From an uncultured Rhizobiaceae group bacterium (GTDB lineage: Bacteria > Pseudomonadota > Alphaproteobacteria > Rhizobiales > Rhizobiaceae), in NCBI GenBank assembly GCA_938010435.1, contig CALLUS010000018.1:1-64000 (forward strand): a stretch of 64,000 nt of DNA. The letters run 5' to 3'. Under the pieces are notes generated by a model. That model saw only the letters and a list, made by a program, of their open reading frames with translations, did not search any database and was not told where the DNA came from. Position 1 is the first letter of the stretch; every line of letters begins with the position of its first letter. Below are positions 1-64,000 of the stretch, piece by piece. Both the position numbers and the translations under genes were made by a program.

Positions 1-156
1 GTCGTGTCTGGCGTAGTGGTATCGCTTTACCGTCGCCTCCTTGATCGTTCGGTTCATTCGTTCCACCTGGCCGTTTGTCCAAGGGTGATTTATTTTGGTC
101 AGTCGATGTTCGATGCCGTTCTCATCGCACACGCGGTCAAAAATGGCCTTATATTC
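1..156 (-). pseudogene. IS481-family transposase, C-terminal fragment (IS remnant)
   Basis: The minus strand reads 52 codons of a DDE integrase-type transposase running off the left edge. It contains the block HPWTNGQVERMNRTIKEAT, whose Glu in QVER is the last residue of the DDE triad in IS481/IS3-like enzymes. The reading frame is broken just upstream: an in-frame TAG lies at 172-174, and sequence beyond about 156 no longer resembles the family. The element is therefore 5'-truncated. The usual C-terminal part (about 40 more residues) would lie left of the window. No terminal inverted repeat or target duplication is visible at the inner break. Confidence 0.8.
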
Positions 157-234
157 TAAGCAGTTTAGTATCTACTCTAACTTGGGGGTTTGGCGATCTA
201 GCATATAAGATTTTAGTAAACTGATCTTTCTCAA

Positions 235-939
235 CTATCCAAAAGGCTTTTCAAATTCGCCGGTTTGTTCATTCATCGTCCACAAATCACCAGATGAAAT
301 ATCAAACCATGCGCCATGCAATCCAATTTGCTCACGGTCCAACAAGATCGACACACAGGGAAATGTTTTGAGGTGTGCGATAGATTGCCGGATGGATTCT
401 TCTTCCAGCTTAAATTGCAACTCTTCTTGGGTTTCCGCACCAGTACATTTCAAATTTTGAGCAACCGGTTCAAGCAGAGATATCCATTTACCGATAAAAT
501 CACCTGGCGAGAGTGGCTTTGTGGTTTCACCTGTCATTTGCTGGCGAAATGCGGCAATGCCACCACAGCGTCCATGACCCATGACCACTATGTGGCGCAC
601 GCGAAGTTCCTGAACCGCAAACTCCAATGCGGCGGATGTGCCGTGATAGTCACCATTTTGTTCGTAAGGCGGCATGATGTTTGCCACATTGCGCACCACA
701 AACATTTCTCCCGGCGCAGCACCGAAAATAACCTCTGGTGCAGAACGTGAATCGCAACAGGCAATAATCATTGTGTCCGGCTTTTGACCCAATTGTGCCA
801 ATTCTTCATAGCGTTCGCGTTCACGCGGCAATCTGTTTTTGCGGAAATGCGCGTACCCGCCAAGCAGTTTCCGTGGAAACTCTGGCTCGACCAAATCACG
901 TCTTGGTTTTATTAGCGTTGTGTCGGAACTATCTTGCAT
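235..939 (-). CDS. beta-class carbonic anhydrase
   Basis: This 234-residue cytosolic zinc enzyme interconverts CO2 and bicarbonate. The beta-class zinc ligands are visible as Cys62 (in CCDSR, with the Asp63-Arg65 dyad) and the H122-x-x-C125 pair in GHGRCGG. Length is normal for the plant/proteobacterial clade (about 210-235). Bicarbonate made here could feed the pyruvate carboxylase encoded at 46.9 kb, though that link is inference. The gene stands alone, with the IS481 remnant immediately downstream, so its 3' flank has been rearranged. No cyanase or permease neighbour is present to support the symbol cynT. Confidence 0.93.
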   Translation of the reverse strand: MQDSSDTTLIKPRRDLVEPEFPRKLLGGYAHFRKNRLPRERERYEELAQLGQKPDTMIIACCDSRSAPEVIFGAAPGEMFVVRNVANIMPPYEQNGDYHGTSAALEFAVQELRVRHIVVMGHGRCGGIAAFRQQMTGETTKPLSPGDFIGKWISLLEPVAQNLKCTGAETQEELQFKLEEESIRQSIAHLKTFPCVSILLDREQIGLHGAWFDISSGDLWTMNEQTGEFEKPFG

Positions 940-988
940 CGTGCAACCGTGTAAGAAACGAATTCTCTTCTGTCTTACACGAATGAGT

Positions 989-1180
989 TTAGTCGTCCAA
1001 CGCGCGCGCTTCAGAGATCAACAGGATCGGAACACCATCACGCACAGGATAGGCCAGTTTGGATTTCTTACAAATCAGCTCTTGCGACGCTTCATCGTAC
1101 ACAAGTGAACTCTTAGAATGCGGGCACACCAAAAGATCAAGCATTTTCGGATCAAGAATCTTTTGGTCGCGTTCAGACAT
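989..1180 (-). CDS. Trm112-like small protein (UPF0434/YcaR type)
   Basis: This 63-residue protein has the Trm112 fold signature. It starts with LDPKMLDLLVCPHSK, then has a central strand with a single Cys (ELICKKSKLAYPV) and ends RDGVPILLISEARALDD. Eukaryotic and archaeal Trm112 is a methyltransferase activator; the bacterial role is not settled. Only two nucleotides separate it from the Lon-type protein upstream, so the two are co-transcribed and it is the last gene of the thioredoxin-led operon. The zinc ribbon is incomplete, with Cys19 and one later Cys, as is common in bacterial members. Confidence 0.88.
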   Translation of the reverse strand: MSERDQKILDPKMLDLLVCPHSKSSLVYDEASQELICKKSKLAYPVRDGVPILLISEARALDD

Positions 1181-1182
1181 TC

Positions 1183-1857
1183 TTATTGCAGTGTACCTGA
1201 ATTACTGCCCGCTTCGCGTGCCAGCATAATTTCGGTGATCGCCACCAAAGTTTCAGATCGTGTTTTTAAATCAGGCGCTTCCAGCAAAGCTTGTTTTTCG
1301 GCAGGACCATAGGGACTCATCATCGATAGCGTATTAACCAGCGCTTCTGTACTGGCTTCACGAACACCATCCCAATCAGCTTCCATCTCATTGGCTTCAA
1401 GAAATTGTTTAAATGTGGTCAACAATCCTTCACGATCCACAGCCTTTGCCGCTTCTTCATTGTCGAGAAGATCGTCAGCAAATCCGGCAACGCGCCCTAT
1501 TCGATATCCGTTCACTTCATCCAATTCGTCAAGAAGTCTGAACCGGCTGATCCCCGCCAGATTGATCATCAAGCGACCATCATTTGATTCCTGATAGGCT
1601 GTTATGCGGCCAAGGCAACCAATCGTACAGAGAGGGTCTGCATCAGTGATATCAGCTTCAGCATCAAATTGAGGCTGAATCATTCCAACAATGCGATCCC
1701 CGGCCATGGCATCATCAATCATCGCCAAATATCGCGGTTCAAAAATATTCAACGGCATATTCCCCGCAGGCAAAAGCAAAGCTCCAGACAAAGGGAAAAG
1801 CGGAATAGATTCAGGCAAATCAGAAACTTTTGTATAAGTCGAATTTCCAGCCTTCAT
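1183..1857 (-). CDS. LON peptidase substrate-binding-domain protein
   Basis: A 224-residue stand-alone N-domain of Lon protease. It opens with the typical IPLFPLSGALLLPAGNMPLNIFEPRYLAMIDDAM stretch (residues about 18-51) and has the IGCLGRI motif near residue 80. There is no AAA+ or peptidase domain, so it is not a protease. The family is thought to bind unfolded substrates, but no function has been settled. It sits 36 nt downstream of the thioredoxin-TPR gene and 2 nt before the Trm112-like gene. That arrangement is frequent in Rhizobiales and fits a protein-quality-control operon. Confidence 0.9.
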   Translation of the reverse strand: MKAGNSTYTKVSDLPESIPLFPLSGALLLPAGNMPLNIFEPRYLAMIDDAMAGDRIVGMIQPQFDAEADITDADPLCTIGCLGRITAYQESNDGRLMINLAGISRFRLLDELDEVNGYRIGRVAGFADDLLDNEEAAKAVDREGLLTTFKQFLEANEMEADWDGVREASTEALVNTLSMMSPYGPAEKQALLEAPDLKTRSETLVAITEIMLAREAGSNSGTLQ

Positions 1858-1893
1858 CTCAATCTCCTCAATTCATAACGCACGATTACATTG

Positions 1894-2925
1894 TTATGAA
1901 AACAATACTGACGACAATGCGCGACGACCCGCAACAGTTGCAGGATCCATATTGCCCCAAGCTGCAAAAAACTCGAGCAACTTCTCGCGCGCACCGTCTT
2001 CTTCCCATTTCCGGTCCGCTTTCACAATTACGACCAATTGATCCACCGCCTCTTCACGGCGGCCATGGGCGTTTAAGGCAATCGCATAATCATATCGCGC
2101 TTGGTGGTTTTTGGGATCAGCTTCCGATGCTTCTGCAAGAGCGGAAATATCGCCAAGTTCATTGGCTTGATCTGCTAATTCAAGACTTTTTACCAAGGCA
2201 GCCAACGAGCCTTGATTATGGTGCTCTTCTGGAATTGTTGCCACAAGTTCACGTGCTTTATCATGTTCACCAACGGCAAAATAGCATTGTCCAATACCTG
2301 CAAGCGCATCTACGCTGCCAGGCTCTTGGGCAAGCACGGAGCTGTATAAATCCGCTGCCCCACCAAGATCTTCTTCTTTTAGCAACCGATCTGCCTCATC
2401 CAAAATTGCATTTAAATCTGCACCCGGCGGATTCGGATTCATCGCAGCAATTTTATCAACAAAGGCCTTCACCTCACTTTCAGGTTTTGCACCCATGAAA
2501 GCATCAGCTGGCTTTCCATCCACAAATGCCACAACGGCTGGAATGGATTGAATGCGCATTTGGCCAGCTACATCAGGATATTTTTCGATATCCATTTTAG
2601 CCAACGTAACGGCACCTTTCGCCGCAGTAACAGCGCTCTCAATCACTGGACCCAATTGTTTACATGGGCCACACCATGGTGCCCAAAAATCCACGATGAC
2701 AGGCGCAACCTTAGAAGCTTCCAAAACATCAGCCATAAAACTGTCGGTTGTCACATCTTTGATCAATTGATCAGCGGCAATTCCTTGCGAAGCAGCGGGC
2801 ACAGGTGACGGCGCACCACCAAATGAAGCGCCACCAGAGGTTGGAGCCATCGATGCACCAGCAGAAACACTGCCACCCATGGAGTAAGACATATTTTGTT
2901 TCGGTGTTTTTGGGTCTTCACTCAT
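1894..2925 (-). CDS. thioredoxin-TPR co-chaperone (CnoX/YbbN-like)
   Basis: A 343-residue cytosolic protein with three parts. It has a Gly/Ser/Ala-rich leader (residues 1-50), a thioredoxin domain with an intact W84-C-G-P-C88 active site, and a C-terminal TPR-like helical region (about 170-330). This is the layout of the chaperedoxin CnoX/YbbN, which holds unfolded proteins and protects cysteines from over-oxidation. E. coli YbbN has lost the catalytic Cys pair, but here CGPC is intact, so a redox role is possible. It heads the operon with the Lon-type and Trm112-like genes and lies behind a sigma-32-like promoter at 2971-3000. Confidence 0.92.
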   Translation of the reverse strand: MSEDPKTPKQNMSYSMGGSVSAGASMAPTSGGASFGGAPSPVPAASQGIAADQLIKDVTTDSFMADVLEASKVAPVIVDFWAPWCGPCKQLGPVIESAVTAAKGAVTLAKMDIEKYPDVAGQMRIQSIPAVVAFVDGKPADAFMGAKPESEVKAFVDKIAAMNPNPPGADLNAILDEADRLLKEEDLGGAADLYSSVLAQEPGSVDALAGIGQCYFAVGEHDKARELVATIPEEHHNQGSLAALVKSLELADQANELGDISALAEASEADPKNHQARYDYAIALNAHGRREEAVDQLVVIVKADRKWEEDGAREKLLEFFAAWGNMDPATVAGRRALSSVLFS

Positions 2926-2970
2926 GTTCTGTTTCCTGAATTCAATGCAATTGGCGGCGCATATCTACTC

Positions 2971-3000
2971 TAAAATGGGGCGAAAGCCCGAATTTGCAAG
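2971..3000 (-). promoter_or_regulatory. putative heat-shock (sigma-32) promoter of the thioredoxin-TPR operon
   Basis: On the minus strand CTTGCA (3000-2995) is followed after 14 nt by CCCCATTTTA (2980-2971). The sigma-32 consensus is CTTGAA, a 13-15 nt spacer and CCCCATtTa, so one base of the -35 box differs. The start site would fall near 2964, about 40 nt before the ATG at 2925. The -35 box abuts the stop codon of the upstream gene. A heat-shock promoter suits a chaperedoxin operon. Confidence 0.55.
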
Positions 3001-3525
3001 TTAGACCTCTTGGTCTAAATCCACAATCAACGGGTCATGATCGCAGTTTTTAGCAAATGCGATAAGATCATCTCGTCCAATTGTCGTCGTTGCATCGTTG
3101 GTAAGCGGATGACAGTTGATTTTATCATGACGCATCAATCTTTGATCAATAGCAAATATAACACGGTTTTCACGATCGTTGATCACTCCAAGCGCCGTCA
3201 CCGCTCCGGGGATAACCCCTAAAAATTCTTCAAGAGCTTCAGGCTTACCGAAAGAAAATTTACTCGAGCCACCCAACAGCTTGTGCAGGGTTTTCAAATT
3301 CACCACACTGCCTTCTTCAGCAGTAAGAAGAAAATAATTCCTTTTCTTATCCTTTAAGAACAAGTTTTTCGTGTGGCCACCATCAATTTCGCCGCGCAAA
3401 TTTTGAGAATCTTCCACTGTGAACAAAGGTGCATGATCTTTGGTTTCAGTTTGAAAACCACACGTATCAAGATAAGCAAGCAACGCTTCGCGACCAACCG
3501 GCGCATTGGGAAGGGGTTTGGACAT
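3001..3525 (-). CDS. prolyl-tRNA deacylase, free-standing INS/YbaK-type editing domain (PrdX/ProXp-ala-like)
   Basis: A 174-residue single-domain trans-editing protein of the YbaK/ProRS INS family, which hydrolyses mischarged aminoacyl-tRNA (typically Ala-tRNAPro). The substrate-binding pattern is visible as GGHTKNLFLKDKK (about residues 55-67), SSKFSFGKPE, and the loop IPGAVTALGVIND. ATG at 3525 is preferred over the TTG 12 nt upstream because GGAA lies about 7 nt before it. Downstream is the heat-shock-like promoter of the thioredoxin operon. Substrate specificity cannot be assigned from sequence alone. Confidence 0.85.
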   Translation of the reverse strand: MSKPLPNAPVGREALLAYLDTCGFQTETKDHAPLFTVEDSQNLRGEIDGGHTKNLFLKDKKRNYFLLTAEEGSVVNLKTLHKLLGGSSKFSFGKPEALEEFLGVIPGAVTALGVINDRENRVIFAIDQRLMRHDKINCHPLTNDATTTIGRDDLIAFAKNCDHDPLIVDLDQEV

Positions 3526-3647
3526 ATTCGTTTCCAAAGACAGTTTTACAACGCCATGTGACTAGCATCGCCTACACCTCAACGAAAGGCTGTTTGCAAA
3601 TCCTTCATCAAGGCAAAATTTTCCGCCTTTTTGAATGCATTTGCACC

Positions 3648-3676
3648 TTGCATTCAGCTTCATGTTGGCCCATATA
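3648..3676 (+). promoter_or_regulatory. putative promoter of tRNA-Gly
   Basis: TTGCAT (3648-3653) and CATATA (3671-3676) are separated by 17 nt. Transcription would start near 3683, giving a 5' leader of about 27 nt before the tRNA. This is the best-spaced pair upstream of the tRNA, but the -10 box is weak. Confidence 0.35.
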
Positions 3677-3709
3677 CAGCGCGCTGGCCAACCCGGGTCA
3701 GTCGCTCGA

Positions 3710-3784
<75 letters not shown>

Positions 3785-3808
3785 ATTTTCCTTCTCTTGT
3801 AGAATGTG

Positions 3809-4273
3809 TCAGCCAATCGCGTAAAGCGCCGTGGTCACTGCAGACTTGTGCCTTGCACCTGTACCCACAAAAAGCATGTGATTGACCCACCTGTAACGTG
3901 GATCTCCCGTCTCAAGCCGTGCTTGCGTGCGCATGTAATACTGATCTGGTGAAACTTCTTCACCTTCTGCCAGTTTTTTCAAAACGTCTGGTGAGCCAAA
4001 TCGATATCCATAGTTGATAATTTCGATTGTCGCACCATCATTCGTTTCCAAAGCATAACGTGTATCGAGCTCGGTCAAATTGCCATCAATCACTGTTTGC
4101 CAATCCGCGCCTACATCAAGAACACGTCCATTGATCCGCGGCCCAATGACCACACCACCAACAATGGGAATAATCCTTCGTTGGCCAGCTCTTCCATTGC
4201 CCATTTCATGAACAGGCCCAAGAGCAACTTCAATATCACAAACATATTCCAGCGTGGGTGCATTCAATTTCAT
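3809..4273 (-). CDS. DUF3237 family protein (UPF0311)
   Basis: A 154-residue protein of the DUF3237 family, recognisable by GPVHEMGNGRAGQRRIIPI near the N-terminus, the GGADWQ-like core (here VGADWQTVIDGNLTELDTRY) and the closing NHMLFVGTG. It forms a predicted beta-barrel and has no established function. ATG at 4273 is chosen because GGAG lies 8 nt upstream. A longer frame reaches back to 4369 but would run through the leuD terminator. It follows leuD on the same strand, but the intervening terminator suggests separate expression. Confidence 0.82.
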   Translation of the reverse strand: MKLNAPTLEYVCDIEVALGPVHEMGNGRAGQRRIIPIVGGVVIGPRINGRVLDVGADWQTVIDGNLTELDTRYALETNDGATIEIINYGYRFGSPDVLKKLAEGEEVSPDQYYMRTQARLETGDPRYRWVNHMLFVGTGARHKSAVTTALYAIG

Positions 4274-4320
4274 TTTCACATCTCCGCTTTGGTTGTCAGG
4301 GATATTAGAATTCAAACAAT

Positions 4321-4357
4321 CCAAAAAAAACCCGAAAGGCAGTGCCATCCGGGTTTT
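4321..4357 (-). terminator. Rho-independent terminator of leuD
   Basis: On the minus strand AACCCG (4355-4350) pairs with CGGGTT (4334-4329) around a 15-nt loop and is followed directly by a run of T. It lies about 28 nt beyond the leuD stop codon and just before the DUF3237 gene. Confidence 0.75.
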
Positions 4358-4384
4358 CAAGACACACATTTTTCAATTCAAAAA

Positions 4385-4987
4385 TCAAACCCAAGCGCGC
4401 TCGTTCAATTTCTTTTCATAAGCATCAATGCTGTCAACTTTTTCCAGTGTTAAACCGATATCATCCAACCCGTTCAACATGCAGTGCTTTTTGTGGGCAT
4501 CGATCTCAAACGAGATGGTGCCACCATCAGGACCAGAAATCGTTTGGCTTTCGAGGTCCACGGTCAAAACAGCGTTAGAACCGCGATTTGCATCGTCCAT
4601 CAAATGTTCAAGCTCATCTTCACTCACCTGAACCGGCAAAATACCGTTCTTGAAACAGTTGTTGTAAAAAATATCCGCGAAGCTTGTTGAAATCACACAG
4701 CGAATGCCGCGATCCAACAAAGCCCATGGCGCATGTTCGCGCGAAGAGCCACATCCAAAATTATCACCCGCCACCAAAATGGTTGCGTCGCGATATGCAG
4801 GTTTATTGAGAACAAAATCAGGGTTCTCGCTACCATCTTCATTAAGACGCATTTCGGCGAACAAGCCTTCCGACAGGCCGGTGCGTTTGATCGTTTTCAA
4901 ATAGTCCTTCGGAATAATCATATCAGTGTCGATATTGATAATCGGAAGCGGTGCAGCAACACCTGTCATTTTTGTGAACTTGTCCAT
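4385..4987 (-). CDS. leuD: 3-isopropylmalate dehydratase, small subunit
   Basis: The 200-residue swivel-domain partner of LeuC, isomerising 2- to 3-isopropylmalate in leucine biosynthesis. Family marks are the N-terminal [23 protein letters not shown] segment, [15 protein letters not shown] (about residues 74-88, the substrate-binding swivel loop) and the [12 protein letters not shown] helix. Length is that of the alphaproteobacterial enzyme. It is separated from leuC (11.7 kb, opposite strand) and leuB (35.4 kb), whereas many relatives keep them close. A terminator follows at 4321-4357. Confidence 0.97.
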
Positions 4988-5072
4988 GAGGTAAAGTCTC
5001 TTGTGCGGTCTATTGAGGATGATCTACACCAGACTTTCCAAATCGCCAAGATCAACACAGGCTTAGTTCGTC

Positions 5073-5279
5073 ATGAAACTCTACAGAATGATCACCGGAC
5101 CCGATGATAATGAATTCTGTCATCGTATTTCCAGAGCTTTATCCAATGGTTGGCAACTGGCAGGCAGCGCATCACTCACATTCGATGCTGTCCGTGGTCG
5201 AACAATATGCGGACAACCTGTGACGAAAGAAGTGCCCGATGTGGATTATTCACCTGACATTAAATTAGGCGACTATTGA
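5073..5279 (+). CDS. DUF1737 small protein
   Basis: A 68-residue protein matching DUF1737: YRMITGPDDNEFCHRISRAL, a central GWQLAGSASLTFD, then CGQPVTKEV and a C-terminal tail ending in LGDY. Members are short, soluble and of unknown function, and are common in Rhizobiales. The ribosome-binding site is weak, but the family match begins at this ATG. The next gene starts 3 nt after its stop, so the two are probably co-transcribed. Confidence 0.8.
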   Translation: MKLYRMITGPDDNEFCHRISRALSNGWQLAGSASLTFDAVRGRTICGQPVTKEVPDVDYSPDIKLGDY

Positions 5280-5282
5280 TCC

Positions 5283-5675
5283 ATGTACCGCGAAGATTCA
5301 TTCTTCACATTGACAATCGGCGGTCAGATTGGATTGGTCGCATTGTCTTTGGTTTTAGCAGTAGTCTTTATTTACATCTGCTGGCGAACAACACGTGGGA
5401 AAGCCGCTTGGCTGCGGTTAGCAATCGCCCTGTTTCTTTTCATGCTGTTCATCTGGTTGATGCCGCAGGTTTATTATACCTATTATATCTTCTTACTCGG
5501 CGTTCCGTGGCAGGTGGTCATTCAACCACCGCCTACACCAAGAGATCTTATCCGAATTTTATTTTTCGCAGAAAATACAAACTTGTCATTTCACGCCCAA
5601 GCAGTCATCGGATGGGTGCTCATAATACTCGGTCTTTTCAGACCTCAACTCAGCAAAACTAAACCTGCTCGCTGA
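5283..5675 (+). CDS. hypothetical inner-membrane protein
   Basis: A 130-residue protein that I do not recognise. It has about three hydrophobic segments: residues 12-34, 45-80 (probably two passes, rich in Tyr and aromatic residues) and 107-122. A Pro-rich cytosolic or periplasmic loop (VIQPPPTPRDL) lies before the last one. It is co-directional with, and 3 nt after, the DUF1737 gene. Its last 17 nt overlap the tail of the convergent phosphotransacylase-like gene, which is typical of a real tail-to-tail junction. Confidence 0.65.
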   Translation: MYREDSFFTLTIGGQIGLVALSLVLAVVFIYICWRTTRGKAAWLRLAIALFLFMLFIWLMPQVYYTYYIFLLGVPWQVVIQPPPTPRDLIRILFFAENTNLSFHAQAVIGWVLIILGLFRPQLSKTKPAR

Positions 5676-6597
5676 GATATTTTGCATAAAGAACACCCAG
5701 CGCACATGAAGCAATTCTTGCTTCTGCGCTATCTGCACGGCTGGTCAAAATAACGGGTGCTTTCGCACCAACCACCAACCCGGCTGTCTCACTGCCCGCC
5801 ATGAACGTAAGTGCTTTGAAGAAAATATTGCCGGCTTCAATTGTGGGCACAACCAGAATATCTGCATCGCCCGCAACAGGAGAATCAATGCCTTTAAGTT
5901 TTGCAGCTTCTTTGCTCACAGCATTGTCCAACGCAAACGGGCCGTCGACCAGGCCACCCGTGATTTTTCCATTTACCGCAGCATCAGCAACCGCACGCGC
6001 TTCAACTGATGACGGTATTCCAGGGTTCGGACTTTCGACAGCCGAAAGAATTGCAGCTTTCGGAGTTTCCACCCCCAGCGCCCGCGCCAAATCAATCCCG
6101 TTCTGTGTAATCGAAATCTTATGGTTCTCGGTCGGAGCCACATTGAGGGCGGCATCGGTAATGATCATTGGACGGTTCCAATTTGGAATATCCATTACGA
6201 AACAATGGCTGGTGCGTTGCGATGTGCGCAAACCGTTTTCTTTGCGAATAACAGCCGCCAAATAGGTATCAGAGTGAATAAAGCCTTTCATCAAGACTTG
6301 GGCAGTTCCGTCTGCCACTAAATCAACACCATGATGAGCCGCCTGCTCTTCGGTATCTGCTTGAACGATCTCAAGGCCGGAAATATCAAAACCGGCACCC
6401 TTGGCGGTGTTCTCAATACGGATACGATCACCAACCAATATCGGAATAATCAAACCTTCATCACGCGCATCCAATGCGCCTTCCAAAGCTGTTGCTTCTT
6501 CAGGACAAATTACGGCGGTTTTCAAAGGGTCGAGCGGGGCACACATGGCCAAGAGTTTTGAAAAATGTGGACGTGTCTCTAGTGTAATGCTGTGCAC
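5659..6597 (-). CDS. phosphate acetyl/butyryltransferase-family enzyme
   Basis: A 312-residue protein of the PTA/PTB family, which exchanges acyl groups between CoA and phosphate. Recognisable stretches are AVICPEEATALEGALDA (residues about 28-45), VLMKGFIHSDTYL, GLRTSQRTSHCFVMDIP, and the C-terminal AGLVVGAKAPVILTSRADSAEARIASCAL. It lacks the N-terminal domains of long Pta and resembles the stand-alone or enoyl-hydratase-linked phosphotransacylases of alphaproteobacteria. No acyl kinase gene is next to it, so its pathway (acetate overflow or butyrate/PHB-type turnover) cannot be decided here. Confidence 0.85.
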   Translation of the reverse strand: MHSITLETRPHFSKLLAMCAPLDPLKTAVICPEEATALEGALDARDEGLIIPILVGDRIRIENTAKGAGFDISGLEIVQADTEEQAAHHGVDLVADGTAQVLMKGFIHSDTYLAAVIRKENGLRTSQRTSHCFVMDIPNWNRPMIITDAALNVAPTENHKISITQNGIDLARALGVETPKAAILSAVESPNPGIPSSVEARAVADAAVNGKITGGLVDGPFALDNAVSKEAAKLKGIDSPVAGDADILVVPTIEAGNIFFKALTFMAGSETAGLVVGAKAPVILTSRADSAEARIASCALGVLYAKYLSEQV

Positions 6598-6736
6598 GAT
6601 TGGCTCCGGAATTATATCGTAGTTTCAAATATCTCTTAAAGATATTTATTGGACGGGGGAAGCACCACAGCACTTTCCGAGCGCTCGAAAAAAGCCTAGA
6701 CGTTTAGCTTTCTTGAATTCACTTGAGGACAATCCA

Positions 6737-7708
6737 ATGAGCACCGATACAATCACAAAAATCTTGACCATTGGGACTTTCTTTCCAAGTGTAAATTCAG
6801 ATCTGCAAAAGTCATTCACAGTTGTAGAATGCCCTAATCGGACTGACGTTGAAAAACTGTCGCCCGAACAGTGCAACGAGATCGAAGGGCTAGCGACATT
6901 CGGATGGGCACCAGCTGATCTGATCGAAAAATTTCCCAATCTCAAACTGATTTCCAGCTTTGGCGTGGGTTATGATGGTGTTGATGCAGATCATGCAACT
7001 TCAAACGGTATTTTAGTCACGCACACGCCCGATGTTTTGAATGACGATGTGGCCAATACAACAATTGTTTTGATCCTCGCCACCATGCGTCGGATCATTG
7101 CGCAAGATAAATATCTCCGCGAAGGCCGTTGGGTAACGGAAGGTAACGCCCCTCTCACCAAAAGCATTCGTGGAAAGAAAGTTGGAATAGTAGGCTTAGG
7201 GCGCATTGGCGATGCGATTGCAGAAAAACTGTCGGTCTTCCAGTGCGAAACCGTTTATCATTCCAGAAATGAAAAACCGGATGTGACTTATCGCTATTAT
7301 GAGAATCTAATTGAAATGGCTCATGACTGCGATGTGTTGGTTGTCATCACGCCGGGTGGTCCTGCCACCAACAAGCTGATCAATCGCGATGTGATGAACG
7401 CGCTCGGGTCGGAAGGCACGCTTATCAATGTTGCGCGCGGAACTGTCGTGGATGAATCTGAAATGGTGAAAGCTCTTCAAGATGGGCGGTTGGGTGCAGC
7501 CGGACTTGATGTATTTGAAGATGAGCCCAACGTTCCCGAAGAACTATTCTCCATGGAAAATGTGGTGCTCACCCCTCACGTGGCCAGCGCTACATGGGAA
7601 ACCCGTCAGGCTATGTCTGATTTAGTGGTCGAAAATCTCGTTTCATATTTTTCGAACGGAACAGTCGAAACACCCGTACCAGAATGTGTTGATCTTCACG
7701 GCGCATAA
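6737..7708 (+). CDS. D-isomer-specific 2-hydroxyacid dehydrogenase (glyoxylate/hydroxypyruvate reductase type)
   Basis: A 323-residue NAD(P)-dependent oxidoreductase. The Rossmann motif is VGIVGLGRIGDAIAEKL (about residues 152-168). The catalytic trio appears as Arg in NVARGTVVDE, Glu in DVFEDEPNVP and His in TPHVASATWETR. ATG at 6737 has GAGG about 8 nt upstream and is preferred to the ATG at 6713. It is divergent from the phosphotransacylase gene and converges on the GST gene with a 2-nt gap. The natural 2-oxoacid cannot be named; glyoxylate or hydroxypyruvate are the common ones for this clade. Confidence 0.88.
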   Translation: MSTDTITKILTIGTFFPSVNSDLQKSFTVVECPNRTDVEKLSPEQCNEIEGLATFGWAPADLIEKFPNLKLISSFGVGYDGVDADHATSNGILVTHTPDVLNDDVANTTIVLILATMRRIIAQDKYLREGRWVTEGNAPLTKSIRGKKVGIVGLGRIGDAIAEKLSVFQCETVYHSRNEKPDVTYRYYENLIEMAHDCDVLVVITPGGPATNKLINRDVMNALGSEGTLINVARGTVVDESEMVKALQDGRLGAAGLDVFEDEPNVPEELFSMENVVLTPHVASATWETRQAMSDLVVENLVSYFSNGTVETPVPECVDLHGA

Positions 7709-7710
7709 TT

Positions 7711-8406
7711 TCAATCATTTTGACCGAATAAAATCTTGCGCTCTTCATCAGTGGGCGGTCTTTGTCGTCTGCTGTCTTTTCCCAATGCAACACCGCGTTG
7801 AACCGCAGGACGATCTTTAACCGCCGCACGCCAGCGAGTTAGATTGGGAAAGTCGTCCAGAGACAACTGCATGGCTTTTGCAATCAGAACCCATGGCCAA
7901 CAAATCATATCTGCGATGGAATAATCTTCGCCCACAATCCAATCGCGACCTTGCAAACGCGTATCCAGCACTTTCAAACATCGTATGGTCTCAACCTCAT
8001 AGCGTTTGCGCCCATAACCTTGTCGCTCCTCATCCGGCGCATAATTGAAGAAATGGCTGTGCTGTCCCATCATTGGACCTTGATTGCCTGTTTGCCAAAA
8101 CAACCATTCCAACACTTCTTTCTCAAGCACAGGGTCATTTGGCAAAAACCGTCCATATTTTCGCGCGAGATAAAACATAATCGCACCGGATTCAAAGACG
8201 GGTACGGAGTCACCTTCAACATCATGATCAACGATTGCTGGCATACGATTGTTTGGGCTGATCTCTAAAAACGCCGGTTTAAACTGATCACCCTGCCCAA
8301 TGTTTATAAAATGAGTTTCATAATCGATACCAAGCTCTTCCAGCAGGATAGAGACTTTCCAACCATTGGGCGTCGGCCAGTAATAAAAATCGAGTAGCTT
8401 GCTCAC
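7711..8406 (-). CDS. glutathione S-transferase family protein (YfcG/YghU-like)
   Basis: A 231-residue GST with the thioredoxin-like N-domain (residues 5-80: YYWPTPNGWKVSILLEELG, then SPNNRMPAIVD, which carries the cis-Pro, and ES-type GSH-binding residues at FESGAIM) and an all-alpha C-domain. It resembles Nu-class disulphide-bond reductases such as E. coli YfcG. Its GTG start overlaps the TGA of the CoA-transferase gene by 4 nt, so the two are translationally coupled. The pairing hints at handling of an electrophilic acid or its CoA ester, which is inference. Confidence 0.88.
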   Translation of the reverse strand: MSKLLDFYYWPTPNGWKVSILLEELGIDYETHFINIGQGDQFKPAFLEISPNNRMPAIVDHDVEGDSVPVFESGAIMFYLARKYGRFLPNDPVLEKEVLEWLFWQTGNQGPMMGQHSHFFNYAPDEERQGYGRKRYEVETIRCLKVLDTRLQGRDWIVGEDYSIADMICWPWVLIAKAMQLSLDDFPNLTRWRAAVKDRPAVQRGVALGKDSRRQRPPTDEERKILFGQND

Positions 8407-9629
8407 GATACATCCCCCAAACTGGTCACACCATCAGCCGCCAACATTTCAATTTCCGCATCATTCAAACCCAAATGACCAAGCAGTTGATGACTGTCTG
8501 CACCTAGCGATGGAGCGGGCAACCGAAATGCAGTGGGCGTTTTAGAAAATTGTGGAGCGGGTCGCGCCTGACGCAATGCTCCTGCCAGCGGATGGTTGGT
8601 TTCAACAATTGTTTCATTGGCCAAAATCTGCGGATGCGCAATAACTTCACGTCGGGTTAAAACAGGTGCACATGGCACATCTTCTGCTTCTAACCGACTT
8701 AACCAATTCGATGCTGTATCAGTCAGTAAAATATCTTGCGTCAGCTGCAAACGTTCATCGATGTTCTGTCCACGCAATGCAGATGTAGCAAAGCGCGGAT
8801 CGTTCAACCATTCAGATTTATCAAACGCCTTGCAAAGCCCAGTCCATTCTTTTTCTGACTGAACCGCAACGCTGATATAACCTTCCGCTGTTTCATAAAT
8901 CAGATCGATAAAACTCTGAGCGGTTTCACTGGCAAGCTCATCTCCAACAAACGTATGGGCACCCATATCGGACCCCCACAAAAAGGAAACCACTGTGTCC
9001 AGCATCGACAGCTTGATGTGTTGCCCTTCGCCGGATTCACGGCCACCTGTTCTTTCACGGTGAAAGAGTGCAGCGCTAATCGATTGCGCGGCCGCATAGC
9101 CCGTCAGTTTGTCGGGGACAATTGTACGCACCAAACGTGGTCGCACCTCATCAGAGCCACCCTGTACAGTTGTGAGACCGGAGAGAGCTTGCACAAGCGG
9201 ATCATAAACCGGTTTTTGCGCATAGGGCCCCACATCACCAAATCCTGAAATGGAGACATAGATTATAGAAGATGAAACTTCCTTGATCGCATCATAATCA
9301 ACGCCAATTCTATTCACCACACCGGGCCTGAAATTCTGAACAATCACGTCGGCATCACGGGCAAGTTTTTTGAAAATATCAACGCCGCGCGGATCTTTTA
9401 GGTTTAGCGTCAAGGAACGTTTGTTGCGGTTGTTGTTGACAAATGAGGCCGAAAATCCATTGCGTTTCGTGGAAACTGAACGGGTATGATCACCGCCATT
9501 GGGATTTTCGATCTTGATCACATCGGCACCTTGGTCCGCCAACATCAAAGTGGTCATGGGCCCTGAAATCATGGAGGTCAAATCCAGAATACGAATTCCT
9601 GAAAGCGGGCCATTATTAGATACACTCAT
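8403..9629 (-). CDS. family III CoA-transferase (CaiB/BaiF)
   Basis: A 408-residue CoA-transferase of the formyl-CoA/carnitine-CoA type. It begins GPLSGIRILDLTSMISGPM and has the catalytic-Asp region near residue 170 (the family Asp loads CoA). It also contains ADQGADVIKIENPNGGDHTR and VQNFRPGVVNRIGVDYD, both family signatures. ATG at 9629 has GAGGAC about 10 nt upstream; an ATG 33 nt earlier lacks a site. It is co-transcribed with the GST gene through a GTGA overlap. The acid substrate is unknown. Confidence 0.88.
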   Translation of the reverse strand: MSVSNNGPLSGIRILDLTSMISGPMTTLMLADQGADVIKIENPNGGDHTRSVSTKRNGFSASFVNNNRNKRSLTLNLKDPRGVDIFKKLARDADVIVQNFRPGVVNRIGVDYDAIKEVSSSIIYVSISGFGDVGPYAQKPVYDPLVQALSGLTTVQGGSDEVRPRLVRTIVPDKLTGYAAAQSISAALFHRERTGGRESGEGQHIKLSMLDTVVSFLWGSDMGAHTFVGDELASETAQSFIDLIYETAEGYISVAVQSEKEWTGLCKAFDKSEWLNDPRFATSALRGQNIDERLQLTQDILLTDTASNWLSRLEAEDVPCAPVLTRREVIAHPQILANETIVETNHPLAGALRQARPAPQFSKTPTAFRLPAPSLGADSHQLLGHLGLNDAEIEMLAADGVTSLGDVS

Positions 9630-9690
9630 AAATATTGTCCTCGTCAGATGGTGCATCACCATGACCGCAATCGCTCGATTTTAACAGCTG

Positions 9691-10419
9691 TTACTTCCGG
9701 GGAAAGACACCAATCATTGGGCCAAGGTCACGCCATCCTCCACGAGACATGGATTGTGTCTTGAGTGCAGACACAGTGCCGTCCAGAAAGAGTGCGTTTG
9801 GTGTTTGTAGTTCCGTTTGAAACAACCTGCCAAAATTCCAAAAGTTTATAGGCCGATGAGAGATGGCGAAATGCACGGTTGTACCGTTTTCAGACACGCC
9901 CACTCCATTTCGAATTTTCAAACTGTCAGAATCCTTCAGGAATTTAGGATGCAACTTTTCTTCGATCACCAGCATTGGGCCCGATTGTGTGGCGAAATCG
10001 ACTTTTTGCTTTGTATTCAAAAATGATTTTGTCTCACTCACGCCGAGTTTTCCATCACGCCCCCAAAACACCCCGTTGGGCAATAGATGAAAGTTACCCC
10101 ATCCGGCTTTTGTGGAAACTTGCTTTTCTTCACGACTGTTTTCCACGTAAAGACCAACCGGCAAGAGATCTGCGTGGTACATGCCACCATTCATCAACAT
10201 CAAAGGCTGGTGTTCGGTTTCCTTCAAACTGGCTTCCAGCTTTGAAAAACGACCGAACGGACGCCCGTTCGTACTCGACAAAAATAATCGCACCTCAATT
10301 TCATCAACCGCATAGGTGCAAACCGTATGATCAACATTGGCGTATGAAACTGCCCTGCAATTGCTGTCTTCGCACGTGCCGAACAACGTACAAAATATTG
10401 AGGCTAAAAACTCCCACAC
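9691..10419 (-). CDS. phosphodiester glycosidase-domain protein (NAGPA/YigE-like), probably exported
   Basis: A 242-residue protein with the NAGPA-like phosphodiester glycosidase fold: LMLMNGGMYHADLLPVGLYVENSRE (residues about 93-117), then GVFWGRDGKLGV, FATQSGPMLV, RNGVGVSENGTTVHFAIS and the C-terminal ALFLDGTVSAL. The N-terminus (WEFLASIFCTLFGTC) looks like a short signal or anchor. The start is a GTG at 10419 and the frame is open further upstream, so the start is uncertain. It follows the DUF1287 gene by 17 nt. Mammalian NAGPA removes GlcNAc from phosphodiesters; the bacterial substrate is unknown but is presumably an envelope glycan. Confidence 0.82.
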   Translation of the reverse strand: MWEFLASIFCTLFGTCEDSNCRAVSYANVDHTVCTYAVDEIEVRLFLSSTNGRPFGRFSKLEASLKETEHQPLMLMNGGMYHADLLPVGLYVENSREEKQVSTKAGWGNFHLLPNGVFWGRDGKLGVSETKSFLNTKQKVDFATQSGPMLVIEEKLHPKFLKDSDSLKIRNGVGVSENGTTVHFAISHRPINFWNFGRLFQTELQTPNALFLDGTVSALKTQSMSRGGWRDLGPMIGVFPRK

Positions 10420-10436
10420 AGCTGAAACGACTATCC

Positions 10437-11102
10437 TTAGTTCGGGAAATACCGGAAATGCCCAACAATCTTAAACTCAAACAACCGGTCTTCAATCTGA
10501 GTTCCAGCACCAATGTTATGGATGATCAAGGGCCTCTTGCCATCACGACTGGCATAATGTGACACAACCGCGATATGAGGTAGGTTTCCGGGCAATCGCT
10601 GGGAGACTAAATCACCTGGTAGAAAATCAGCGCCCGACGTTCCGATATCCAATCTGGCATTCTTACGTGCGAAAAACCGTTCCATATTAGGAACCCGCCG
10701 ATGGTCAATATTTTTGTCCGGTCGCTTCAACCCCCAAATACCGGGATATTTATTGAAAGCGCTTTTCATATCTTCATGAATTTCTTTTTGGAGATCCACC
10801 CCAAACGCATCGCGATAAGCACGGACCACAACATCCGAGCAAACGCCTGTCCGCAACGGGATATCGCCCATCGGGTATTTCAGCCCCACATAGGCCCCAT
10901 CATACTCGACGGTTTGACCCACTTGCGCTTCAGCAGCAGCAATGAGCTTTGCCGCCACCGGTGAAACACCCGCAAAGGGTTTTGGCGACTGCAAGGCGTT
11001 GCCTGCCATGGCCGGGCCGATATTCAGTTTTTGTGCAGAAGTACTGGCACCAACCAATCCGGCAGCAACAAACGAAAAACAAATTTGGCGACGCGAAAAC
11101 AT
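10437..11102 (-). CDS. DUF1287 family protein, probably secreted (NlpC/papain-like fold)
   Basis: A 221-residue DUF1287 protein. ATG at 11102 follows GGAGGG by 4-5 nt and opens with MFSRRQICFSFVAAGLVGAS, an Arg-pair plus hydrophobic core that suggests Tat or Sec export. The mature part shows the family pattern: TGVCSDVVVRAYRDAFGVDLQ (candidate catalytic Cys about 100), DHRRVPNMERFF, LPGDLVSQRLPGNLPHIAVVS (His) and RPLIIHNIGAG. These are the Cys-His positions of an amidase-like fold. It forms a two-gene unit with the phosphodiester glycosidase. The biochemical function has not been settled. Confidence 0.85.
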   Translation of the reverse strand: MFSRRQICFSFVAAGLVGASTSAQKLNIGPAMAGNALQSPKPFAGVSPVAAKLIAAAEAQVGQTVEYDGAYVGLKYPMGDIPLRTGVCSDVVVRAYRDAFGVDLQKEIHEDMKSAFNKYPGIWGLKRPDKNIDHRRVPNMERFFARKNARLDIGTSGADFLPGDLVSQRLPGNLPHIAVVSHYASRDGKRPLIIHNIGAGTQIEDRLFEFKIVGHFRYFPN

Positions 11103-11161
11103 GTACCCTCCAATCATGAAAAATGAAGTTACCAAGCAATCACGGCGTCATTGCGACATGT

Positions 11162-11572
11162 CTATTTTTCAGCGACCGGCGCCAACAACATCCAACGGTG
11201 CCCAAACGGATCATAGAATTGGCAAAACCGATCCCCCCAAAACATATCTTCCGGAGCATGAGATTTTTGCGATCCGTTCTCCATGGCAAGAGTGTAAATT
11301 CGGTCTACTTCTGCAGGATCGCTCAAAGTTATACTCACTGCTACCGGAGATCCTTTGCCTGCCTCGGCTCCCGGCTCACCATCAAATTCAGGGAATTCAT
11401 CAGACAGCATCACCGGATTGTCTTGAATCATCAAAGTGGCATGCATTATGCGCTCACCATCTTCGGTCTCCATAACCGATGAACATCTTGCATCGAGGAC
11501 TTTCTCGTAGAACTTGATAGCAGTTTTCGCGCCTTTGACGGTTAAATATGGAGAAACTGTAATTTTTGTCAT
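11162..11572 (-). CDS. VOC (glyoxalase/PhnB-like) family protein
   Basis: A 136-residue VOC-superfamily protein of the PhnB/YkcA type. It starts ITVSPYLTVKGAKTAIKFYEKVLDA, carries GERIMHATLMIQDNPVMLSDEFPE in the middle, and ends with EDMFWGDRFCQFYDPFGHRWMLL. This last segment holds the metal/ligand-edge His and Glu-like positions of the fold. The family includes glyoxalases, bleomycin-binding proteins and dioxygenases, so no reaction is assigned. It is a single gene between DUF1287 (same strand) and the divergent leuC. Confidence 0.85.
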   Translation of the reverse strand: MTKITVSPYLTVKGAKTAIKFYEKVLDARCSSVMETEDGERIMHATLMIQDNPVMLSDEFPEFDGEPGAEAGKGSPVAVSITLSDPAEVDRIYTLAMENGSQKSHAPEDMFWGDRFCQFYDPFGHRWMLLAPVAEK

Positions 11573-11679
11573 GGCTTCACCTTTTCAATTTTCAGAGTTT
11601 ATCTCGAAATTCTTGACGTGAACCCCTAGGTTATCGCATATCCTGTTTCAAAATTCGACTTTTGCAAGGAATGCAAATC

Positions 11680-13083
11680 ATGTCTGGTGCAACCACCCTC
11701 TACGATAAAATCTGGAACGACCATCTGGTTCACGAACAAGAGGACGGGACGTGTCTTTTGTATATCGACCGTCACCTCGTTCACGAAGTGACCAGCCCGC
11801 AGGCATTTGAGGGGTTGCGGATGACTGGCCGCAAAGTTCGCGCACCTGAAAAGACGCTTGCTGTTGTGGATCACAACATTCCCACCACCAACCGCGCTGG
11901 CGGGATTGCAAATGAAGAAAGCCGTATTCAGGTGGAGGCGCTTGCGAAAAACGCAGCTGACTTCAATGTGGAATATTATTCTGAAACCGATAAACGCCAG
12001 GGCATTGTGCATATTATTGGCCCTGAACAAGGTTTCACGCTTCCTGGCATGACAATTGTTTGCGGCGATAGCCATACATCAACCCACGGTGCATTTGGCG
12101 CATTGGCACACGGTATCGGCACATCAGAAGTCGAGCATGTTTTGGCCACTCAAACACTGATTCAGAAAAAAGCCAAAAACATGAAAGTTGAAGTCACTGG
12201 TGACCTCAACAATGGTGTAACCGCCAAAGACATCATCTTGGCCATCATCGGTGAAATCGGAACAGCTGGCGGCACAGGTTACGTAATCGAATTCTGTGGT
12301 CCTGCCATTGAAGCTTTGTCCATGGAAGGTCGCATGACCGTATGCAACATGACAATCGAAGGCGGCGCACGCGCTGGACTGATTGCACCGGACGAAAAGA
12401 CGTATGAATATATTAAAGGAAAACCAAAGGCCCCTTCTGGCAAAGCTTGGGACATGGCTTTGGAATATTGGAAGAGTCTTAAAACAGATAAAGATGCTCA
12501 TTTTGACAAAATCGTCACAATCGATGCAAACAATCTGACTCCAATTGTCTCTTGGGGCTCAAGCCCTGAAGACGTGATTGCTGTTACGGGTGAAGTCCCT
12601 GATCCGGCATTGATCCAAGACGAAAACAAACGGGCATCTAAAATGCGTGCCCTTGAATATATGGGCCTGACACCCGGAACCAAAATCACGGATATTAAAA
12701 TTGACCGTGTGTGGATCGGGTCTTGCACCAATGGTCGCATTGAAGACCTCCGTGCAGTAGCCGCTATTCTCGATGGTAAGAAAATTGCTGACACGGTGTC
12801 TGCGATGATCGTTCCAGGTTCCGGCTTGGTCAAAGAGCAAGCAGAAGCCGAAGGTCTCGACAAAATATTCTTGGCAGCCGGAGCAGAATGGCGCGAACCG
12901 GGTTGTTCTATGTGTCTTGCCATGAACGATGATCGTCTGAAACCGGAAGAACGTTGTGCTTCTACATCAAACCGCAATTTTGAAGGCCGTCAGGGCTTTA
13001 AAGGTCGTACACATTTAGTATCGCCAGCCATGGCAGCTGCCGCAGGCATCGCTGGCCACTTTGTAGACGTTCGCGATACGTAA
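11680..13083 (+). CDS. leuC: 3-isopropylmalate dehydratase, large subunit
   Basis: The 467-residue catalytic subunit of isopropylmalate isomerase. The three 4Fe-4S ligands are visible as Cys in WIGSCTNGR (about 348) and the pair in [10 protein letters not shown] (about 408 and 411). The aconitase-type [26 protein letters not shown] block lies near residue 130. ATG at 11680 has AAGGA 9 nt upstream; an in-frame ATG at 11662 is less well supported. It is divergent from the VOC gene. LeuD is 7 kb away on the other strand. A terminator follows at 13113-13150. Confidence 0.97.
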
Positions 13084-13112
13084 AACCAATCGTAACAATG
13101 TTAATGAGTTCA

Positions 13113-13150
13113 GAACGGGTTTTGTCAAATGCGGCAGAACCCGTTTTTCT
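13113..13150 (+). terminator. Rho-independent terminator of leuC
   Basis: AACGGGTT (13114-13121) pairs with AACCCGTT (13138-13145) around a 16-nt loop and is followed by TTTCTTT. It lies 30 nt after the leuC stop. Confidence 0.75.
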
Positions 13151-13249
13151 TTGGTAACCAAGTTTACCAGTAACGACGTCAAATCACTCAGAAATAACCT
13201 TCTTGCAACTCTGAACCACCAATGTGTCTGCAACAATCGGGGAAACACG

Positions 13250-14433
13250 ATGGCTCAGCAGTCATATTTTCAATTGATATCACCAATGATTTTTCTAGTC
13301 TTAACGGCTGGGCTATTCTTGCTGTATAACTTTGAAAAACGTTTGGTAGCCGCCAAAATTTTTGGATTGTCATATTTCTTCGGAGCAGCAGCTGTTACTT
13401 TGGAATTCTTCCGAGCTGACATTGATCCCGTACTCGCTGCTTATCTGTCCAATATTTTTTACAATATCACGGCAATCCTGTTCGCTGTTGCAGCAGCCGT
13501 TCGCTACAAACAAAAAATCCCTGTGATTCAAATAGCGGTCGTTACAATCGCATTATTTATTGGAATCGGATATTTTTTACATCTGGAGCCCAGCATTGCC
13601 TCCAGAACAATTGTTGCCAACAGCGGAAATGGAATCATTTTTTCTTCGCTGCAAATTGCATCTACCAAGGAAAAAAATTGCCCATCGACAAAGTCTTCGC
13701 TTGGGTCGTTGGCATTTTTGCATTCCAGTTTTTCGTCCGCGCAATTCTCACGATCTCGTTTTTTCATGAGACATTGACCAATGCCAACTATGCGACCTCC
13801 ATGACTGCTCTGTCGATGCAATTCATCGTCTCAGTCGCTGCTTTGTGCGTTGCAGCTTGTTTGTTCTTTTCATTTGGCTTGGAAATCTTCGGAAGTTTGA
13901 AACAGGAATCTGAAACGGATCATCTCACATCTCTGTTGAATCGACGCGGACTGAAGCAAAAATTCTCGACTTTGCGTGAACGAAGTATTCGCGCATCCGT
14001 ACCAGTTCAGCTGGTTATATGCGATATAGATCAATTTAAGAAAATTAATGACGCTTATGGTCATGGGGCTGGTGACAAAGTCATTCAAAAATTGTCCTCC
14101 TTCATTGACGAAACAGCTCGCAAAAGCGATCTCACGGCGCGGGTCGGCGGTGAAGAGTTTTGTATTGTGATGTGGAATTCCAATATAGCTGGCGCAAAAT
14201 TGTTAGCGGAAACCTTACGAACAACCATGAGCATGCATCAATTTGAAGGAATGCCATCAATCACGTTGAGCTGCGGCGTGACGTCATTATATGTGGATGA
14301 CAATTGGAAAACGATGTTTGAACGGGCGGATAAAGCACTCTATCTCGCGAAAAATACAGGTTGTGACCGCACCTGTGTATTTGGCGAAGGCAATTTTCAA
14401 GAAAAATCAAAAAAGCTTTCAGTCGTCGCCTGA
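13250..14433 (+). pseudogene. membrane-bound diguanylate cyclase (GGDEF) with a frameshift in a poly-A run
   Basis: Two overlapping frames make one protein. The 5' part (ATG at 13250 behind GGGGA) encodes about 5 membrane helices. The 3' part resumes near 13678 with PIDKVFAWVVGIFAFQFF, a last helix and a GGDEF domain. That domain has the sequence RVGGEEF (active-site loop) and the inhibitory-site motif RKSD five residues before it, so it would make c-di-GMP under feedback control. The frames join at GGAAAAAAATTG (13669-13680), where adding one A gives a continuous product of about 394 residues. Possible causes are a sequencing error, phase variation, true inactivation or -1 slippage (the site reads A-AAA-AAT in frame). 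Confidence 0.8.
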
Positions 14434-14970
14434 TTCTGAATCTCTCTCGCTCACTTCTGCCGGCGGAGAGACAGTGACCGACCATTTTTCCAAGTCGATC
14501 TCGGGAACATTTTCACGACTGAAATCCATAAAGTAAGTTTTTGAACTCAACCCGCCAGCTTCGTTCAATGACGCAATTTCCAAAACAGGTCCGGCACCAA
14601 AATCCGGTACAGTCATCACCGTCCCAATGTGCTTTCCATCTTGATCAAGCACATCACACCCAATCAGGTCTGTGACGTAAAATTCATCTTCTTCCGTATC
14701 ATCCGGTAGAGATGAGCGATCTACAAAAAGTTCCAACCGATTCAGAGCTTCGGCTTCTTCGCGGGAGTTTATGCCTTTAAATTTGACCACAACAATTGTT
14801 TTTTGAGGTCTTAAATTGGTGATTTTAAATTTACGTCCATCCTCTGACCAGAGCGATCCATAATCACCAATGGCCAATGGGTCGCCCGTAAATGTTTTCA
14901 CACGCACTTCACCACGGATGCCGTGAGCAGCACCCACTTGGGCAAGCAATACTGGATTATCGAGTTTCAT
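14419..14970 (-). CDS. rimM: 16S rRNA processing protein RimM
   Basis: A 183-residue 30S maturation factor that binds S19. It has the N-terminal RimM domain (VLLAQVGAAHGIRGEVRVKTFTGDP, residues 6-30) and the C-terminal PRC-barrel (EEDEFYVTDLIGCDVLDQDGKHIGTVMTV, about 95-123). It is encoded 72 nt downstream of rpsP with an intervening hairpin. Its last codons overlap the tail of the diguanylate cyclase reading frame (14419-14433). In most relatives trmD and rplS follow directly; here they are 18 kb away on the other strand. Confidence 0.95.
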   Translation of the reverse strand: MKLDNPVLLAQVGAAHGIRGEVRVKTFTGDPLAIGDYGSLWSEDGRKFKITNLRPQKTIVVVKFKGINSREEAEALNRLELFVDRSSLPDDTEEDEFYVTDLIGCDVLDQDGKHIGTVMTVPDFGAGPVLEIASLNEAGGLSSKTYFMDFSRENVPEIDLEKWSVTVSPPAEVSERDSESGDD

Positions 14971-14983
14971 ATATGACCCATAC

Positions 14984-15018
14984 GAAAAGGGCGGCTGATC
15001 GCAAAGACCAACCGCCCC
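14984..15018 (-). terminator. hairpin terminator/attenuator between rpsP and rimM
   Basis: On the minus strand GGGCGGTTGGTC (15017-15006) and GATCAGCCGCCC (15000-14989) form a 12-bp stem (two G-U pairs) with a 5-nt loop, followed by TTTT. Being inside the operon, it may terminate part of the transcripts and lower rimM relative to S16, or protect the upstream mRNA end. Confidence 0.6.
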
Positions 15019-15042
15019 AAATTGTTCAAAAAGACGAAGCTA

Positions 15043-15516
15043 TTATTCAGCTGGCTTTTCTTCTGCAGCTTCTTCCGCTGATGCTTCCTCAGCAGGAGTC
15101 TCTTCTGCTGGCGCAGAAGCAGCTTCCTCGGCTGCAGCTTTTGCAGCTTCTTCAGCATCTGCTGCGGCTTGTTTGGCATCTTCTTCTTTTTGCGCTTTTT
15201 CTTCAATCCGCTCTTGAGCCTTTTTACCAGGCTTCGCTTTGTTCGGGTTGTTACGGGCTTCACGCTTTGCAAGACCGGCTTCATCCAACAAACGCAAAAC
15301 GCGATCCGTTGGTTGCGCACCTTCAGAAAGCCAATGCTGAATACGTTCCGTTTTCAGGTTCACACGTTCCGCATTATCTTTCGCAAGCAACGGGTTGAAT
15401 GTGCCGAGTTTCTCAATGAAACGGCCGTCACGCGGTGCGCGAACGTCAGCAGCAACGATTGAATAAAACGGGCGTTTTTTAGAGCCGCCACGGGCGAGAC
15501 GAATTTTAGTAGCCAT
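15043..15516 (-). CDS. rpsP: 30S ribosomal protein S16 with long Ala/Glu-rich tail
   Basis: The first about 80 residues are canonical S16 ([21 protein letters not shown], then [14 protein letters not shown] and [20 protein letters not shown]). The remaining about 75 residues are a low-complexity tail of Lys- and then Ala/Glu-rich repeats ([12 protein letters not shown]-type), giving 157 residues against about 80-90 in E. coli. Extended S16 tails are known in Rhizobiales. The tail is probably a solvent-exposed helix; its role is unknown. It lies between chorismate mutase and rimM on the minus strand. Confidence 0.96.
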
Positions 15517-15553
15517 GAGTTAAGTTCCTTAAATGGTCATGTTCGTGTGTTAA

Positions 15554-15844
15554 TTAAGACTGGTTTGAAGCAGCCTGTTTATGGTGCTGAATGACTTCGC
15601 GAATAACGAATTCGAGAAATTTTTCGGCAAAATCCGGGTCGAGATCAGCGCGCTCCGCAAGGCGACGCAGGCGATCCACTTGTTCTTCTTCACGCTTCGG
15701 GTCTGAAGGTGGAAAATCATTTTCAGCTTTCAACTGACCTACAGCTTTAGTGATGCGAAACCGCTCGGCCAAAGTGTGAATCAGAACCGCATCGAAATTA
15801 TCGATACTCTTGCGGTATTGCTGAAGTTGTTCTTGAGGGGTCAT
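15554..15844 (-). CDS. chorismate mutase (AroQ class)
   Basis: A 96-residue all-helical AroQ-type chorismate mutase, converting chorismate to prephenate for Phe/Tyr synthesis. It shows QYRKSIDNFDAVLIHTLAERFRITKAVGQLK, with the active-site Arg and Lys of helix 1, followed by PKREEEQVDRL. ATG at 15844 overlaps the TGA of the GNAT gene (ATGA) with AGGAG 8 nt upstream. A longer in-frame start at 15886 lies inside that gene. A chorismate mutase next to ffh and rpsP is a recurring rhizobial arrangement. Confidence 0.9.
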   Translation of the reverse strand: MTPQEQLQQYRKSIDNFDAVLIHTLAERFRITKAVGQLKAENDFPPSDPKREEEQVDRLRRLAERADLDPDFAEKFLEFVIREVIQHHKQAASNQS

Positions 15845-16383
15845 GCGAACCGCTCCTGAAATTTTTGTGGGGGCAGATGACGCCAAATTTCAGCCTCTGA
15901 TTTACCGAACAAAACGGAGTTCTTCTCAAAAATAGCGCCCATTTTACGCACCACTTTTTTAGATCCGTCATTCTTCTTATCCATCATGCTGATGGCAGTG
16001 GTCCAACCCAGTTGATCGTAAGCATATTTCAAACTCGCCACCGCAGCCTCAGTCGCATAGCCGTTACCGGATGCTTTCGGGATGAGCGAGTAGCCGATTT
16101 CAGGCTCAGGCCATCCTTCCGGAAACCATGGACCAACGTAGCCAAGCGTTTGATTTGTCTTCTTAAGTTCCACCGCAAAAGCGGTGAAACCGCGCAAGTG
16201 CCAATGGCCAATAATCATAGCAAAATGGCGCCACGCTTCCCATTCAGCTTTCTTGCCGCCAATAAAACGTGCGTTCTCTTCATCACCGAAAATAGTCGCA
16301 ATCGCACCGAAATCATCTTTGCGCCAACTGCGCAAAATCAACCGTTCAGTTTCAAGAACGGGCATGGGAAGAAGAAATGTCAT
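15841..16383 (-). CDS. GNAT N-acetyltransferase (RimJ/RimL-like)
   Basis: A 180-residue acetyltransferase of the Acetyltransf_3 type: PVLETERLILRSWRKDDFGAIATIF at the N-terminus, GYVGPWFPEGWPEPEIGYSL in the middle and the acetyl-CoA-binding helix GNGYATEAAVASLKYAYDQLG (about residues 100-120). The substrate is unknown; relatives modify ribosomal protein N-termini or small molecules. Its ATG overlaps the ffh TAA by one nucleotide (TAATG) and its stop overlaps the chorismate mutase start. It is therefore fully embedded in the ffh-rpsP operon. Confidence 0.88.
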   Translation of the reverse strand: MTFLLPMPVLETERLILRSWRKDDFGAIATIFGDEENARFIGGKKAEWEAWRHFAMIIGHWHLRGFTAFAVELKKTNQTLGYVGPWFPEGWPEPEIGYSLIPKASGNGYATEAAVASLKYAYDQLGWTTAISMMDKKNDGSKKVVRKMGAIFEKNSVLFGKSEAEIWRHLPPQKFQERFA

Positions 16384-17918
16384 TATTTCTTTTTCCCTCC
16401 AAACGGCGAACCGCCAAGGCCTGGAAGTTTAGGCATTCCACCGCCCATACCGCCTGGAAGTCCACCACCGCCCATTTTGCGGGCCATATCTTCCAGTTGT
16501 TTCGGGTCCATGCCAGCCATATCGGGCATTCCGCCGCCGCCCATTCCCGGCATACCTTTTCCACCCATGCCGGGCATACCCATGGCAGCAGCCATTTTAC
16601 CCATCATGCCTTTGCCACCCTTACCGGACATCTTTTTCATCATGTCCGCCATTTGGCGGTGCATTTTTAGCAGTTGATTGACTTCTTGTACGGAAGATCC
16701 GGAACCGGCCGCCACGCGTTTTTTGCGGCTGGCGTTTAGAAGTTTGGGCGCTTTACGCTCTTTGCGCGTCATGGATGAAATAATCGCCTGCTGACGTTTG
16801 AACACGGTGTCATCAATTCCAGCCGCTTCAATCTGTTTGGCCATTTTACCGATGCCAGGCATCATTTTCATGATGGAGCCCATACCGCCCATTTTCGACA
16901 TCTGGCCCAGTTGTTGCGAAAGGTCATCCATATCGAACAAACCTTTCTGCATTTTTGCAGCCATAGCTTGGGCTTGTTCGGCATCAATATTCTCAGACGC
17001 TTTCTCAACCAGAGAAACAATATCGCCCATGCCAAGAATACGATCCGCAATACGCTTGGGATAGAAATCCTCCAGCGCATCCATTTTCTCGCCAACACCG
17101 AGTAATTTGATCGGCTTACCAGTGACCGCACGCATGGACAGAGCAGCGCCGCCGCGACCGTCCCCATCAATACGGGTAAGAACCAGACCGGTAATGCCAA
17201 CACGGTTGTCAAAATTCTGTGCGAGATTGACAGCATCTTGACCCGTCAGTGCATCAGCAACCAGAAGAATTTCATGGGGGTTGGCAGCGGTCTTGATATC
17301 CGCCATTTCCGCCATAAGCGCTTCATCAATAGATGTGCGGCCGGCTGTATCCAAAATAACAACATCAAAGCCGCCCAATTTTGCCGCTTGAACAGCGCGA
17401 TTGGCGATCTGAATAGGCGATTGGCCTTCAATGATCGGAAGCGTTTCGGTTTCCGTTTGTTCACCCAACTGACGCAATTGCTCTTGAGCTGCTGGACGGC
17501 GCACATCAAGCGACGCCATCAGAACCTTTTTGTTCTGTTTTTCTTTCAGGCGCTTTGCAAGTTTACCGGTTGTTGTGGTCTTACCAGAACCCTGAAGGCC
17601 CACCATCATTATCGCAACGGGTGCGGGAGCGTTCAGATCGATCTGAACATCTTCCTCACCGAGCATATTGACCAACTCGTCATGGACAATTTTGACAACC
17701 ATTTGACCGGGTGTCACCGATTTGACGACTTCCGCACCAACAGCCTTCTCACGCACCGCCTCGGTAAACGAGCGCACAACATCCAAAGCCACATCAGCTT
17801 CAATCAATGCCCTGCGCACTTCGCGCAAAGCGGTTGAGACATCCTTGTCGGAAAGTGCACCACGACGGGTCAGGCCGTCGAAAATACCGCTTAATCTATC
17901 CGAAAGTGATTCAAACAT
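16383..17918 (-). CDS. ffh: signal recognition particle protein Ffh
   Basis: The 511-residue SRP54 GTPase that, with 4.5S RNA, targets nascent membrane proteins to FtsY (22.5 kb). It has the N domain (FESLSDRLSGIFDGLTRRG), then the G domain with G1 GLQGSGKTTTTGKL (about 107-120), DTAGR and TRIDGDGRGGAALS. The Met-rich M domain (about 330-430) is followed by an unusually Gly/Met-rich tail (repeats like GMPGMGGKG) ending in FGGKKK. It is the first gene of the ffh-GNAT-chorismate mutase-rpsP-rimM operon. A terminator for an upstream small transcript lies at 17991-18026. Confidence 0.97.
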   Translation of the reverse strand: MFESLSDRLSGIFDGLTRRGALSDKDVSTALREVRRALIEADVALDVVRSFTEAVREKAVGAEVVKSVTPGQMVVKIVHDELVNMLGEEDVQIDLNAPAPVAIMMVGLQGSGKTTTTGKLAKRLKEKQNKKVLMASLDVRRPAAQEQLRQLGEQTETETLPIIEGQSPIQIANRAVQAAKLGGFDVVILDTAGRTSIDEALMAEMADIKTAANPHEILLVADALTGQDAVNLAQNFDNRVGITGLVLTRIDGDGRGGAALSMRAVTGKPIKLLGVGEKMDALEDFYPKRIADRILGMGDIVSLVEKASENIDAEQAQAMAAKMQKGLFDMDDLSQQLGQMSKMGGMGSIMKMMPGIGKMAKQIEAAGIDDTVFKRQQAIISSMTRKERKAPKLLNASRKKRVAAGSGSSVQEVNQLLKMHRQMADMMKKMSGKGGKGMMGKMAAAMGMPGMGGKGMPGMGGGGMPDMAGMDPKQLEDMARKMGGGGLPGGMGGGMPKLPGLGGSPFGGKKK

Positions 17919-17989
17919 GGTTGGTTCCGTTTTCTTCAGGTTGCATAAGCATCCTAAAGATAGTGATTTTTAACAATCAAAACCATACG

Positions 17990-18093
17990 CAAAAAGCACC
18001 CGCGGGCGTATAACGCTGACGGGTGGTGACCTCCGGAAGCTGCAAATTTACAGGGGCCGGTCGGTGGCTCTTCGACAAATGGTTTTGTCTAAT
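17990..18093 (-). ncRNA. candidate trans-acting small RNA upstream of ffh
   Basis: The 350-nt space between ffh and the next small gene holds an intact sRNA-like unit on the minus strand. A promoter-like pair lies at 18128-18100, and the roughly 104-nt transcript would contain three hairpins. The first is GACAAA-ACCA-UUUGUC (18089-18074). The second, around CUGUAAAUUUGCAG (18053-18040), is followed by an exposed GGAGGU. The third is a strong terminator (18026-17991). Three stem-loops ending in an intrinsic terminator is the layout of rhizobial alpha-r sRNAs. No protein frame in it looks real. I could not match it to a named family, and it lacks the SRP RNA core. Confidence 0.5.
17991..18026 (-). 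terminator. Rho-independent terminator of the candidate sRNA
   Basis: On the minus strand CACCCG (18025-18020) pairs with CGGGTG (18002-17997), with an inner GCG/CGC extension, and is followed by CTTTTTGC. It faces the same way as ffh but lies upstream of it, so it must end a separate minus-strand transcript starting beyond 18030. Confidence 0.65.
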
Positions 18094-18099
18094 GGGCTG

Positions 18100-18128
18100 C
18101 ATAAAGCGGTTTTGCTGTCGAGAGTCAA
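18100..18128 (-). promoter_or_regulatory. putative promoter of the candidate sRNA
   Basis: On the minus strand TTGACT (18128-18123) and TTTATG (18105-18100) are 17 nt apart. The -35 box is 5/6 to consensus and the -10 box is weaker. Transcription would begin near 18093. Confidence 0.45.
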
Positions 18129-18268
18129 GCAATCCCTTGTGTTTGGCATGCTCACAAATCGTCACTATCTCAGAAATGACCATACAATGTGCCAAATCTC
18201 ACTGCTAAACAGGCATAATCTATTTAAGACTTCGATTCGGGGCGTATCGATAAATCAGGAGTGGAACC

Positions 18269-18454
18269 ATGTGGTTCTTTGAAAACGAGAAGCGTACCCA
18301 CAAATCCGAAGAGCAAAAAGCCAGTTCGACAGATGCCATGATCGCTGACGAACATACCGATGCACCGATACAAAACAACATTGAAAGTCTGTTGGATCGC
18401 CGCATTGAGCATCACAGCTATCGTTTTGCCAAAACGAATGCGTACCCGTACTGA
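18269..18454 (+). CDS. small hypothetical protein
   Basis: A 61-residue, hydrophilic, unrecognised protein that begins MWFFENEKRTHKSEEQ and ends in an aromatic tail, NAYPY. An AGGAG sits about 9 nt before the ATG, which is the main support. There is no signal peptide or membrane segment. The gene lies 91 nt before the MBL-fold hydrolase on the same strand. It could be a real lineage-specific small protein or a chance frame. Confidence 0.45.
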   Translation: MWFFENEKRTHKSEEQKASSTDAMIADEHTDAPIQNNIESLLDRRIEHHSYRFAKTNAYPY

Positions 18455-18544
18455 GTCAAGAACTTAGCAATTTTGCCGGTCACTTTCGACGCAGTCTGCT
18501 ATATTGGCTTGACTTACAACATTTGCCACGACACGACTTCCATC

Positions 18545-19636
18545 ATGAAACGCAGAAAATTTCTCAAAATCTTAGCCCTCTTTGGGCTGGGTGGAACCGC
18601 TGTTGCTACGGGAACAATCACCATCGCAAAGTCTCGAAACCCCTATTATTCAGGCCCTATAAGTGATCATTTTGACGGATTAAATTTCTACAACCCTGAT
18701 GGTCACCCTCCCAAAAGTATTATCGAGTTTTTTAGAACGCGATTCACGAGTCCTTCTAAAAAATGGCCGGATCAATATCCGTCACCTTATAAAGACGAGC
18801 CACCTCAGAAAGTTGCCGGAGACGCATTACGGATCTGTTTTGTAGGCCACGCAACCATTTTAATGCAGACCGCTGGCCTGAACATTCTCACAGATCCCGT
18901 TTGGGCAGAACGCTGTTCACCCGTTAGTTTTGCAGGACCAAAGCGCGTGAACCCGCCCGGGATAGATTTTGACAAACTGCCGCCAATCGATGTGATCCTG
19001 TTATCTCACAATCACTACGACCATCTCGATCTGGAAGTAATTTCAAAATTACACGAGAAATTTCAACCATTGATCGTGACCCCTTTGGGCAACGATCGTA
19101 TTTTGAAAAATCACAATACCAATTTGCGCGTAGCAGTGGGTGACTGGGGCGACACGGTTGAACTTTCACCCAGCGTGAAAGCAACGTTCGAACCTATGCA
19201 CCATTGGTCTGCCCGCGGCATGGGTGACAGACGCAACGCCCTATGGTCCGCCTTCGCACTCGAAACACCCAACGGCAATATCTATCATGTGGGCGACACT
19301 GGTTTTCATGATGGAAAGAACTTCGAAACAGCCAAAGCAAAATACGGCAGCTTTCGTTTGGCCATTTTGCCGTTTGGGGCCTATGAGCCGCGCCGATTCA
19401 TGGAACACCAACATCAAAATCCTGACGAAGCAGTGCGTGGTCACAAAATCTGCGGTGCAGAATTTACACTCGGCCATCATTGGGGGACTTTTAAATTGAC
19501 CAACGAAGGCATTGAAGACCAACTTGCACATCTGGAAGAAGCTCGCCAAAAACACGAAGTGGGCGACGATATTTTTCGCGCACTTCAACCAGGTCAGGTT
19601 TGGAATGTGCCTTTAAAAGCGCCAATGAAAGCATGA
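18545..19636 (+). CDS. MBL-fold metallo-hydrolase (UlaG/NAPE-PLD-like), membrane-anchored or exported
   Basis: A 363-residue metallo-beta-lactamase-fold protein. ATG at 18545 gives an N-terminus KRRKFLKILALFGLGGTAVATG, a positively charged n-region plus hydrophobic core typical of an anchor or Tat-like signal. The metal-binding motif is LSHNHYDHLDL (H-x-H-x-D-H, about residues 155-165), with later His in HVGDTGFHDG and LGHHWGTF. The layout matches the NAPE-PLD/RomA group of outer-layer phosphodiesterases or lactonases. The ATG at 18473 is rejected because it would bury the signal. The substrate is unknown. A GNAT gene follows after 10 nt. Confidence 0.85.
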   Translation: MKRRKFLKILALFGLGGTAVATGTITIAKSRNPYYSGPISDHFDGLNFYNPDGHPPKSIIEFFRTRFTSPSKKWPDQYPSPYKDEPPQKVAGDALRICFVGHATILMQTAGLNILTDPVWAERCSPVSFAGPKRVNPPGIDFDKLPPIDVILLSHNHYDHLDLEVISKLHEKFQPLIVTPLGNDRILKNHNTNLRVAVGDWGDTVELSPSVKATFEPMHHWSARGMGDRRNALWSAFALETPNGNIYHVGDTGFHDGKNFETAKAKYGSFRLAILPFGAYEPRRFMEHQHQNPDEAVRGHKICGAEFTLGHHWGTFKLTNEGIEDQLAHLEEARQKHEVGDDIFRALQPGQVWNVPLKAPMKA

Positions 19637-19646
19637 GACATTAGAT

Positions 19647-20273
19647 ATGCCTCTGACCGACTATCAAAGAGAAAGAAAACGTCAGTTTACGCGCACAGAT
19701 GTGCCAACTGGTCATTTGCCCGTCCACAAATGGTATTTACGCATTGACGACCCTTCGCAGATTGAAGCAAAACAACCACCCCATGAAAACGTATCCATTA
19801 CCCGCGCCATCAATCCAACCATAGAATTTTATCGGTTTCTTTATAACAGCGCTGGAGAAGAGTTTTTATGGGGAGATCGTCGGCGCATCAGCGATGAAGA
19901 GTTGCTGTCCCAGATCACACCAGAAACGTGTCACCTGATGGTCCTGTATGAAAACGGAACACCTGCCGGTTTTTGTGAACTGGATATAGAGTGTCACAAT
20001 GAAAGCAAAATCAAATATTTTGCAATGTTACCGGGTTTTTTGGGCCGCGGCTTAGGCGGATATTTTCTCAGCGCCGCTATTCGATATGCTGCAGACCTAA
20101 AACAAGTACCCCTCATATTAGACACATGCAGTCTTGACCATGAAAGTGCATTGGAAAATTATCGAAAGCGCGGCTTTAAGGTCTATCAAGAACGGGATTT
20201 TGTTGATCCTGACCCACGATTGGACGGCACAATTCGTGCAGATGCAGGAAAGCATGTTCCACTGGCAAAATAG
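19647..20273 (+). CDS. GNAT family N-acetyltransferase
   Basis: A 208-residue acetyltransferase. The acetyl-CoA site is in [24 protein letters not shown] (about residues 128-151). [25 protein letters not shown] is the classic last helix-strand of the fold. The N-terminal half has a Tyr-phenol-type [18 protein letters not shown]. The substrate is unknown. It is 10 nt downstream of the MBL-fold gene and 62 nt upstream of dapF. Confidence 0.85.
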
Positions 20274-20335
20274 CCGTTAACATCTCTGAACACGAATATC
20301 TGGTATTTTGTCGCGACCTCCGCCATATAAGCGCC

Positions 20336-21202
20336 ATGAGCACGATGGTTCCCATTGCGAAAATGAATGGTCTCGGCAACAAGATTATTGTTGCCGACAT
20401 GCGCGCGTGTGCTGATCACATTACATCAGCAGCCGCGATTGCCTTAGCCAGTGATCCAAAGACCCATTTCGACCAACTGATGGCAGTCCATGCACCCGGC
20501 AAAATAGGCAAGGATGCTGTGATTAAAATATTCAATTCTGACGGAACAATTGCAGGCGCATGCGGCAATGGCACGCGCTGCGTTGTAAATTGGCTCGATC
20601 AACCGGAAAATGGTGACTTTTTTTCATTCGAAGTAAACGGTCAACAACTCAAAGCGCAAAAATTGGACGATGGTCGCGTAACCGTCAATATGGGCGTCCC
20701 ACGTTTTGAATGGGACCAAATACCGCTTTCAGACGAGTTTGCAGATACCCGTGGCATTGAACTTGAAGTGGGGCCACTCGGCGCACCTATTCTGCACACA
20801 CCGTCTGCGGCCAATATCGGTAATCCCCACATCACGTTTTGGGCCGACAAAGATGTGAACACTTATGCGCTCGATAAATTTGGGCCCATGCTGGAACATC
20901 ACATGTTGTTTCCCGATCGTGTGAACATCACAATCGCGCAGGTGACGGGTGAAGATGAATTGACCATGCGCACATGGGAACGTGGTGCAGGCCTAACCGA
21001 AGCATGTGGTTCTGCCGCTTGTGCTGCTGCGGTAAATGCAGCACGCACTGGCCGAACAGGTCGCAAAGTCGTCACCCATTTGCCCGGTGGTCTATTGGAA
21101 ATCGAATGGCGCGCAGACAACTTTATTCTCATGACGGGGCCAACCGAACACGAATTTGACGGCATATTTGATCCACTCACCGGCGCTTGGGAGCAAGCGT
21201 GA
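20336..21202 (+). CDS. dapF: diaminopimelate epimerase
   Basis: The 288-residue cofactor-free racemase that converts LL- to meso-diaminopimelate for lysine and peptidoglycan. Both catalytic cysteines are present: the first in GACGNGTRC (about residue 76) and the second in [10 protein letters not shown] (about 223). The N-terminus [16 protein letters not shown] is diagnostic. It is joined to mtaB by a TGATG overlap. The dapF-mtaB-ftsY order is widespread in Rhizobiales. Confidence 0.97.
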
Positions 21203-22491
21203 TGAGCAAGCTCGATATTATCACATTTGGCTGTCGCCTCAACACTTATGAAAGCGAGGTCATGCGCCGTGAAGCGACAGCTGCCGGCTTACCCGAAGTT
21301 GAGGGCGGAGCGATCATCATCAACACATGTGCCGTGACGGGCAAAGCAGTGACAGACGCCAAACGCGCCATTCGCAAAGCGCGCCGTGAAAACCCGGACG
21401 CACGCATTATTGTTTCAGGCTGTGCCGCACAGACGGAGCCAGACACGTTTGCACTGATGGATGAAGTTGATCTTGTTCTCGGCAATGAAGAAAAACTACA
21501 CGCCCACTCGTATCGGCAACTGCAAGAATTCGGTGTGAACCAATTTGAAAAAGTGCGCGTCAACGACATCATGTCAGTGAAGGAAACGGCATCTCACATG
21601 GTGGAAGCCATTGAAGGCCGGACACGCGCTTTCGTTCAAGTCCAAAATGGATGCGACCATCGCTGCACATTTTGCATCATTCCTTATGGCCGCGGTAATT
21701 CCCGTTCGGTTCCCGCCGGAGAAGTTGTCGCTCAAATTCAACAACTCTGCGATAATGGCTATCGCGAAGTCGTATTGACCGGTGTTGATCTCACGTCTTG
21801 GGGCGGCGGTTTGCCTGGCACGCCATCTTTGGGGCGTCTTGTGCAATCCATTTTGAACAATGTACGCGGGCTTGAACGTTTGCGTCTGTCTTCCATTGAT
21901 TCCATCGAAGTAGATGAACCCTTGATGGACGCAATTTCGAGTGATCAACGTCTCATGCCCCATCTTCATTTGTCACTACAATCTGGTGACGACATGATTT
22001 TGAAACGGATGAAGCGTCGCCATCTGCGCGAAGACACGATTCAGTTTTGTAATGATGTACGCGCGGCCCGACCAGATGTGGTTTTTGGCGCGGATATTAT
22101 TGCCGGTTTTCCAACAGAAACCGAAGAGATGTTTCAAAACTCCCTCGCGATTGTTGAAGAAGCAGGTCTCACTCATTTACATGTATTTCCATACTCCGCA
22201 CGCGCAGGAACGCCGGCAGCACGTATGCCCCAATTGGACAGATCAATCGTGGTGGAACGAGCCAAACGTTTGCGCCTCTTAGGCCAAAAACGTCTTGAGA
22301 CATTTCTCGACTGCTGCGTCGGCCAAGATGCAGATGTATTGATGGAGAGAGATGGTCTCGGACGCACGGTTCAATTCACGCCAGTGAATGTGGACAACGC
22401 CGAAGCGGGCACACTGGTGAAACTTCAAATCACAGGTCATGATGGTGTTCGGTTGACGGGGACCGTGCCGGATCACAGTAAAGCGGCGTAG
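21202..22491 (+). CDS. mtaB: tRNA t6A37 methylthiotransferase MtaB (radical SAM)
   Basis: A 429-residue MiaB-family enzyme that converts t6A37 to ms2t6A in ANN-decoding tRNAs. It has an N-terminal UPF0004 domain with three cluster cysteines (TFGCRLN, INTCAVTG, VSGCAAQ), the radical-SAM triad CDHRCTFC (about residues 149-156) and a C-terminal TRAM-like domain. Its substrate t6A is made by TsaD, encoded at 60.0 kb. ATG at 21202 shares a base with the dapF stop; the longer frame at 21187 is inside dapF. Confidence 0.95.
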   Translation: MSKLDIITFGCRLNTYESEVMRREATAAGLPEVEGGAIIINTCAVTGKAVTDAKRAIRKARRENPDARIIVSGCAAQTEPDTFALMDEVDLVLGNEEKLHAHSYRQLQEFGVNQFEKVRVNDIMSVKETASHMVEAIEGRTRAFVQVQNGCDHRCTFCIIPYGRGNSRSVPAGEVVAQIQQLCDNGYREVVLTGVDLTSWGGGLPGTPSLGRLVQSILNNVRGLERLRLSSIDSIEVDEPLMDAISSDQRLMPHLHLSLQSGDDMILKRMKRRHLREDTIQFCNDVRAARPDVVFGADIIAGFPTETEEMFQNSLAIVEEAGLTHLHVFPYSARAGTPAARMPQLDRSIVVERAKRLRLLGQKRLETFLDCCVGQDADVLMERDGLGRTVQFTPVNVDNAEAGTLVKLQITGHDGVRLTGTVPDHSKAA

Positions 22492-22499
22492 GGGAATTT

Positions 22500-24323
<1,824 letters not shown>

Positions 24324-24333
24324 TCGAAACACC

Positions 24334-24948
24334 ATGAAATTAATCGCTTCAAATATTGCAGTTATCCGCGGTGAAGATCTGATCCTTCAAGATGTCTCTT
24401 TTAACGTCTCTGCGGGTGAAGCATTGATTATACGGGGAGAGAACGGATCGGGGAAATCTACTCTGCTGCGTGCGATTGCCGGTTTGTTGCCGCTGGAGGT
24501 TGGATCATTTTCAATCGAAGATCCAACAAACGGATTTGGCGGCACGACTCACACTGATTTATGCCATTATCTCGGTCATGAAAATGCGATGAAACCTGCC
24601 ATGAGTGTCGGAGAAAACCTTGTTTTCTGGCAGGAATTTGCAGGCCAGCCCCATTTGGACATTGATGAAGCAATGGACATGGTAGGACTCGACGGTTTGC
24701 AAGATGTTCCTTTTGCCCACCTATCAACCGGCCAGCGCCGTCGTATTTCCATAGCGCGGCTTCTTATCAGCTATCGACCAATTTGGTTGCTGGACGAACC
24801 CACAGCCGGGTTGGATGCGGCGTCTGAAAAACAATTCTCAGAATTGATGAAAGCTCATCTTGAAGATGATGGAATCATCCTTGCAGCCACACATATTCCA
24901 CTTGGATTAGACTCCACCAAAGAGTTGGTTTTTGGAGCAATTAAATGA
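24334..24948 (+). CDS. ccmA: heme exporter ATP-binding protein CcmA
   Basis: The 204-residue ABC ATPase of cytochrome c maturation system I, which with CcmB (and CcmCD) releases holo-CcmE. It has Walker A GENGSGKST, signature LSTGQRRRISIARLL and Walker B WLLDEPTAGLD. It is the first gene of ccmABCDG, starting 10 nt after ftsY and overlapping ccmB by 4 nt. Confidence 0.95.
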   Translation: MKLIASNIAVIRGEDLILQDVSFNVSAGEALIIRGENGSGKSTLLRAIAGLLPLEVGSFSIEDPTNGFGGTTHTDLCHYLGHENAMKPAMSVGENLVFWQEFAGQPHLDIDEAMDMVGLDGLQDVPFAHLSTGQRRRISIARLLISYRPIWLLDEPTAGLDAASEKQFSELMKAHLEDDGIILAATHIPLGLDSTKELVFGAIK

Positions 24949-25604
24949 TTGCGTTGTTCAAACGCGACTTCAAACTGGCCCTGCGTTCAGGAGGTGGAGC
25001 AGCAATAGCATTGCTGTTTTATTTTGCTGTTGTGATTTCCATGCCTTTTGCCATTGGTCCCGATCCGATTCTTCTCTCCACCATTGGTGGAGCAACACTT
25101 TGGATTGGCGCACTATTGGCTTCATTGCTGGGGCTGGAACGTTTGTTCCAAAGCGATGCGGAAGATGGTTCACTGGATCAAATGTTGATTTCAACGGTTC
25201 CATTAGGTGGACAAGTGTTTATCAAAAGCCTCGTTCATTGGCTGGTCACAGGCTTGCCACTCACCATAATGGCACCTGTCTTTGGTTTGTTTCTCGGCAT
25301 GAGCCAAGACGCATTGTTAGCAAGCATGGCGACCTTGGCGGTTGGCACACCGGCCATATCTTTCATTGGTGCCGTGGGCGCCTCCATCACGGTTTCGCTT
25401 GCCCGTGGTGGCTTGCTCCTCTCCGTCCTTGTTCTACCAATGTGTATACCTGTTTTAATATTTGGTGTTGGTGCAGTTCGTGCTGCTGTCACGGAACCTG
25501 ATCCCTTTCTGCCACCCTTTCTCTTGGTGGCAGCCATCTCACTGTTCTTTGCAGTGATCGGGCCATTCGCTTCAGCTTTGGCCTTGCGGCAAGGCGCGTC
25601 ATGA
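24945..25604 (+). CDS. ccmB: heme exporter membrane protein CcmB
   Basis: A 219-residue integral membrane protein with six hydrophobic segments, starting MIALFKRDFKLALRSGGGAA. The family block GLERLFQSDAEDGSLDQML lies near residue 64. It is the permease partner of CcmA. The start overlaps the ccmA stop (ATGA), giving translational coupling. An 88-nt gap separates it from ccmC. Confidence 0.95.
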   Translation: MIALFKRDFKLALRSGGGAAIALLFYFAVVISMPFAIGPDPILLSTIGGATLWIGALLASLLGLERLFQSDAEDGSLDQMLISTVPLGGQVFIKSLVHWLVTGLPLTIMAPVFGLFLGMSQDALLASMATLAVGTPAISFIGAVGASITVSLARGGLLLSVLVLPMCIPVLIFGVGAVRAAVTEPDPFLPPFLLVAAISLFFAVIGPFASALALRQGAS

Positions 25605-25692
25605 ATAAGATCAACTTACCTCCACGCAAATGTGAAAACCTGTTCACACCACCCCAATTGATTGTCACAAACAAGACCGTTACAAAAACCTT

Positions 25693-26472
25693 ATGACGAT
25701 TGTAGATTCACCCAACATTCCACGCGGTTTAACTGCATTGGCCAACCCAACGCGGTTTCTTGCGCTCGTGCGTATCGTACTGCCATTTCTCACTCTTATC
25801 ACAGTCATCCTGTTGGCTATCGGGTTATGGATGGGTTTTTCCGTTCCCGATGATTATCAGCAAGGCCGCACAGTTCGCATCATGTTTGTTCATGTCCCAT
25901 CTGTCTGGATGGCCATGGGTGCTTATATGGTTATGGTTTCAAGCGCCCTTGGTGTATTGGTTTGGCGGCATCCGTTAGCTGACGTGGCTGCCAGAGCAGC
26001 TGCCCCATTAGGCGCTTGTTTTACATTTCTCGGTCTTGCAACCGGCTCCATCTGGGGGCGCCCCATGTGGGGCACTTGGTGGGTTTGGGATGCACGCCTG
26101 ACCAGCTTTCTTATTCTCTTCATCATCTATTTGGGTCTTATGGCTCTTTGGAATTCGATTGAAGAACCCGCACGTTCAGCCCGCATGGCGGCAGTCGCAA
26201 TCCTTGTAGGCGCAATAAATATCCCAATCATCAAATTCTCGGTTGATTGGTTCACCACACTGCATCAACCCGCAAGTGTATTGCGGTCTGACGGTCCCAC
26301 TTTAGCTCCTGAATTTCTTTATCCGTTGTTCACCATGGGTCTTGCTTTTTTGTTTCTATTTCTCACTTTGCATCTGATGGCCATGCGTAATGAAATTCTG
26401 CGTCGTCAAATCAGAACACTGCAACGCAAAGCCACACGCGACATTCGCGCCAAGAAACAGGCCACGACATGA
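25693..26472 (+). CDS. ccmC: heme-handling protein CcmC
   Basis: A 259-residue six-helix member of the heme-handling family that loads heme onto CcmE. The tryptophan-rich WWD signature is present as GSIWGRPMWGTWWVWDARLTS (about residues 118-138), and the conserved periplasmic His is in MFVHVPSVWMA and WFTTLHQP. It overlaps ccmD by ATGA. Confidence 0.96.
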   Translation: MTIVDSPNIPRGLTALANPTRFLALVRIVLPFLTLITVILLAIGLWMGFSVPDDYQQGRTVRIMFVHVPSVWMAMGAYMVMVSSALGVLVWRHPLADVAARAAAPLGACFTFLGLATGSIWGRPMWGTWWVWDARLTSFLILFIIYLGLMALWNSIEEPARSARMAAVAILVGAINIPIIKFSVDWFTTLHQPASVLRSDGPTLAPEFLYPLFTMGLAFLFLFLTLHLMAMRNEILRRQIRTLQRKATRDIRAKKQATT

Positions 26473-26639
26473 ACGAGATTTTTGGCACACAATATTTCGG
26501 CTTCATCGCATCTTCCTTCGGCATTACATTATTTGTTTTGCTTGCCATAACTTTTTGGATTTTGTGGACCCATCGCGCGCGCCGAAAAGCACTCGCCAAG
26601 CTCGAAGCAGCAGGCATCAAACGGGCCAGCAGTAAATGA
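26469..26639 (+). CDS. ccmD: heme exporter small protein CcmD
   Basis: A 56-residue protein found by reading between ccmC and ccmG. It begins MNEIFGTQYFGFIASSFG, has one membrane helix (about residues 12-33, ITLFVLLAITFWILW) and ends in a basic tail (HRARRKALAKLE), exactly the CcmD plan. Its ATG overlaps the ccmC TGA and its TGA overlaps the ccmG ATG, so all three are coupled. CcmD stabilises CcmC-CcmE and helps release holo-CcmE. Confidence 0.92.
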   Translation: MNEIFGTQYFGFIASSFGITLFVLLAITFWILWTHRARRKALAKLEAAGIKRASSK

Positions 26640-27250
26640 GCGATCAAGAGCAGCACACCGGGAAACTTGGATCATCACCTCTACGCCTTTTAATCATTTT
26701 TGCACCCCTGATTGTTTTTGGAGCATTGGTTGCCGTTTTCTTTACTCAACTCATATCTGGCCGCGACACCTCTGAACTACCATCTGCTCTCATTGGCAAA
26801 TCAATTCCCCAATTTGATTTACCAGCATTACCGGGACTCAAAACTAATGATGGCGATGTACCGGGGCTCAAATCAGACGACTTCAAAGGCAAAGTCACAC
26901 TGATCAATATTTTCGCATCTTGGTGCGCGCCATGTCGGGCAGAACACCCTGTGCTGATGTCTCTTTCTAAAAACCCAGATCTTACGATGTTTGGCATCAA
27001 CTATAAGGACATCAATGAAAATGCATTGCGTTTTTTAGGAGCATTGGGAAATCCCTATGATCGTGTCGGCACGGATCAAAAAGGACGTACGGCCATAGAT
27101 TGGGGTTTCTATGGAATTCCAGAAACACTGCTCGTTGGACCGGACGGAATTGTTCGCTATAAAATTGTAGGGCCAATCGGCACCAAAAAATTCACTGAAT
27201 TAAAGAGTGAAATCGACAAACTTGTGAAAGAGCTAAACGGGTCTTCTTAA
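26636..27250 (+). CDS. ccmG: thiol:disulfide interchange protein CcmG/DsbE
   Basis: A 204-residue membrane-anchored periplasmic thioredoxin: one N-terminal helix (about residues 19-41), then a thioredoxin fold with ASWCAPCRAEHP (about residues 96-107), the CcmG type of active site, and GIPETLLVGPDG with the cis-Pro loop. It keeps apocytochrome c cysteines reduced. It is last in ccmABCDG and overlaps the convergent septation gene by 4 nt. The ccmE, ccmF and ccmH genes are not in this window. Confidence 0.95.
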   Translation: MSDQEQHTGKLGSSPLRLLIIFAPLIVFGALVAVFFTQLISGRDTSELPSALIGKSIPQFDLPALPGLKTNDGDVPGLKSDDFKGKVTLINIFASWCAPCRAEHPVLMSLSKNPDLTMFGINYKDINENALRFLGALGNPYDRVGTDQKGRTAIDWGFYGIPETLLVGPDGIVRYKIVGPIGTKKFTELKSEIDKLVKELNGSS

Positions 27251-27867
27251 CTCTCGTCCTCTTCCAGTGCATGTCGTTGCATCATCGGGGTTTGACTCAA
27301 AATAAAAGCCATCGATAACCCTGTCATTCCCCAGAGCTTAAACCCAACCCAGAATCCTTCTGAGAAATTGCGCCAGACGATTTCATTGACCACCGCCAAA
27401 AATAAAAAGAACAACCCCCAACGAAACGTCAAAATACGCCAGCCTTCATCATCCATGCTGAATGCGGTGTCCATAATAATCTGCAACAAGCTTTTCCCGA
27501 AATATAACCCGCTCAAAAGCGCCACACCAAACAGGGTGTTGATAATCGTCGGTTTCATTTTGATGAAGGTTTCGTTTTCAAAATACAATGTGAGACCGCC
27601 GAATATGGTAACAATCACCAATGTAACCAAGGGCATTGCAGGCAATGTACGCGTATAAAACCACGAAATTGCAATAGTAACTGGTGTGGCAATCATGATG
27701 ACAGCCGTAGCCAAAAACAGTGGCTTACTCAAAACACCTGTAATTCCGAACGCACTTACAAAACGATCACCAAAATTAAAAGCCAGCACGAAAAGCAATA
27801 TCGGCCCAAGTTCCAACGCGGTTTTCAACGCAGGTGAAATTTTGGCTTTCTCAGATGTTTCTTGCAA
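27247..27867 (-). CDS. inner-membrane septation protein A (YciB/IspZ family)
   Basis: A 206-residue multi-pass membrane protein of the intracellular septation protein A family. It has five or so hydrophobic segments and the family stretches LELGPILLFVLAFNFGDRF, KMKPTIINTLFGVALLSG and DEGWRILTFRWGLFFLFLAVVNEIVWR. YciB affects cell-envelope and division integrity in enterics. The only upstream start is TTG at 27867, with a GGGA about 10 nt before it and an in-frame stop beyond, so the TTG start is favoured. It sits beside the ftsY-ccm block, as in other rhizobia. Confidence 0.9.
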   Translation of the reverse strand: MQETSEKAKISPALKTALELGPILLFVLAFNFGDRFVSAFGITGVLSKPLFLATAVIMIATPVTIAISWFYTRTLPAMPLVTLVIVTIFGGLTLYFENETFIKMKPTIINTLFGVALLSGLYFGKSLLQIIMDTAFSMDDEGWRILTFRWGLFFLFLAVVNEIVWRNFSEGFWVGFKLWGMTGLSMAFILSQTPMMQRHALEEDES

Positions 27868-28078
27868 GGAGTGTCCCTATCCGGAGTATGACGACAACAT
27901 ATATATGTCATCTTATATGATTATTCGATGGAGCGTATAACAGGGCTTCACCACAAATTGAAATAAACATTCACTATTTGCAGAACAGGTAATTTCCCTT
28001 CACTGGACGCCGCATGTGAGATTAGCCTATAAATTAACCAATCTCATAAATCGAAGTCTATCTCGGGAGCCCGTGTGC

Positions 28079-30769
28079 ATGACCCAATCGCTCGACAGCT
28101 TTAAAAGCAAAAAAAAACTTACTGTGAATGGGAAAGATTACACTTTTTTCAGCCTTGTTGAGGCTGAAAAAAATGGGCTCACTGGCGCATCTAAATTACC
28201 ATATTCCTTGAAAGTGCTTTTGGAAAATCTTCTGCGCTTTGAGGATGGTCGGTCCGTCAAGACGGAAGACATTCAAGCGGTTGCCAATTGGATTGACAAC
28301 AAAGGCTCCGCCGGCAAAGAAATCGCTTACCGTCCCGCCCGTGTGTTGATGCAGGATTTTACCGGTGTTCCAGCCGTCGTAGATTTGGCTGCCATGCGTG
28401 ATGCCACTTCAAACCTTGGTGGCGATACAGCTGCAATCAACCCACAGGTTCCTGTGGACCTTGTGATCGACCACTCTGTCATGGTGGATAATTTCGGCAA
28501 TGCCCGTGCTTTTGAACAAAATGTTGAGCGGGAATACGAACGCAATGGTGAGCGTTACACGTTTTTGAAATGGGGTCAGCAGGCGTTTGAGAATTTTCGT
28601 GTTGTTCCTCCAGGAACCGGCATCTGTCATCAGGTAAACCTCGAATATTTGGCACAAACTGTTTGGACAAAGGAAACCGACGGTGAAACTTTAGCTTATC
28701 CGGACACACTTGTGGGCACAGATTCCCACACGACCATGGTCAATGGTCTGTCAGTTCTGGGTTGGGGTGTTGGCGGGATTGAAGCCGAAGCGGCGATGCT
28801 TGGTCAACCTGTTACAATGTTGATCCCCGAAGTTGTTGGGTTCCGCCTTGAAGGAAAGATGCCGGAAGGCATTACTGCAACTGACCTTGTTCTCGTGATC
28901 GTACAAATGCTGCGTGAACGTGGCGTTGTTGGTAAGTTTGTTGAATTTTACGGCCCGGGCCTCAACAACCTCACATTGGAGGATCAAGCAACTATCGCAA
29001 ACATGGCACCGGAATACGGAGCTACATGTGGTTTCTTCCCGATCGACAAAGACACAATCAGCTATCTTGAATCGACTGGTCGTAATGCAGATCGCGTAGC
29101 ACTTGTTGAAGCTTATGCGAAGGCACAAGGCATGTGGCGTGATTCAGATGCTATTGACCCAGTGTTCACCGACACACTTGAATTAAACTTGGCTGATGTT
29201 GTTCCATCAATTTCAGGCCCGAAACGCCCGCAAGACCGGGTGAATCTGGCAGGAGCTGACAAAGCTTTCGTCGAAGCGATGAAGTCTGAATTCAACAAAG
29301 ATAGTCGTGGTGAACGTGTTAAAGTTGCAAACCAGAATTTCGACCTTGGCAATGGCGATGTTGTTGTTGCCGCCATCACATCGTGCACCAATACGTCAAA
29401 CCCTTCTGTTTTGATTGCTGCCGGCTTGGTGGCCCGCAATGCTCGTGCAAAGGGCCTAACAGTCAAACCGTGGGTGAAAACATCACTCGCACCAGGCTCG
29501 CAAGTTGTCACCGACTATCTTGATAAAGCCGACCTTTCCAAAGAGTTGGACGCGATGGGCTTCAACCTCGTTGGCTACGGTTGCACAACATGTATTGGTA
29601 ATTCAGGCCCGTTGCAGGAAGACATTTCCAACGCGATCCATAAAAACGATCTCGTCGCTTGTTCCGTACTTTCCGGCAACCGCAACTTTGAAGGCCGTAT
29701 CTCTCCAGACGTACGCGCCAACTATTTGGCATCACCGCCATTGGTTGTTGCTTACGCGATTGCAGGTTCGCTTTATGTGGACGTGGCCAAAGACTCCCTT
29801 GGCAAAGACCAGAACGGCAATGATGTGTTTTTGAAAGACATCTGGCCATCCAGCGCTGAAATTTCAGAAATCATGCGCGAAACAATCAACGAAGATATGT
29901 TCCGCACACGTTACGGCGACGTTTTTAAAGGTGATGACGCTTGGCGGGGTATTGATGCGGGTGAAGGCGAAACATACGGATGGGATTCTGCATCCACTTA
30001 TGTTCAAAACCCGCCTTACTTCGATGGCATAACTATGGAACCTGAAGTAATAGATGACATCGAAGGCGCACGTGTTTTGTCTTTATTCAAAGACTCCATC
30101 ACAACCGACCACATTTCTCCAGCTGGCGGCATCAAAGGCGACAGCCCTGCAGGTGACTATCTGCGCAGCCATCAGGTGCGCCCCGTGGAGTTCAATTCCT
30201 ACGGTTCCCGTCGTGGCAATCACGACGTTATGATGCGTGGCACATTTGCCAACATCCGCATCAAGAACCAAATGCTCGACAACGTGGAAGGTGGGTATTC
30301 CAAACACTATCCATCTGGTGAACAAGGCGCCATGTACGATGTGGCCATGCGCTACAAAGACGAAGGTGTGCCATTGGTCATATTTGCAGGCAAAGAATAC
30401 GGTTCTGGTTCATCACGTGATTGGGCTGCCAAAGGCACACGCCTTTTAGGTGTTCGCGCAGTGATCGCTGAAAGCTTTGAACGCATTCACCGTTCCAACC
30501 TTGTTGGCATGGGTGTTCTTCCGCTGGTGTTCACAAACGGCGACAGCTGGGAAAGTCTGGGCCTAACCGGAAATGAAAAAGTTTCCATCGCTGGCTTGAG
30601 CAGTCTAACACCTCGTCAAGAAATGAAAGCCACAATCGAAATGGCAGATGGATCTTCAAAAGAGATCACATTGTTGTCTCGCATCGATACAGAAGACGAA
30701 CTGGATTATTTTAACAATGGTGGCATTCTCCACTATGTGTTGCGCAATCTGAACCGCGAAGCTGCATAA
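28079..30769 (+). CDS. acnA: aconitate hydratase A
   Basis: The 896-residue monomeric aconitase of the TCA cycle (citrate to isocitrate). Cluster cysteines lie in [10 protein letters not shown] (about residue 435) and [12 protein letters not shown] (about 501 and 504). [21 protein letters not shown] marks domain 1-3, and [21 protein letters not shown] the swivel domain. ATG at 28079 has GGGAG about 10 nt upstream and matches family N-termini ([20 protein letters not shown]); a longer frame from 28016 is rejected. A 12-bp palindrome (ACATATATATGT, 27897-27908) lies in the 210-nt divergent promoter region. A terminator is at 30796-30829. Confidence 0.97.
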
Positions 30770-30795
30770 ACAACGCTACCCGTTTTAGATATTTG

Positions 30796-30829
30796 AAGAC
30801 TCCAATTGAAAAGTTGGAGTCTTTTCTTT
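30796..30829 (+). terminator. Rho-independent terminator of acnA
   Basis: AAGACTCCAA (30796-30805) and TTGGAGTCTT (30814-30823) make a perfect 10-bp stem with an 8-nt loop, followed by TTCTTT. It lies 27 nt after the acnA stop. Confidence 0.85.
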
Positions 30830-30961
30830 GAATTGCTCCCACCTCCGTGACGCAGATGTGAGTTGCATGTGAGCCACCACATGATCATTGTAAGGTCAGA
30901 AAAGACAATTGGGCACACAAACATGACAAATTCTCTCAAGAATTGGGATATTGACACCAAA

Positions 30962-31708
30962 ATGAGAACAATTGCGTCAGCTTTCGCGTTTTTAGTGGCA
31001 ACTCTTGGAACACAAGGCACGTCTTATGCGAGCGACAATCAACCAATAGCCGTTGTTGAGATGTTCACATCTCAAGGCTGCTCTTCATGTCCGCCAGCCG
31101 ATGAAATCGTAGCCGCCTATGCCCAAAAAAACCATGTGCTGGCGCTTTCCATGCACGTTGACTACTGGAATTATTTGGGATGGAAGGATACTTTTTCAAA
31201 ACCAGAATTTACGAAACGTCAGCAAAAATATGCTGTCTCATTTGCGCGTCGTGGCGTTTACACACCACAAGCTGTTGTGAACGGTCGCAATCACGTGGTC
31301 GGGTCTTACGGTTCGGAAATTACCGACTTAGTAGATCGATATAAAGCCAGCAATCGTGGTTTGAATGTTCCTATCAACGCTTCTGTATCCAACGGAACCA
31401 TAAATATCAGCACCAACGCTCAAGCGGGGGATGCGACACTTTACATCGTTTATTTCGATAAGAAGCGAAACGTAAAAATCAGAAGAGGCGAGAATGCTGG
31501 CAAAACAATCACCTATCACAATGTGGTTCGCGATATCTCAACGCTCGGTATGATGAAATTGGGTAAACTGGACATTACCATGCCCATAGCTGAACTGAAG
31601 AGCCACGGCGTAGAAGCTTATGCAATTATTTTGCAGAAGACGACAAAACACGGAACTCCGGGCGCAATCATAGGCGCCACCGTTATAGACAATCTCAACA
31701 ACTCCTAG
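30962..31708 (+). CDS. DUF1223 family secreted thioredoxin-like protein
   Basis: A 248-residue protein of the DUF1223 family. ATG at 30962 gives a clean Sec signal (MRTIASAFAFLVATLGTQGT, cleavage after SYA). The frame is open to ATGs at 30863 and 30923, but those would precede the signal. The mature part starts PIAVVEMFTSQGCSSCPPADEI, with a CSSCP thioredoxin-like Cys pair, and continues with HVDYWNYLGWKDTFSKPEFTKRQ and the cis-Pro-like VYTPQAVVNG. It is probably a periplasmic thiol-redox protein. It usually follows acnA in rhizobia, as here. Confidence 0.88.
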   Translation: MRTIASAFAFLVATLGTQGTSYASDNQPIAVVEMFTSQGCSSCPPADEIVAAYAQKNHVLALSMHVDYWNYLGWKDTFSKPEFTKRQQKYAVSFARRGVYTPQAVVNGRNHVVGSYGSEITDLVDRYKASNRGLNVPINASVSNGTINISTNAQAGDATLYIVYFDKKRNVKIRRGENAGKTITYHNVVRDISTLGMMKLGKLDITMPIAELKSHGVEAYAIILQKTTKHGTPGAIIGATVIDNLNNS

Positions 31709-31797
31709 AGCAAAGCGGAATAAATCTGCACCTATCAATTGCATCTAGTTCACGCATTTGATGGCACTCTATTGATTTTAATAAACCACATTATGCC

Positions 31798-31840
31798 ATA
31801 AAAAGAAGGTCGATCGCTCTTCTCAAACGATCGACCTTCT
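31798..31840 (-). terminator. strong intrinsic terminator, minus strand
   Basis: AGAAGGTCGATCG (31804-31816) and CGATCGACCTTCT (31828-31840) form a perfect 13-bp stem with an 11-nt loop. On the minus strand the stem is followed by TTTTAT; on the plus strand it is followed by AAAATG, so it works for minus-strand transcription. There is no minus-strand protein gene upstream, which points to an RNA gene. Confidence 0.7.
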
Positions 31841-32107
31841 AAAATGTGCACTATCTCCGGGGAAGAGAAAGTCCCGCCGCTTCAAACTGAAGTACAGGGC
31901 CCGTTGGGTATGTATTTTGCTGAAATCTTTCGTCCCAGGGGGGCTGGGGGGCTGTGAACGAGACAAAAGATCCAAACAAATTGCCGGGGCAACATGTACC
32001 AATGTAGCGTCAAGTTTGTCTGAAAGGCGGACATGTTATGGCGAAACTGTGGCGAAAGCCCGGATTTGGTAAACACCTGTTTCAAAATATTTCAGCCAGT
32101 GATCGAT
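31800..32107 (-). ncRNA. candidate structured RNA (about 300 nt) between DUF1223 and DUF2794
   Basis: The 539-nt stretch 31709-32247 has no convincing protein gene. The minus strand has a good promoter (32143-32114) and a perfect terminator (31840-31798), giving a transcript of about 300 nt. It is notably C/G-structured inside: a run of C-rich blocks near 31935-31955 and a GCGGCGGGAC segment near 31880-31872. A TCCGGG (about 32067-32062) could pair with CCCGGA near 31862-31857 to close a roughly 200-nt domain. Size and rod-like closure recall 6S RNA, but no family could be confirmed. A 67-codon frame inside it (31882-32085) looks spurious. Confidence 0.45.
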
Positions 32108-32113
32108 TTTTCT

Positions 32114-32143
32114 CTTATAACACAATAAGTTACGTTGCGTCAG
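32114..32143 (-). promoter_or_regulatory. putative promoter of the 31.8-32.1 kb RNA
   Basis: On the minus strand CTGACG (32143-32138) and TATAAG (32119-32114, 5/6 to consensus) are 18 nt apart. The start would fall near 32107. It points away from DUF2794, so the two transcripts are divergent. Confidence 0.5.
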
Positions 32144-32247
32144 TAATTTCACCCAAACTCAGGTTCAATCCAGTTTACACTTGAACCAGCGCGATTTTGC
32201 AATCAAACTCACAAAAGTAGACATAAACCCGATGTTGCAGAAACACT

Positions 32248-32667
32248 TTGGCTCAAAACGTTCCGAAAAATAATTCTGCCGATCTCATTACGCTGGCTTC
32301 CCGCAAGCCACTTTCGAGTTCAGGCATTTCAAATTCTATTGTTTCGTCTACCGGTAATCCGGTCAAACCATCACAAATTAGTTTTGACCGTCAAGAGCTG
32401 TCGGCCATTTTGCGAATATACGGTTTCAAAGTGGCCGATGGTGAGTGGCGTGATTATGCAATCGACCATTTGAAAGATCGCGCAGTGTTCTCCGTTTTCA
32501 AACGTGCTAATGAATCCGCGCTCTATCGCATTGAAAAAGACCCAAAACTCGCTCGTCGTCAGGGAGCGTATTCAATTGTGGACACCAGCGGACGCATCCT
32601 TAAACGCGGACAAGAACTGCCGCAAGTTTTGAAATTATTTGAAAAGCAATTGAAGCTGGTCGAATAA
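32248..32667 (+). CDS. DUF2794 family protein
   Basis: A 139-residue alphaproteobacterial protein. The family core begins near residue 42 (QISFDRQELSAILRIYGFKVADGEWRDYAIDHL) and continues with FSVFKRANESALYRIEKDPKLARRQGAYSIVD. The first about 40 residues are Ser/Asn-rich and disordered. The start is a TTG at 32248 with no clear ribosome-binding site and no in-frame ATG before the core, so the true start is uncertain. It lies 24 nt before trmD and is likely co-transcribed. Function unknown. Confidence 0.8.
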   Translation: MAQNVPKNNSADLITLASRKPLSSSGISNSIVSSTGNPVKPSQISFDRQELSAILRIYGFKVADGEWRDYAIDHLKDRAVFSVFKRANESALYRIEKDPKLARRQGAYSIVDTSGRILKRGQELPQVLKLFEKQLKLVE

Positions 32668-32691
32668 CCACTTTTCATCTTATAGAGGCCC

Positions 32692-33399
32692 ATGACCTTT
32701 CGCGCCTCCATTCTCACACTCTATCCCGATATGTTTCCCGGCTCCCTTGGCAAATCTTTAGCAGGACGTGCATTGGAACGTGGCGACTGGGCTTACGAGA
32801 CAGTACCGATCCGCGATTTTGGTGAAGGCAAACATGCCAATGTAGATGACACCCCTGCGGGTGGAGGCGCCGGAATGGTGTTGCGTGCAGATGTTTTAGG
32901 GCAAGTCATTGATGCCGCATCCCCATCACAGGACACACGCCCCCGTTTGCTAATGTCACCTCGTGGGAAACCCCTCACCCAAACCCGTGTTCGTGAATTT
33001 GCTACTGGCGAAGGTGTAGTCATCGTTTGTGGTCGATTTGAAGGTGTAGACCAGCGCGTCATTGATGCCCGCAATCTCGAAGAAGTGTCTATCGGTGACT
33101 ATATCCTTTCTGGCGGAGAAGTGGCTGCAACGGTTCTACTTGATGCAATTATCCGGCTTTTACCCGGCGTAATGGGCAATGAAATGTCCGGCACCCATGA
33201 GAGTTTCGAAAACGATCTTCTAGAACATCCCCACTACACGCGCCCTGCAGTTTGGGAAGGGCACGAGATCCCGGAAGTACTGACATCCGGCAATCACAAA
33301 AAAATTGCTGAATGGCAACGCAAGCAGTCAGAAGCTTTGACCAAAGCGCGTCGCCCGGATTTGATCGCAAAAAGACGAACAACACTAGACAAAGATTGA
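32692..33399 (+). CDS. trmD: tRNA (guanine-N1)-methyltransferase TrmD
   Basis: A 235-residue SPOUT methyltransferase making m1G37 in tRNA. It begins [26 protein letters not shown]. The knot residues are in [14 protein letters not shown] and [16 protein letters not shown], followed by the C-terminal [22 protein letters not shown]. It is normally in the rpsP-rimM-trmD-rplS operon. Here rpsP-rimM are 17 kb away on the opposite strand, while rplS follows after 215 nt. Confidence 0.97.
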
Positions 33400-33614
33400 C
33401 TTCTGGCCTAAAGCAACTTCGATTTTCGGAAAAACCGAATTGACGGGTGAATTCGCCTTGGTTCTTCACATCAGTGGAAACCATCCGGCGGCTGGCAAAG
33501 CTTTTGTTTTGATACAGCGTTCGGATCAGGCGCTCTGACTTGCTTATAAACAAAACAGCGTTGGTTAAACCCTTGAAAATAGAGGGGCGGCAACGTGATG
33601 AAAAGGTAAATACG

Positions 33615-34148
33615 ATGAATATCATTGAGCAGCTCGAAGCCGAGCAAGCCACAGCTATTGAAGCAAAACGCCAAATTCCACCATTTTCACCAGGCGACAC
33701 AGTTCGCGTACTTGTACGTGTGACTGAAGGCAGCCGGACACGTGTGCAGGCCTATGAAGGCGTTTGCATCGCACGCAAAGGTGGCGGCATCAACGAGAGC
33801 TTCACCGTTCGCAAAATTTCTTACGGTGAAGGTGTGGAACGTGTGTTCCCGATCTACTCTCCACTTGTTGAAGGTGTGGAAGTCGTTCGCCGCGGTAAGG
33901 TCCGTCGTGCGAAACTTTACTACCTACGTGGCCGTCGTGGTAAATCAGCACGTATCGTTGAAAACACAGGCGTACGTTCTAAGAAACTCAACGAAGCAGA
34001 ACGCGCAGCATTCTTGGCTGAGAAGCAACGCATCGAAGAAGAAAAGATTGCAGCCGCTGAAGCACTTGCAGTTGAGAAAGCTGCCGAAGATGCAGCAGCC
34101 GCAAAAGCTGCTGAAGAAGCCGCTGCTGCGGAAGGTTCTGCTGAATAG
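33615..34148 (+). CDS. rplS: 50S ribosomal protein L19 with Ala/Glu-rich tail
   Basis: A 177-residue protein. Residues 1-120 are canonical L19 ([60 protein letters not shown]). The last about 50 residues are an Ala/Glu-rich low-complexity tail, echoing the S16 tail in this genome. ATG at 33615 matches family N-termini; an open frame from 33540 lies in the leader. The 215-nt gap after trmD is long for an operon and may hold its own promoter. A terminator follows. Confidence 0.96.
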
Positions 34149-34171
34149 GCTTTATACCAACATTTCAAATT

Positions 34172-34210
34172 CAAAGGGCGCAGGTCATATCGATTTGCGC
34201 CCTTTTTGTT
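34172..34210 (+). terminator. Rho-independent terminator of rplS
   Basis: AAAGGGCGCA (34173-34182) pairs with TGCGCCCTTT (34196-34205) across a 13-nt loop and runs into TTTGTTT. It lies 24 nt after the rplS stop. Confidence 0.85.
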
Positions 34211-34218
34211 TGATGACC

Positions 34219-35226
34219 CTAAAATCGAATTTCTATCCCGCCCTTTTCAAACTCAATTTTGCCATCCCGCATGAGTTTCACTGAAGCAGTATAAGTCTTT
34301 CCAACTTCGCCTGGTGTTTTACGGCCGGCGAACGCGGTGTAAGTGGCTTGATGTTTCGTTAGGGGTTTTACAGGGCTGCTGGCATAGATTTCGTTTTCTG
34401 ATTTGATTTCTAACAACACTTCATCATCTTTTCGAAGATTGATAAATTTAGCGTAGAATACCAATGGCGAATTCACAGTCGGCAACACAGTTTCATTTTT
34501 CAACAGCGTCTTACCGTTCACCGCCCCGTTGGAAAATCCATAGTCAATCAAAGGCGCATTATGAGAAAGAATATCTGCCCAAGCTTCCGCAGAAAATAAG
34601 TTCTGAGGCGACTTGGCATTGCAGCCCTCACCCGCCTGCAAATTCGTCACCAAATCTCGTACTTTGCCATCTTTGCGAACAGTCACATGCACATGGGGAA
34701 ATTGTGTCGAACCAGACAAACCAATACGACCTATCGCCTGACCCCGTTTGATCTGATCACCAGCTTTCACAAGCAAACTGCCTTCCGCCAGATGACAAGT
34801 TTGCGAAGACCAACCTCCATATCCAGCAGCACTGTGATCGATGACAATGCCATTGCCACATTCACGGCCTTTCACGGCAGCGAAGTCTTCTTTCATTTCC
34901 ACTAGATGATCCTTTGCCCCATCGCGTGCTCGCAGCACCACACCATCCGCCATTGATAAAACATTCACGCCTGCATTCATCTCCTGAAAACTGCGAACAC
35001 GTATGTCGGTTCCTTTATGACCATCATAAGTCGCTTGCCCACACAATGGATCAAGACGGCCTTTGGTCGGATCAAGATCCATCATGTTTTGGAGAAAGCA
35101 TTCAGGTCCGTTGATGCAATCCAGCGGTGCTGAAAACTGGGGTAATTCTTCTGCAACTGCAGCAATTGGATGCGTTTGCGTCATGATTCCAATAACAATC
35201 GCTGTCGGTATGCTTCGAAATTTCAT
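34219..35226 (-). CDS. M23 family metallopeptidase (LytM/Gly-Gly endopeptidase fold), exported
   Basis: A 335-residue secreted peptidase. It has a signal peptide (MKFRSIPTAIVIGIMTQTHP, cleavage near AVAEE) and an M23 domain with GHKGTDIRV (H-x3-D zinc ligands, about residues 78-86) and HVHVTVRKDG (H-x-H, about 177). A C-terminal beta-rich domain follows (KFINLRKDDEVLLEIKSENE). It probably cuts peptidoglycan cross-bridges or acts as a division/morphology factor. ATG at 35226 has GGGAA about 9 nt upstream. It converges on the rplS terminator and is divergent from leuB. Confidence 0.87.
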   Translation of the reverse strand: MKFRSIPTAIVIGIMTQTHPIAAVAEELPQFSAPLDCINGPECFLQNMMDLDPTKGRLDPLCGQATYDGHKGTDIRVRSFQEMNAGVNVLSMADGVVLRARDGAKDHLVEMKEDFAAVKGRECGNGIVIDHSAAGYGGWSSQTCHLAEGSLLVKAGDQIKRGQAIGRIGLSGSTQFPHVHVTVRKDGKVRDLVTNLQAGEGCNAKSPQNLFSAEAWADILSHNAPLIDYGFSNGAVNGKTLLKNETVLPTVNSPLVFYAKFINLRKDDEVLLEIKSENEIYASSPVKPLTKHQATYTAFAGRKTPGEVGKTYTASVKLMRDGKIEFEKGGIEIRF

Positions 35227-35360
35227 TTTACCGTTCCCAAATCCATACATGTTTCAATCCGTTTTGCTTGAAAACAAACGATCTTCGTTTTAAGCCACAT
35301 CAGACAATTCAGCCTGCATGACTTTCTTTTGATAGCAGGCCATCAAGACAGGACAAAATC

Positions 35361-36473
35361 ATGGCGAACCGCAAACTTTTTCTTCTTCCCGGTGACGGTA
35401 TTGGCCCAGAAGCATTTGCTGAAATGCGCAAAATCATTGACTATATGAATGCGGAAGAAGGTGCAGGATTTGAATTTGAAGAAGGTCTTGTTGGTGGTTC
35501 TGCTTACGATGCCCACGGTGAGAGCATTTCCGATGCCGACATGGAAAAGGCCATGGCCGCAGACGCGGTAATATTTGGTGCGGTTGGCGGTCCTAAATGG
35601 GACAATGTTCCCTATGATCAGCGCCCGGAAGCTGGTCTTTTACGTTTGCGCAAAGACATGCAACTGTTTGCAAATTTACGACCTGCTATATGCTATCCAG
35701 CCCTCGCCGCTTCTTCGTCTTTGAAACAGGAATTGGTCGAAGGTCTTGATATTCTGATCCTGCGCGAATTGACCGGTGGCGTGTATTTTGGTGAACCCAA
35801 AACCATTGAAGACCTCGGCAATGGTCAAAAACGTGCCATTGATACGCAGGTTTATGATACTTACGAAATTGAACGTATTTCTGCGATGGCATTCGAACTA
35901 GCCCGTACCCGCGACAACCGTGTTTGTTCCATGGAAAAACGCAACGTGATGAAATCTGGCGTTCTTTGGAATGAAGTTGTGACGGATACTCACAAGAATG
36001 GGTTTGAAGATGTGGAACTGTCTCACATGTTGGCTGATGCTGGCGGTATGCAGCTTGTGCGCCAGCCAAAACAGTTTGATGTGATCGTAACGGACAACCT
36101 GTTCGGTGACATGTTGTCGGATGTGGCAGCTATGTTGACGGGTTCCTTGGGCATGTTGCCGTCTGCCTCTTTGGGCGCGCCTGATCCAATCACCAAGAAG
36201 CGTAAAGCCATGTATGAGCCTGTACACGGCTCCGCACCCGATATTGCCGGCCAAGGCATTGCCAACCCGATCGCAATGATCGCCTCTTTGGCAATGTGTT
36301 TACGTTATTCATTCGAGATGATTTCAGAAGCCAACCGCTTGGAAGGCGCAATTGCAAAAGTCTTGGATGATGGCCTGCGCACTGGAGACATTATGTCTGA
36401 CGGCATGACCCTCGTGAACACAAATGAAATGGGTGCAGCTGTTTTGGCCGCTTATGCAGCAAGCGCTGCTTAA
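35361..36473 (+). CDS. leuB: 3-isopropylmalate dehydrogenase
   Basis: The 370-residue NAD-dependent enzyme that oxidises and decarboxylates 3-isopropylmalate in leucine synthesis. Typical blocks are [12 protein letters not shown] at the start, [10 protein letters not shown], the Lys in [12 protein letters not shown], and [33 protein letters not shown] with the metal-binding Asp. It is unlinked from leuC and leuD (24-30 kb away). A perfect inverted repeat at 36494-36523 follows the stop. Confidence 0.97.
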
Positions 36474-36493
36474 GCGACTGTTTGCCACAAACT

Positions 36494-36523
36494 GTGAAAA
36501 GCCATGGCACAATGGCTTTTCAC
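36494..36523 (+). terminator. inverted repeat after leuB (possible terminator)
   Basis: GTGAAAAGCCAT (36494-36505) and ATGGCTTTTCAC (36512-36523) form a perfect 12-bp stem with a 6-nt loop, 21 nt after leuB. A T-tract is lacking on the plus strand (GCACTATCTT follows), so it may be an mRNA 3' stabiliser or a weak terminator. Confidence 0.5.
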
Positions 36524-36539
36524 GCACTATCTTAATAAC

Positions 36540-37007
36540 ATGAGAAAAATTATTACATTGTGCATGGCCGCAACATTGGTCGCCATTTCACCATTGACCG
36601 GCAATTTTGCAACCTCAGCTAATACGCTGGATCAATTGCAAGGCAACAAACGCGTGATATTTTTGTTTGCTAAATCCCGCAGTACAGCTGGGCTGGGGCA
36701 ACAGGTGGATATTTTGCGCAATTTTCGCCCCGAAATGCGCGAACGTGATCTCATTGTATTGCAAACAACCGGAAACGAAGAAACACGATCAGTCATCGGA
36801 TACACATCCATTCAACGCGGAACGTCACGCGAACTTCGCAACAAATTCAAACCTATCGGCAGCGGTATGAGCGTCATTCTTGTGGGCAAAGACGGGATGG
36901 AAAAAAGACGTTGGCTACGAGTTGTTCAACCCAACGAGTTTTTTGAGCTCATCGACTCCATGCCCATGCGCAAGCGCAAAATAAACGATCAGCCCGCCAC
37001 GAACTGA
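36540..37007 (+). CDS. DUF4174 family exported protein
   Basis: A 155-residue DUF4174 protein with a signal peptide (MRKIITLCMAATLVAISPLTG, cleavage near TSA). The body has RVIFLFAKSRSTAGLGQQVDILRNF, RDLIVLQTTGNEE and MSVILVGKDGMEKRRW-LRVVQPNEFFELID. The pattern is that of a peroxiredoxin/thioredoxin-like fold without the catalytic Cys. ATG at 36540 is the signal-peptide start; a frame from 36504 crosses the leuB inverted repeat. Function unknown. It converges on the nitroreductase with a 9-nt gap. Confidence 0.8.
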   Translation: MRKIITLCMAATLVAISPLTGNFATSANTLDQLQGNKRVIFLFAKSRSTAGLGQQVDILRNFRPEMRERDLIVLQTTGNEETRSVIGYTSIQRGTSRELRNKFKPIGSGMSVILVGKDGMEKRRWLRVVQPNEFFELIDSMPMRKRKINDQPATN

Positions 37008-37016
37008 TAGCCTTCC

Positions 37017-37697
37017 CTAGTCATGGAAGGTCGCAAAGTCTTCTAACTCCGCACGGTCCGTTACCAAGCTGTTTTCAATTGCATCCGGGTCCGCATGTCC
37101 AATTGCCATTCCACAGATCACAGTTTCAATATCTGGAATATCCAGTTGTGATTTGATCACATTTTGAAAGTTGGCAAAGGCTGCTTGTGGGCACGTGTCC
37201 AAACCACGTCCTCGGGCAGCGATCATGATATTCTCCATGAACATGCCATAGTCCAACCAAGACCCCATTTCCAACCGACTGTCCAATGTGAACATGAGAC
37301 CCACAGGCGCATCAAAGAATGTATAGTTGCGGCCGAGCTGCGCATGCATCTTATCTTTGTCTTCACGGCCAATGCCAAGAACGTTGTAGAGATCCCAACC
37401 AACCTTTCTGCGTCGCGCTAAATAAGGTTCCGGAAATTCATCCGGGTAGTATTTGTAAGCCCGTTTGCCATTATAGTTGGGGTCATCGTGCGCTTTGAGC
37501 ACCGCAGTCGATAAAGCCTCTTTCGCACCACCTGTCAAAACATGAACTCTCCAAGGTTGCATATTGGTGCCCGAAGGTGCGCGAGCCGCCGCACTCAATA
37601 TTTCGCGAACAGCTTCATCAGACACAGGAGTGGATAAAAAAGCTCGCACAGAGCGTCGGCTTATGATGGCATCATCAACAACTTGTTTTGCATCCAT
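37017..37697 (-). CDS. nitroreductase family flavoprotein
   Basis: A 226-residue FMN-dependent oxidoreductase of the nitroreductase/NfnB type. It has IISRRSVRAFLSTPVSDEAV (FMN phosphate binding, residues 11-30), ARAPSGTNMQPWRVHVL (about 37-53), and the C-terminal GMAIGHADPDAIENSLVTDRAEL. It reduces nitro groups, quinones or similar acceptors with NAD(P)H. It is divergent from the XRE-cupin regulator with 160 nt between them, so it might be a target of that regulator (inference). Confidence 0.88.
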   Translation of the reverse strand: MDAKQVVDDAIISRRSVRAFLSTPVSDEAVREILSAAARAPSGTNMQPWRVHVLTGGAKEALSTAVLKAHDDPNYNGKRAYKYYPDEFPEPYLARRRKVGWDLYNVLGIGREDKDKMHAQLGRNYTFFDAPVGLMFTLDSRLEMGSWLDYGMFMENIMIAARGRGLDTCPQAAFANFQNVIKSQLDIPDIETVICGMAIGHADPDAIENSLVTDRAELEDFATFHD

Positions 37698-37791
37698 AGA
37701 TTTCAGTCCGGAAAATTATTTTCACCACCTTTCACCACTCATATTCCAGAAACAAGACATGACCGTTTGAAATTACTCATTTACAAATCAT

Positions 37792-37803
37792 ATTTCGTGA
37801 AAT
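37792..37803. promoter_or_regulatory. candidate operator of the XRE-cupin regulator
   Basis: ATTTC-GT-GAAAT is a perfect short inverted repeat in the AT-rich 160-nt space between the nitroreductase and the regulator gene, 55 nt before the regulator's ATG. Autoregulation of such XRE-cupin genes is common, but no binding site consensus supports this one. Confidence 0.25.
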
Positions 37804-37857
37804 TTTGATTGATTTTTTCATAACAGTGATGTTTTCTCCATATTTGGAGGACTTTGC

Positions 37858-38448
37858 ATGGCTTTCGCTGCATCAATTCAGGAAAATGAGTCACAAGGCG
37901 TGGAAGCTTTGGGTAATGATGTTCGAGGGTTGCGAAAATCCCGCGGATTAACCCTCAATGAATTAGCTTTAAAAATAGGACGTTCCGTTGGATTCATCTC
38001 CCAAGTGGAACGTGGCCTTTCCTCTCCATCTATCGATGATTTGCGGGCCATCGCATCTGCTCTTGATGTGCCAACAAGTTGGTTTTTTGCCCATGATGCC
38101 CAAGATGACAGTGAACGCGGCTTAGTCGTGCGCGCAAACAGCCGTCGGGCCTTAGGCACACCTGAATCTGGAATAGTGGAAGAATTATTATCACCAGACC
38201 TTGGTGGTTCTTTTGAAATGTTCAGGTCTGTATTTCAGTCGGGTGCTGAACTTGAAAAAGAAATCTATCGCGAAACCGAAGAAGCCGGATACGTGGTCTC
38301 CGGACAATTCGATATTTGGATTGAGGGGAAACACTTTTGCTTAACAGCGGGAGATTCCTTTCGTTTCGATCACAAGCCTTATCGCTGGAAAAATATGGGT
38401 GAGATTCCCGCAGTTGTTGTGTGGGTCGTCAGCCCGCCCGTTTATTAA
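37858..38448 (+). CDS. XRE-family regulator with C-terminal cupin sensor
   Basis: A 196-residue transcription factor. It has an N-terminal HTH (VRGLRKSRGLTLNELALKIGRSVGFISQVERGLSSPSIDDLRAIASALDV, about residues 22-72) and a C-terminal cupin (about 115-195, ETEEAGYVVSGQFDIWIEG and GDSFRFDHKPYRWKN) that would bind a small ligand. Relatives of the PuuR type control polyamine or amine catabolism. GGAGG lies 7 nt before the ATG. It immediately precedes the methylated-amine genes (12-nt gap to the first oxidase) and is the obvious local regulator. Confidence 0.9.
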   Translation: MAFAASIQENESQGVEALGNDVRGLRKSRGLTLNELALKIGRSVGFISQVERGLSSPSIDDLRAIASALDVPTSWFFAHDAQDDSERGLVVRANSRRALGTPESGIVEELLSPDLGGSFEMFRSVFQSGAELEKEIYRETEEAGYVVSGQFDIWIEGKHFCLTAGDSFRFDHKPYRWKNMGEIPAVVVWVVSPPVY

Positions 38449-38459
38449 GAGAAAAACCT

Positions 38460-40928
38460 ATGTCTGAAGAACAAACACAAAACAATCTCCCTTCCCATGC
38501 CCGCGTTGTCATCATTGGTGGCGGAGCTGTAGGGGTTTCATCACTTTATCACCTCGCCAAACTTGGTTGGTCAGATTGCGTCCTATTAGAAAAAAATGAA
38601 CTGACAGCCGGGTCTACGTGGCATGCTGCTGGCAATTGCCCCAACTTCTCTAATTCTTGGGCCGTATTAAACATGCAGCGTTACGGATTGGAATTGTATC
38701 GAGGATTGGCGGACGAAGTAAACTACCCGATGAACTACCACGTCACAGGTTCTGTTCGTCTGGCCCATTCTAAAGAGCGTATGCAGGAGTTTGAACGGGT
38801 TGCAGGCATGGCCCGCTACCAAGGTTTGAACGTAGAAATTTGTTCGTCCGAAGAACTACAAAAATACAATCCGTTTATGGAAACCCACGATCTTGTTGGT
38901 GGCATGTACGATCCGCTCGACGGTGACATTGATCCGGCACAATTGACCCAGGCCCTTGCCAAAGGTGCCCGCGACATGGGCCAGAAGATTGTGCGTTTTT
39001 GCCCTGCAACAGGCGTCAGCAAAAACGGTGACGAATGGATTGTTCACACGGAAAAAGGTGACATCACCTGTGAATATGTGGTCAATGCAGGTGGATATTA
39101 CGCCCAACGCGTTGGTGAATGGTTCAAACCTTACGGTGGCCGCACCGTGCCCATGGTGGTGATGAGCCATCAATATTTCCTCACTGCGGAAATTCCTGAA
39201 TTGGAAGCATGGACCAAGGAACAGGGGCATAAAATGCCCATGGTTCGTGACGTGGATATTTCTTACTATCTGCGTCAAGACAAAAATGGCCTAAACCTCG
39301 GCCCTTACGAACGAAATTGTAAAGCTCATTGGATCACACCGGAAGATCCAATGCCCGATGATTTCTCTTTCCAGCTTTACCCAGATGATCTGGAACGTCT
39401 TGAGTTTTATATTGAAGATGCAATGGAACGGATGCCTATTCTCGGCACCCAAGGTGTGGAACGTGTCATCAACGGACCTATTCCTTATGCACCCGATGGC
39501 TTGCCTTTGCTTGGTCCAATGCCCGGAGTAAAGAATGCATTTGAAGCCCATTCATTCACCTTCGGTATCGCCCAAGCAGGCGGCGCAGGTAAAGTTCTGT
39601 CCGAATGGATCGTCAACGGCGCCCCTGATTGGGATATGTGGGCAGTTGACCCCCGCCGTTACACCGCACATGTCGATCATGAATACAGCCTTGCCAAAGC
39701 AAAGGAGACCTATGGCCACGAATACGCCATGCATTTTCCATACCACGAATGGCCTGCCGCGCGTGACAAAAAACATTCCGCTGTTCATAGCAAGTTGCTA
39801 CAACTCGGTGGACAGATGGGCGCTTACAATGGATGGGAGCGCGCCAACTGGTTCTCCAAAGATGGCGATGACACATCGGAAGAAGCCACACATACTTGGG
39901 AACGCAAAGGTCCTTGGTTACCCCGTGTCAAAGAAGAGTGCGAAGCCGTGCGCGATGCCTGCGGTGTTCTCGATATGCCGGGCTTTTCCCGTTATAATCT
40001 TAAAGGTGAAGGCGCTGCGGATTGGTTGCGCAAACAGATTACAGGTGGATTGCCAAAAACTGGTCGATTGAACCTTGGTTATTTTGCCGATGAAAAAGGC
40101 CGCATCGTTACAGAAATGTCGATCATTCGTCATGGTGAAGATGATTTTACATTGATGACAGCAGCCGTCGCAGAATGGCACGATTTTGAATGGCTACAAA
40201 AAGCACTTCCGAAAGATGGTTCGCTCGCACTGACCAACCACAGTACAGAATATGCAGTTTTGTTGGTAACGGGCCCAATGTCGCGCGATGTAATTTCATC
40301 CATTGCCGATGAGGCTGATCTTGAATCAAGTTGGCTTACTCATAATCCGGCAAAAATTGCTGGCACAGGTTGCGCATTGGCACGCGTATCTTTTGCTGGC
40401 GAACTGGGTTGGGAAATCCACGCCAAAACCGAAAACATCCCTACGCTTTACGATGCTGTTTTAGGCGCAGGCGCAAAACCTTTCGGCATGTACGCGCTGG
40501 ATTCGCTCCGTCTTGAAAAGAGCTACCGCACTTGGAAAGGCGATCTTTCGACAGATTACACCATTCTGGAAGGCGGCATAGAACGCTTCGTGCGTTGGCA
40601 GAAAGACGACTTTGTCGGCAAAGGAGCCATGGAGCAGGAAAAGCAACAAGGTGTGAAAAAAGGTTTCGTCACCATGATCGTGGAAGCCGGTGATTTTGAT
40701 GCACCTTATATGTCTACGATCTGGGACGGTGACACTGTCATCGGGGAAACCACATCAGGGGGGTGGGGCCACCGCATCAACAAATCTATCGCCCTTGGTG
40801 TGGTAAAGTCGGAATTCACAAAACCCGGAACAGAATTGGAAATTGAAATGTACGGTTCCCGCTACAAAGCTGTCGTGCAAGACGACAAACCACTTTGGGA
40901 CCCAGACAACGAAAGAATCCGCGCTTAA
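38460..40928 (+). CDS. FAD oxidoreductase-GcvT fusion, dimethylglycine/sarcosine dehydrogenase type (copy 1)
   Basis: An 822-residue two-part enzyme. The N-terminal DAO domain has RVVIIGGGAVGVSSLYHLAKLG (residues 14-35) and a GSTWHAAG site (about 58-65), whose His is the covalent FAD attachment residue in dimethylglycine dehydrogenases. From about residue 470 a GcvT-like folate domain follows, with VSFAGELGWEIH (about 645) and a GCV_T C-terminal barrel. The chemistry would be oxidative N-demethylation with transfer of the carbon to tetrahydrofolate. Unlike copy 2, it continues NCPNFSNSWAVL after the FAD His, so substrate sites differ. Confidence 0.9.
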   Translation: MSEEQTQNNLPSHARVVIIGGGAVGVSSLYHLAKLGWSDCVLLEKNELTAGSTWHAAGNCPNFSNSWAVLNMQRYGLELYRGLADEVNYPMNYHVTGSVRLAHSKERMQEFERVAGMARYQGLNVEICSSEELQKYNPFMETHDLVGGMYDPLDGDIDPAQLTQALAKGARDMGQKIVRFCPATGVSKNGDEWIVHTEKGDITCEYVVNAGGYYAQRVGEWFKPYGGRTVPMVVMSHQYFLTAEIPELEAWTKEQGHKMPMVRDVDISYYLRQDKNGLNLGPYERNCKAHWITPEDPMPDDFSFQLYPDDLERLEFYIEDAMERMPILGTQGVERVINGPIPYAPDGLPLLGPMPGVKNAFEAHSFTFGIAQAGGAGKVLSEWIVNGAPDWDMWAVDPRRYTAHVDHEYSLAKAKETYGHEYAMHFPYHEWPAARDKKHSAVHSKLLQLGGQMGAYNGWERANWFSKDGDDTSEEATHTWERKGPWLPRVKEECEAVRDACGVLDMPGFSRYNLKGEGAADWLRKQITGGLPKTGRLNLGYFADEKGRIVTEMSIIRHGEDDFTLMTAAVAEWHDFEWLQKALPKDGSLALTNHSTEYAVLLVTGPMSRDVISSIADEADLESSWLTHNPAKIAGTGCALARVSFAGELGWEIHAKTENIPTLYDAVLGAGAKPFGMYALDSLRLEKSYRTWKGDLSTDYTILEGGIERFVRWQKDDFVGKGAMEQEKQQGVKKGFVTMIVEAGDFDAPYMSTIWDGDTVIGETTSGGWGHRINKSIALGVVKSEFTKPGTELEIEMYGSRYKAVVQDDKPLWDPDNERIRA

Positions 40929-40946
40929 CGGCGAGGCGACACAGAT

Positions 40947-41846
40947 ATGGCGAATATTGTACTTTTAGACGGTGGAATGGGTCAGGAATTGATAGCTCGA
41001 TCAACCAACCCACCATCCCCGTTGTGGTCTGCAAATGTAATGATGAACGAGCCTGATATTGTTGAGGCCGTACATGCAGAATATATTAAAGCTGGTGCCA
41101 AGGTCTTAACTTTGAACACATATTCCGCGACGCCTGAACGATTGGCACGGGATGCCAGTGAAGACTTGTTTGAATCACTGCAAGCCAAGGCAATTGAGAT
41201 CATTGAAAGCGCTGCTGCCAATTCAGACGTAACCTTGGGCGGTTGCCTGCCACCACTATTTGGCAGCTACCACCCGGAACATGCCCCTGACTTCAACATT
41301 TGCCTAAACACTTATCGCCGCGTTGTGGCACAACAAAAAAACGCGATGGATATTTTGATTTGCGAAACACTGTCGTCGGTCAAAGAAATAAAAGCTGCTG
41401 TTCAAGCCGGCAGTGAATCCGGCCTTCCCGTCTGGTGCGGTATGAGCACCAAAGATGAAGACGGCACGTTGCTGAGATCCGGAGAGCCATTGGCAGAAGG
41501 TGCTCAAGCTGCAAAAGATGCGGACGCTGCTGCGGTCGCAGTAAATTGTTCATGGCCTGAAGCAGTTACCCAAGCTCTACCCTTTCTTGCAAACACCGGA
41601 TTACCTTTCGGGGGTTGGGCTAACGGTTTTACCAATGCCGCAGGCGATCTTGGCATTGGCGGCACCGTCGATAATATGGACAAGCGTACGGATCTTGATC
41701 CTGAGAGTTACGCCAGACATGTCATGGAATGGGTGAACCACGGCGCAACCCTTGTAGGCGGTTGCTGTGAAGTTGGCCCTGCACATATCAAGAAAATTGC
41801 TGACCGGTTGGTTGAAGCTGGACACACACTCACAGGAAAACTGTAA
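40947..41846 (+). CDS. homocysteine S-methyltransferase family protein (BHMT/MmuM-like)
   Basis: A 299-residue zinc-dependent methyltransferase barrel. It begins VLLDGGMGQELIARSTNPPSPLW. The first zinc Cys is in AVNCSW (about 196), and the Cys pair is in GGCCEVGPAHIKKIA (about 271-285). These are the three zinc ligands of betaine-, S-methylmethionine- and related homocysteine methyltransferases. It lies between the two oxidases and overlaps the second (TAATG). The context suggests removal of one methyl from a betaine to homocysteine before oxidative demethylation; the donor is not determined by sequence. Confidence 0.9.
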   Translation: MANIVLLDGGMGQELIARSTNPPSPLWSANVMMNEPDIVEAVHAEYIKAGAKVLTLNTYSATPERLARDASEDLFESLQAKAIEIIESAAANSDVTLGGCLPPLFGSYHPEHAPDFNICLNTYRRVVAQQKNAMDILICETLSSVKEIKAAVQAGSESGLPVWCGMSTKDEDGTLLRSGEPLAEGAQAAKDADAAAVAVNCSWPEAVTQALPFLANTGLPFGGWANGFTNAAGDLGIGGTVDNMDKRTDLDPESYARHVMEWVNHGATLVGGCCEVGPAHIKKIADRLVEAGHTLTGKL

Positions 41847-44308
41847 TGTCAGACGATAAAAAAACAGTTCCAACAAAAGCCCGGGCCGTCGTTATCGGTG
41901 GTGGTGTGGCTGGTTGTTCCGTGGCCTATCATTTGGCCAAACAAGGTTGGAAAGATGTTGTATTGCTGGAGCGCAAACAACTGACATCAGGCACAACTTG
42001 GCACGCCGCTGGTTTGATTGCACAATTACGTGCAACCAAAAACATGACGCGTTTGGCCAAATACAGTCAAGAACTTTACGGTGAACTGGAAGCCGAAACG
42101 GGTGTGGCCACAGGCTTTCGCCGTTGCGGTTCAATCACCGTTGCCCTGACCGACGAACGCAAAGAAGAAATTTTACGTCAAGCCTCTATGGCCCGCGCAT
42201 TTGGCGTGGATGTGGATGAGATTTCAGCCGCCGAAGTGAAAGAAAAATATCCTCACTTGAACATCAACGACATAACAGGTGCAGTTTATCTGCCCCTCGA
42301 CGGTCAAGGTGATCCGGCCAACATCGCATTAGCTCTCGCTAAGGGCGCACGTATGAACGGTGCCAAAGTGATGGAAGGTATCAAGGTCACAGACATTCAT
42401 AAGGCCGATGGTCGTGTGACGGGTGTTTCATGGTCTCGCGATGGAAGTGACGAAGCCGGAACCATTGAAGCGGATTGTGTTGTGAACTGCGGTGGTATGT
42501 GGGCGCACGAAGTGGGGCGTATGGCGGGTGTTAATGTTCCACTTCATGCATGCGAACATTTTTACATTGTTACTGAAAGCATCAAAGGTCTTACACAACT
42601 TCCCGTTCTTCGTGTGCCGGATGAATGCGCCTACTATAAAGAAGATGCAGGCAAAATGTTGCTCGGCGCTTTTGAACCTGTTTCCAAACCTTGGGCCATG
42701 AATGGCATTCCTGATGATTTCTGCTTTGATCAACTGCCCGAAGACTTTGACCACTTCGAACCCATTTTGGAAAAAGCCGTAGACCGCATGCCCATGTTGG
42801 CAGAGGCCGGCATTCATACATTCTTCAACGGCCCTGAAAGCTTTACACCAGACGACGCTTATCATCTGGGCGAAGCACCCAATCTCGATGGGTTTTGGGT
42901 TTGCGCAGGGTTCAACTCCATCGGGATTCAATCTTCCGGCGGCGCTGGCATGGCACTCGCCCATTGGATGGAACATGGTCATCCGCCATTCGATATTGGT
43001 GACGTGGACATTCGCCGTATGCAACCATTCCAAGGCAATAAAACATACCTGTTTGAACGGGCCAAAGAATCTCTCGGCCTGCTTTATGCAGATCACTTCC
43101 CTTATCGCCAAATGGCAACCGCCCGTGGTGTCCGCCGCACACCATTTCATCAACATCTGAAAGATCAAGGTGCTGTCTTTGGTGAAGTTGCCGGATGGGA
43201 ACGCGCCAATTGGTTTGCCGATAAAGATCAAAATCCTGAATACGAATATTCATGGAAACGTCAGAACTGGTTTGAAAATTCTAAACGCGAGCATGAAGCC
43301 GTACGCAACAATGTTGGCATGTACGACATGACATCATTCGGCAAATTGCGGGTTGAAGGCCGTGACGCTGAGAAATATCTCAACTACATCTGCGGTAATG
43401 ATGTTTCTGTACCCGTTGGCAAAATCACATACACGCAATTCTTGAACAACCGTGGCGGCATCGAAGCCGATGTCACCGTCACTCGCTTGTCTGAGACCGC
43501 TTATATTGTGGTGACTCCAGCAGCAACTGTCCAACGTGAACTGCAATGGATGAGCAAACATTTAGGCAACCATAATGTGGTGATCACTGACACCACTTCC
43601 GCTGAAGGTGTTTTGGCAGTCATGGGTCCAAATGCCCGCAAATTGTTGGAAAAAGTATCCCCTCACGATTGGTCAAGCGCCAATCACCCATTTGGACAAG
43701 CCCATGACATTGAACTGGGTATGGGCCTCGCCCGCGCGCACCGCGTGACCTATGTTGGTGAACTGGGTTGGGAGCTTTACATCTCAAGCGACATGGCGAC
43801 TCATGCGTTCGAAACACTCCACGAAGCCGGCAAAGATCTTGATCTCAAACTATGTGGGATGCACATGATGGATTCGCTTCGCATTGAAAAAGGGTTCCGT
43901 CATTTCGGCCACGACATTACCGAAGAAGACCATGTCCTCGAAGCAGGTCTCGGGTTTGCTGTTAAAACCGCCAAAGAAAACTTCATTGGCCGTGATGCAG
44001 TTCTGGCCAAGAAAGAAGTCGGCCTCGATATGCGTATGGTGCAGTTTAAGCTGAAAGACGCTGAACCCATGTTGTACCATAATGAACCTGTTATTCGTGA
44101 TGGAGAAATCGTCTCCTACGTCACATCAGCCAATTACGGCCACACTTTAGGTGGCGCGATCGGTATGGGATACGTGCCTTGCGCAGGTGAGAAACCTGAT
44201 GAAGTTCTTTCTTCCAACTATGAGATCGAAATTGCTGGCGTTCGTGTGGAAGCTGAAGCAAGCTTGCGTCCAATGTACGACCCGAAATCAGAACGTGTGA
44301 AAGCGTAG
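41846..44308 (+). CDS. FAD oxidoreductase-GcvT fusion, dimethylglycine/sarcosine dehydrogenase type (copy 2)
   Basis: An 820-residue paralogue of copy 1 with the same order. It has AVVIGGGVAGCSVAYHLAKQGW (residues 14-35), GTTWHAAGLIAQLRATKNMT with the FAD-linking His, and a GcvT folate part (about 470-820) with VTYVGELGWELYIS and the C-terminal PVIRDGEIVSYVTSANYGHT. The active-site loop after the His (GLIAQLRAT) is the common dimethylglycine dehydrogenase form. Two divergent copies side by side suggest two successive demethylations, tertiary to secondary and secondary to primary amine (inference). Confidence 0.9.
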   Translation: MSDDKKTVPTKARAVVIGGGVAGCSVAYHLAKQGWKDVVLLERKQLTSGTTWHAAGLIAQLRATKNMTRLAKYSQELYGELEAETGVATGFRRCGSITVALTDERKEEILRQASMARAFGVDVDEISAAEVKEKYPHLNINDITGAVYLPLDGQGDPANIALALAKGARMNGAKVMEGIKVTDIHKADGRVTGVSWSRDGSDEAGTIEADCVVNCGGMWAHEVGRMAGVNVPLHACEHFYIVTESIKGLTQLPVLRVPDECAYYKEDAGKMLLGAFEPVSKPWAMNGIPDDFCFDQLPEDFDHFEPILEKAVDRMPMLAEAGIHTFFNGPESFTPDDAYHLGEAPNLDGFWVCAGFNSIGIQSSGGAGMALAHWMEHGHPPFDIGDVDIRRMQPFQGNKTYLFERAKESLGLLYADHFPYRQMATARGVRRTPFHQHLKDQGAVFGEVAGWERANWFADKDQNPEYEYSWKRQNWFENSKREHEAVRNNVGMYDMTSFGKLRVEGRDAEKYLNYICGNDVSVPVGKITYTQFLNNRGGIEADVTVTRLSETAYIVVTPAATVQRELQWMSKHLGNHNVVITDTTSAEGVLAVMGPNARKLLEKVSPHDWSSANHPFGQAHDIELGMGLARAHRVTYVGELGWELYISSDMATHAFETLHEAGKDLDLKLCGMHMMDSLRIEKGFRHFGHDITEEDHVLEAGLGFAVKTAKENFIGRDAVLAKKEVGLDMRMVQFKLKDAEPMLYHNEPVIRDGEIVSYVTSANYGHTLGGAIGMGYVPCAGEKPDEVLSSNYEIEIAGVRVEAEASLRPMYDPKSERVKA

Positions 44309-44318
44309 GAAAAATAAA

Positions 44319-45149
44319 ATGGACCAGGAAGACAAAGGCAAAATATTTCGCGAACTTCACCAGCCCGGAAGTCCATTCATTCTGGCCAATGCGTATGATG
44401 TGGGTTCCGCAAAAATGTTAGCGACAATGGGCGCGGCCGCAATTGGGACAACAAGCGCAGGATTTGCCTTCACCGTTGGTGAACCTGATGGTGCCATCGT
44501 TACCCGCGATCAAATGTTGGATCATTGCGAAGACATCGTACGGGCCGTGAATATTCCGGTCTCCGGTGATTTAGAGAACGGTTATGCAGATGATCCGGAC
44601 GGTGTGGCAGAAACTATAATACTCGCTGCAGAAGTAGGGATGGTTGGTTGCTGTATCGAAGACACAACTTTTGAAGACGGAAAACCCGCCTATGATTTTG
44701 ACGTTGCTGTCGAACGCATTCGTGCAGCCGTGGATGCAGCTGAAAGCCTGCCATTTGATTTCACTCTCTGCGCCCGCGCTGATGGGGTCATGATCGGAGC
44801 CTACGACACTGCAGAAGCGATTGCCCGTTGTCAGGCCTTTGAGGAAGTGGGTGCACATCTTGTTTATGCTCCGGTTCTACCAACCATGAACGATGTTACC
44901 ACCCTTTGCGCGTCGGTCTCAGTTCCCGTGAATGTTTTGTGCGCGGGGTCCAATACCAAATATTCCAAAGCTGATTTCGCAAAAGCAGGTGTCGGCCGCA
45001 TCTCTATTGGCTCCGCTTTAGCAAGAGCGACTCACAGGGTCGTTCTAGAGGCTGGTCATGCCATGCTGGATGATGGAGATTTTTCACAATTGGGGCGCAG
45101 TGTTTCCGGTGACGAAATAGATCGTATGCTCAAAGGAAACGGCGCCTGA
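44319..45149 (+). CDS. isocitrate lyase/PEP mutase superfamily protein
   Basis: A 276-residue alpha/beta barrel of the ICL/PEPM superfamily. It has LANAYDVGSAKMLATMGAAAIGTTSAGFAFTVG (residues 20-52), GDLENGYADDPDGVAETI with the metal-binding acidic residues, GCCIEDTTFEDGKPAYDF and FTLCARADG. The KKCGH/KRCGH motif of isocitrate and methylisocitrate lyases is not seen. It is therefore more likely an oxaloacetate-decarboxylase- or phosphonopyruvate-hydrolase-like C-C or C-P bond enzyme. It is embedded between the oxidase and MttB-like genes; its role there is unknown. Confidence 0.85.
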   Translation: MDQEDKGKIFRELHQPGSPFILANAYDVGSAKMLATMGAAAIGTTSAGFAFTVGEPDGAIVTRDQMLDHCEDIVRAVNIPVSGDLENGYADDPDGVAETIILAAEVGMVGCCIEDTTFEDGKPAYDFDVAVERIRAAVDAAESLPFDFTLCARADGVMIGAYDTAEAIARCQAFEEVGAHLVYAPVLPTMNDVTTLCASVSVPVNVLCAGSNTKYSKADFAKAGVGRISIGSALARATHRVVLEAGHAMLDDGDFSQLGRSVSGDEIDRMLKGNGA

Positions 45150-45177
45150 CGACACATTTATTGTTTGGGAGGACAAT

Positions 45178-46755
45178 ATGAGCATCGCAGAAGAAACTCC
45201 AGCAAGGGCCGGACGTTCAGGCGGACGGTCCGCAAGACGCGCCGTTCGTGCCGCTCCATTATCTGAAGACATCAAACCGGTTCGCGCAGGCATGAACGGA
45301 GGCGAATATAAGCCTCTGTCAGACAGTGATGTTCAAAAAATCCATGAAGCCGTTCTGGATGTTCTGGAGAATATAGGCCTCTCCCAAGCCACACCCACCT
45401 GCATTGCCGCTTGTGAAAAGCTTGGCGCGATTATGGGTGACGATGGTCGTTTGCGCTTTCCGCGCCAAGTGGTGATGGATACAATTAAAAACGCCAACCG
45501 CAACTTAACAGTTCATGCGCGTGACCCGAAATACGACCTACACCCCCAAGGTGAAAAAGTTCACTTCGGAACAGCAGGCGCCGCCGTTCACGTGGTTGAT
45601 GTGGAAAAGAACGAATATCGCGAAAGCTATCTCAAAGATATCTACGATGCAGCGCGCATCGTGGAGGGGTTGGATAATATCCATTTCTTCCAACGCCCAA
45701 TGGTGGCCCGCGATTTGCCAGACCCTCTCGATCTTGATCTTAACACACTATACGCATGTCTTGCGGGCACCACAAAACACATCGGAACGTCTTTCACACT
45801 GGCTGAGTATGTACCCGATGCATTGAAGATGATGTACAAAGTGGCTGGTGGTGAAGAAGCCTTCCGCGCACGACCATTCGTGTCCAATTCAAACTGCTTC
45901 GTCGTTCCTCCCTTACGATTTGCTGCAGATGCCACAGACGTTTTAGAAGCTTGTGTTTATGGCGGTATGCCTGTTCTTTTATTGTCCGCCGGCCAGGCAG
46001 GCGCGACTTCTCCCGCGGCTATTGCAGGAGCCGTTGTTCAAGCTGTCGCAGAAGTTTTGGCCGGACTTGTTTTCGTCAATGCACTCGTACCCGGCCACCC
46101 TGCACTTTTTGGCACTTGGCCGTTTGTATCCGACCTACGCACAGGGGCCATGTCAGGTGGTTCGGGTGAGCAAGCATTGCTGACGGCCGCCTGTGGCCAA
46201 ATGGCAAATTTCTATGATCTGCCCGGTGGGTCAGCCGCAGGAATGTGCGACTCGAAAATGCCAGATATTCAAGCTGGATGGGAAAAAGGAATTGCCTATG
46301 TTTTAGCCGGAATGGCTGGAACAAACATGGTCTACGAGGCTGCCGGCATGCATGGCTCTCTCATGGGTTTTTGCCTTGAAAGCTTATTCCTCGACAATGA
46401 TGCACTGGGCCAGGCGTTGCGCTGTGTTCGCGGAATTGAAGTAACAGACGAAACCCTAAGCATCCATGCCATGCGTGATGTGTGCGTAGATGGCCCCGGA
46501 CATTACCTCGGACACAGCCAGACACTTGATCTGATGCAAAAAGAATATTTTTATCCTGATCTTGCAAACCGCTTCAGTCCGAAAGAATGGGCGGAACTTG
46601 GCAAGCCGGATATTGTTCAATTAGCCATCGAACGTAAGAAAAAAGTATTGTCCGAGTTTTTTCCAAATCACGTAGATTCGGCAACCGATAATTGGCTGCG
46701 CAACGAATTCAATATCTGCTTACCGGAAAAAGATATGAAGCCGCGGGTTCAGTAA
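45178..46755 (+). CDS. MttB-like (trimethylamine methyltransferase family) corrinoid-type methyltransferase, non-pyrrolysine
   Basis: A 525-residue protein of the MttB superfamily. It has a basic Arg/Gly-rich leader (residues 1-40), then the barrel: LSDSDVQKIHEAVLDVLENIG, GTAGAAVHVVDVEK, PFVSNSNCFVVPPLRFA, LPGGSAAGMCDSKMPDIQAGWEK and AGMAGTNMVYEAAGMHGSLMGF. The reading frame has no internal stop, so there is no pyrrolysine codon; it belongs with the MtgB-type betaine/carnitine demethylases. GGAGG lies 7 nt upstream. Such enzymes pass a methyl group to a corrinoid protein, yet none is encoded next to it. Last gene of the amine cluster. Confidence 0.9.
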   Translation: MSIAEETPARAGRSGGRSARRAVRAAPLSEDIKPVRAGMNGGEYKPLSDSDVQKIHEAVLDVLENIGLSQATPTCIAACEKLGAIMGDDGRLRFPRQVVMDTIKNANRNLTVHARDPKYDLHPQGEKVHFGTAGAAVHVVDVEKNEYRESYLKDIYDAARIVEGLDNIHFFQRPMVARDLPDPLDLDLNTLYACLAGTTKHIGTSFTLAEYVPDALKMMYKVAGGEEAFRARPFVSNSNCFVVPPLRFAADATDVLEACVYGGMPVLLLSAGQAGATSPAAIAGAVVQAVAEVLAGLVFVNALVPGHPALFGTWPFVSDLRTGAMSGGSGEQALLTAACGQMANFYDLPGGSAAGMCDSKMPDIQAGWEKGIAYVLAGMAGTNMVYEAAGMHGSLMGFCLESLFLDNDALGQALRCVRGIEVTDETLSIHAMRDVCVDGPGHYLGHSQTLDLMQKEYFYPDLANRFSPKEWAELGKPDIVQLAIERKKKVLSEFFPNHVDSATDNWLRNEFNICLPEKDMKPRVQ

Positions 46756-46796
46756 TATCACGGATTGACGCATAGGTGGTTTGCACGCCAAGCCAT

Positions 46797-46824
46797 TTGC
46801 GTATTGCTGCTTGGGCTTTATAAA
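46797..46824 (+). promoter_or_regulatory. putative promoter of pyruvate carboxylase
   Basis: TTGCGT (46797-46802) and TATAAA (46819-46824) are 16 nt apart. The -10 box lies in the palindrome GGGCTTTATAAAGCCC (46813-46828), which could itself be a regulator site. The start would fall about 30 nt before the ATG. Confidence 0.35.
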
Positions 46825-46858
46825 GCCCCCAGAATTCAATTCGGGAACCACCTAGTCG

Positions 46859-49800
46859 ATGGCCATCAAAAAAATTCTTGTCGCAAATCGTTCTGAAATT
46901 GCCATTCGCGTGTTCCGCGCGGCAAACGAACTCGGCTTAAAGACTGTTGCCATTTGGGCAGAAGAAGACAAGCTGGCCTTACATCGCTTCAAAGCGGATG
47001 AAGCATATCAAATCGGTTCCGGTCCGCATCTTTCTAAAGCGATGGGTCCGATTGAGAGCTATCTTTCAATTGAAGAAGTGATCCGTATTGCAAAACTATC
47101 TGGCGCAGATGCGATCCACCCCGGCTATGGTTTGCTATCCGAAAGTCCTGAATTTGTAGATGCATGCGAAGAAGCAGGCATTACCTTTATTGGGCCCAAA
47201 GCGGAAACAATGCGGTCACTCGGCAACAAAGTCGCCGCCCGAAATCTTGCGCTTGATGCAGGTGTACCCGTTGTCCCTGCCACAGCCCCATTGCCTGAAG
47301 ATATCGACACAATCAAAAAAATGGCTGATGAAATCGGCTATCCGATTATGCTTAAAGCATCTTGGGGAGGTGGTGGGCGCGGTATGCGCACTATTCGCTC
47401 AGCTGAAGATTTAGAAAACGAAGCACTTGAAGCTCGCCGTGAAGCCAGAGCTGCTTTTGGCAAAGATGAAATCTATTTGGAGAAATTGGTAGAACGCGCC
47501 CGTCACGTGGAAGCTCAAATTTTGGGTGATGGTCAAGGCAACGCTGTTCACTTGTTTGAACGTGATTGTTCTGTACAGCGCCGAAATCAAAAAGTGGTGG
47601 AGCGCGCTCCAGCACCTTATCTCTCAGAAGAGCAACGCCAAGAACTTTGTGGCTACGCGTTACAGATCGCAAACAAAACGAACTACCTTGGCGCGGGCAC
47701 AGTCGAGTTCCTCATGGATATCGACACAGGTGCATTCTACTTCATCGAAGTGAACCCACGCGTTCAGGTGGAACACACTGTCACCGAAGAAGTGACAGGG
47801 ATCGACATCATCAAGGCACAAATTCACTTAGTGGACGGTCATAAAATCGGTACACCTGAATCTGGTGTACCGGAACAAAAAGACATCAAACTCAACGGTC
47901 ACGCACTTCAATGCCGTATCACCACAGAAGACCCTGAGCAGAACTTCATTCCTGATTACGGTCGTATTACTGCCTATCGTGGTGCAACAGGTTTCGGTAT
48001 TCGCTTGGACGGTGGCACCGCTTATTCTGGTGCCGTGATCACACGCTTTTATGACCCACTTTTAGAAAAAGTCACCGCATGGGCGCCCACATATCAAGAA
48101 ACAATAAAACGGATGGACCGCGCCCTGCGCGAATTCCGTATTCGGGGTGTTGCAACCAATCTGACATTCCTTGAAAATATCATCACGCACCCGAGTTTTC
48201 TAGACAACACTTACACCACCAAATTCATCGATACGACACCAGAACTGTTTGAAAAAGTGAAGCGTCGCGATCGCGCAACACGTTTGTTGAACTACATTGC
48301 GGATGTTTCGGTAAATGGCCACCCGGAAGCTCGCGACCGTGCCCGTCCATCCAAGAATCTGCCGAAGCCAAGCGCTCCATGGTTTGATACTGAAATTCAA
48401 GACGGAACGCGGCAACGTTTGGAAAAAGACGGGCCTAAAGCTTTTTCCAAATGGATGCGTGATCAGAAACAAGTTTTGTTGACAGACACAACCATGCGCG
48501 ACGGGCACCAATCTCTATTGGCTACGCGGATGCGGACCCATGACATTGCAGCTGTTGCTGGTGCTTATGCGAAAGCTTTGCCCGAATTGCTGTCACTGGA
48601 ATGTTGGGGGGGAGCCACATTCGATGTTGCCATGCGTTTCCTCACCGAAGACCCATGGGAGCGTTTGGCCCTCATTCGCGAACGTGCGCCCAACCTGTTG
48701 CTACAAGCATTGGTGCGCGGGTCAAATGGTGTTGGCTATACGGGCTATCCCGACAATGTGGTTAAACACTGGGTCCATGAAGCAGCTAAAGGTGGGGTTG
48801 ATATTTTCCGTGTGTTCGATTCTCTCAATTGGGTCGACAACATGCGCGTTTGCATGGATGCAGTGTTAGAAACCGACAAGTTGTTGGAAGCCACAATTTG
48901 TTACACCGGAGACCTACAAGACAAAAGCCGCAGCCAATATGACTTGAAATACTATCTCGATATGGCTGAAGAATTGCACAAGGCTGGTGCACACATCATC
49001 GCTATCAAAGACATGGCAGGCCTATTGAAACCGGCTGCAGCGAGAGAACTTTTCCCCGCTTTGCGCGACGTGACCGACCTGCCGATACATTTCCACACCC
49101 ACGACACATCCGGCATTTCCGCAGCAACTGTTCTGGCTGCTGTTGAATCCGGTGTAGACGCTGTGGATGCAGCCATGGATTCACTTTCTGGTGGTACATC
49201 TCAACCATGTCTTGGCTCGATTGTGGAAGCTCTGCGCGGTACCGATCGCGACCCTGGTTTGGATGCAGATGCCATCCGTCAGATTTCACTCTATTGGGAA
49301 TCAACACGGGCTCAATATGCTGCGTTTGAAAGTGATGTGAAATCACCAGCTTCGGAAGTCTATCTTCATGAAATGCCAGGTGGTCAATACACCAACTTAA
49401 AGGAGCAAGCGCGCTCCTTGAACTTGGACACACGTTGGAATGAAGTCGCCAAAGCCTATGCAGATGTGAACGATATGTTCGGAGACATTGTGAAAGTGAC
49501 GCCATCTTCGAAAGTGGTCGGCGACATGGCTTTGATGATGGTGAGCCAAGATCTCACTCGTGAACAAGTAGAAGATCCAAACAAGGAAATCTCCTTTCCG
49601 GAATCTGTTGTCTCAATGATGAAGGGAGAACTTGGTTTCCCGAAACAAGGTTGGCCGGGGGCATTTCAGAAGAAAGTGCTTAAAGGTGAGAAACCATTAA
49701 CTGACCGTATTGGCGCTTTAATGAAACCCGCTGATCTGGAAGTTGAGCGTAATACCATTAATGAGGTCTTGGGACGTGAAGTCACCAATACTGAATTTGC

Positions 49801-50320
49801 ATCATACCTGATGTATCCGAAAGTCTTCACCGATTATGCATTGGCACGCGCCACTTATGGCCCCACAGCGACCTTACCGACCCCCGTTTACTTTTATGGT
49901 ATGGAACCGGGCGACGAAGTGATGATCGAAATCGAGCAGGGCAAATTGCTCGTCGTTCATTGTTTGGCTGTCTCAGAAATGGACGACCAAGGCATGGTCA
50001 CAGTGTTCTTTGAGTTGAACGGGCAACCACGTCGTGCCCGTGTACCAGATCGCCTTCGCGGAGCAGACGCCATCATTGTACGCCCAAAAGTGGATGCAAG
50101 CGACCGCACGCAAATCGGTGCACCAATGCCGGGTGTTGTTTCTACAATAATGGTGGAATCAGGTCAGGAAATCGCCGCTGGCGATGTTATTCTCTCCATC
50201 GAAGCCATGAAAATGGAAACTGCACTTCATGCGGAATCTGATGGTGTGGTTGCAGAAGTTCTCGTCAAACGCGGCGACCAAATTGATGCCAAAGACCTTT
50301 TGGTTCGTCTTGAAGGGTAA
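46859..50320 (+). CDS. pyc: pyruvate carboxylase
   Basis: A 1153-residue single-chain biotin enzyme making oxaloacetate from pyruvate and bicarbonate. Domains in order are biotin carboxylase (residues 1-450; KILVANRSEIAIRVFRAANELG, GGGGRGMR ATP loop), carboxyltransferase (about 535-810; TDTTMRDGHQSLLATRMRT), PC allosteric domain, and biotinyl carrier with the biotinylated Lys in EAMKMET (about residue 1119). Length is normal. It gives anaplerosis for C2/C1-poor amine carbon. It stands 103 nt downstream of the amine cluster and probably has its own promoter. Confidence 0.97.
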   Translation: MAIKKILVANRSEIAIRVFRAANELGLKTVAIWAEEDKLALHRFKADEAYQIGSGPHLSKAMGPIESYLSIEEVIRIAKLSGADAIHPGYGLLSESPEFVDACEEAGITFIGPKAETMRSLGNKVAARNLALDAGVPVVPATAPLPEDIDTIKKMADEIGYPIMLKASWGGGGRGMRTIRSAEDLENEALEARREARAAFGKDEIYLEKLVERARHVEAQILGDGQGNAVHLFERDCSVQRRNQKVVERAPAPYLSEEQRQELCGYALQIANKTNYLGAGTVEFLMDIDTGAFYFIEVNPRVQVEHTVTEEVTGIDIIKAQIHLVDGHKIGTPESGVPEQKDIKLNGHALQCRITTEDPEQNFIPDYGRITAYRGATGFGIRLDGGTAYSGAVITRFYDPLLEKVTAWAPTYQETIKRMDRALREFRIRGVATNLTFLENIITHPSFLDNTYTTKFIDTTPELFEKVKRRDRATRLLNYIADVSVNGHPEARDRARPSKNLPKPSAPWFDTEIQDGTRQRLEKDGPKAFSKWMRDQKQVLLTDTTMRDGHQSLLATRMRTHDIAAVAGAYAKALPELLSLECWGGATFDVAMRFLTEDPWERLALIRERAPNLLLQALVRGSNGVGYTGYPDNVVKHWVHEAAKGGVDIFRVFDSLNWVDNMRVCMDAVLETDKLLEATICYTGDLQDKSRSQYDLKYYLDMAEELHKAGAHIIAIKDMAGLLKPAAARELFPALRDVTDLPIHFHTHDTSGISAATVLAAVESGVDAVDAAMDSLSGGTSQPCLGSIVEALRGTDRDPGLDADAIRQISLYWESTRAQYAAFESDVKSPASEVYLHEMPGGQYTNLKEQARSLNLDTRWNEVAKAYADVNDMFGDIVKVTPSSKVVGDMALMMVSQDLTREQVEDPNKEISFPESVVSMMKGELGFPKQGWPGAFQKKVLKGEKPLTDRIGALMKPADLEVERNTINEVLGREVTNTEFASYLMYPKVFTDYALARATYGPTATLPTPVYFYGMEPGDEVMIEIEQGKLLVVHCLAVSEMDDQGMVTVFFELNGQPRRARVPDRLRGADAIIVRPKVDASDRTQIGAPMPGVVSTIMVESGQEIAAGDVILSIEAMKMETALHAESDGVVAEVLVKRGDQIDAKDLLVRLEG

Positions 50321-50825
50321 AGCAAAAATCATCACGGGTCATTTTCCACCTGGAGCAATAGGCCGCATCGTGCAGATGCACGGATCATATTACGCTCACG
50401 AATGGAATATGGGTACGGTTTTTGAAAGCAAGGTTGCACAAGGCCTTGGAGAGTTTGCCTCGCGTTACAATTCAGATGAAGACCTCGTGATCATTGCAAT
50501 GCTCGACGAAGAAATCGTTGGCTCATTGATACTTGACGTAAACGATCCGGAAAGTGATTCACGTGGGGCGCACCTGCGTTTCTTTATTCTGGACGATATC
50601 GCTCGCGGCACCGGTTTAGGAAATCAAATGCTCAACATATCTCTCGATCATGTGGACACACATTGCGACGGTAAATGCTGGCTGACCACATTCGGCGGGC
50701 TAGAAGCCGCAAAGCATATTTATGAAAAACACAATTTTAAAATAACCAAAGATATTCTGGGCACGCGTTGGGGTTTTGAACTCAGAGATCAAACATTTGA
50801 GCGAGATGGCAAATCCACCAGATGA
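50310..50825 (+). CDS. GNAT family N-acetyltransferase
   Basis: A protein of about 171 residues with a GNAT fold. It has an N-terminal IGRIVQMHGSYYAHEWNMG, EEIVGSLILDVND as central strands, LRFFILDDIARGTGLGNQML for acetyl-CoA binding, and CWLTTFGGLEAAKHIYEKHNFK as the last helix-strand. It resembles the acetyltransferase half of MarR-GNAT fusions. The start is unclear: TTG at 50310, overlapping the pyc stop, is the best upstream candidate, and no ATG precedes the conserved region except 81 nt earlier inside pyc. It overlaps the SDR gene by ATGA. Confidence 0.78.
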   Translation: MKGKAKIITGHFPPGAIGRIVQMHGSYYAHEWNMGTVFESKVAQGLGEFASRYNSDEDLVIIAMLDEEIVGSLILDVNDPESDSRGAHLRFFILDDIARGTGLGNQMLNISLDHVDTHCDGKCWLTTFGGLEAAKHIYEKHNFKITKDILGTRWGFELRDQTFERDGKSTR

Positions 50826-51556
50826 GATGGCTCCCAAAAAACTGCGTCATTGTCGGTACCAGCGGTGGTATTGGTACTGCATTTGTAGACCATTTACTCC
50901 AACAACACGGTGTTGAAAAAATTCACTGTCTTTCACGGTCTGGTCAAATCAGTGCAAACGACGTGAGAATTAGAAACCACATTCTGGATTATGAAAAACC
51001 AGAAACTATTTTATCAGCGGCAACGAAGGTCAAGAATGACGCGCCGATCGATCTCGCAATCGTCACTACCGGTCTGTTACATAACAAAAACGGGTTTGGC
51101 CCTGAAAAAAGTCTGCGCCAGTTAAATGCGGACAATCTAGCGCGCGCCTATCAAATCAACGCAATTGGACCAGCGCTTGTCGCCCAATCGTTTTTGCCGC
51201 TGCTGAACAAAGAGACCAAATCTGTTTTTGCCGCCCTGTCCGCACGAGTGGGTTCAATATCAGACAATTCCATAGGCGGTTGGTACGGATATCGCGCGGC
51301 TAAGGCTGGTCTGAATCAATTGCTCCGCACAGCGAGTATCGAACACGCAAGGCGTTGGCCCGAAAGCGTGGTAGTCGGCTTACATCCTGGAACCGTCGAT
51401 ACAGACTTGTCGAAACCTTTCCAACGTAATGTGGCTGATGGAAAATTGTTTACTGCTGATTATTCCGTATCACAAATGTTCAACGTCATCACAGCCGTGA
51501 CACCTGCGGATACCGGCAAAATCTTTGCCTATGATGGAACAGAGGTACCCGCGTAA
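50822..51556 (+). CDS. short-chain dehydrogenase/reductase (CsgA/C-factor-like)
   Basis: A 244-residue Rossmann oxidoreductase. It has VGTSGGIGTAFVDHLL (Gly-rich NAD(P) site, residues 9-24), IVTTGLLHNKNGFGPEKSL (NNAG-equivalent), and the catalytic Ser in ALSARVGSISDNSIG with YGYRAAKAG (Y-x3-K). It is similar to the C-factor group. The substrate is unknown. Its ATG overlaps the stop of the GNAT gene. It converges on the arylesterase gene with a 5-nt gap. Confidence 0.85.
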   Translation: MRWLPKNCVIVGTSGGIGTAFVDHLLQQHGVEKIHCLSRSGQISANDVRIRNHILDYEKPETILSAATKVKNDAPIDLAIVTTGLLHNKNGFGPEKSLRQLNADNLARAYQINAIGPALVAQSFLPLLNKETKSVFAALSARVGSISDNSIGGWYGYRAAKAGLNQLLRTASIEHARRWPESVVVGLHPGTVDTDLSKPFQRNVADGKLFTADYSVSQMFNVITAVTPADTGKIFAYDGTEVPA

Positions 51557-51561
51557 AGAAT

Positions 51562-52218
51562 CTACGGAGACGGTCGGATCACTTCAATGAAACTGACCAC
51601 CATCGGTAAAATACGATATGTCACCACATTCACGCCTTTTGCATTTGGGTGGATACCATCAGACAAAAGAAACTCAGGTTTCGTGAGAACACCGTCAAGA
51701 AAAAACGGATAGAGCAACAAATTATGCTTTTCTGAAAGTTCGGGAAAAATAGCGTTGAACTTTTTCTCGTAAACCTCACCCATATTGGGTGGAGCCAACA
51801 TGCCTGCCAACAAAATTTCAATACCGCGCTCTTTCAACCGCACAATCATTTTATCAAGATTTTCGCGAGATGTCTTGGGGGGCAATCCGCGCAGTGCGTC
51901 ATTTGCGCCCAATTCAATAATGACGCCATCAGTTCCCTCCGGCACAGACCAATCCAATCGAGACAACCCGCCACTGGTTGTATCGCCGGAGACACCGGCA
52001 CCAATAACCTCCACATCAAGACCTTCATCCTTCAGTGCAGCTTGCAAACGTTCAGGGAATCCCTCGCCTTGGGCAAGTTGATAGCCCGCAGAAAGACTAT
52101 CACCCAGAACAACGATTTTCGGTTTTGTGTCGTCAGCGAACGCAACACTGGCGCAAATAAAAAACCAGATAGAGGCGCAAAAGCTCACAGCCGCTTTACA
52201 ATATTTTACACTGTTCAC
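51562..52218 (-). CDS. SGNH-hydrolase arylesterase/lysophospholipase (TesA-like)
   Basis: A 218-residue periplasmic SGNH esterase. It has a signal peptide (hydrophobic FCASIWFFICASVAFA, cleavage before DDTKP), block I VVLGDSLSAGYQ with the nucleophile Ser, block III LGANDALRG and block V DGIHPNAKG with the Asp-His pair. The start is GTG at 52218 with GGAGG about 10 nt upstream. It is divergent from the ABC transporter pair, the conserved tesA-ybbA-ybbP arrangement of many proteobacteria. It would hydrolyse acyl esters or thioesters in the periplasm. Confidence 0.92.
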   Translation of the reverse strand: MNSVKYCKAAVSFCASIWFFICASVAFADDTKPKIVVLGDSLSAGYQLAQGEGFPERLQAALKDEGLDVEVIGAGVSGDTTSGGLSRLDWSVPEGTDGVIIELGANDALRGLPPKTSRENLDKMIVRLKERGIEILLAGMLAPPNMGEVYEKKFNAIFPELSEKHNLLLYPFFLDGVLTKPEFLLSDGIHPNAKGVNVVTYRILPMVVSFIEVIRPSP

Positions 52219-52328
52219 TTTGACATTGCCTCCCCAAAATCCATATCACTCATTATGAGTAGATACGTGTTCTTAATATGACGCTCATAGTTTCACTCCA
52301 AAACCAACATGAGAAGCCGATCAATCGA

Positions 52329-53042
52329 ATGCAACCAGCAATTTCATTAAAAAATATTCATCTCACTTTAGGCGAAGGCGCTTCGCAAGTTCATGTGCTC
52401 CGGGGAATTTCGCTGGATGTGCCGAATGCAAAGTCTGTAGGCGTGGTCGGCCCTTCCGGGTCTGGCAAATCCACATTACTCATGGTGATGGCAGGACTTG
52501 AACGTGTAGACAGCGGTAAGGTCGAACTGGTTGGCGAAGATTTCTCGAAATTAAACGAAGATGATTTGGCTGCCTTTCGTGGCAAGAATATTGGCATTGT
52601 GTTTCAATCCTTCCACCTCATTCCCAACATGACAGCCTTGGAAAACGTAGCTGTCCCGCTTGAGTTGGCAGGGGTGGAAGATGCATTTGCAAAAGCAGAA
52701 ACGGAATTGCGTGCAGTTGGTCTTGGCGAACGCCTCACCCACTATCCCACACAAATGTCAGGTGGCGAACAACAACGTGTGGCAATGGCCCGCGCTCTGG
52801 CCCCTGATCCTAAAATTCTGGTGGCAGATGAGCCAACGGGCAATCTGGACGAAGACACAGGCACCCAAATAACCGAATTGTTGTTTTCCAAACAGCGTGA
52901 ACGCGGCATGACGTTGGTTCTTGTTACTCATGACCCATCACTGGCGGCCCAATGCGACATCACGTTACGCGTGCGAGCTGGTGAAATAGAGCAACAGACT
53001 GAAAAGCCTATTAAGAAAACACGCAGGAAAACTGCTGCATGA
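52329..53042 (+). CDS. ABC transporter ATP-binding protein (YbbA-like)
   Basis: An ATPase of about 237 residues of the LolD/MacB group. It has Walker A GPSGSGKST (about residue 43), signature MSGGEQQRVAMARAL, Walker B ILVADEPTGNLD and an H-loop TLVLVTHDPS. Either ATG 52278 or 52329 may be used; the later one matches the family N-terminus (AISLKNIHLTLG) and is preferred, with a weak GAGAAG about 13 nt upstream. Its stop overlaps the permease start (ATGA). It works with the next gene, probably extracting a lipid or ester from the membrane. Confidence 0.9.
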   Translation: MQPAISLKNIHLTLGEGASQVHVLRGISLDVPNAKSVGVVGPSGSGKSTLLMVMAGLERVDSGKVELVGEDFSKLNEDDLAAFRGKNIGIVFQSFHLIPNMTALENVAVPLELAGVEDAFAKAETELRAVGLGERLTHYPTQMSGGEQQRVAMARALAPDPKILVADEPTGNLDEDTGTQITELLFSKQRERGMTLVLVTHDPSLAAQCDITLRVRAGEIEQQTEKPIKKTRRKTAA

Positions 53043-55630
53043 GCAACACTTCTTTCAATACATCTCCAAATGGCGCTGCCGACTTGAAATTGGCGTTCCG
53101 TTTTGCCTTGCGTGAACTGCGAGGTGGATTAACGGGCTTTTACGTATTCCTCGCCTGTATTGCACTTGGTGTGGCCGCGATTTCCGGCGTTAATGCAGTG
53201 GCTCTTTCCATCACGTCAGGCATCGTAGAAGAAGGCAAAACACTGCTCGGAGGTGATGCAGCATTTTCCACCACTCAACGCACATTAACGGATGACGAGC
53301 GCAGCTGGCTGAAAACCAAGGGTTCCATCAGCGAAGCTGCAACCATGCGCGCCATGGCTCGATTGCCCGATGGTTCAGACCAATCCTTAATCGAACTGAA
53401 AGCCGTTGATACGGCATGGCCTCTGCAAGGTGTCCTGACCACGCAACCGGAAAGTTCAGCCGCAACTCTGCGCGGGTCTGACGGCGTGACGGTCGATGAA
53501 ATATTGCTGGCACGTTTGAACATTAAAATCGGTGACCAATTAAACATCGGGTCCGGCACTTACACAGTTTCAGGAATAATCACAGAAGAACCTGATCGCG
53601 TAAGCGATGGATTCTCCGTTGGGCCTAAAGTTATCATGTCCACAACAAGTCTGGAACAGTCCAAGCTCATTCGCCCTGGCTCTCTTGTAAAATGGACCAA
53701 CCGCGTTGTTCTAAACGACCCTTCGGAAGAGAACCTATTGGCCGTCATAGAAGAAGCCAAAACCAAGTTCCCAGAGGCCGGATGGCGCATTAGATCACGA
53801 GGCAATGCTGCACCAGCTCTTACCCGAAATGTCGAACGGTTTTCACAATTCCTAACTTTGGTAGGTTTAACAGCATTGATCGTTGGCGGTGTTGGCGTGG
53901 CAAATGCGGTACGTGCATTTCTCGACACCAAAAGCAGTGTCATCGCATCATTCAAAAGTCTTGGCGCACCTGCATGGTTTGTCTTCTCCATCTACCTTAT
54001 TCAGATATTGTTATTAGCTGGAATCGGCATCTTGATTGGATTGGTTATCGGAACGGCTTTGCCATTCGTTGCAAAATCTGCACTGGCCGGAATCTTGCCA
54101 GTTGGCTCTACCAGCGCATTTCATCCGGCAGCTCTTCTATCTGCAGTAGCGTATGGTATTTTGACAGCTTTAGCATTTGCACTTTGGCCATTGGGTCAAG
54201 CGCGTGATATTCCTGCAACTGCACTGTTTCGAAATGCCTCTCGAGACGATGCTCCTCGCCCGCGTTTCTCTTACGTCTTAGCAACTGCTGTGGTTGTCAC
54301 AGCCCTCATTGCACTGGCAGTATGGCAGGCTGCAGACAAACGCGTCGCTTTGACCTTTATTGGTGGCATTGCAGCTTCCTTTGTGTTGCTTCGGTTTGTC
54401 TCTACAGCCATTCAGTGGCTCGCACGTAAAGCGCCGCAGGTGAAATCGACACCTTTGCGGTTGGCCATTGGCAATATTCATCGTCCCGGCGCGCTGACCC
54501 CATCTGTCGTCTTATCACTTGGTTTGGGTTTAGCCCTGCTCGTTTCTCTCGCTATGATTGATGGAAACCTGCGAACTCAAATTTCATCTAACATTCCAAA
54601 AGAAGCCCCTGACTTTTTCTTTGTGGACATTCAATCCAGCGAATTTGATCAGTTTAAAATATCGCTAGCTGAAATAGCACCAGAGGGCAAAGTGCAATCC
54701 GTTCCCATGTTGCGCGGCCGCATCGTGTCTATCAATGATGTGCCGGCTTCGGAAATTGACGCGCAAGAAGGCGGGAAATGGGTGCTGCGTGGAGATCGCG
54801 GCATCACCTATGCCGCTACCATGCCTCCAAATGCATCTCTGGAAAAAGGCGAGTGGTGGGATGAAAACCACAGCGGCGAAAACTTGATTTCCTTCAGCGC
54901 TGAAGAAGCTGGAGAGATCGGTGTGAAAATTGGTGACGTGATTGTTGTCAATGTTTTGGGCCGCAACATTTCCGCAAAGGTTGCCAATCTTCGAAATGTG
55001 GAATGGCAATCGATGTCCATTAACTTCGTGATGGTGTTTTCACCCAACACATTTGCAGGCGCGCCCCACGCCCACATGGCAACATTGCGTGCAGGCGATA
55101 AGACGGCGATATCGGGCGAAGAAACGTCTGCTCAAACTCAACGCGATGGTGCCATTCTCAAAGCCGTCACCACACAATTCCCAACCGTCACCACTATTCG
55201 GGTACGCGACGCATTAAATGCGGTGAATGGTTTAATTTCACAACTGGCAACCGCCATTCGTGCTGCCGCTCTATTGGCGCTCGCAGCTTCAATATTGGTT
55301 TTAGGCGGGGCCCTGGCTGCAGGCAACCGCGCCAGAATTCATGATGCCGTTATTTTGAAAACGCTGGGGGCCACACGCCGCACTTTGATCGGTGCATTTG
55401 TTCTCGAATATACCATTTTGGGGTTTGCCACTGCCGTGTTTGCCTTACTCGCTGGTGGTTTAGCGTCTTGGTTCGTGATCGATGTAATCATGGGGTTCAC
55501 ATTCACGCTTTTGCCCGATGTGGCTGTGTTTACGGTTGCTGCAGCACTTGTTTTCACAGTCGGGTTTGGTTTGATCGGCACATGGCGCGTGCTTGGTCAA
55601 AAAGCAGCACCTGTTTTACGGGAACTTTAA
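53039..55630 (+). CDS. ABC transporter permease (YbbP-like, double FtsX)
   Basis: An 863-residue permease with two FtsX/MacB-type membrane cores. There is a first helix at about residues 20-45, a periplasmic domain (about 50-260), three helices (about 265-390), then a second set with a large periplasmic part (about 490-720) and the last helices at 725-855. Stretches such as GVGVANAVRAFLDTKSSVIASFKSLGAP are typical. It pairs with the ATP-binding protein and the divergent TesA-like esterase. The transported compound is unknown. Confidence 0.9.
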   Translation: MSNTSFNTSPNGAADLKLAFRFALRELRGGLTGFYVFLACIALGVAAISGVNAVALSITSGIVEEGKTLLGGDAAFSTTQRTLTDDERSWLKTKGSISEAATMRAMARLPDGSDQSLIELKAVDTAWPLQGVLTTQPESSAATLRGSDGVTVDEILLARLNIKIGDQLNIGSGTYTVSGIITEEPDRVSDGFSVGPKVIMSTTSLEQSKLIRPGSLVKWTNRVVLNDPSEENLLAVIEEAKTKFPEAGWRIRSRGNAAPALTRNVERFSQFLTLVGLTALIVGGVGVANAVRAFLDTKSSVIASFKSLGAPAWFVFSIYLIQILLLAGIGILIGLVIGTALPFVAKSALAGILPVGSTSAFHPAALLSAVAYGILTALAFALWPLGQARDIPATALFRNASRDDAPRPRFSYVLATAVVVTALIALAVWQAADKRVALTFIGGIAASFVLLRFVSTAIQWLARKAPQVKSTPLRLAIGNIHRPGALTPSVVLSLGLGLALLVSLAMIDGNLRTQISSNIPKEAPDFFFVDIQSSEFDQFKISLAEIAPEGKVQSVPMLRGRIVSINDVPASEIDAQEGGKWVLRGDRGITYAATMPPNASLEKGEWWDENHSGENLISFSAEEAGEIGVKIGDVIVVNVLGRNISAKVANLRNVEWQSMSINFVMVFSPNTFAGAPHAHMATLRAGDKTAISGEETSAQTQRDGAILKAVTTQFPTVTTIRVRDALNAVNGLISQLATAIRAAALLALAASILVLGGALAAGNRARIHDAVILKTLGATRRTLIGAFVLEYTILGFATAVFALLAGGLASWFVIDVIMGFTFTLLPDVAVFTVAAALVFTVGFGLIGTWRVLGQKAAPVLREL

Positions 55631-55814
55631 TATTTTATTAAGGTTTTATGGATGAGTCTCCCGCAGAACGAACAATCAGCAAGTGTTAAAGTGCCGCATC
55701 TTGTAATAGAGGGGAATTGCCCTCATATTAACGTCAAATTCGGATGCAAATCTGCATTTGAGAAATTTCGTCAACCACGGCTCATAAATCGAGCCGCATA
55801 TTAAGAGGGTTTCC

Positions 55815-56552
55815 ATGGCTGACTTTAGAGAACAAACACAGTTCCAAACAGGCGTTCAAAGCCGTTCGGCAGCAGAGATAGACCAAGGTCTGCGCAGCTA
55901 TATGCTGGGCATTTACAACTACATGATGATTGCGATGGTGATCACTGGTGGTGTCGCCATGGCAATGGCGAATTATATGTTCAGCAACCCAACAGTTGCA
56001 CAAACATTATTCGGGTCTCCTTTGAAATGGGTGATCATGCTTGCACCATTGGCCTTCGTTATGGTGATGTCTTTTGGTATCAACAAAATGGCAGCGAACA
56101 CTCTTCGTATGGTGTTCTTCGCCTATTCAGCTGTGATGGGCCTGTCATTATCATGGATCTTCTTGGTCTATACCGGCGGTTCAATCGCACAGACATTCTT
56201 CGTAACAGCGGCTGCATTCGGTTCATTGAGCCTCTACGGCTACACAACCAAGCGTAACCTTTCTGGCATGGGCTCCTTCCTTATGATGGGTCTGTTCGGT
56301 CTGATCATCGCATCTGTGGTAAATATGTTCATCAGCTCAGGACCACTTGGTTTTGCAATCAACGTGATCGGTGTTCTGATCTTTGCTGGCTTGACCGCTT
56401 ACGATACACAACGCCTGAAAAACACATACGACATGGTTGCCAACAATGCTGAAATGATGGCCAAATCTTCCATCATGGGTGCGCTGAGCCTCTACCTGAA
56501 CTTCGTAAACATGTTCATGTTCTTGCTCTCTTTCATGGGCAACCGCGAATAG
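55815..56552 (+). CDS. Bax inhibitor-1/YccA family membrane protein
   Basis: A 245-residue protein with seven hydrophobic helices and the UPF0005/BI-1 signature. The family stretches GVLIFAGLTAYDTQRLKNTYD (about residues 189-209) and FVTAAAFGSLSLYGYTTKRNLSG are clear. BI-1 proteins are pH-sensitive Ca2+ leak channels or protease modulators (E. coli YccA acts on FtsH). GAGGG lies 7 nt before ATG. Its 185-nt leader contains small hairpins, including CGGCTC/GAGCCG at 55778-55796. A strong terminator follows. Confidence 0.92.
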   Translation: MADFREQTQFQTGVQSRSAAEIDQGLRSYMLGIYNYMMIAMVITGGVAMAMANYMFSNPTVAQTLFGSPLKWVIMLAPLAFVMVMSFGINKMAANTLRMVFFAYSAVMGLSLSWIFLVYTGGSIAQTFFVTAAAFGSLSLYGYTTKRNLSGMGSFLMMGLFGLIIASVVNMFISSGPLGFAINVIGVLIFAGLTAYDTQRLKNTYDMVANNAEMMAKSSIMGALSLYLNFVNMFMFLLSFMGNRE

Positions 56553-56572
56553 ACGAAGCAAAATTAATTGAA

Positions 56573-56605
56573 GAAAGGGCGTTCCAAACGGAACGCCCTT
56601 TTTTA
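56573..56605 (+). terminator. Rho-independent terminator of the Bax-inhibitor-1 gene
   Basis: AAAGGGCGTTCC (56574-56585) pairs with GGAACGCCCTTT (56590-56601) around AAAC and runs into TTT. It lies 21 nt after the stop and is one of the clearest terminators in the window. Confidence 0.92.
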
Positions 56606-56812
56606 TGTCTTCCACTCCTGACGATATTTCCTCTGCAGCTTCTCTTCAATTTCAAAACAGCAGGTTGCACGAAGAAAGTTGGTTGCAAGGTTCAAAATCC
56701 TATTAATGCAGAAAGAATTGTACTGTTCTTTTCACTCGCATTTTTCCAAACGCCATGACAGGTTATCTTCCGTGCCAAGCCGTGTACATGCGTTGGCACT
56801 ATGGGAGGCCAA

Positions 56813-58204
56813 ATGAGCGAAGAACAAACAGCTGAAACACACCCTGTTTCCAAAAAAGGAATTTGGGCATGGATGTTCTTTGATTGGGCCGCTCAACCCT
56901 TCTTCACGGTAATGACCACATTCATTTTCGGTCCGTATGTTGTTTCACGTATGGTATCAGATCCCGATGCAGGGCAAGCCGCGTGGGCTGCCAGCATCGC
57001 GATTGCAGGACTCTTCATCGCTGTCCTGTCTCCAATTCTCGGATCAATTGCCGACAAAACAGGTCCACGCAAACCATGGATTGGTGTGTTTGCAGTCCTC
57101 AAGATTACCTGTCTCACTTTATTATGGTTTGCAGCTCCCGGTTCAAGTTTGATTTGGGTGCTGGGCGTATTCATCCTAGCAACAATTGCTGCAGAATTTT
57201 CCATCGTGTTCAACGATTCCATGATGCCATCGATCATTCCACAAAAACAAATTGGACGCGTTTCTAATATAGCTTGGGGTTTAGGATATGCAGGTGGTAT
57301 GATCGTTCTCATTCTGGTGTTGCTCCTCATGGCCGCCAACCCGGAAACGGGTCTGACACTGCTGGGCAGTTCACCAATTCTTGGTCTCGACCCAGCACAA
57401 GCAGAAGGTGATCGTGCTACGGGTCCGCTTTCTGCTCTGTGGTATTTCATCTTCATTCTACCCATGTTTTTGTTGACGCCAGAAAGAGGAGACCGTTCTG
57501 CAAGTTTGAAGAACGCAATTAAGTCCGGCATTTCTGAGCTAAAGTCCACAATTGGCGAAGCCCGACAACGTGTGGGCTTATTCCGCTTTCTTGTTGCTCG
57601 CATGATCTATCAAGATGGTGTGGCCGCACTTCTCGCACTGGGCGGTACATTCGCAGCTGGTATGTTTGCATGGCAAACGACAGAACTCGGCATCTTCGGT
57701 ATCATTCTCAACGTGGTTGCTATTCCAAGCTGTTTGATAGCTGCAAAGTTAGACACCGTAATGGGGTCAAAACGCATTGTGACAATCTCGATCTTCATGC
57801 TTATGGCAGCCACCGTGGGCGTGGTATCCACAGGCGCAGATTACACATTGTTTGGATTGATATCGTTTAACGATGCTGGAGCTGCGGGCTTATTCGGTTC
57901 ATCAGCAGAAAAAGCTTACATTCTATTTGGTTTACTCATCGGAGCTGCATTTGGGCCCGTTCAAGCATCATCCAGATCATATCTGGCGCGAAGCGTTTCG
58001 CCCAATGAATCCGGCCGTTATTTCGGTCTCTATGCCTTCGCGGGACGAGCCACCAGCTTTCTCGCTCCCGCATCGGTTGCGGCAATAACCTATCTCACCA
58101 GCTCTTCTCGATTGGGTATGGCGGTCATTCTGTTGTTCTTCATCGTCGGTTGGCTGATCTTACGAACGGCACCGGCGCCTCAAGAAAACAGAATTAGAAG
58201 CTAA
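56813..58204 (+). CDS. MFS transporter, UMF1 (Atg22-like) family
   Basis: A 463-residue transporter with about 12 membrane helices. It begins with a polar tail, then IWAWMFFDWAAQPFFTVMTTFIFGPYV, the hallmark of UMF1/Atg22-like permeases. Others include SPILGSIADKTGPRKPWI (loop 2-3 motif) and ASSRSYLARSVSPNESGRYFGLYAFAGRATSFLAP near residue 390. ATG at 56813 has GGGAGG 6 nt upstream. Yeast Atg22 exports amino acids; the bacterial substrate is unknown. It converges on purH with a 6-nt gap. Confidence 0.9.
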   Translation: MSEEQTAETHPVSKKGIWAWMFFDWAAQPFFTVMTTFIFGPYVVSRMVSDPDAGQAAWAASIAIAGLFIAVLSPILGSIADKTGPRKPWIGVFAVLKITCLTLLWFAAPGSSLIWVLGVFILATIAAEFSIVFNDSMMPSIIPQKQIGRVSNIAWGLGYAGGMIVLILVLLLMAANPETGLTLLGSSPILGLDPAQAEGDRATGPLSALWYFIFILPMFLLTPERGDRSASLKNAIKSGISELKSTIGEARQRVGLFRFLVARMIYQDGVAALLALGGTFAAGMFAWQTTELGIFGIILNVVAIPSCLIAAKLDTVMGSKRIVTISIFMLMAATVGVVSTGADYTLFGLISFNDAGAAGLFGSSAEKAYILFGLLIGAAFGPVQASSRSYLARSVSPNESGRYFGLYAFAGRATSFLAPASVAAITYLTSSSRLGMAVILLFFIVGWLILRTAPAPQENRIRS

Positions 58205-58210
58205 GCTCGC

Positions 58211-59827
58211 CTAGTGGCGGAAATGGCGCATACCGGTAAAGACCATAGCAAGGCCTGCTTCATCTGCGGCTTTGATCACATCATCATCACGCATGGAGCC
58301 ACCTGGTTGAATGACCGCAGTGACACCCGCCTCAGCGGCTGAAAGCAAACCGTCAGCAAACGGGAAAAATGCATCTGACGCCACAACAGATCCGATTGTC
58401 TTTGGTTGATCCCATCCAGCCGCTTCAGCAGCATCAATGGCTTTACGTGCGGCAATGCGAGAAGAATCCACACGGCTCATCTGCCCTGCTCCAATGCCAA
58501 CAGTTGCACCGTCTTTGGCGTAGATAATTGCATTTGATTTCACGTGCTTTGCAACACGGAAAGCAAAACTCATATCGCGCATTTCTTCCTCCGAAGGAAC
58601 ACGCTTGGTAACCACTTTCAAGTCTAGATCATCCACATTGCCTGCATCACGTCCTTGAACCAGAATTCCACCCGCGACCGTTTTTAATGCCAACCCAGCG
58701 CTACGAGGGTCGGCCAACCCATCTGTGAGCAACAAACGTAAATTCTTCTTTGTAGCCAAAATTTCCAAAGCTCCATCATCTGCCGCAGGCGCAATGATCA
58801 CTTCAGTAAATGTCTCGATCATCATTTTTGCAGTTGGACCATCAAGCATTTGGTTCATCGCAAGAATACCACCAAATGCCGAAACTGGATCGCACGACAA
58901 CGCAATCTTATAGGCTTCCAACAGGTTTGCACCTGTTGCCACACCGCATGGATTTGCATGTTTGATAATCGCAACAGCCGCACTTTTAGCTGGGTCAAAC
59001 TCTGACACCAATTCAAACGCAGCATCAGTATCGTTGATATTGTTGTAAGAAAGCTCTTTACCTTGAATCTGTCGTGCATTCGTCACACCGGGACGATTCT
59101 CACCAGTCGTATAAAGTGCGGCTTGTTGATGAGGGTTTTCACCATAACGCATTGTCTGTTGCAAACGTCCCCCGATCGCACGGCTTGGTGGCTCTGCCAC
59201 ATCAAATTCTGTCGCCATCCAATTGGAAATAGCAGCGTCGTAACTGGCTGTCCGTGCGAAAGTGGCTTGAGCCAATCGTTTGCGCGTTGCCAATGTGGAC
59301 GCCCCGCCATTGTCTTTCAAATCAGCAAGAAAACCAGCATAATCATCAGGGCTGGTCAAAACGCTTACATAGGCGTAGTTTTTGGCAGCAGCGCGTAACA
59401 TCGCTGGACCACCAATATCGATGTTCTCCACAATTTCATCAGCTGGCGCACCGTTTTCACGCACCTGTTCGAACGGATAAAGATTGACCACGAGCAAGTC
59501 GATATTACCAATACCGTGTTCAGCCATGGCAGTCACATGATCGTCCGCATCTCGAATAGCAAGAAGCCCCCCGTGAATGGCCGGATGCAGTGTTTTAACG
59601 CGCCCGTCCATAATTTCAGGAAAACCAGTGACTTCGGAAACATCCTTCACCGCAATGCCAGCATCTTTAATCGCCTTGGCGCTACCACCCGTTGAGAGCA
59701 ATTCGACCCCAAGTTGAGAAAGTTCTGTTGCAAGTTCAATCAATCCGACTTTATCAAAAACTGACAAGAGTGCGCGTTTGACAGGAACAAGGTCAGGAGC
59801 AGGAATAGAACGGGATGCGATTGCCAT
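58211..59827 (-). CDS. purH: bifunctional AICAR transformylase/IMP cyclohydrolase
   Basis: A 538-residue enzyme for the last two steps of IMP synthesis. The N-terminal IMP cyclohydrolase part has [23 protein letters not shown] and [24 protein letters not shown]. The AICAR formyltransferase part has [25 protein letters not shown] (catalytic Lys-His) and [12 protein letters not shown] near the C-terminus. It uses 10-formyl-THF, linking to the folate flux of the amine cluster. ATG at 59827 is chosen; the TTG 12 nt earlier is less likely. Confidence 0.97.
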
Positions 59828-59976
59828 AATAAGACCCAAAGTCTAAATGTAGGAATGCCCTTTAATGACGCGCATCTCCACCAGCGTCCAGACTGATTTG
59901 AGTTTCTCCTGCAAAAACTTGGCGGCACCCCTATCAGAATGCTAGGCGAAAGCATTAAACGTTTGGACAAACAGCG

Positions 59977-61053
59977 ATGATCTTTCTGGGCATTGAAACA
60001 AGTTGCGATGAAACCGCTGCCGCCATTGTGCGCGCAGATGATCAGGACAACGCACCAGCTGAAATTCTTTCGAACATTATACTCAGCCAGACAGAAGATC
60101 ATGCGCCCTTTGGCGGGGTGGTTCCAGAAATAGCAGCCCGCGCCCACCTTAATTCCATTGAAGGAATCGTCAAAAAAGCGCTCATCATCGCCAAGACATC
60201 TCTCAAAGACATTGATGGCATTGCAGTCACATCAGGACCCGGGTTGGCAGGGGGATTAATTGTGGGAACTATGATGGCCCGCGGCATAGCCGCTGTGCAC
60301 AACAAACCCCTTTACACAATCAACCATTTAGAAGGTCATGCACTTACCGCGCGGCTGACGAACAACGCATCTTTTCCATATTTATTGTTATTGGTTTCTG
60401 GTGGTCACACTCAAATTCTTCTGGTGCGGGGTGTTGGTGAGTATGAACGCTGGGCCACCACAATTGATGATGCACTTGGCGAAGCTTTTGACAAAACGGC
60501 CAAGCTTTTGGGTTTACCCTATCCCGGCGGACCGCAAGTAGAGACTGCAGCTCTAAATGGAAATCCAAAGGTCCATCAATTTCCGCGCCCTTTAAAAGGC
60601 CGTGACACACTGGATATGTCATTCTCCGGTCTCAAAACAGCGGTGCGGAAAGCTGCTCAAGAATCCGACAATCTGAACAATAGTGCAATCAGTGATATAT
60701 GCGCTTCATTTCAAACTGCGGTGTCAGATGTGTTGGAAGATCGGTTAGCCCGTGCCATAGAAAAATTTACAACGCTCTATGACCGGCCATCTGCATTGGT
60801 CGTCGCTGGTGGAGTTGCTGCAAACTCTGAGATCAGATCTCGCCTGCAATCCTTATGTGAAAAATCCGGGTGGGGTTGGGTCGCGCCACCGCATATTCTT
60901 TGCACAGATAATGCCGCGATGATCGCTTGGGCAGGGCTTGAACGTCATCGATTGCAGATTCCAAATATAGATGAAGGTATTAAACCTCGTTGGCCTTTGG
61001 ACCAGAATGCAACTTCCAAGATTGGTTCTGGACGCAAAGGAGCCAAAGCATGA
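59977..61053 (+). CDS. tsaD: tRNA t6A synthesis protein TsaD (Kae1/YgjD)
   Basis: The 358-residue ASKHA-fold catalytic subunit of threonylcarbamoyl transfer to A37. It begins [16 protein letters not shown]. The iron-binding His pair is in [13 protein letters not shown] (about residues 111 and 115), with [11 protein letters not shown], and the C-terminal [12 protein letters not shown] is present. It makes the t6A that MtaB (21.2 kb) modifies further. It overlaps gpsA by ATGA, an order common in alphaproteobacteria, and is divergent from purH. Confidence 0.97.
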
Positions 61054-62039
61054 GCGAAGACAAAACTATCGGTGTCATCGGTGGAGGTGCATGGGGCACT
61101 GCTCTTGCTTCAATGTTGGCTATTCGTGATGGCCATTCTTTGCTGTGGGCACGGAACATCAAAACCGTAGATGACATAAATTCAAATCATCAAAATAATT
61201 GTTATCTTGGCAATATAAAACTGCCATCCGGGTTGTATGCCACAAGTGATATCTCTGATGTCTGTTCAAGGGACATTCTTTTGTGCGTGACACCAGCTCA
61301 AAGTTTCGCAACCTTGGCTCAAGAACTCTCTCAAGTGGTTGCAGATCACACCCAACTTATTTTGTGCGCCAAAGGCATTGACCACAGATCCGGTGAGTTT
61401 CTTAACGAAATCGCCGCCCGGGTATTAGGCAGCGAGCGTGTGGCAGTATTATCAGGTCCAAGCTTTGCCAACGACGTAGCAAGAGGTCTCCCAACAGCCG
61501 TGAGTTGCGCTGCCTCATCATTCGATCTCGCCAAAAATCTGGCCCAACGCCTATCTGCATCCAATTTTAGAATTTATGCCACTGACGATATCAAAGGTGT
61601 TGAAGCAGGTGGTGCTTTAAAAAATGTTTTGGCGCTTGCTGTTGGCATGGTGAGAGGCCTCAAGCTAGGCGCTAGCGCCGAGGCTGCACTGATCGCACGC
61701 GGGTTTGCAGAAATGAGCAAATTAACGATTGCGTTGGGTGGACGGGTTGAAACTCTGTCAGGCTTATCTGGTCTGGGTGATCTTGTATTGACGTGCTCTT
61801 CGCCCCAGTCACGTAATTTTTCATACGGCATGGCATTGGCAAAAGAGCAGGACTTGACCAATCTTCCTCTGGCGGAAGGAGCACATACTGCCGCACAAGC
61901 CTTGGCTCTTGCACGCGATCATTCAATCTCTGCTCCAATTATAGAATCGGTGAATCGGATTTTAACCGGCGATCTTTCTGCAGCCAACGCCGTACAAGAA
62001 TTGATGTCACGGCCCTTGCGCGACGAAACTTCGACTTGA
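61050..62039 (+). CDS. gpsA: glycerol-3-phosphate dehydrogenase [NAD(P)+]
   Basis: A 329-residue enzyme supplying glycerol-3-phosphate for phospholipids. It has Rossmann [17 protein letters not shown] (residues 7-23), [24 protein letters not shown], and the catalytic Lys in [16 protein letters not shown] (about residue 191). ATG at 61050 overlaps the tsaD stop; a longer frame from 60990 lies within tsaD. It is followed by the EVE-domain gene after 59 nt. Confidence 0.96.
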
Positions 62040-62098
62040 CCTCTAGGCCACAAACCGCAACATCACATCAGACATTCAAAATTACGACGGAGTCTATA

Positions 62099-62536
62099 AT
62101 GCAATATTGGTTGTTCAAATCCGAACCCTTCAAATGGTCATGGGAACAGCAAAAAGCCAAAGGCGATGTTGGTGAGGAGTGGGATGGAATTCGCAATTAC
62201 CAAGCACGCAATTTCATGCGCACCATGGAAGTGGGAGATCGCGCTTTCTTCTATCATTCCAATGAAGGTCTCAACGTTGTGGGCATTGCAGAAGTCAGCG
62301 CGCCTTCAGCACCAGATTCCACAACAGATGACGAACGTTGGGACTGTGTGCACATTCGCGCATTGGCCGATGTGCCAAATCCCGTATCTTTGAAAGACGT
62401 AAAGGCAAATGAAAAATTGGCCGACATGTCACTCGTCACATCCATGCGCCTTTCAGTTCAGCCAGTGAAAAGAAACGAATGGGTTGAGGTCTGCCGCATG
62501 GGTGGTGTTGATCCGGACACTTTAAAACCTGTCTAA
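62099..62536 (+). CDS. EVE-domain protein
   Basis: A 145-residue EVE/PUA-like domain protein: YWLFKSEPFKWSWEQQ, then WDGIRNYQARNFMRTMEVGDRAFFYHSNEG (about residues 30-59), NVVGIAEV and SLVTSMRLSVQPV. EVE domains bind modified bases in DNA or RNA; the target of this group is unknown. ATG at 62099 has GGAG about 6 nt upstream; a longer frame reaches into the gpsA stop. It follows gpsA on the same strand and converges on the ion channel gene with a 4-nt overlap. Confidence 0.9.
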   Translation: MQYWLFKSEPFKWSWEQQKAKGDVGEEWDGIRNYQARNFMRTMEVGDRAFFYHSNEGLNVVGIAEVSAPSAPDSTTDDERWDCVHIRALADVPNPVSLKDVKANEKLADMSLVTSMRLSVQPVKRNEWVEVCRMGGVDPDTLKPV

Positions 62537-63315
62537 GTTTTTTTCATTTCTGCAATTTCACGGCGTAGAGCTTTTATCTCTGACAAGATTTCTTCTTGCT
62601 CATTATGCAGTTGATTACGATCATCGGCAGCTTCCTGATCGTGCTCTGCTTGCATTGCGGAAACGATGATACCGATAAACAGATTTAAGACCGTGAAGGT
62701 TGTCGACATAATAAACGGAATGAAGAAGCCCCATGCATAGGGATATTTTTCCATGACAGGCCGAACAATCCCCATAGACCAACTCTCTAGCGTCATGATT
62801 TGAAAGAGTGAATATGCCGATGCACCCAGTGTACCAAACCACTGTGGGAATGAATCTCCAAAAAGCTTAGTGGCCATTACCGAGAAAACATAAAACACAA
62901 GCAACATGAGAACCGAGATAGACCCCATGCCTGGCAGTGCAGCGATGAGACCTGTAACGACATTGCGCAATGAGGGAATCACCGACAACAAACGCAAAAT
63001 TCTCAAAATTCGGAATGCACGTAATACAGCAAACCCTGCAGAAGCCGGAACCAGCGCAATACCAACAACGACAAAATCAAACACGCGCCATGGGTTTGTA
63101 AAAAACCGCAAACGATGCACATAGAAACGCATCAAAAGTTCGACAACAAATATGTACAGAATTAATTGGTCCAATGCCAAAAGGAACGGGCCAAATTGAG
63201 CCATAATGTTGTCACTGGTCTCTAAGCCAAGAATGAGCGCATTCAGGATCACAAGCGCGATAATCGCATATTCAAATCTGCGATTTGAAATTAGTTTTGC
63301 GACTGTATCGCGCAT
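62533..63315 (-). CDS. bacterial voltage-gated sodium channel (NavBac/NaChBac-like)
   Basis: A 260-residue six-helix ion channel subunit that would act as a homotetramer. S1 starts near residue 14. S4 carries Arg at every third position in LRAFRILRILRLLSVIPSLR (about residues 97-116). The pore helix has the selectivity filter TLESWSMG (about 173-180), the TLESW signature of NaChBac, so Na+ selectivity is expected. A C-terminal acidic/coiled-coil tail (ADDRNQLHNEQEEILSEI) fits the tetramerising bundle. In marine and alkaliphilic bacteria these channels serve motility, pH or Na+ balance. Confidence 0.93.
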   Translation of the reverse strand: MRDTVAKLISNRRFEYAIIALVILNALILGLETSDNIMAQFGPFLLALDQLILYIFVVELLMRFYVHRLRFFTNPWRVFDFVVVGIALVPASAGFAVLRAFRILRILRLLSVIPSLRNVVTGLIAALPGMGSISVLMLLVFYVFSVMATKLFGDSFPQWFGTLGASAYSLFQIMTLESWSMGIVRPVMEKYPYAWGFFIPFIMSTTFTVLNLFIGIIVSAMQAEHDQEAADDRNQLHNEQEEILSEIKALRREIAEMKKT

Positions 63316-63484
63316 TGGCTTTGACCTTGTTCAAACACTGTTCGTCACATAATGCGCAAGCATCGCAATGTCAGCCCTCTCCATATAAAAGATTGAGACA
63401 GTTTACAGCTTGTGTTCAATCACTTGTATGCGAAAGTGCAGCTCTTACATGTCGATTCACCAGTTCAACAGCCGGAACCTTAAT

Positions 63485-64000
63485 ATGTCACTCAACAAAG
63501 CACTCTTTGAATGGACAGGACCTATGGGCTTGCCGGAGTTTACAGAAATTGATCCTGCTGACTTCGCACCGGCATTTAAGGAGGCATTTAAGTTTGATCG
63601 CGCAGCAGTCAACGCCATTGCAGACAACCCGGATGCGCCCACATATAAAAATACAATTGATACATTAGAAGCTCCTGAAGCACCCGATGCGCAAATGCTT
63701 GAGAAAGTATCGGCTATTTTTTGGAACCTGATGGGTGCTCATAGCAATGATACGTTGCGTGAGTTGGAAAGTGACATTGCGCCAAAAATGTCACGTCACA
63801 TGTCGGAAACGGCTGCCAACAAAAAGCTTTTCAAACGCATTGATACACTATGGCAACAGAAGGATGTTTTAGAGCTTTCACACGAACAAATTCGCGTGTT
63901 GGAAAAGCATTGGAAAAACTTTGTGCGCGCGGGTGCTGCTCTGGACGAGCAAGGGCAAAAAAAACTTTCTGAAACCAATGCAGAATTAGCTCAACTGGGA
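63485..64000 (+). CDS. M3 family oligopeptidase (Dcp/OpdA-like), N-terminal part, runs off the window
   Basis: An open frame of 172 codons from ATG 63485 to the right edge. It starts SLNKALFEWTGPMGLPEFTEIDPADFAPAFKEAF and continues with NPDAPTYKNTIDTLE and GAALDEQGQKKLSETNAELAQLG, the helical N-domain of M3 peptidases (oligopeptidase A, dipeptidyl carboxypeptidase). The zinc motif HEXXH would lie about 280 residues further on, outside the window. It is divergent from the sodium-channel gene. Confidence 0.88.
   Translation, partial: MSLNKALFEWTGPMGLPEFTEIDPADFAPAFKEAFKFDRAAVNAIADNPDAPTYKNTIDTLEAPEAPDAQMLEKVSAIFWNLMGAHSNDTLRELESDIAPKMSRHMSETAANKKLFKRIDTLWQQKDVLELSHEQIRVLEKHWKNFVRAGAALDEQGQKKLSETNAELAQLG

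Follow-up and report, generated by a model that had tools for sequence, protein, structure and literature searches.

The window considered here, a stretch of 64,000 nucleotides from an uncultured bacterium of the Rhizobiaceae, carries at positions 37858 to 46755 six open reading frames on the plus strand, which encode in this order an XRE-cupin regulator (REG), a DAO-GcvT flavoenzyme (DMG1), a BHMT-like protein (BHMT), a second DAO-GcvT flavoenzyme (DMG2), a PEPM-like protein (PEPM) and an MttB-like protein (MTTB). Successive genes are separated by 11, 18, -1, 10 and 28 bp, and a further 103 bp lie between the last of them and a pyruvate carboxylase gene that forms the 3' flank. A preliminary description of this DNA had proposed six tightly packed genes on one strand, which is borne out by the reading frames at these coordinates and by Pfam domains that score over their cut-offs. 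On the 5' side lie leuB, a DUF4174 gene and a nitroreductase-family gene on the minus strand (37017-37697). The last of these adjoins the operon and has BluB as its best NCBIfam match, far below the cut-off (52.6 of 150 bits); a gene of equal length occupies the matching place in locus L097, a contig of the MAG Hyphomicrobiales bacterium MH2_Bin52.

Domain assignments are Pfam matches over curated cut-offs, and NCBIfam equivalogs were judged against their own cut-offs. REG (37858..38448) consists of an HTH_3 and a Cupin_2 domain, and its best NCBIfam match, PuuR, stays far below the cut-off at 52.8 of 211 bits. DMG1 (38460..40928), which probably starts at the ATG at 38460 rather than at the GTG at 38421, and DMG2 (41846..44308) are both over the cut-offs for DAO, FAO_M, GCV_T and GCV_T_C, and thus share the DAO-FAO_M-GcvT domain order of mammalian-type dimethylglycine dehydrogenase (DMGDH) and bacterial DMGO; sarcosine dehydrogenase belongs to the same comparison group. 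The closest PDB match of DMG1 is mammalian DMGDH (556 bits). The flavin-motif histidine, the histidine and tyrosine of the active site and the acidic residue of the folate domain in DMG1 and DMG2 align with those of DMGDH and DMGO, and we take these residues to be the flavin-linking, active-site and folate-domain residues of the two proteins. Among genes above set length and identity thresholds, which apply to all residue counts and trees given here, His68 of the flavin motif, His250, Tyr282 and Asn72 of DMG1 are each identical in 131 of 131 rows, as are His53 of the flavin motif, His238 and Asp542 of the folate domain of DMG2 in 124 of 124, and Tyr263 is likewise unvarying. Asn72 of DMG1, four residues after the flavin histidine, takes the place of a leucine in DMGDH and DMGO, and at 40 control loci that carry a paralogous DMGDH the flavin motif is followed by glycine in 39 of 41 matches. 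A position like that of Asn72 binds the acid group of the substrate in monomeric sarcosine oxidase, and by this analogy it is possible that the substrate of DMG1 carries a different acid group.

BHMT (40947..41846) is a single-domain homocysteine-methyltransferase-like protein over the cut-off of PF02574, in which Cys201, Cys273 and Cys274 are each found in 57 of 57 rows and presumably form the zinc-binding triad of the homocysteine S-methyltransferase superfamily. It falls below the cut-offs both of the betaine-homocysteine methyltransferase/MtgE equivalog (NF005718; 68.8 of 338 bits) and of the S-methylmethionine-type enzyme MmuM (NF007020; 139.5 of 215 bits). PEPM (44319..45149) is a protein of the ICL/PEP-mutase superfamily which is recognised by PF13714 only and lies below all five NCBIfam equivalogs listed, so that these scores do not support an assignment as methylisocitrate lyase, PEP mutase or phosphonopyruvate hydrolase. 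MTTB (45178..46755) belongs to the MttB superfamily (PF06253; 386.6 bits with a cut-off of 25). It is not the pyrrolysine-containing trimethylamine methyltransferase, as Met356 stands at the column of X in 7xcl and the score to TIGR02369 is 348.9 of 525 bits; nor does it fall within the glycine betaine MtgB group (2qne/9yce), being no closer to MtgB (188 bits) than to MttB (198 bits). A search for a corrinoid protein within the operon found none, and a B12-binding gene sits on another contig of the genome (C14).

Gene neighbourhoods were compared for 40 MttB relatives from the GTDB family of the window, for six annotated plasmid loci, for 80 named loci found by DMG1 alignment (the best 80 of at least 589 confirmed, mostly from roseobacters and some cut by contig ends) and for 30 DMG1 loci found among 397 genomes belonging to the order. 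This order set was drawn from 33 places in other genomes at 49% identity or more, with G284, G355 and G228 left out, and six of its 30 loci come from one genus. Near DMG1, the best 80 named loci hold DMG2 in 70 cases, REG in 69, BHMT in 57, MTTB in 10 and PEPM in 3, while the corresponding numbers for the 30 loci of the order set are 27, 21, 5, 9 and 3. These counts mark REG, DMG1 and DMG2 as the core of the gene set and BHMT, MTTB and PEPM as optional. Of 127 DMG-bearing loci 13 contain PEPM, which also occurs in L265, on a stretch from which MTTB is absent. Many roseobacter loci add LysE-type and GFA-type genes; all roseobacter loci are assigned by homology only. The six-gene order of the window recurs in L097, where it is preceded by leuB and by genes of the lengths of the DUF4174 and nitroreductase genes and is followed by a gene for 1153 amino acids, and again in a genome of the same family (locus L067 of genome G039), which argues that the operon is more than a chance assembly. 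In the sister species (G082) DMG1, BHMT, DMG2 and PEPM lie on one contig, and MTTB with an adjoining pyc-like gene for 1153 amino acids lies on another.

Co-occurrence across genomes points the same way as the neighbourhoods. Among 151 genomes of the family, 64 carry DMG1 and 60 an MTTB of the window type (E ≤ 1e-170); both are found in 51 genomes, DMG1 alone in 13, MTTB alone in nine and neither in 78 (Fisher 9e-19, kinship of the genomes ignored). One genome (G150) stands outside the 64 though at its locus L264 a contig ends in a DMG1-like gene (62%). The two genes lie within 20 kb of each other in 23 of the 51 genomes that have both, so that their co-occurrence is mostly without linkage, which argues for joint function. 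The neighbourhood comparison suggested by the preliminary description thus finds the genes co-conserved in relatives, and together with the co-occurrence it supports the pathway of successive N-demethylations that had been proposed and the linkage of a cupin regulator to it. The locus is a real, conserved demethylation operon. Several of the MTTB and DMGDH matches show one internal stop (for example 1 TGA), which would mark either an overrun past the gene end or a broken gene.

Beside the DMG1 and DMG2 genes of relatives, genes for TauABC-like transporters, MocR-type (TauR-like) regulators, the sulfoacetaldehyde acetyltransferase Xsc, Pta and acetate kinase recur. The transporter proteins have the taurine proteins TauA, TauB and TauC as their best NCBIfam matches, all below cut-off, and Xsc is over its cut-off. 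The fullest clusters are those of Roseibium album (L127), with TauABC-like proteins, a class III aminotransferase without a taurine-specific name, MocR, REG, DMG1, MTTB, DMG2, Xsc and acetate kinase, and of Ahrensia kielensis (L098), with TauABC-like proteins, MocR, REG, DMG1, DMG2, Pta and Xsc. Inspection of eight regions placed TauR-like and Xsc genes near the DMG genes in all of them (G109, G012, G115, G058, G039, G135, G004 and G150). G039 unites the entire six-gene operon, a TauR-like gene and xsc in one region, with 11.4 kb between MTTB and Xsc; G135, of the same genus, has five of the six genes (no REG was labelled) with a shortened DMG1 match, an inserted PNPOx-type gene, a TauR-like gene and 9.1 kb between MTTB and Xsc. 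Among the 30 DMG1 loci of the order set, 10 (7 of 21 genera) have TauA or Xsc, as opposed to one of the 40 loci with a paralogous DMGDH (Fisher 0.0006, kinship ignored). These controls were taken from 51 available places; ten of the 40 lie in genomes that also carry DMG1, and the 40 included one match in the DMG1 range and one in the DMG2 range; the latter is in L234, and this lone control locus with taurine genes therefore also holds a DMG2 relative. Over the 151 family genomes, DMG1 and Xsc occur together in 30, DMG1 without Xsc in 34, Xsc without DMG1 in 12 and neither in 75 (Fisher 8e-6, kinship ignored). They lie within 20 kb of each other in nine of the 30 genomes with both, which represent seven genera, and about 0.3 would be expected from random placement in 4 Mb.

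Such proximity might arise if the taurine and demethylation genes were neighbours merely through islands of osmolyte use that gather unrelated pathways, and some of these regions do contain choline sulfatase, TRAP transporters and choline-dehydrogenase-like genes. This explanation is very improbable, since the paralogous DMGDH is a gene for methylated osmolytes as well and yet shows the low linkage of the controls, and since REG, DMG, TauR-like and TauABC-like genes stand side by side in L098, L127, L187 and L188.

Phylogenetic trees of the flavoenzymes, which were made by a fast method and include some long branches that leave their details uncertain, place the window close to taurine-linked relatives. 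In the DMG1 tree it groups with the sister species and with the taurine-linked loci L187 and L188 (support 98), and in the DMG2 tree it belongs to a group of 14 rows (support 98) of which seven are taurine-linked. L097, which shares synteny with the window, clusters with L067 in a DMG1 tree but with the window in the DMG2 tree. When linkage to taurine genes is treated as a label in two sets of trees (loci L257, L264, L269, L068 and L082 being left out of the second), a minimum of 11 to 13 changes is required, seven to nine of which are forced by well supported branches, and the link is thus spread over the family; in the second set the label is at the same time more clustered than shuffled labels, as none of 500 shuffles gave so low a number. 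The window itself holds no taurine genes in the surroundings of the operon, and two of the best 80 of at least 589 named, mostly roseobacter, loci are taurine-linked. These two facts would suit a flavoenzyme pair that serves several substrates, with methylated taurines used in some lineages and another betaine served by the window and roseobacter versions that are accompanied by BHMT or PEPM, as would the varied company of accessory genes (BHMT, PEPM, class I/II aminotransferase, GFA, LysE, Rieske and ETF). Such a division of substrates is nevertheless unlikely: in both G039 and G135 a single region holds PEPM, BHMT, MTTB and Xsc, the residues examined scarcely vary among the 131 DMG1 and 124 DMG2 rows, and the taurine-linked rows are scattered through the trees, with near relatives of the window among them.

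Xsc and TauABC-like genes are present elsewhere in the window genome. On contig C7 the gene for Xsc (935 bits, cut-off 676) is preceded by a MocR gene and followed by one for a molybdopterin oxidoreductase, and contig C24 encodes a TauABC-like set whose proteins are 57, 80 and 59% identical to those of DMG-linked relatives. The same genome contains three more MttBs, two of which were compared and are MtgB-like (370 and 347 bits to MtgB, 118 and 125 to MttB). These two lie on contig C14, which also encodes the B12-binding protein, an MtgE-type protein (NF005718; 502 bits, cut-off 338) and a protein with a methyltetrahydrofolate:corrinoid methyltransferase domain (401.8 bits, cut-off 259). Further DMGDH-like genes, together with SoxB and SoxA over their cut-offs, complete a separate complement of glycine betaine, dimethylglycine and sarcosine-type genes, beside which the operon would be redundant for glycine betaine. 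A glycine betaine pathway, in which MTTB or the BHMT-like protein makes dimethylglycine, DMG1 is a dimethylglycine dehydrogenase and DMG2 a sarcosine dehydrogenase, was the first working idea; it agrees with the DMGDH match of DMG1, with the GMC, BADH-like or GbcA-like genes of some LysR-type loci and with carnitine genes near the Neorhizobium locus L080. It was set aside on account of the separate MtgB-like MttBs, the sarcosine oxidase genes and the taurine linkage of relatives. The position of MTTB outside the MtgB group, the MtgE-type gene and DMGDH paralogues elsewhere in the genome and a score of 257 of 670 bits for the Rieske protein of L080, below the GbcA cut-off, also speak against this pathway, which is now quite improbable.

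The best-supported class of substrates is that of the N-methylated taurines, which the operon, judging from sequence comparison, is rather likely to demethylate. They are favoured because orthologues of the operon genes are found repeatedly near TauABC-like genes, TauR-like MocR genes, xsc and pta, and because genes of glycine betaine type are present elsewhere in the genome. The preliminary description had named a betaine, a choline-derived or a less usual N-methyl compound as the starting point; the last of these is retained in the form of N-methylated taurines, and the first two lose ground to the separate genes of the genome. Against the taurine reading count the missing taurine genes beside the window operon, PEPM, which has no place in the route, and the position of some relatives near BADH-, GMC- or carnitine-type genes. 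The operon is likely to represent a new catabolic variant assembled from known kinds of enzyme. A narrower proposal, which can be put forward tentatively, is that it is dedicated to taurine betaine, with an MttB subfamily and a shared corrinoid protein, a parallel taurine-betaine:homocysteine methyltransferase and two folate-linked demethylases that together yield taurine.

The proposed route, from its substrate and the order of its steps to its partner proteins, the role of BHMT and its regulation, may be pictured as follows. MTTB, as a putative taurine betaine:corrinoid methyltransferase, would pass one methyl group of taurine betaine (N,N,N-trimethyltaurine) to a corrinoid protein, with the MtgC- and MtgD-like proteins encoded on another contig as its partners; alternatively the BHMT-like enzyme might move this methyl group to homocysteine. 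DMG1 would then act as an N,N-dimethyltaurine demethylase which oxidises its substrate to N-methyltaurine, and DMG2 as an N-methyltaurine demethylase which forms taurine, the one-carbon units being transferred to tetrahydrofolate on the GcvT domains of both proteins. Taurine would be deaminated to sulfoacetaldehyde and cleaved by the Xsc encoded elsewhere in the genome, and the XRE-cupin protein is probably the sensor of the substrate. Alternative enzymes encoded beside the flavoenzyme pair would remove the first methyl group, namely MTTB, the BHMT-like protein or, at certain rhizobial loci, a Rieske protein that resembles GbcA.

DMG1 and DMG2 would differ from DMGDH and DMGO, beyond the asparagine of DMG1, in a substrate for which a sulfonate group is expected. 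The Xsc route of taurine dissimilation involves TauR, TauABC, Xsc and Pta. It would share its end with the proposed route, and its genes lie beside DMG1 and DMG2 orthologues in a minority of relatives and elsewhere in the genome of the window, but the proposed route places three demethylation steps ahead of taurine. The known dissimilation of N-methyltaurine releases methylamine and ends at sulfoacetaldehyde. Its family of substrates and its end are the same, whereas the operon would employ folate- and corrinoid-linked enzymes and give taurine rather than methylamine. For Ruegeria pomeroyi the available part of one report describes demethylation of glycine betaine by MtgBCD and a split methionine synthase, MtgCDE, and considers other methylated compounds as possible substrates for as many as seven pfam06253 genes in each genome (PMC12478193). 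Compared with MtgBCDE as it appears there, the proposed route has in common a first step by the MttB superfamily and a shared corrinoid protein, and MtgC-, MtgD- and MtgE-like genes are present on contig C14. Differences from that system are the position of MTTB and the missing corrinoid gene noted above, and the two GcvT-fused flavoenzymes and distinct homocysteine-methyltransferase-like protein that the operon carries.

Methylated taurines are natural compounds. According to the accessible portions of two reports, trimethyl-, dimethyl- and monomethyltaurine occur together with taurine in the red alga Galaxaura rugosa (PMC10538540), and taurine betaine is cited from Madracis corals (PMC5557254). 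A literature search, with most subscription journals outside its scope, brought up no publication on bacterial genes for the demethylation of methylated taurines. If the taurine reading is correct, it would provide testable genes for the passage of carbon, nitrogen and sulfur through marine and soil habitats. It would also suggest a substrate for one of the pfam06253 proteins to which none has been assigned (PMC12478193), and methionine synthesis might then draw on a second methylated osmolyte. A dedicated taurine betaine pathway would furthermore connect the breakdown of sulfonates with methionine and one-carbon metabolism in Hyphomicrobiales and roseobacters.

Several features of related loci may be added. 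A choline-sulfatase-type gene, over its cut-off in L067, shares a region with MttB and Xsc genes in L067/L257, L262 and L263. A GbcA-like Rieske oxygenase gene follows the flavoenzyme pair in L080 (there below the GbcA cut-off), L195, L196, L199 and L215, where it replaces MttB or stands beside it. Just before DMG2, L064, L082, L086, L194, L198, L201-L204 and L216 have a class I/II aminotransferase gene, identified as such in L064, whose product perhaps deaminates the final amine. Electron-transfer flavoprotein subunits, FolD and PurU are encoded with the flavoenzyme pair in L077, L078 and L079 and are likely to serve as electron acceptor and for disposal of the one-carbon units. The MttB loci L070, L113, L135, L142, L147 and L068 contain BADH-like, 3-hydroxyisobutyrate-dehydrogenase-like or GMC genes, with a LysR-type regulator in five of them, and possibly act on another substrate. 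Among 29 MttB loci that lack DMG genes (L037-L060, L062, L066, L073 and others), 25 have a MocR-type regulator about 40-50% identical to the TauR-like proteins, mostly directly before MttB and with a glucose-6-phosphate isomerase gene next to it.
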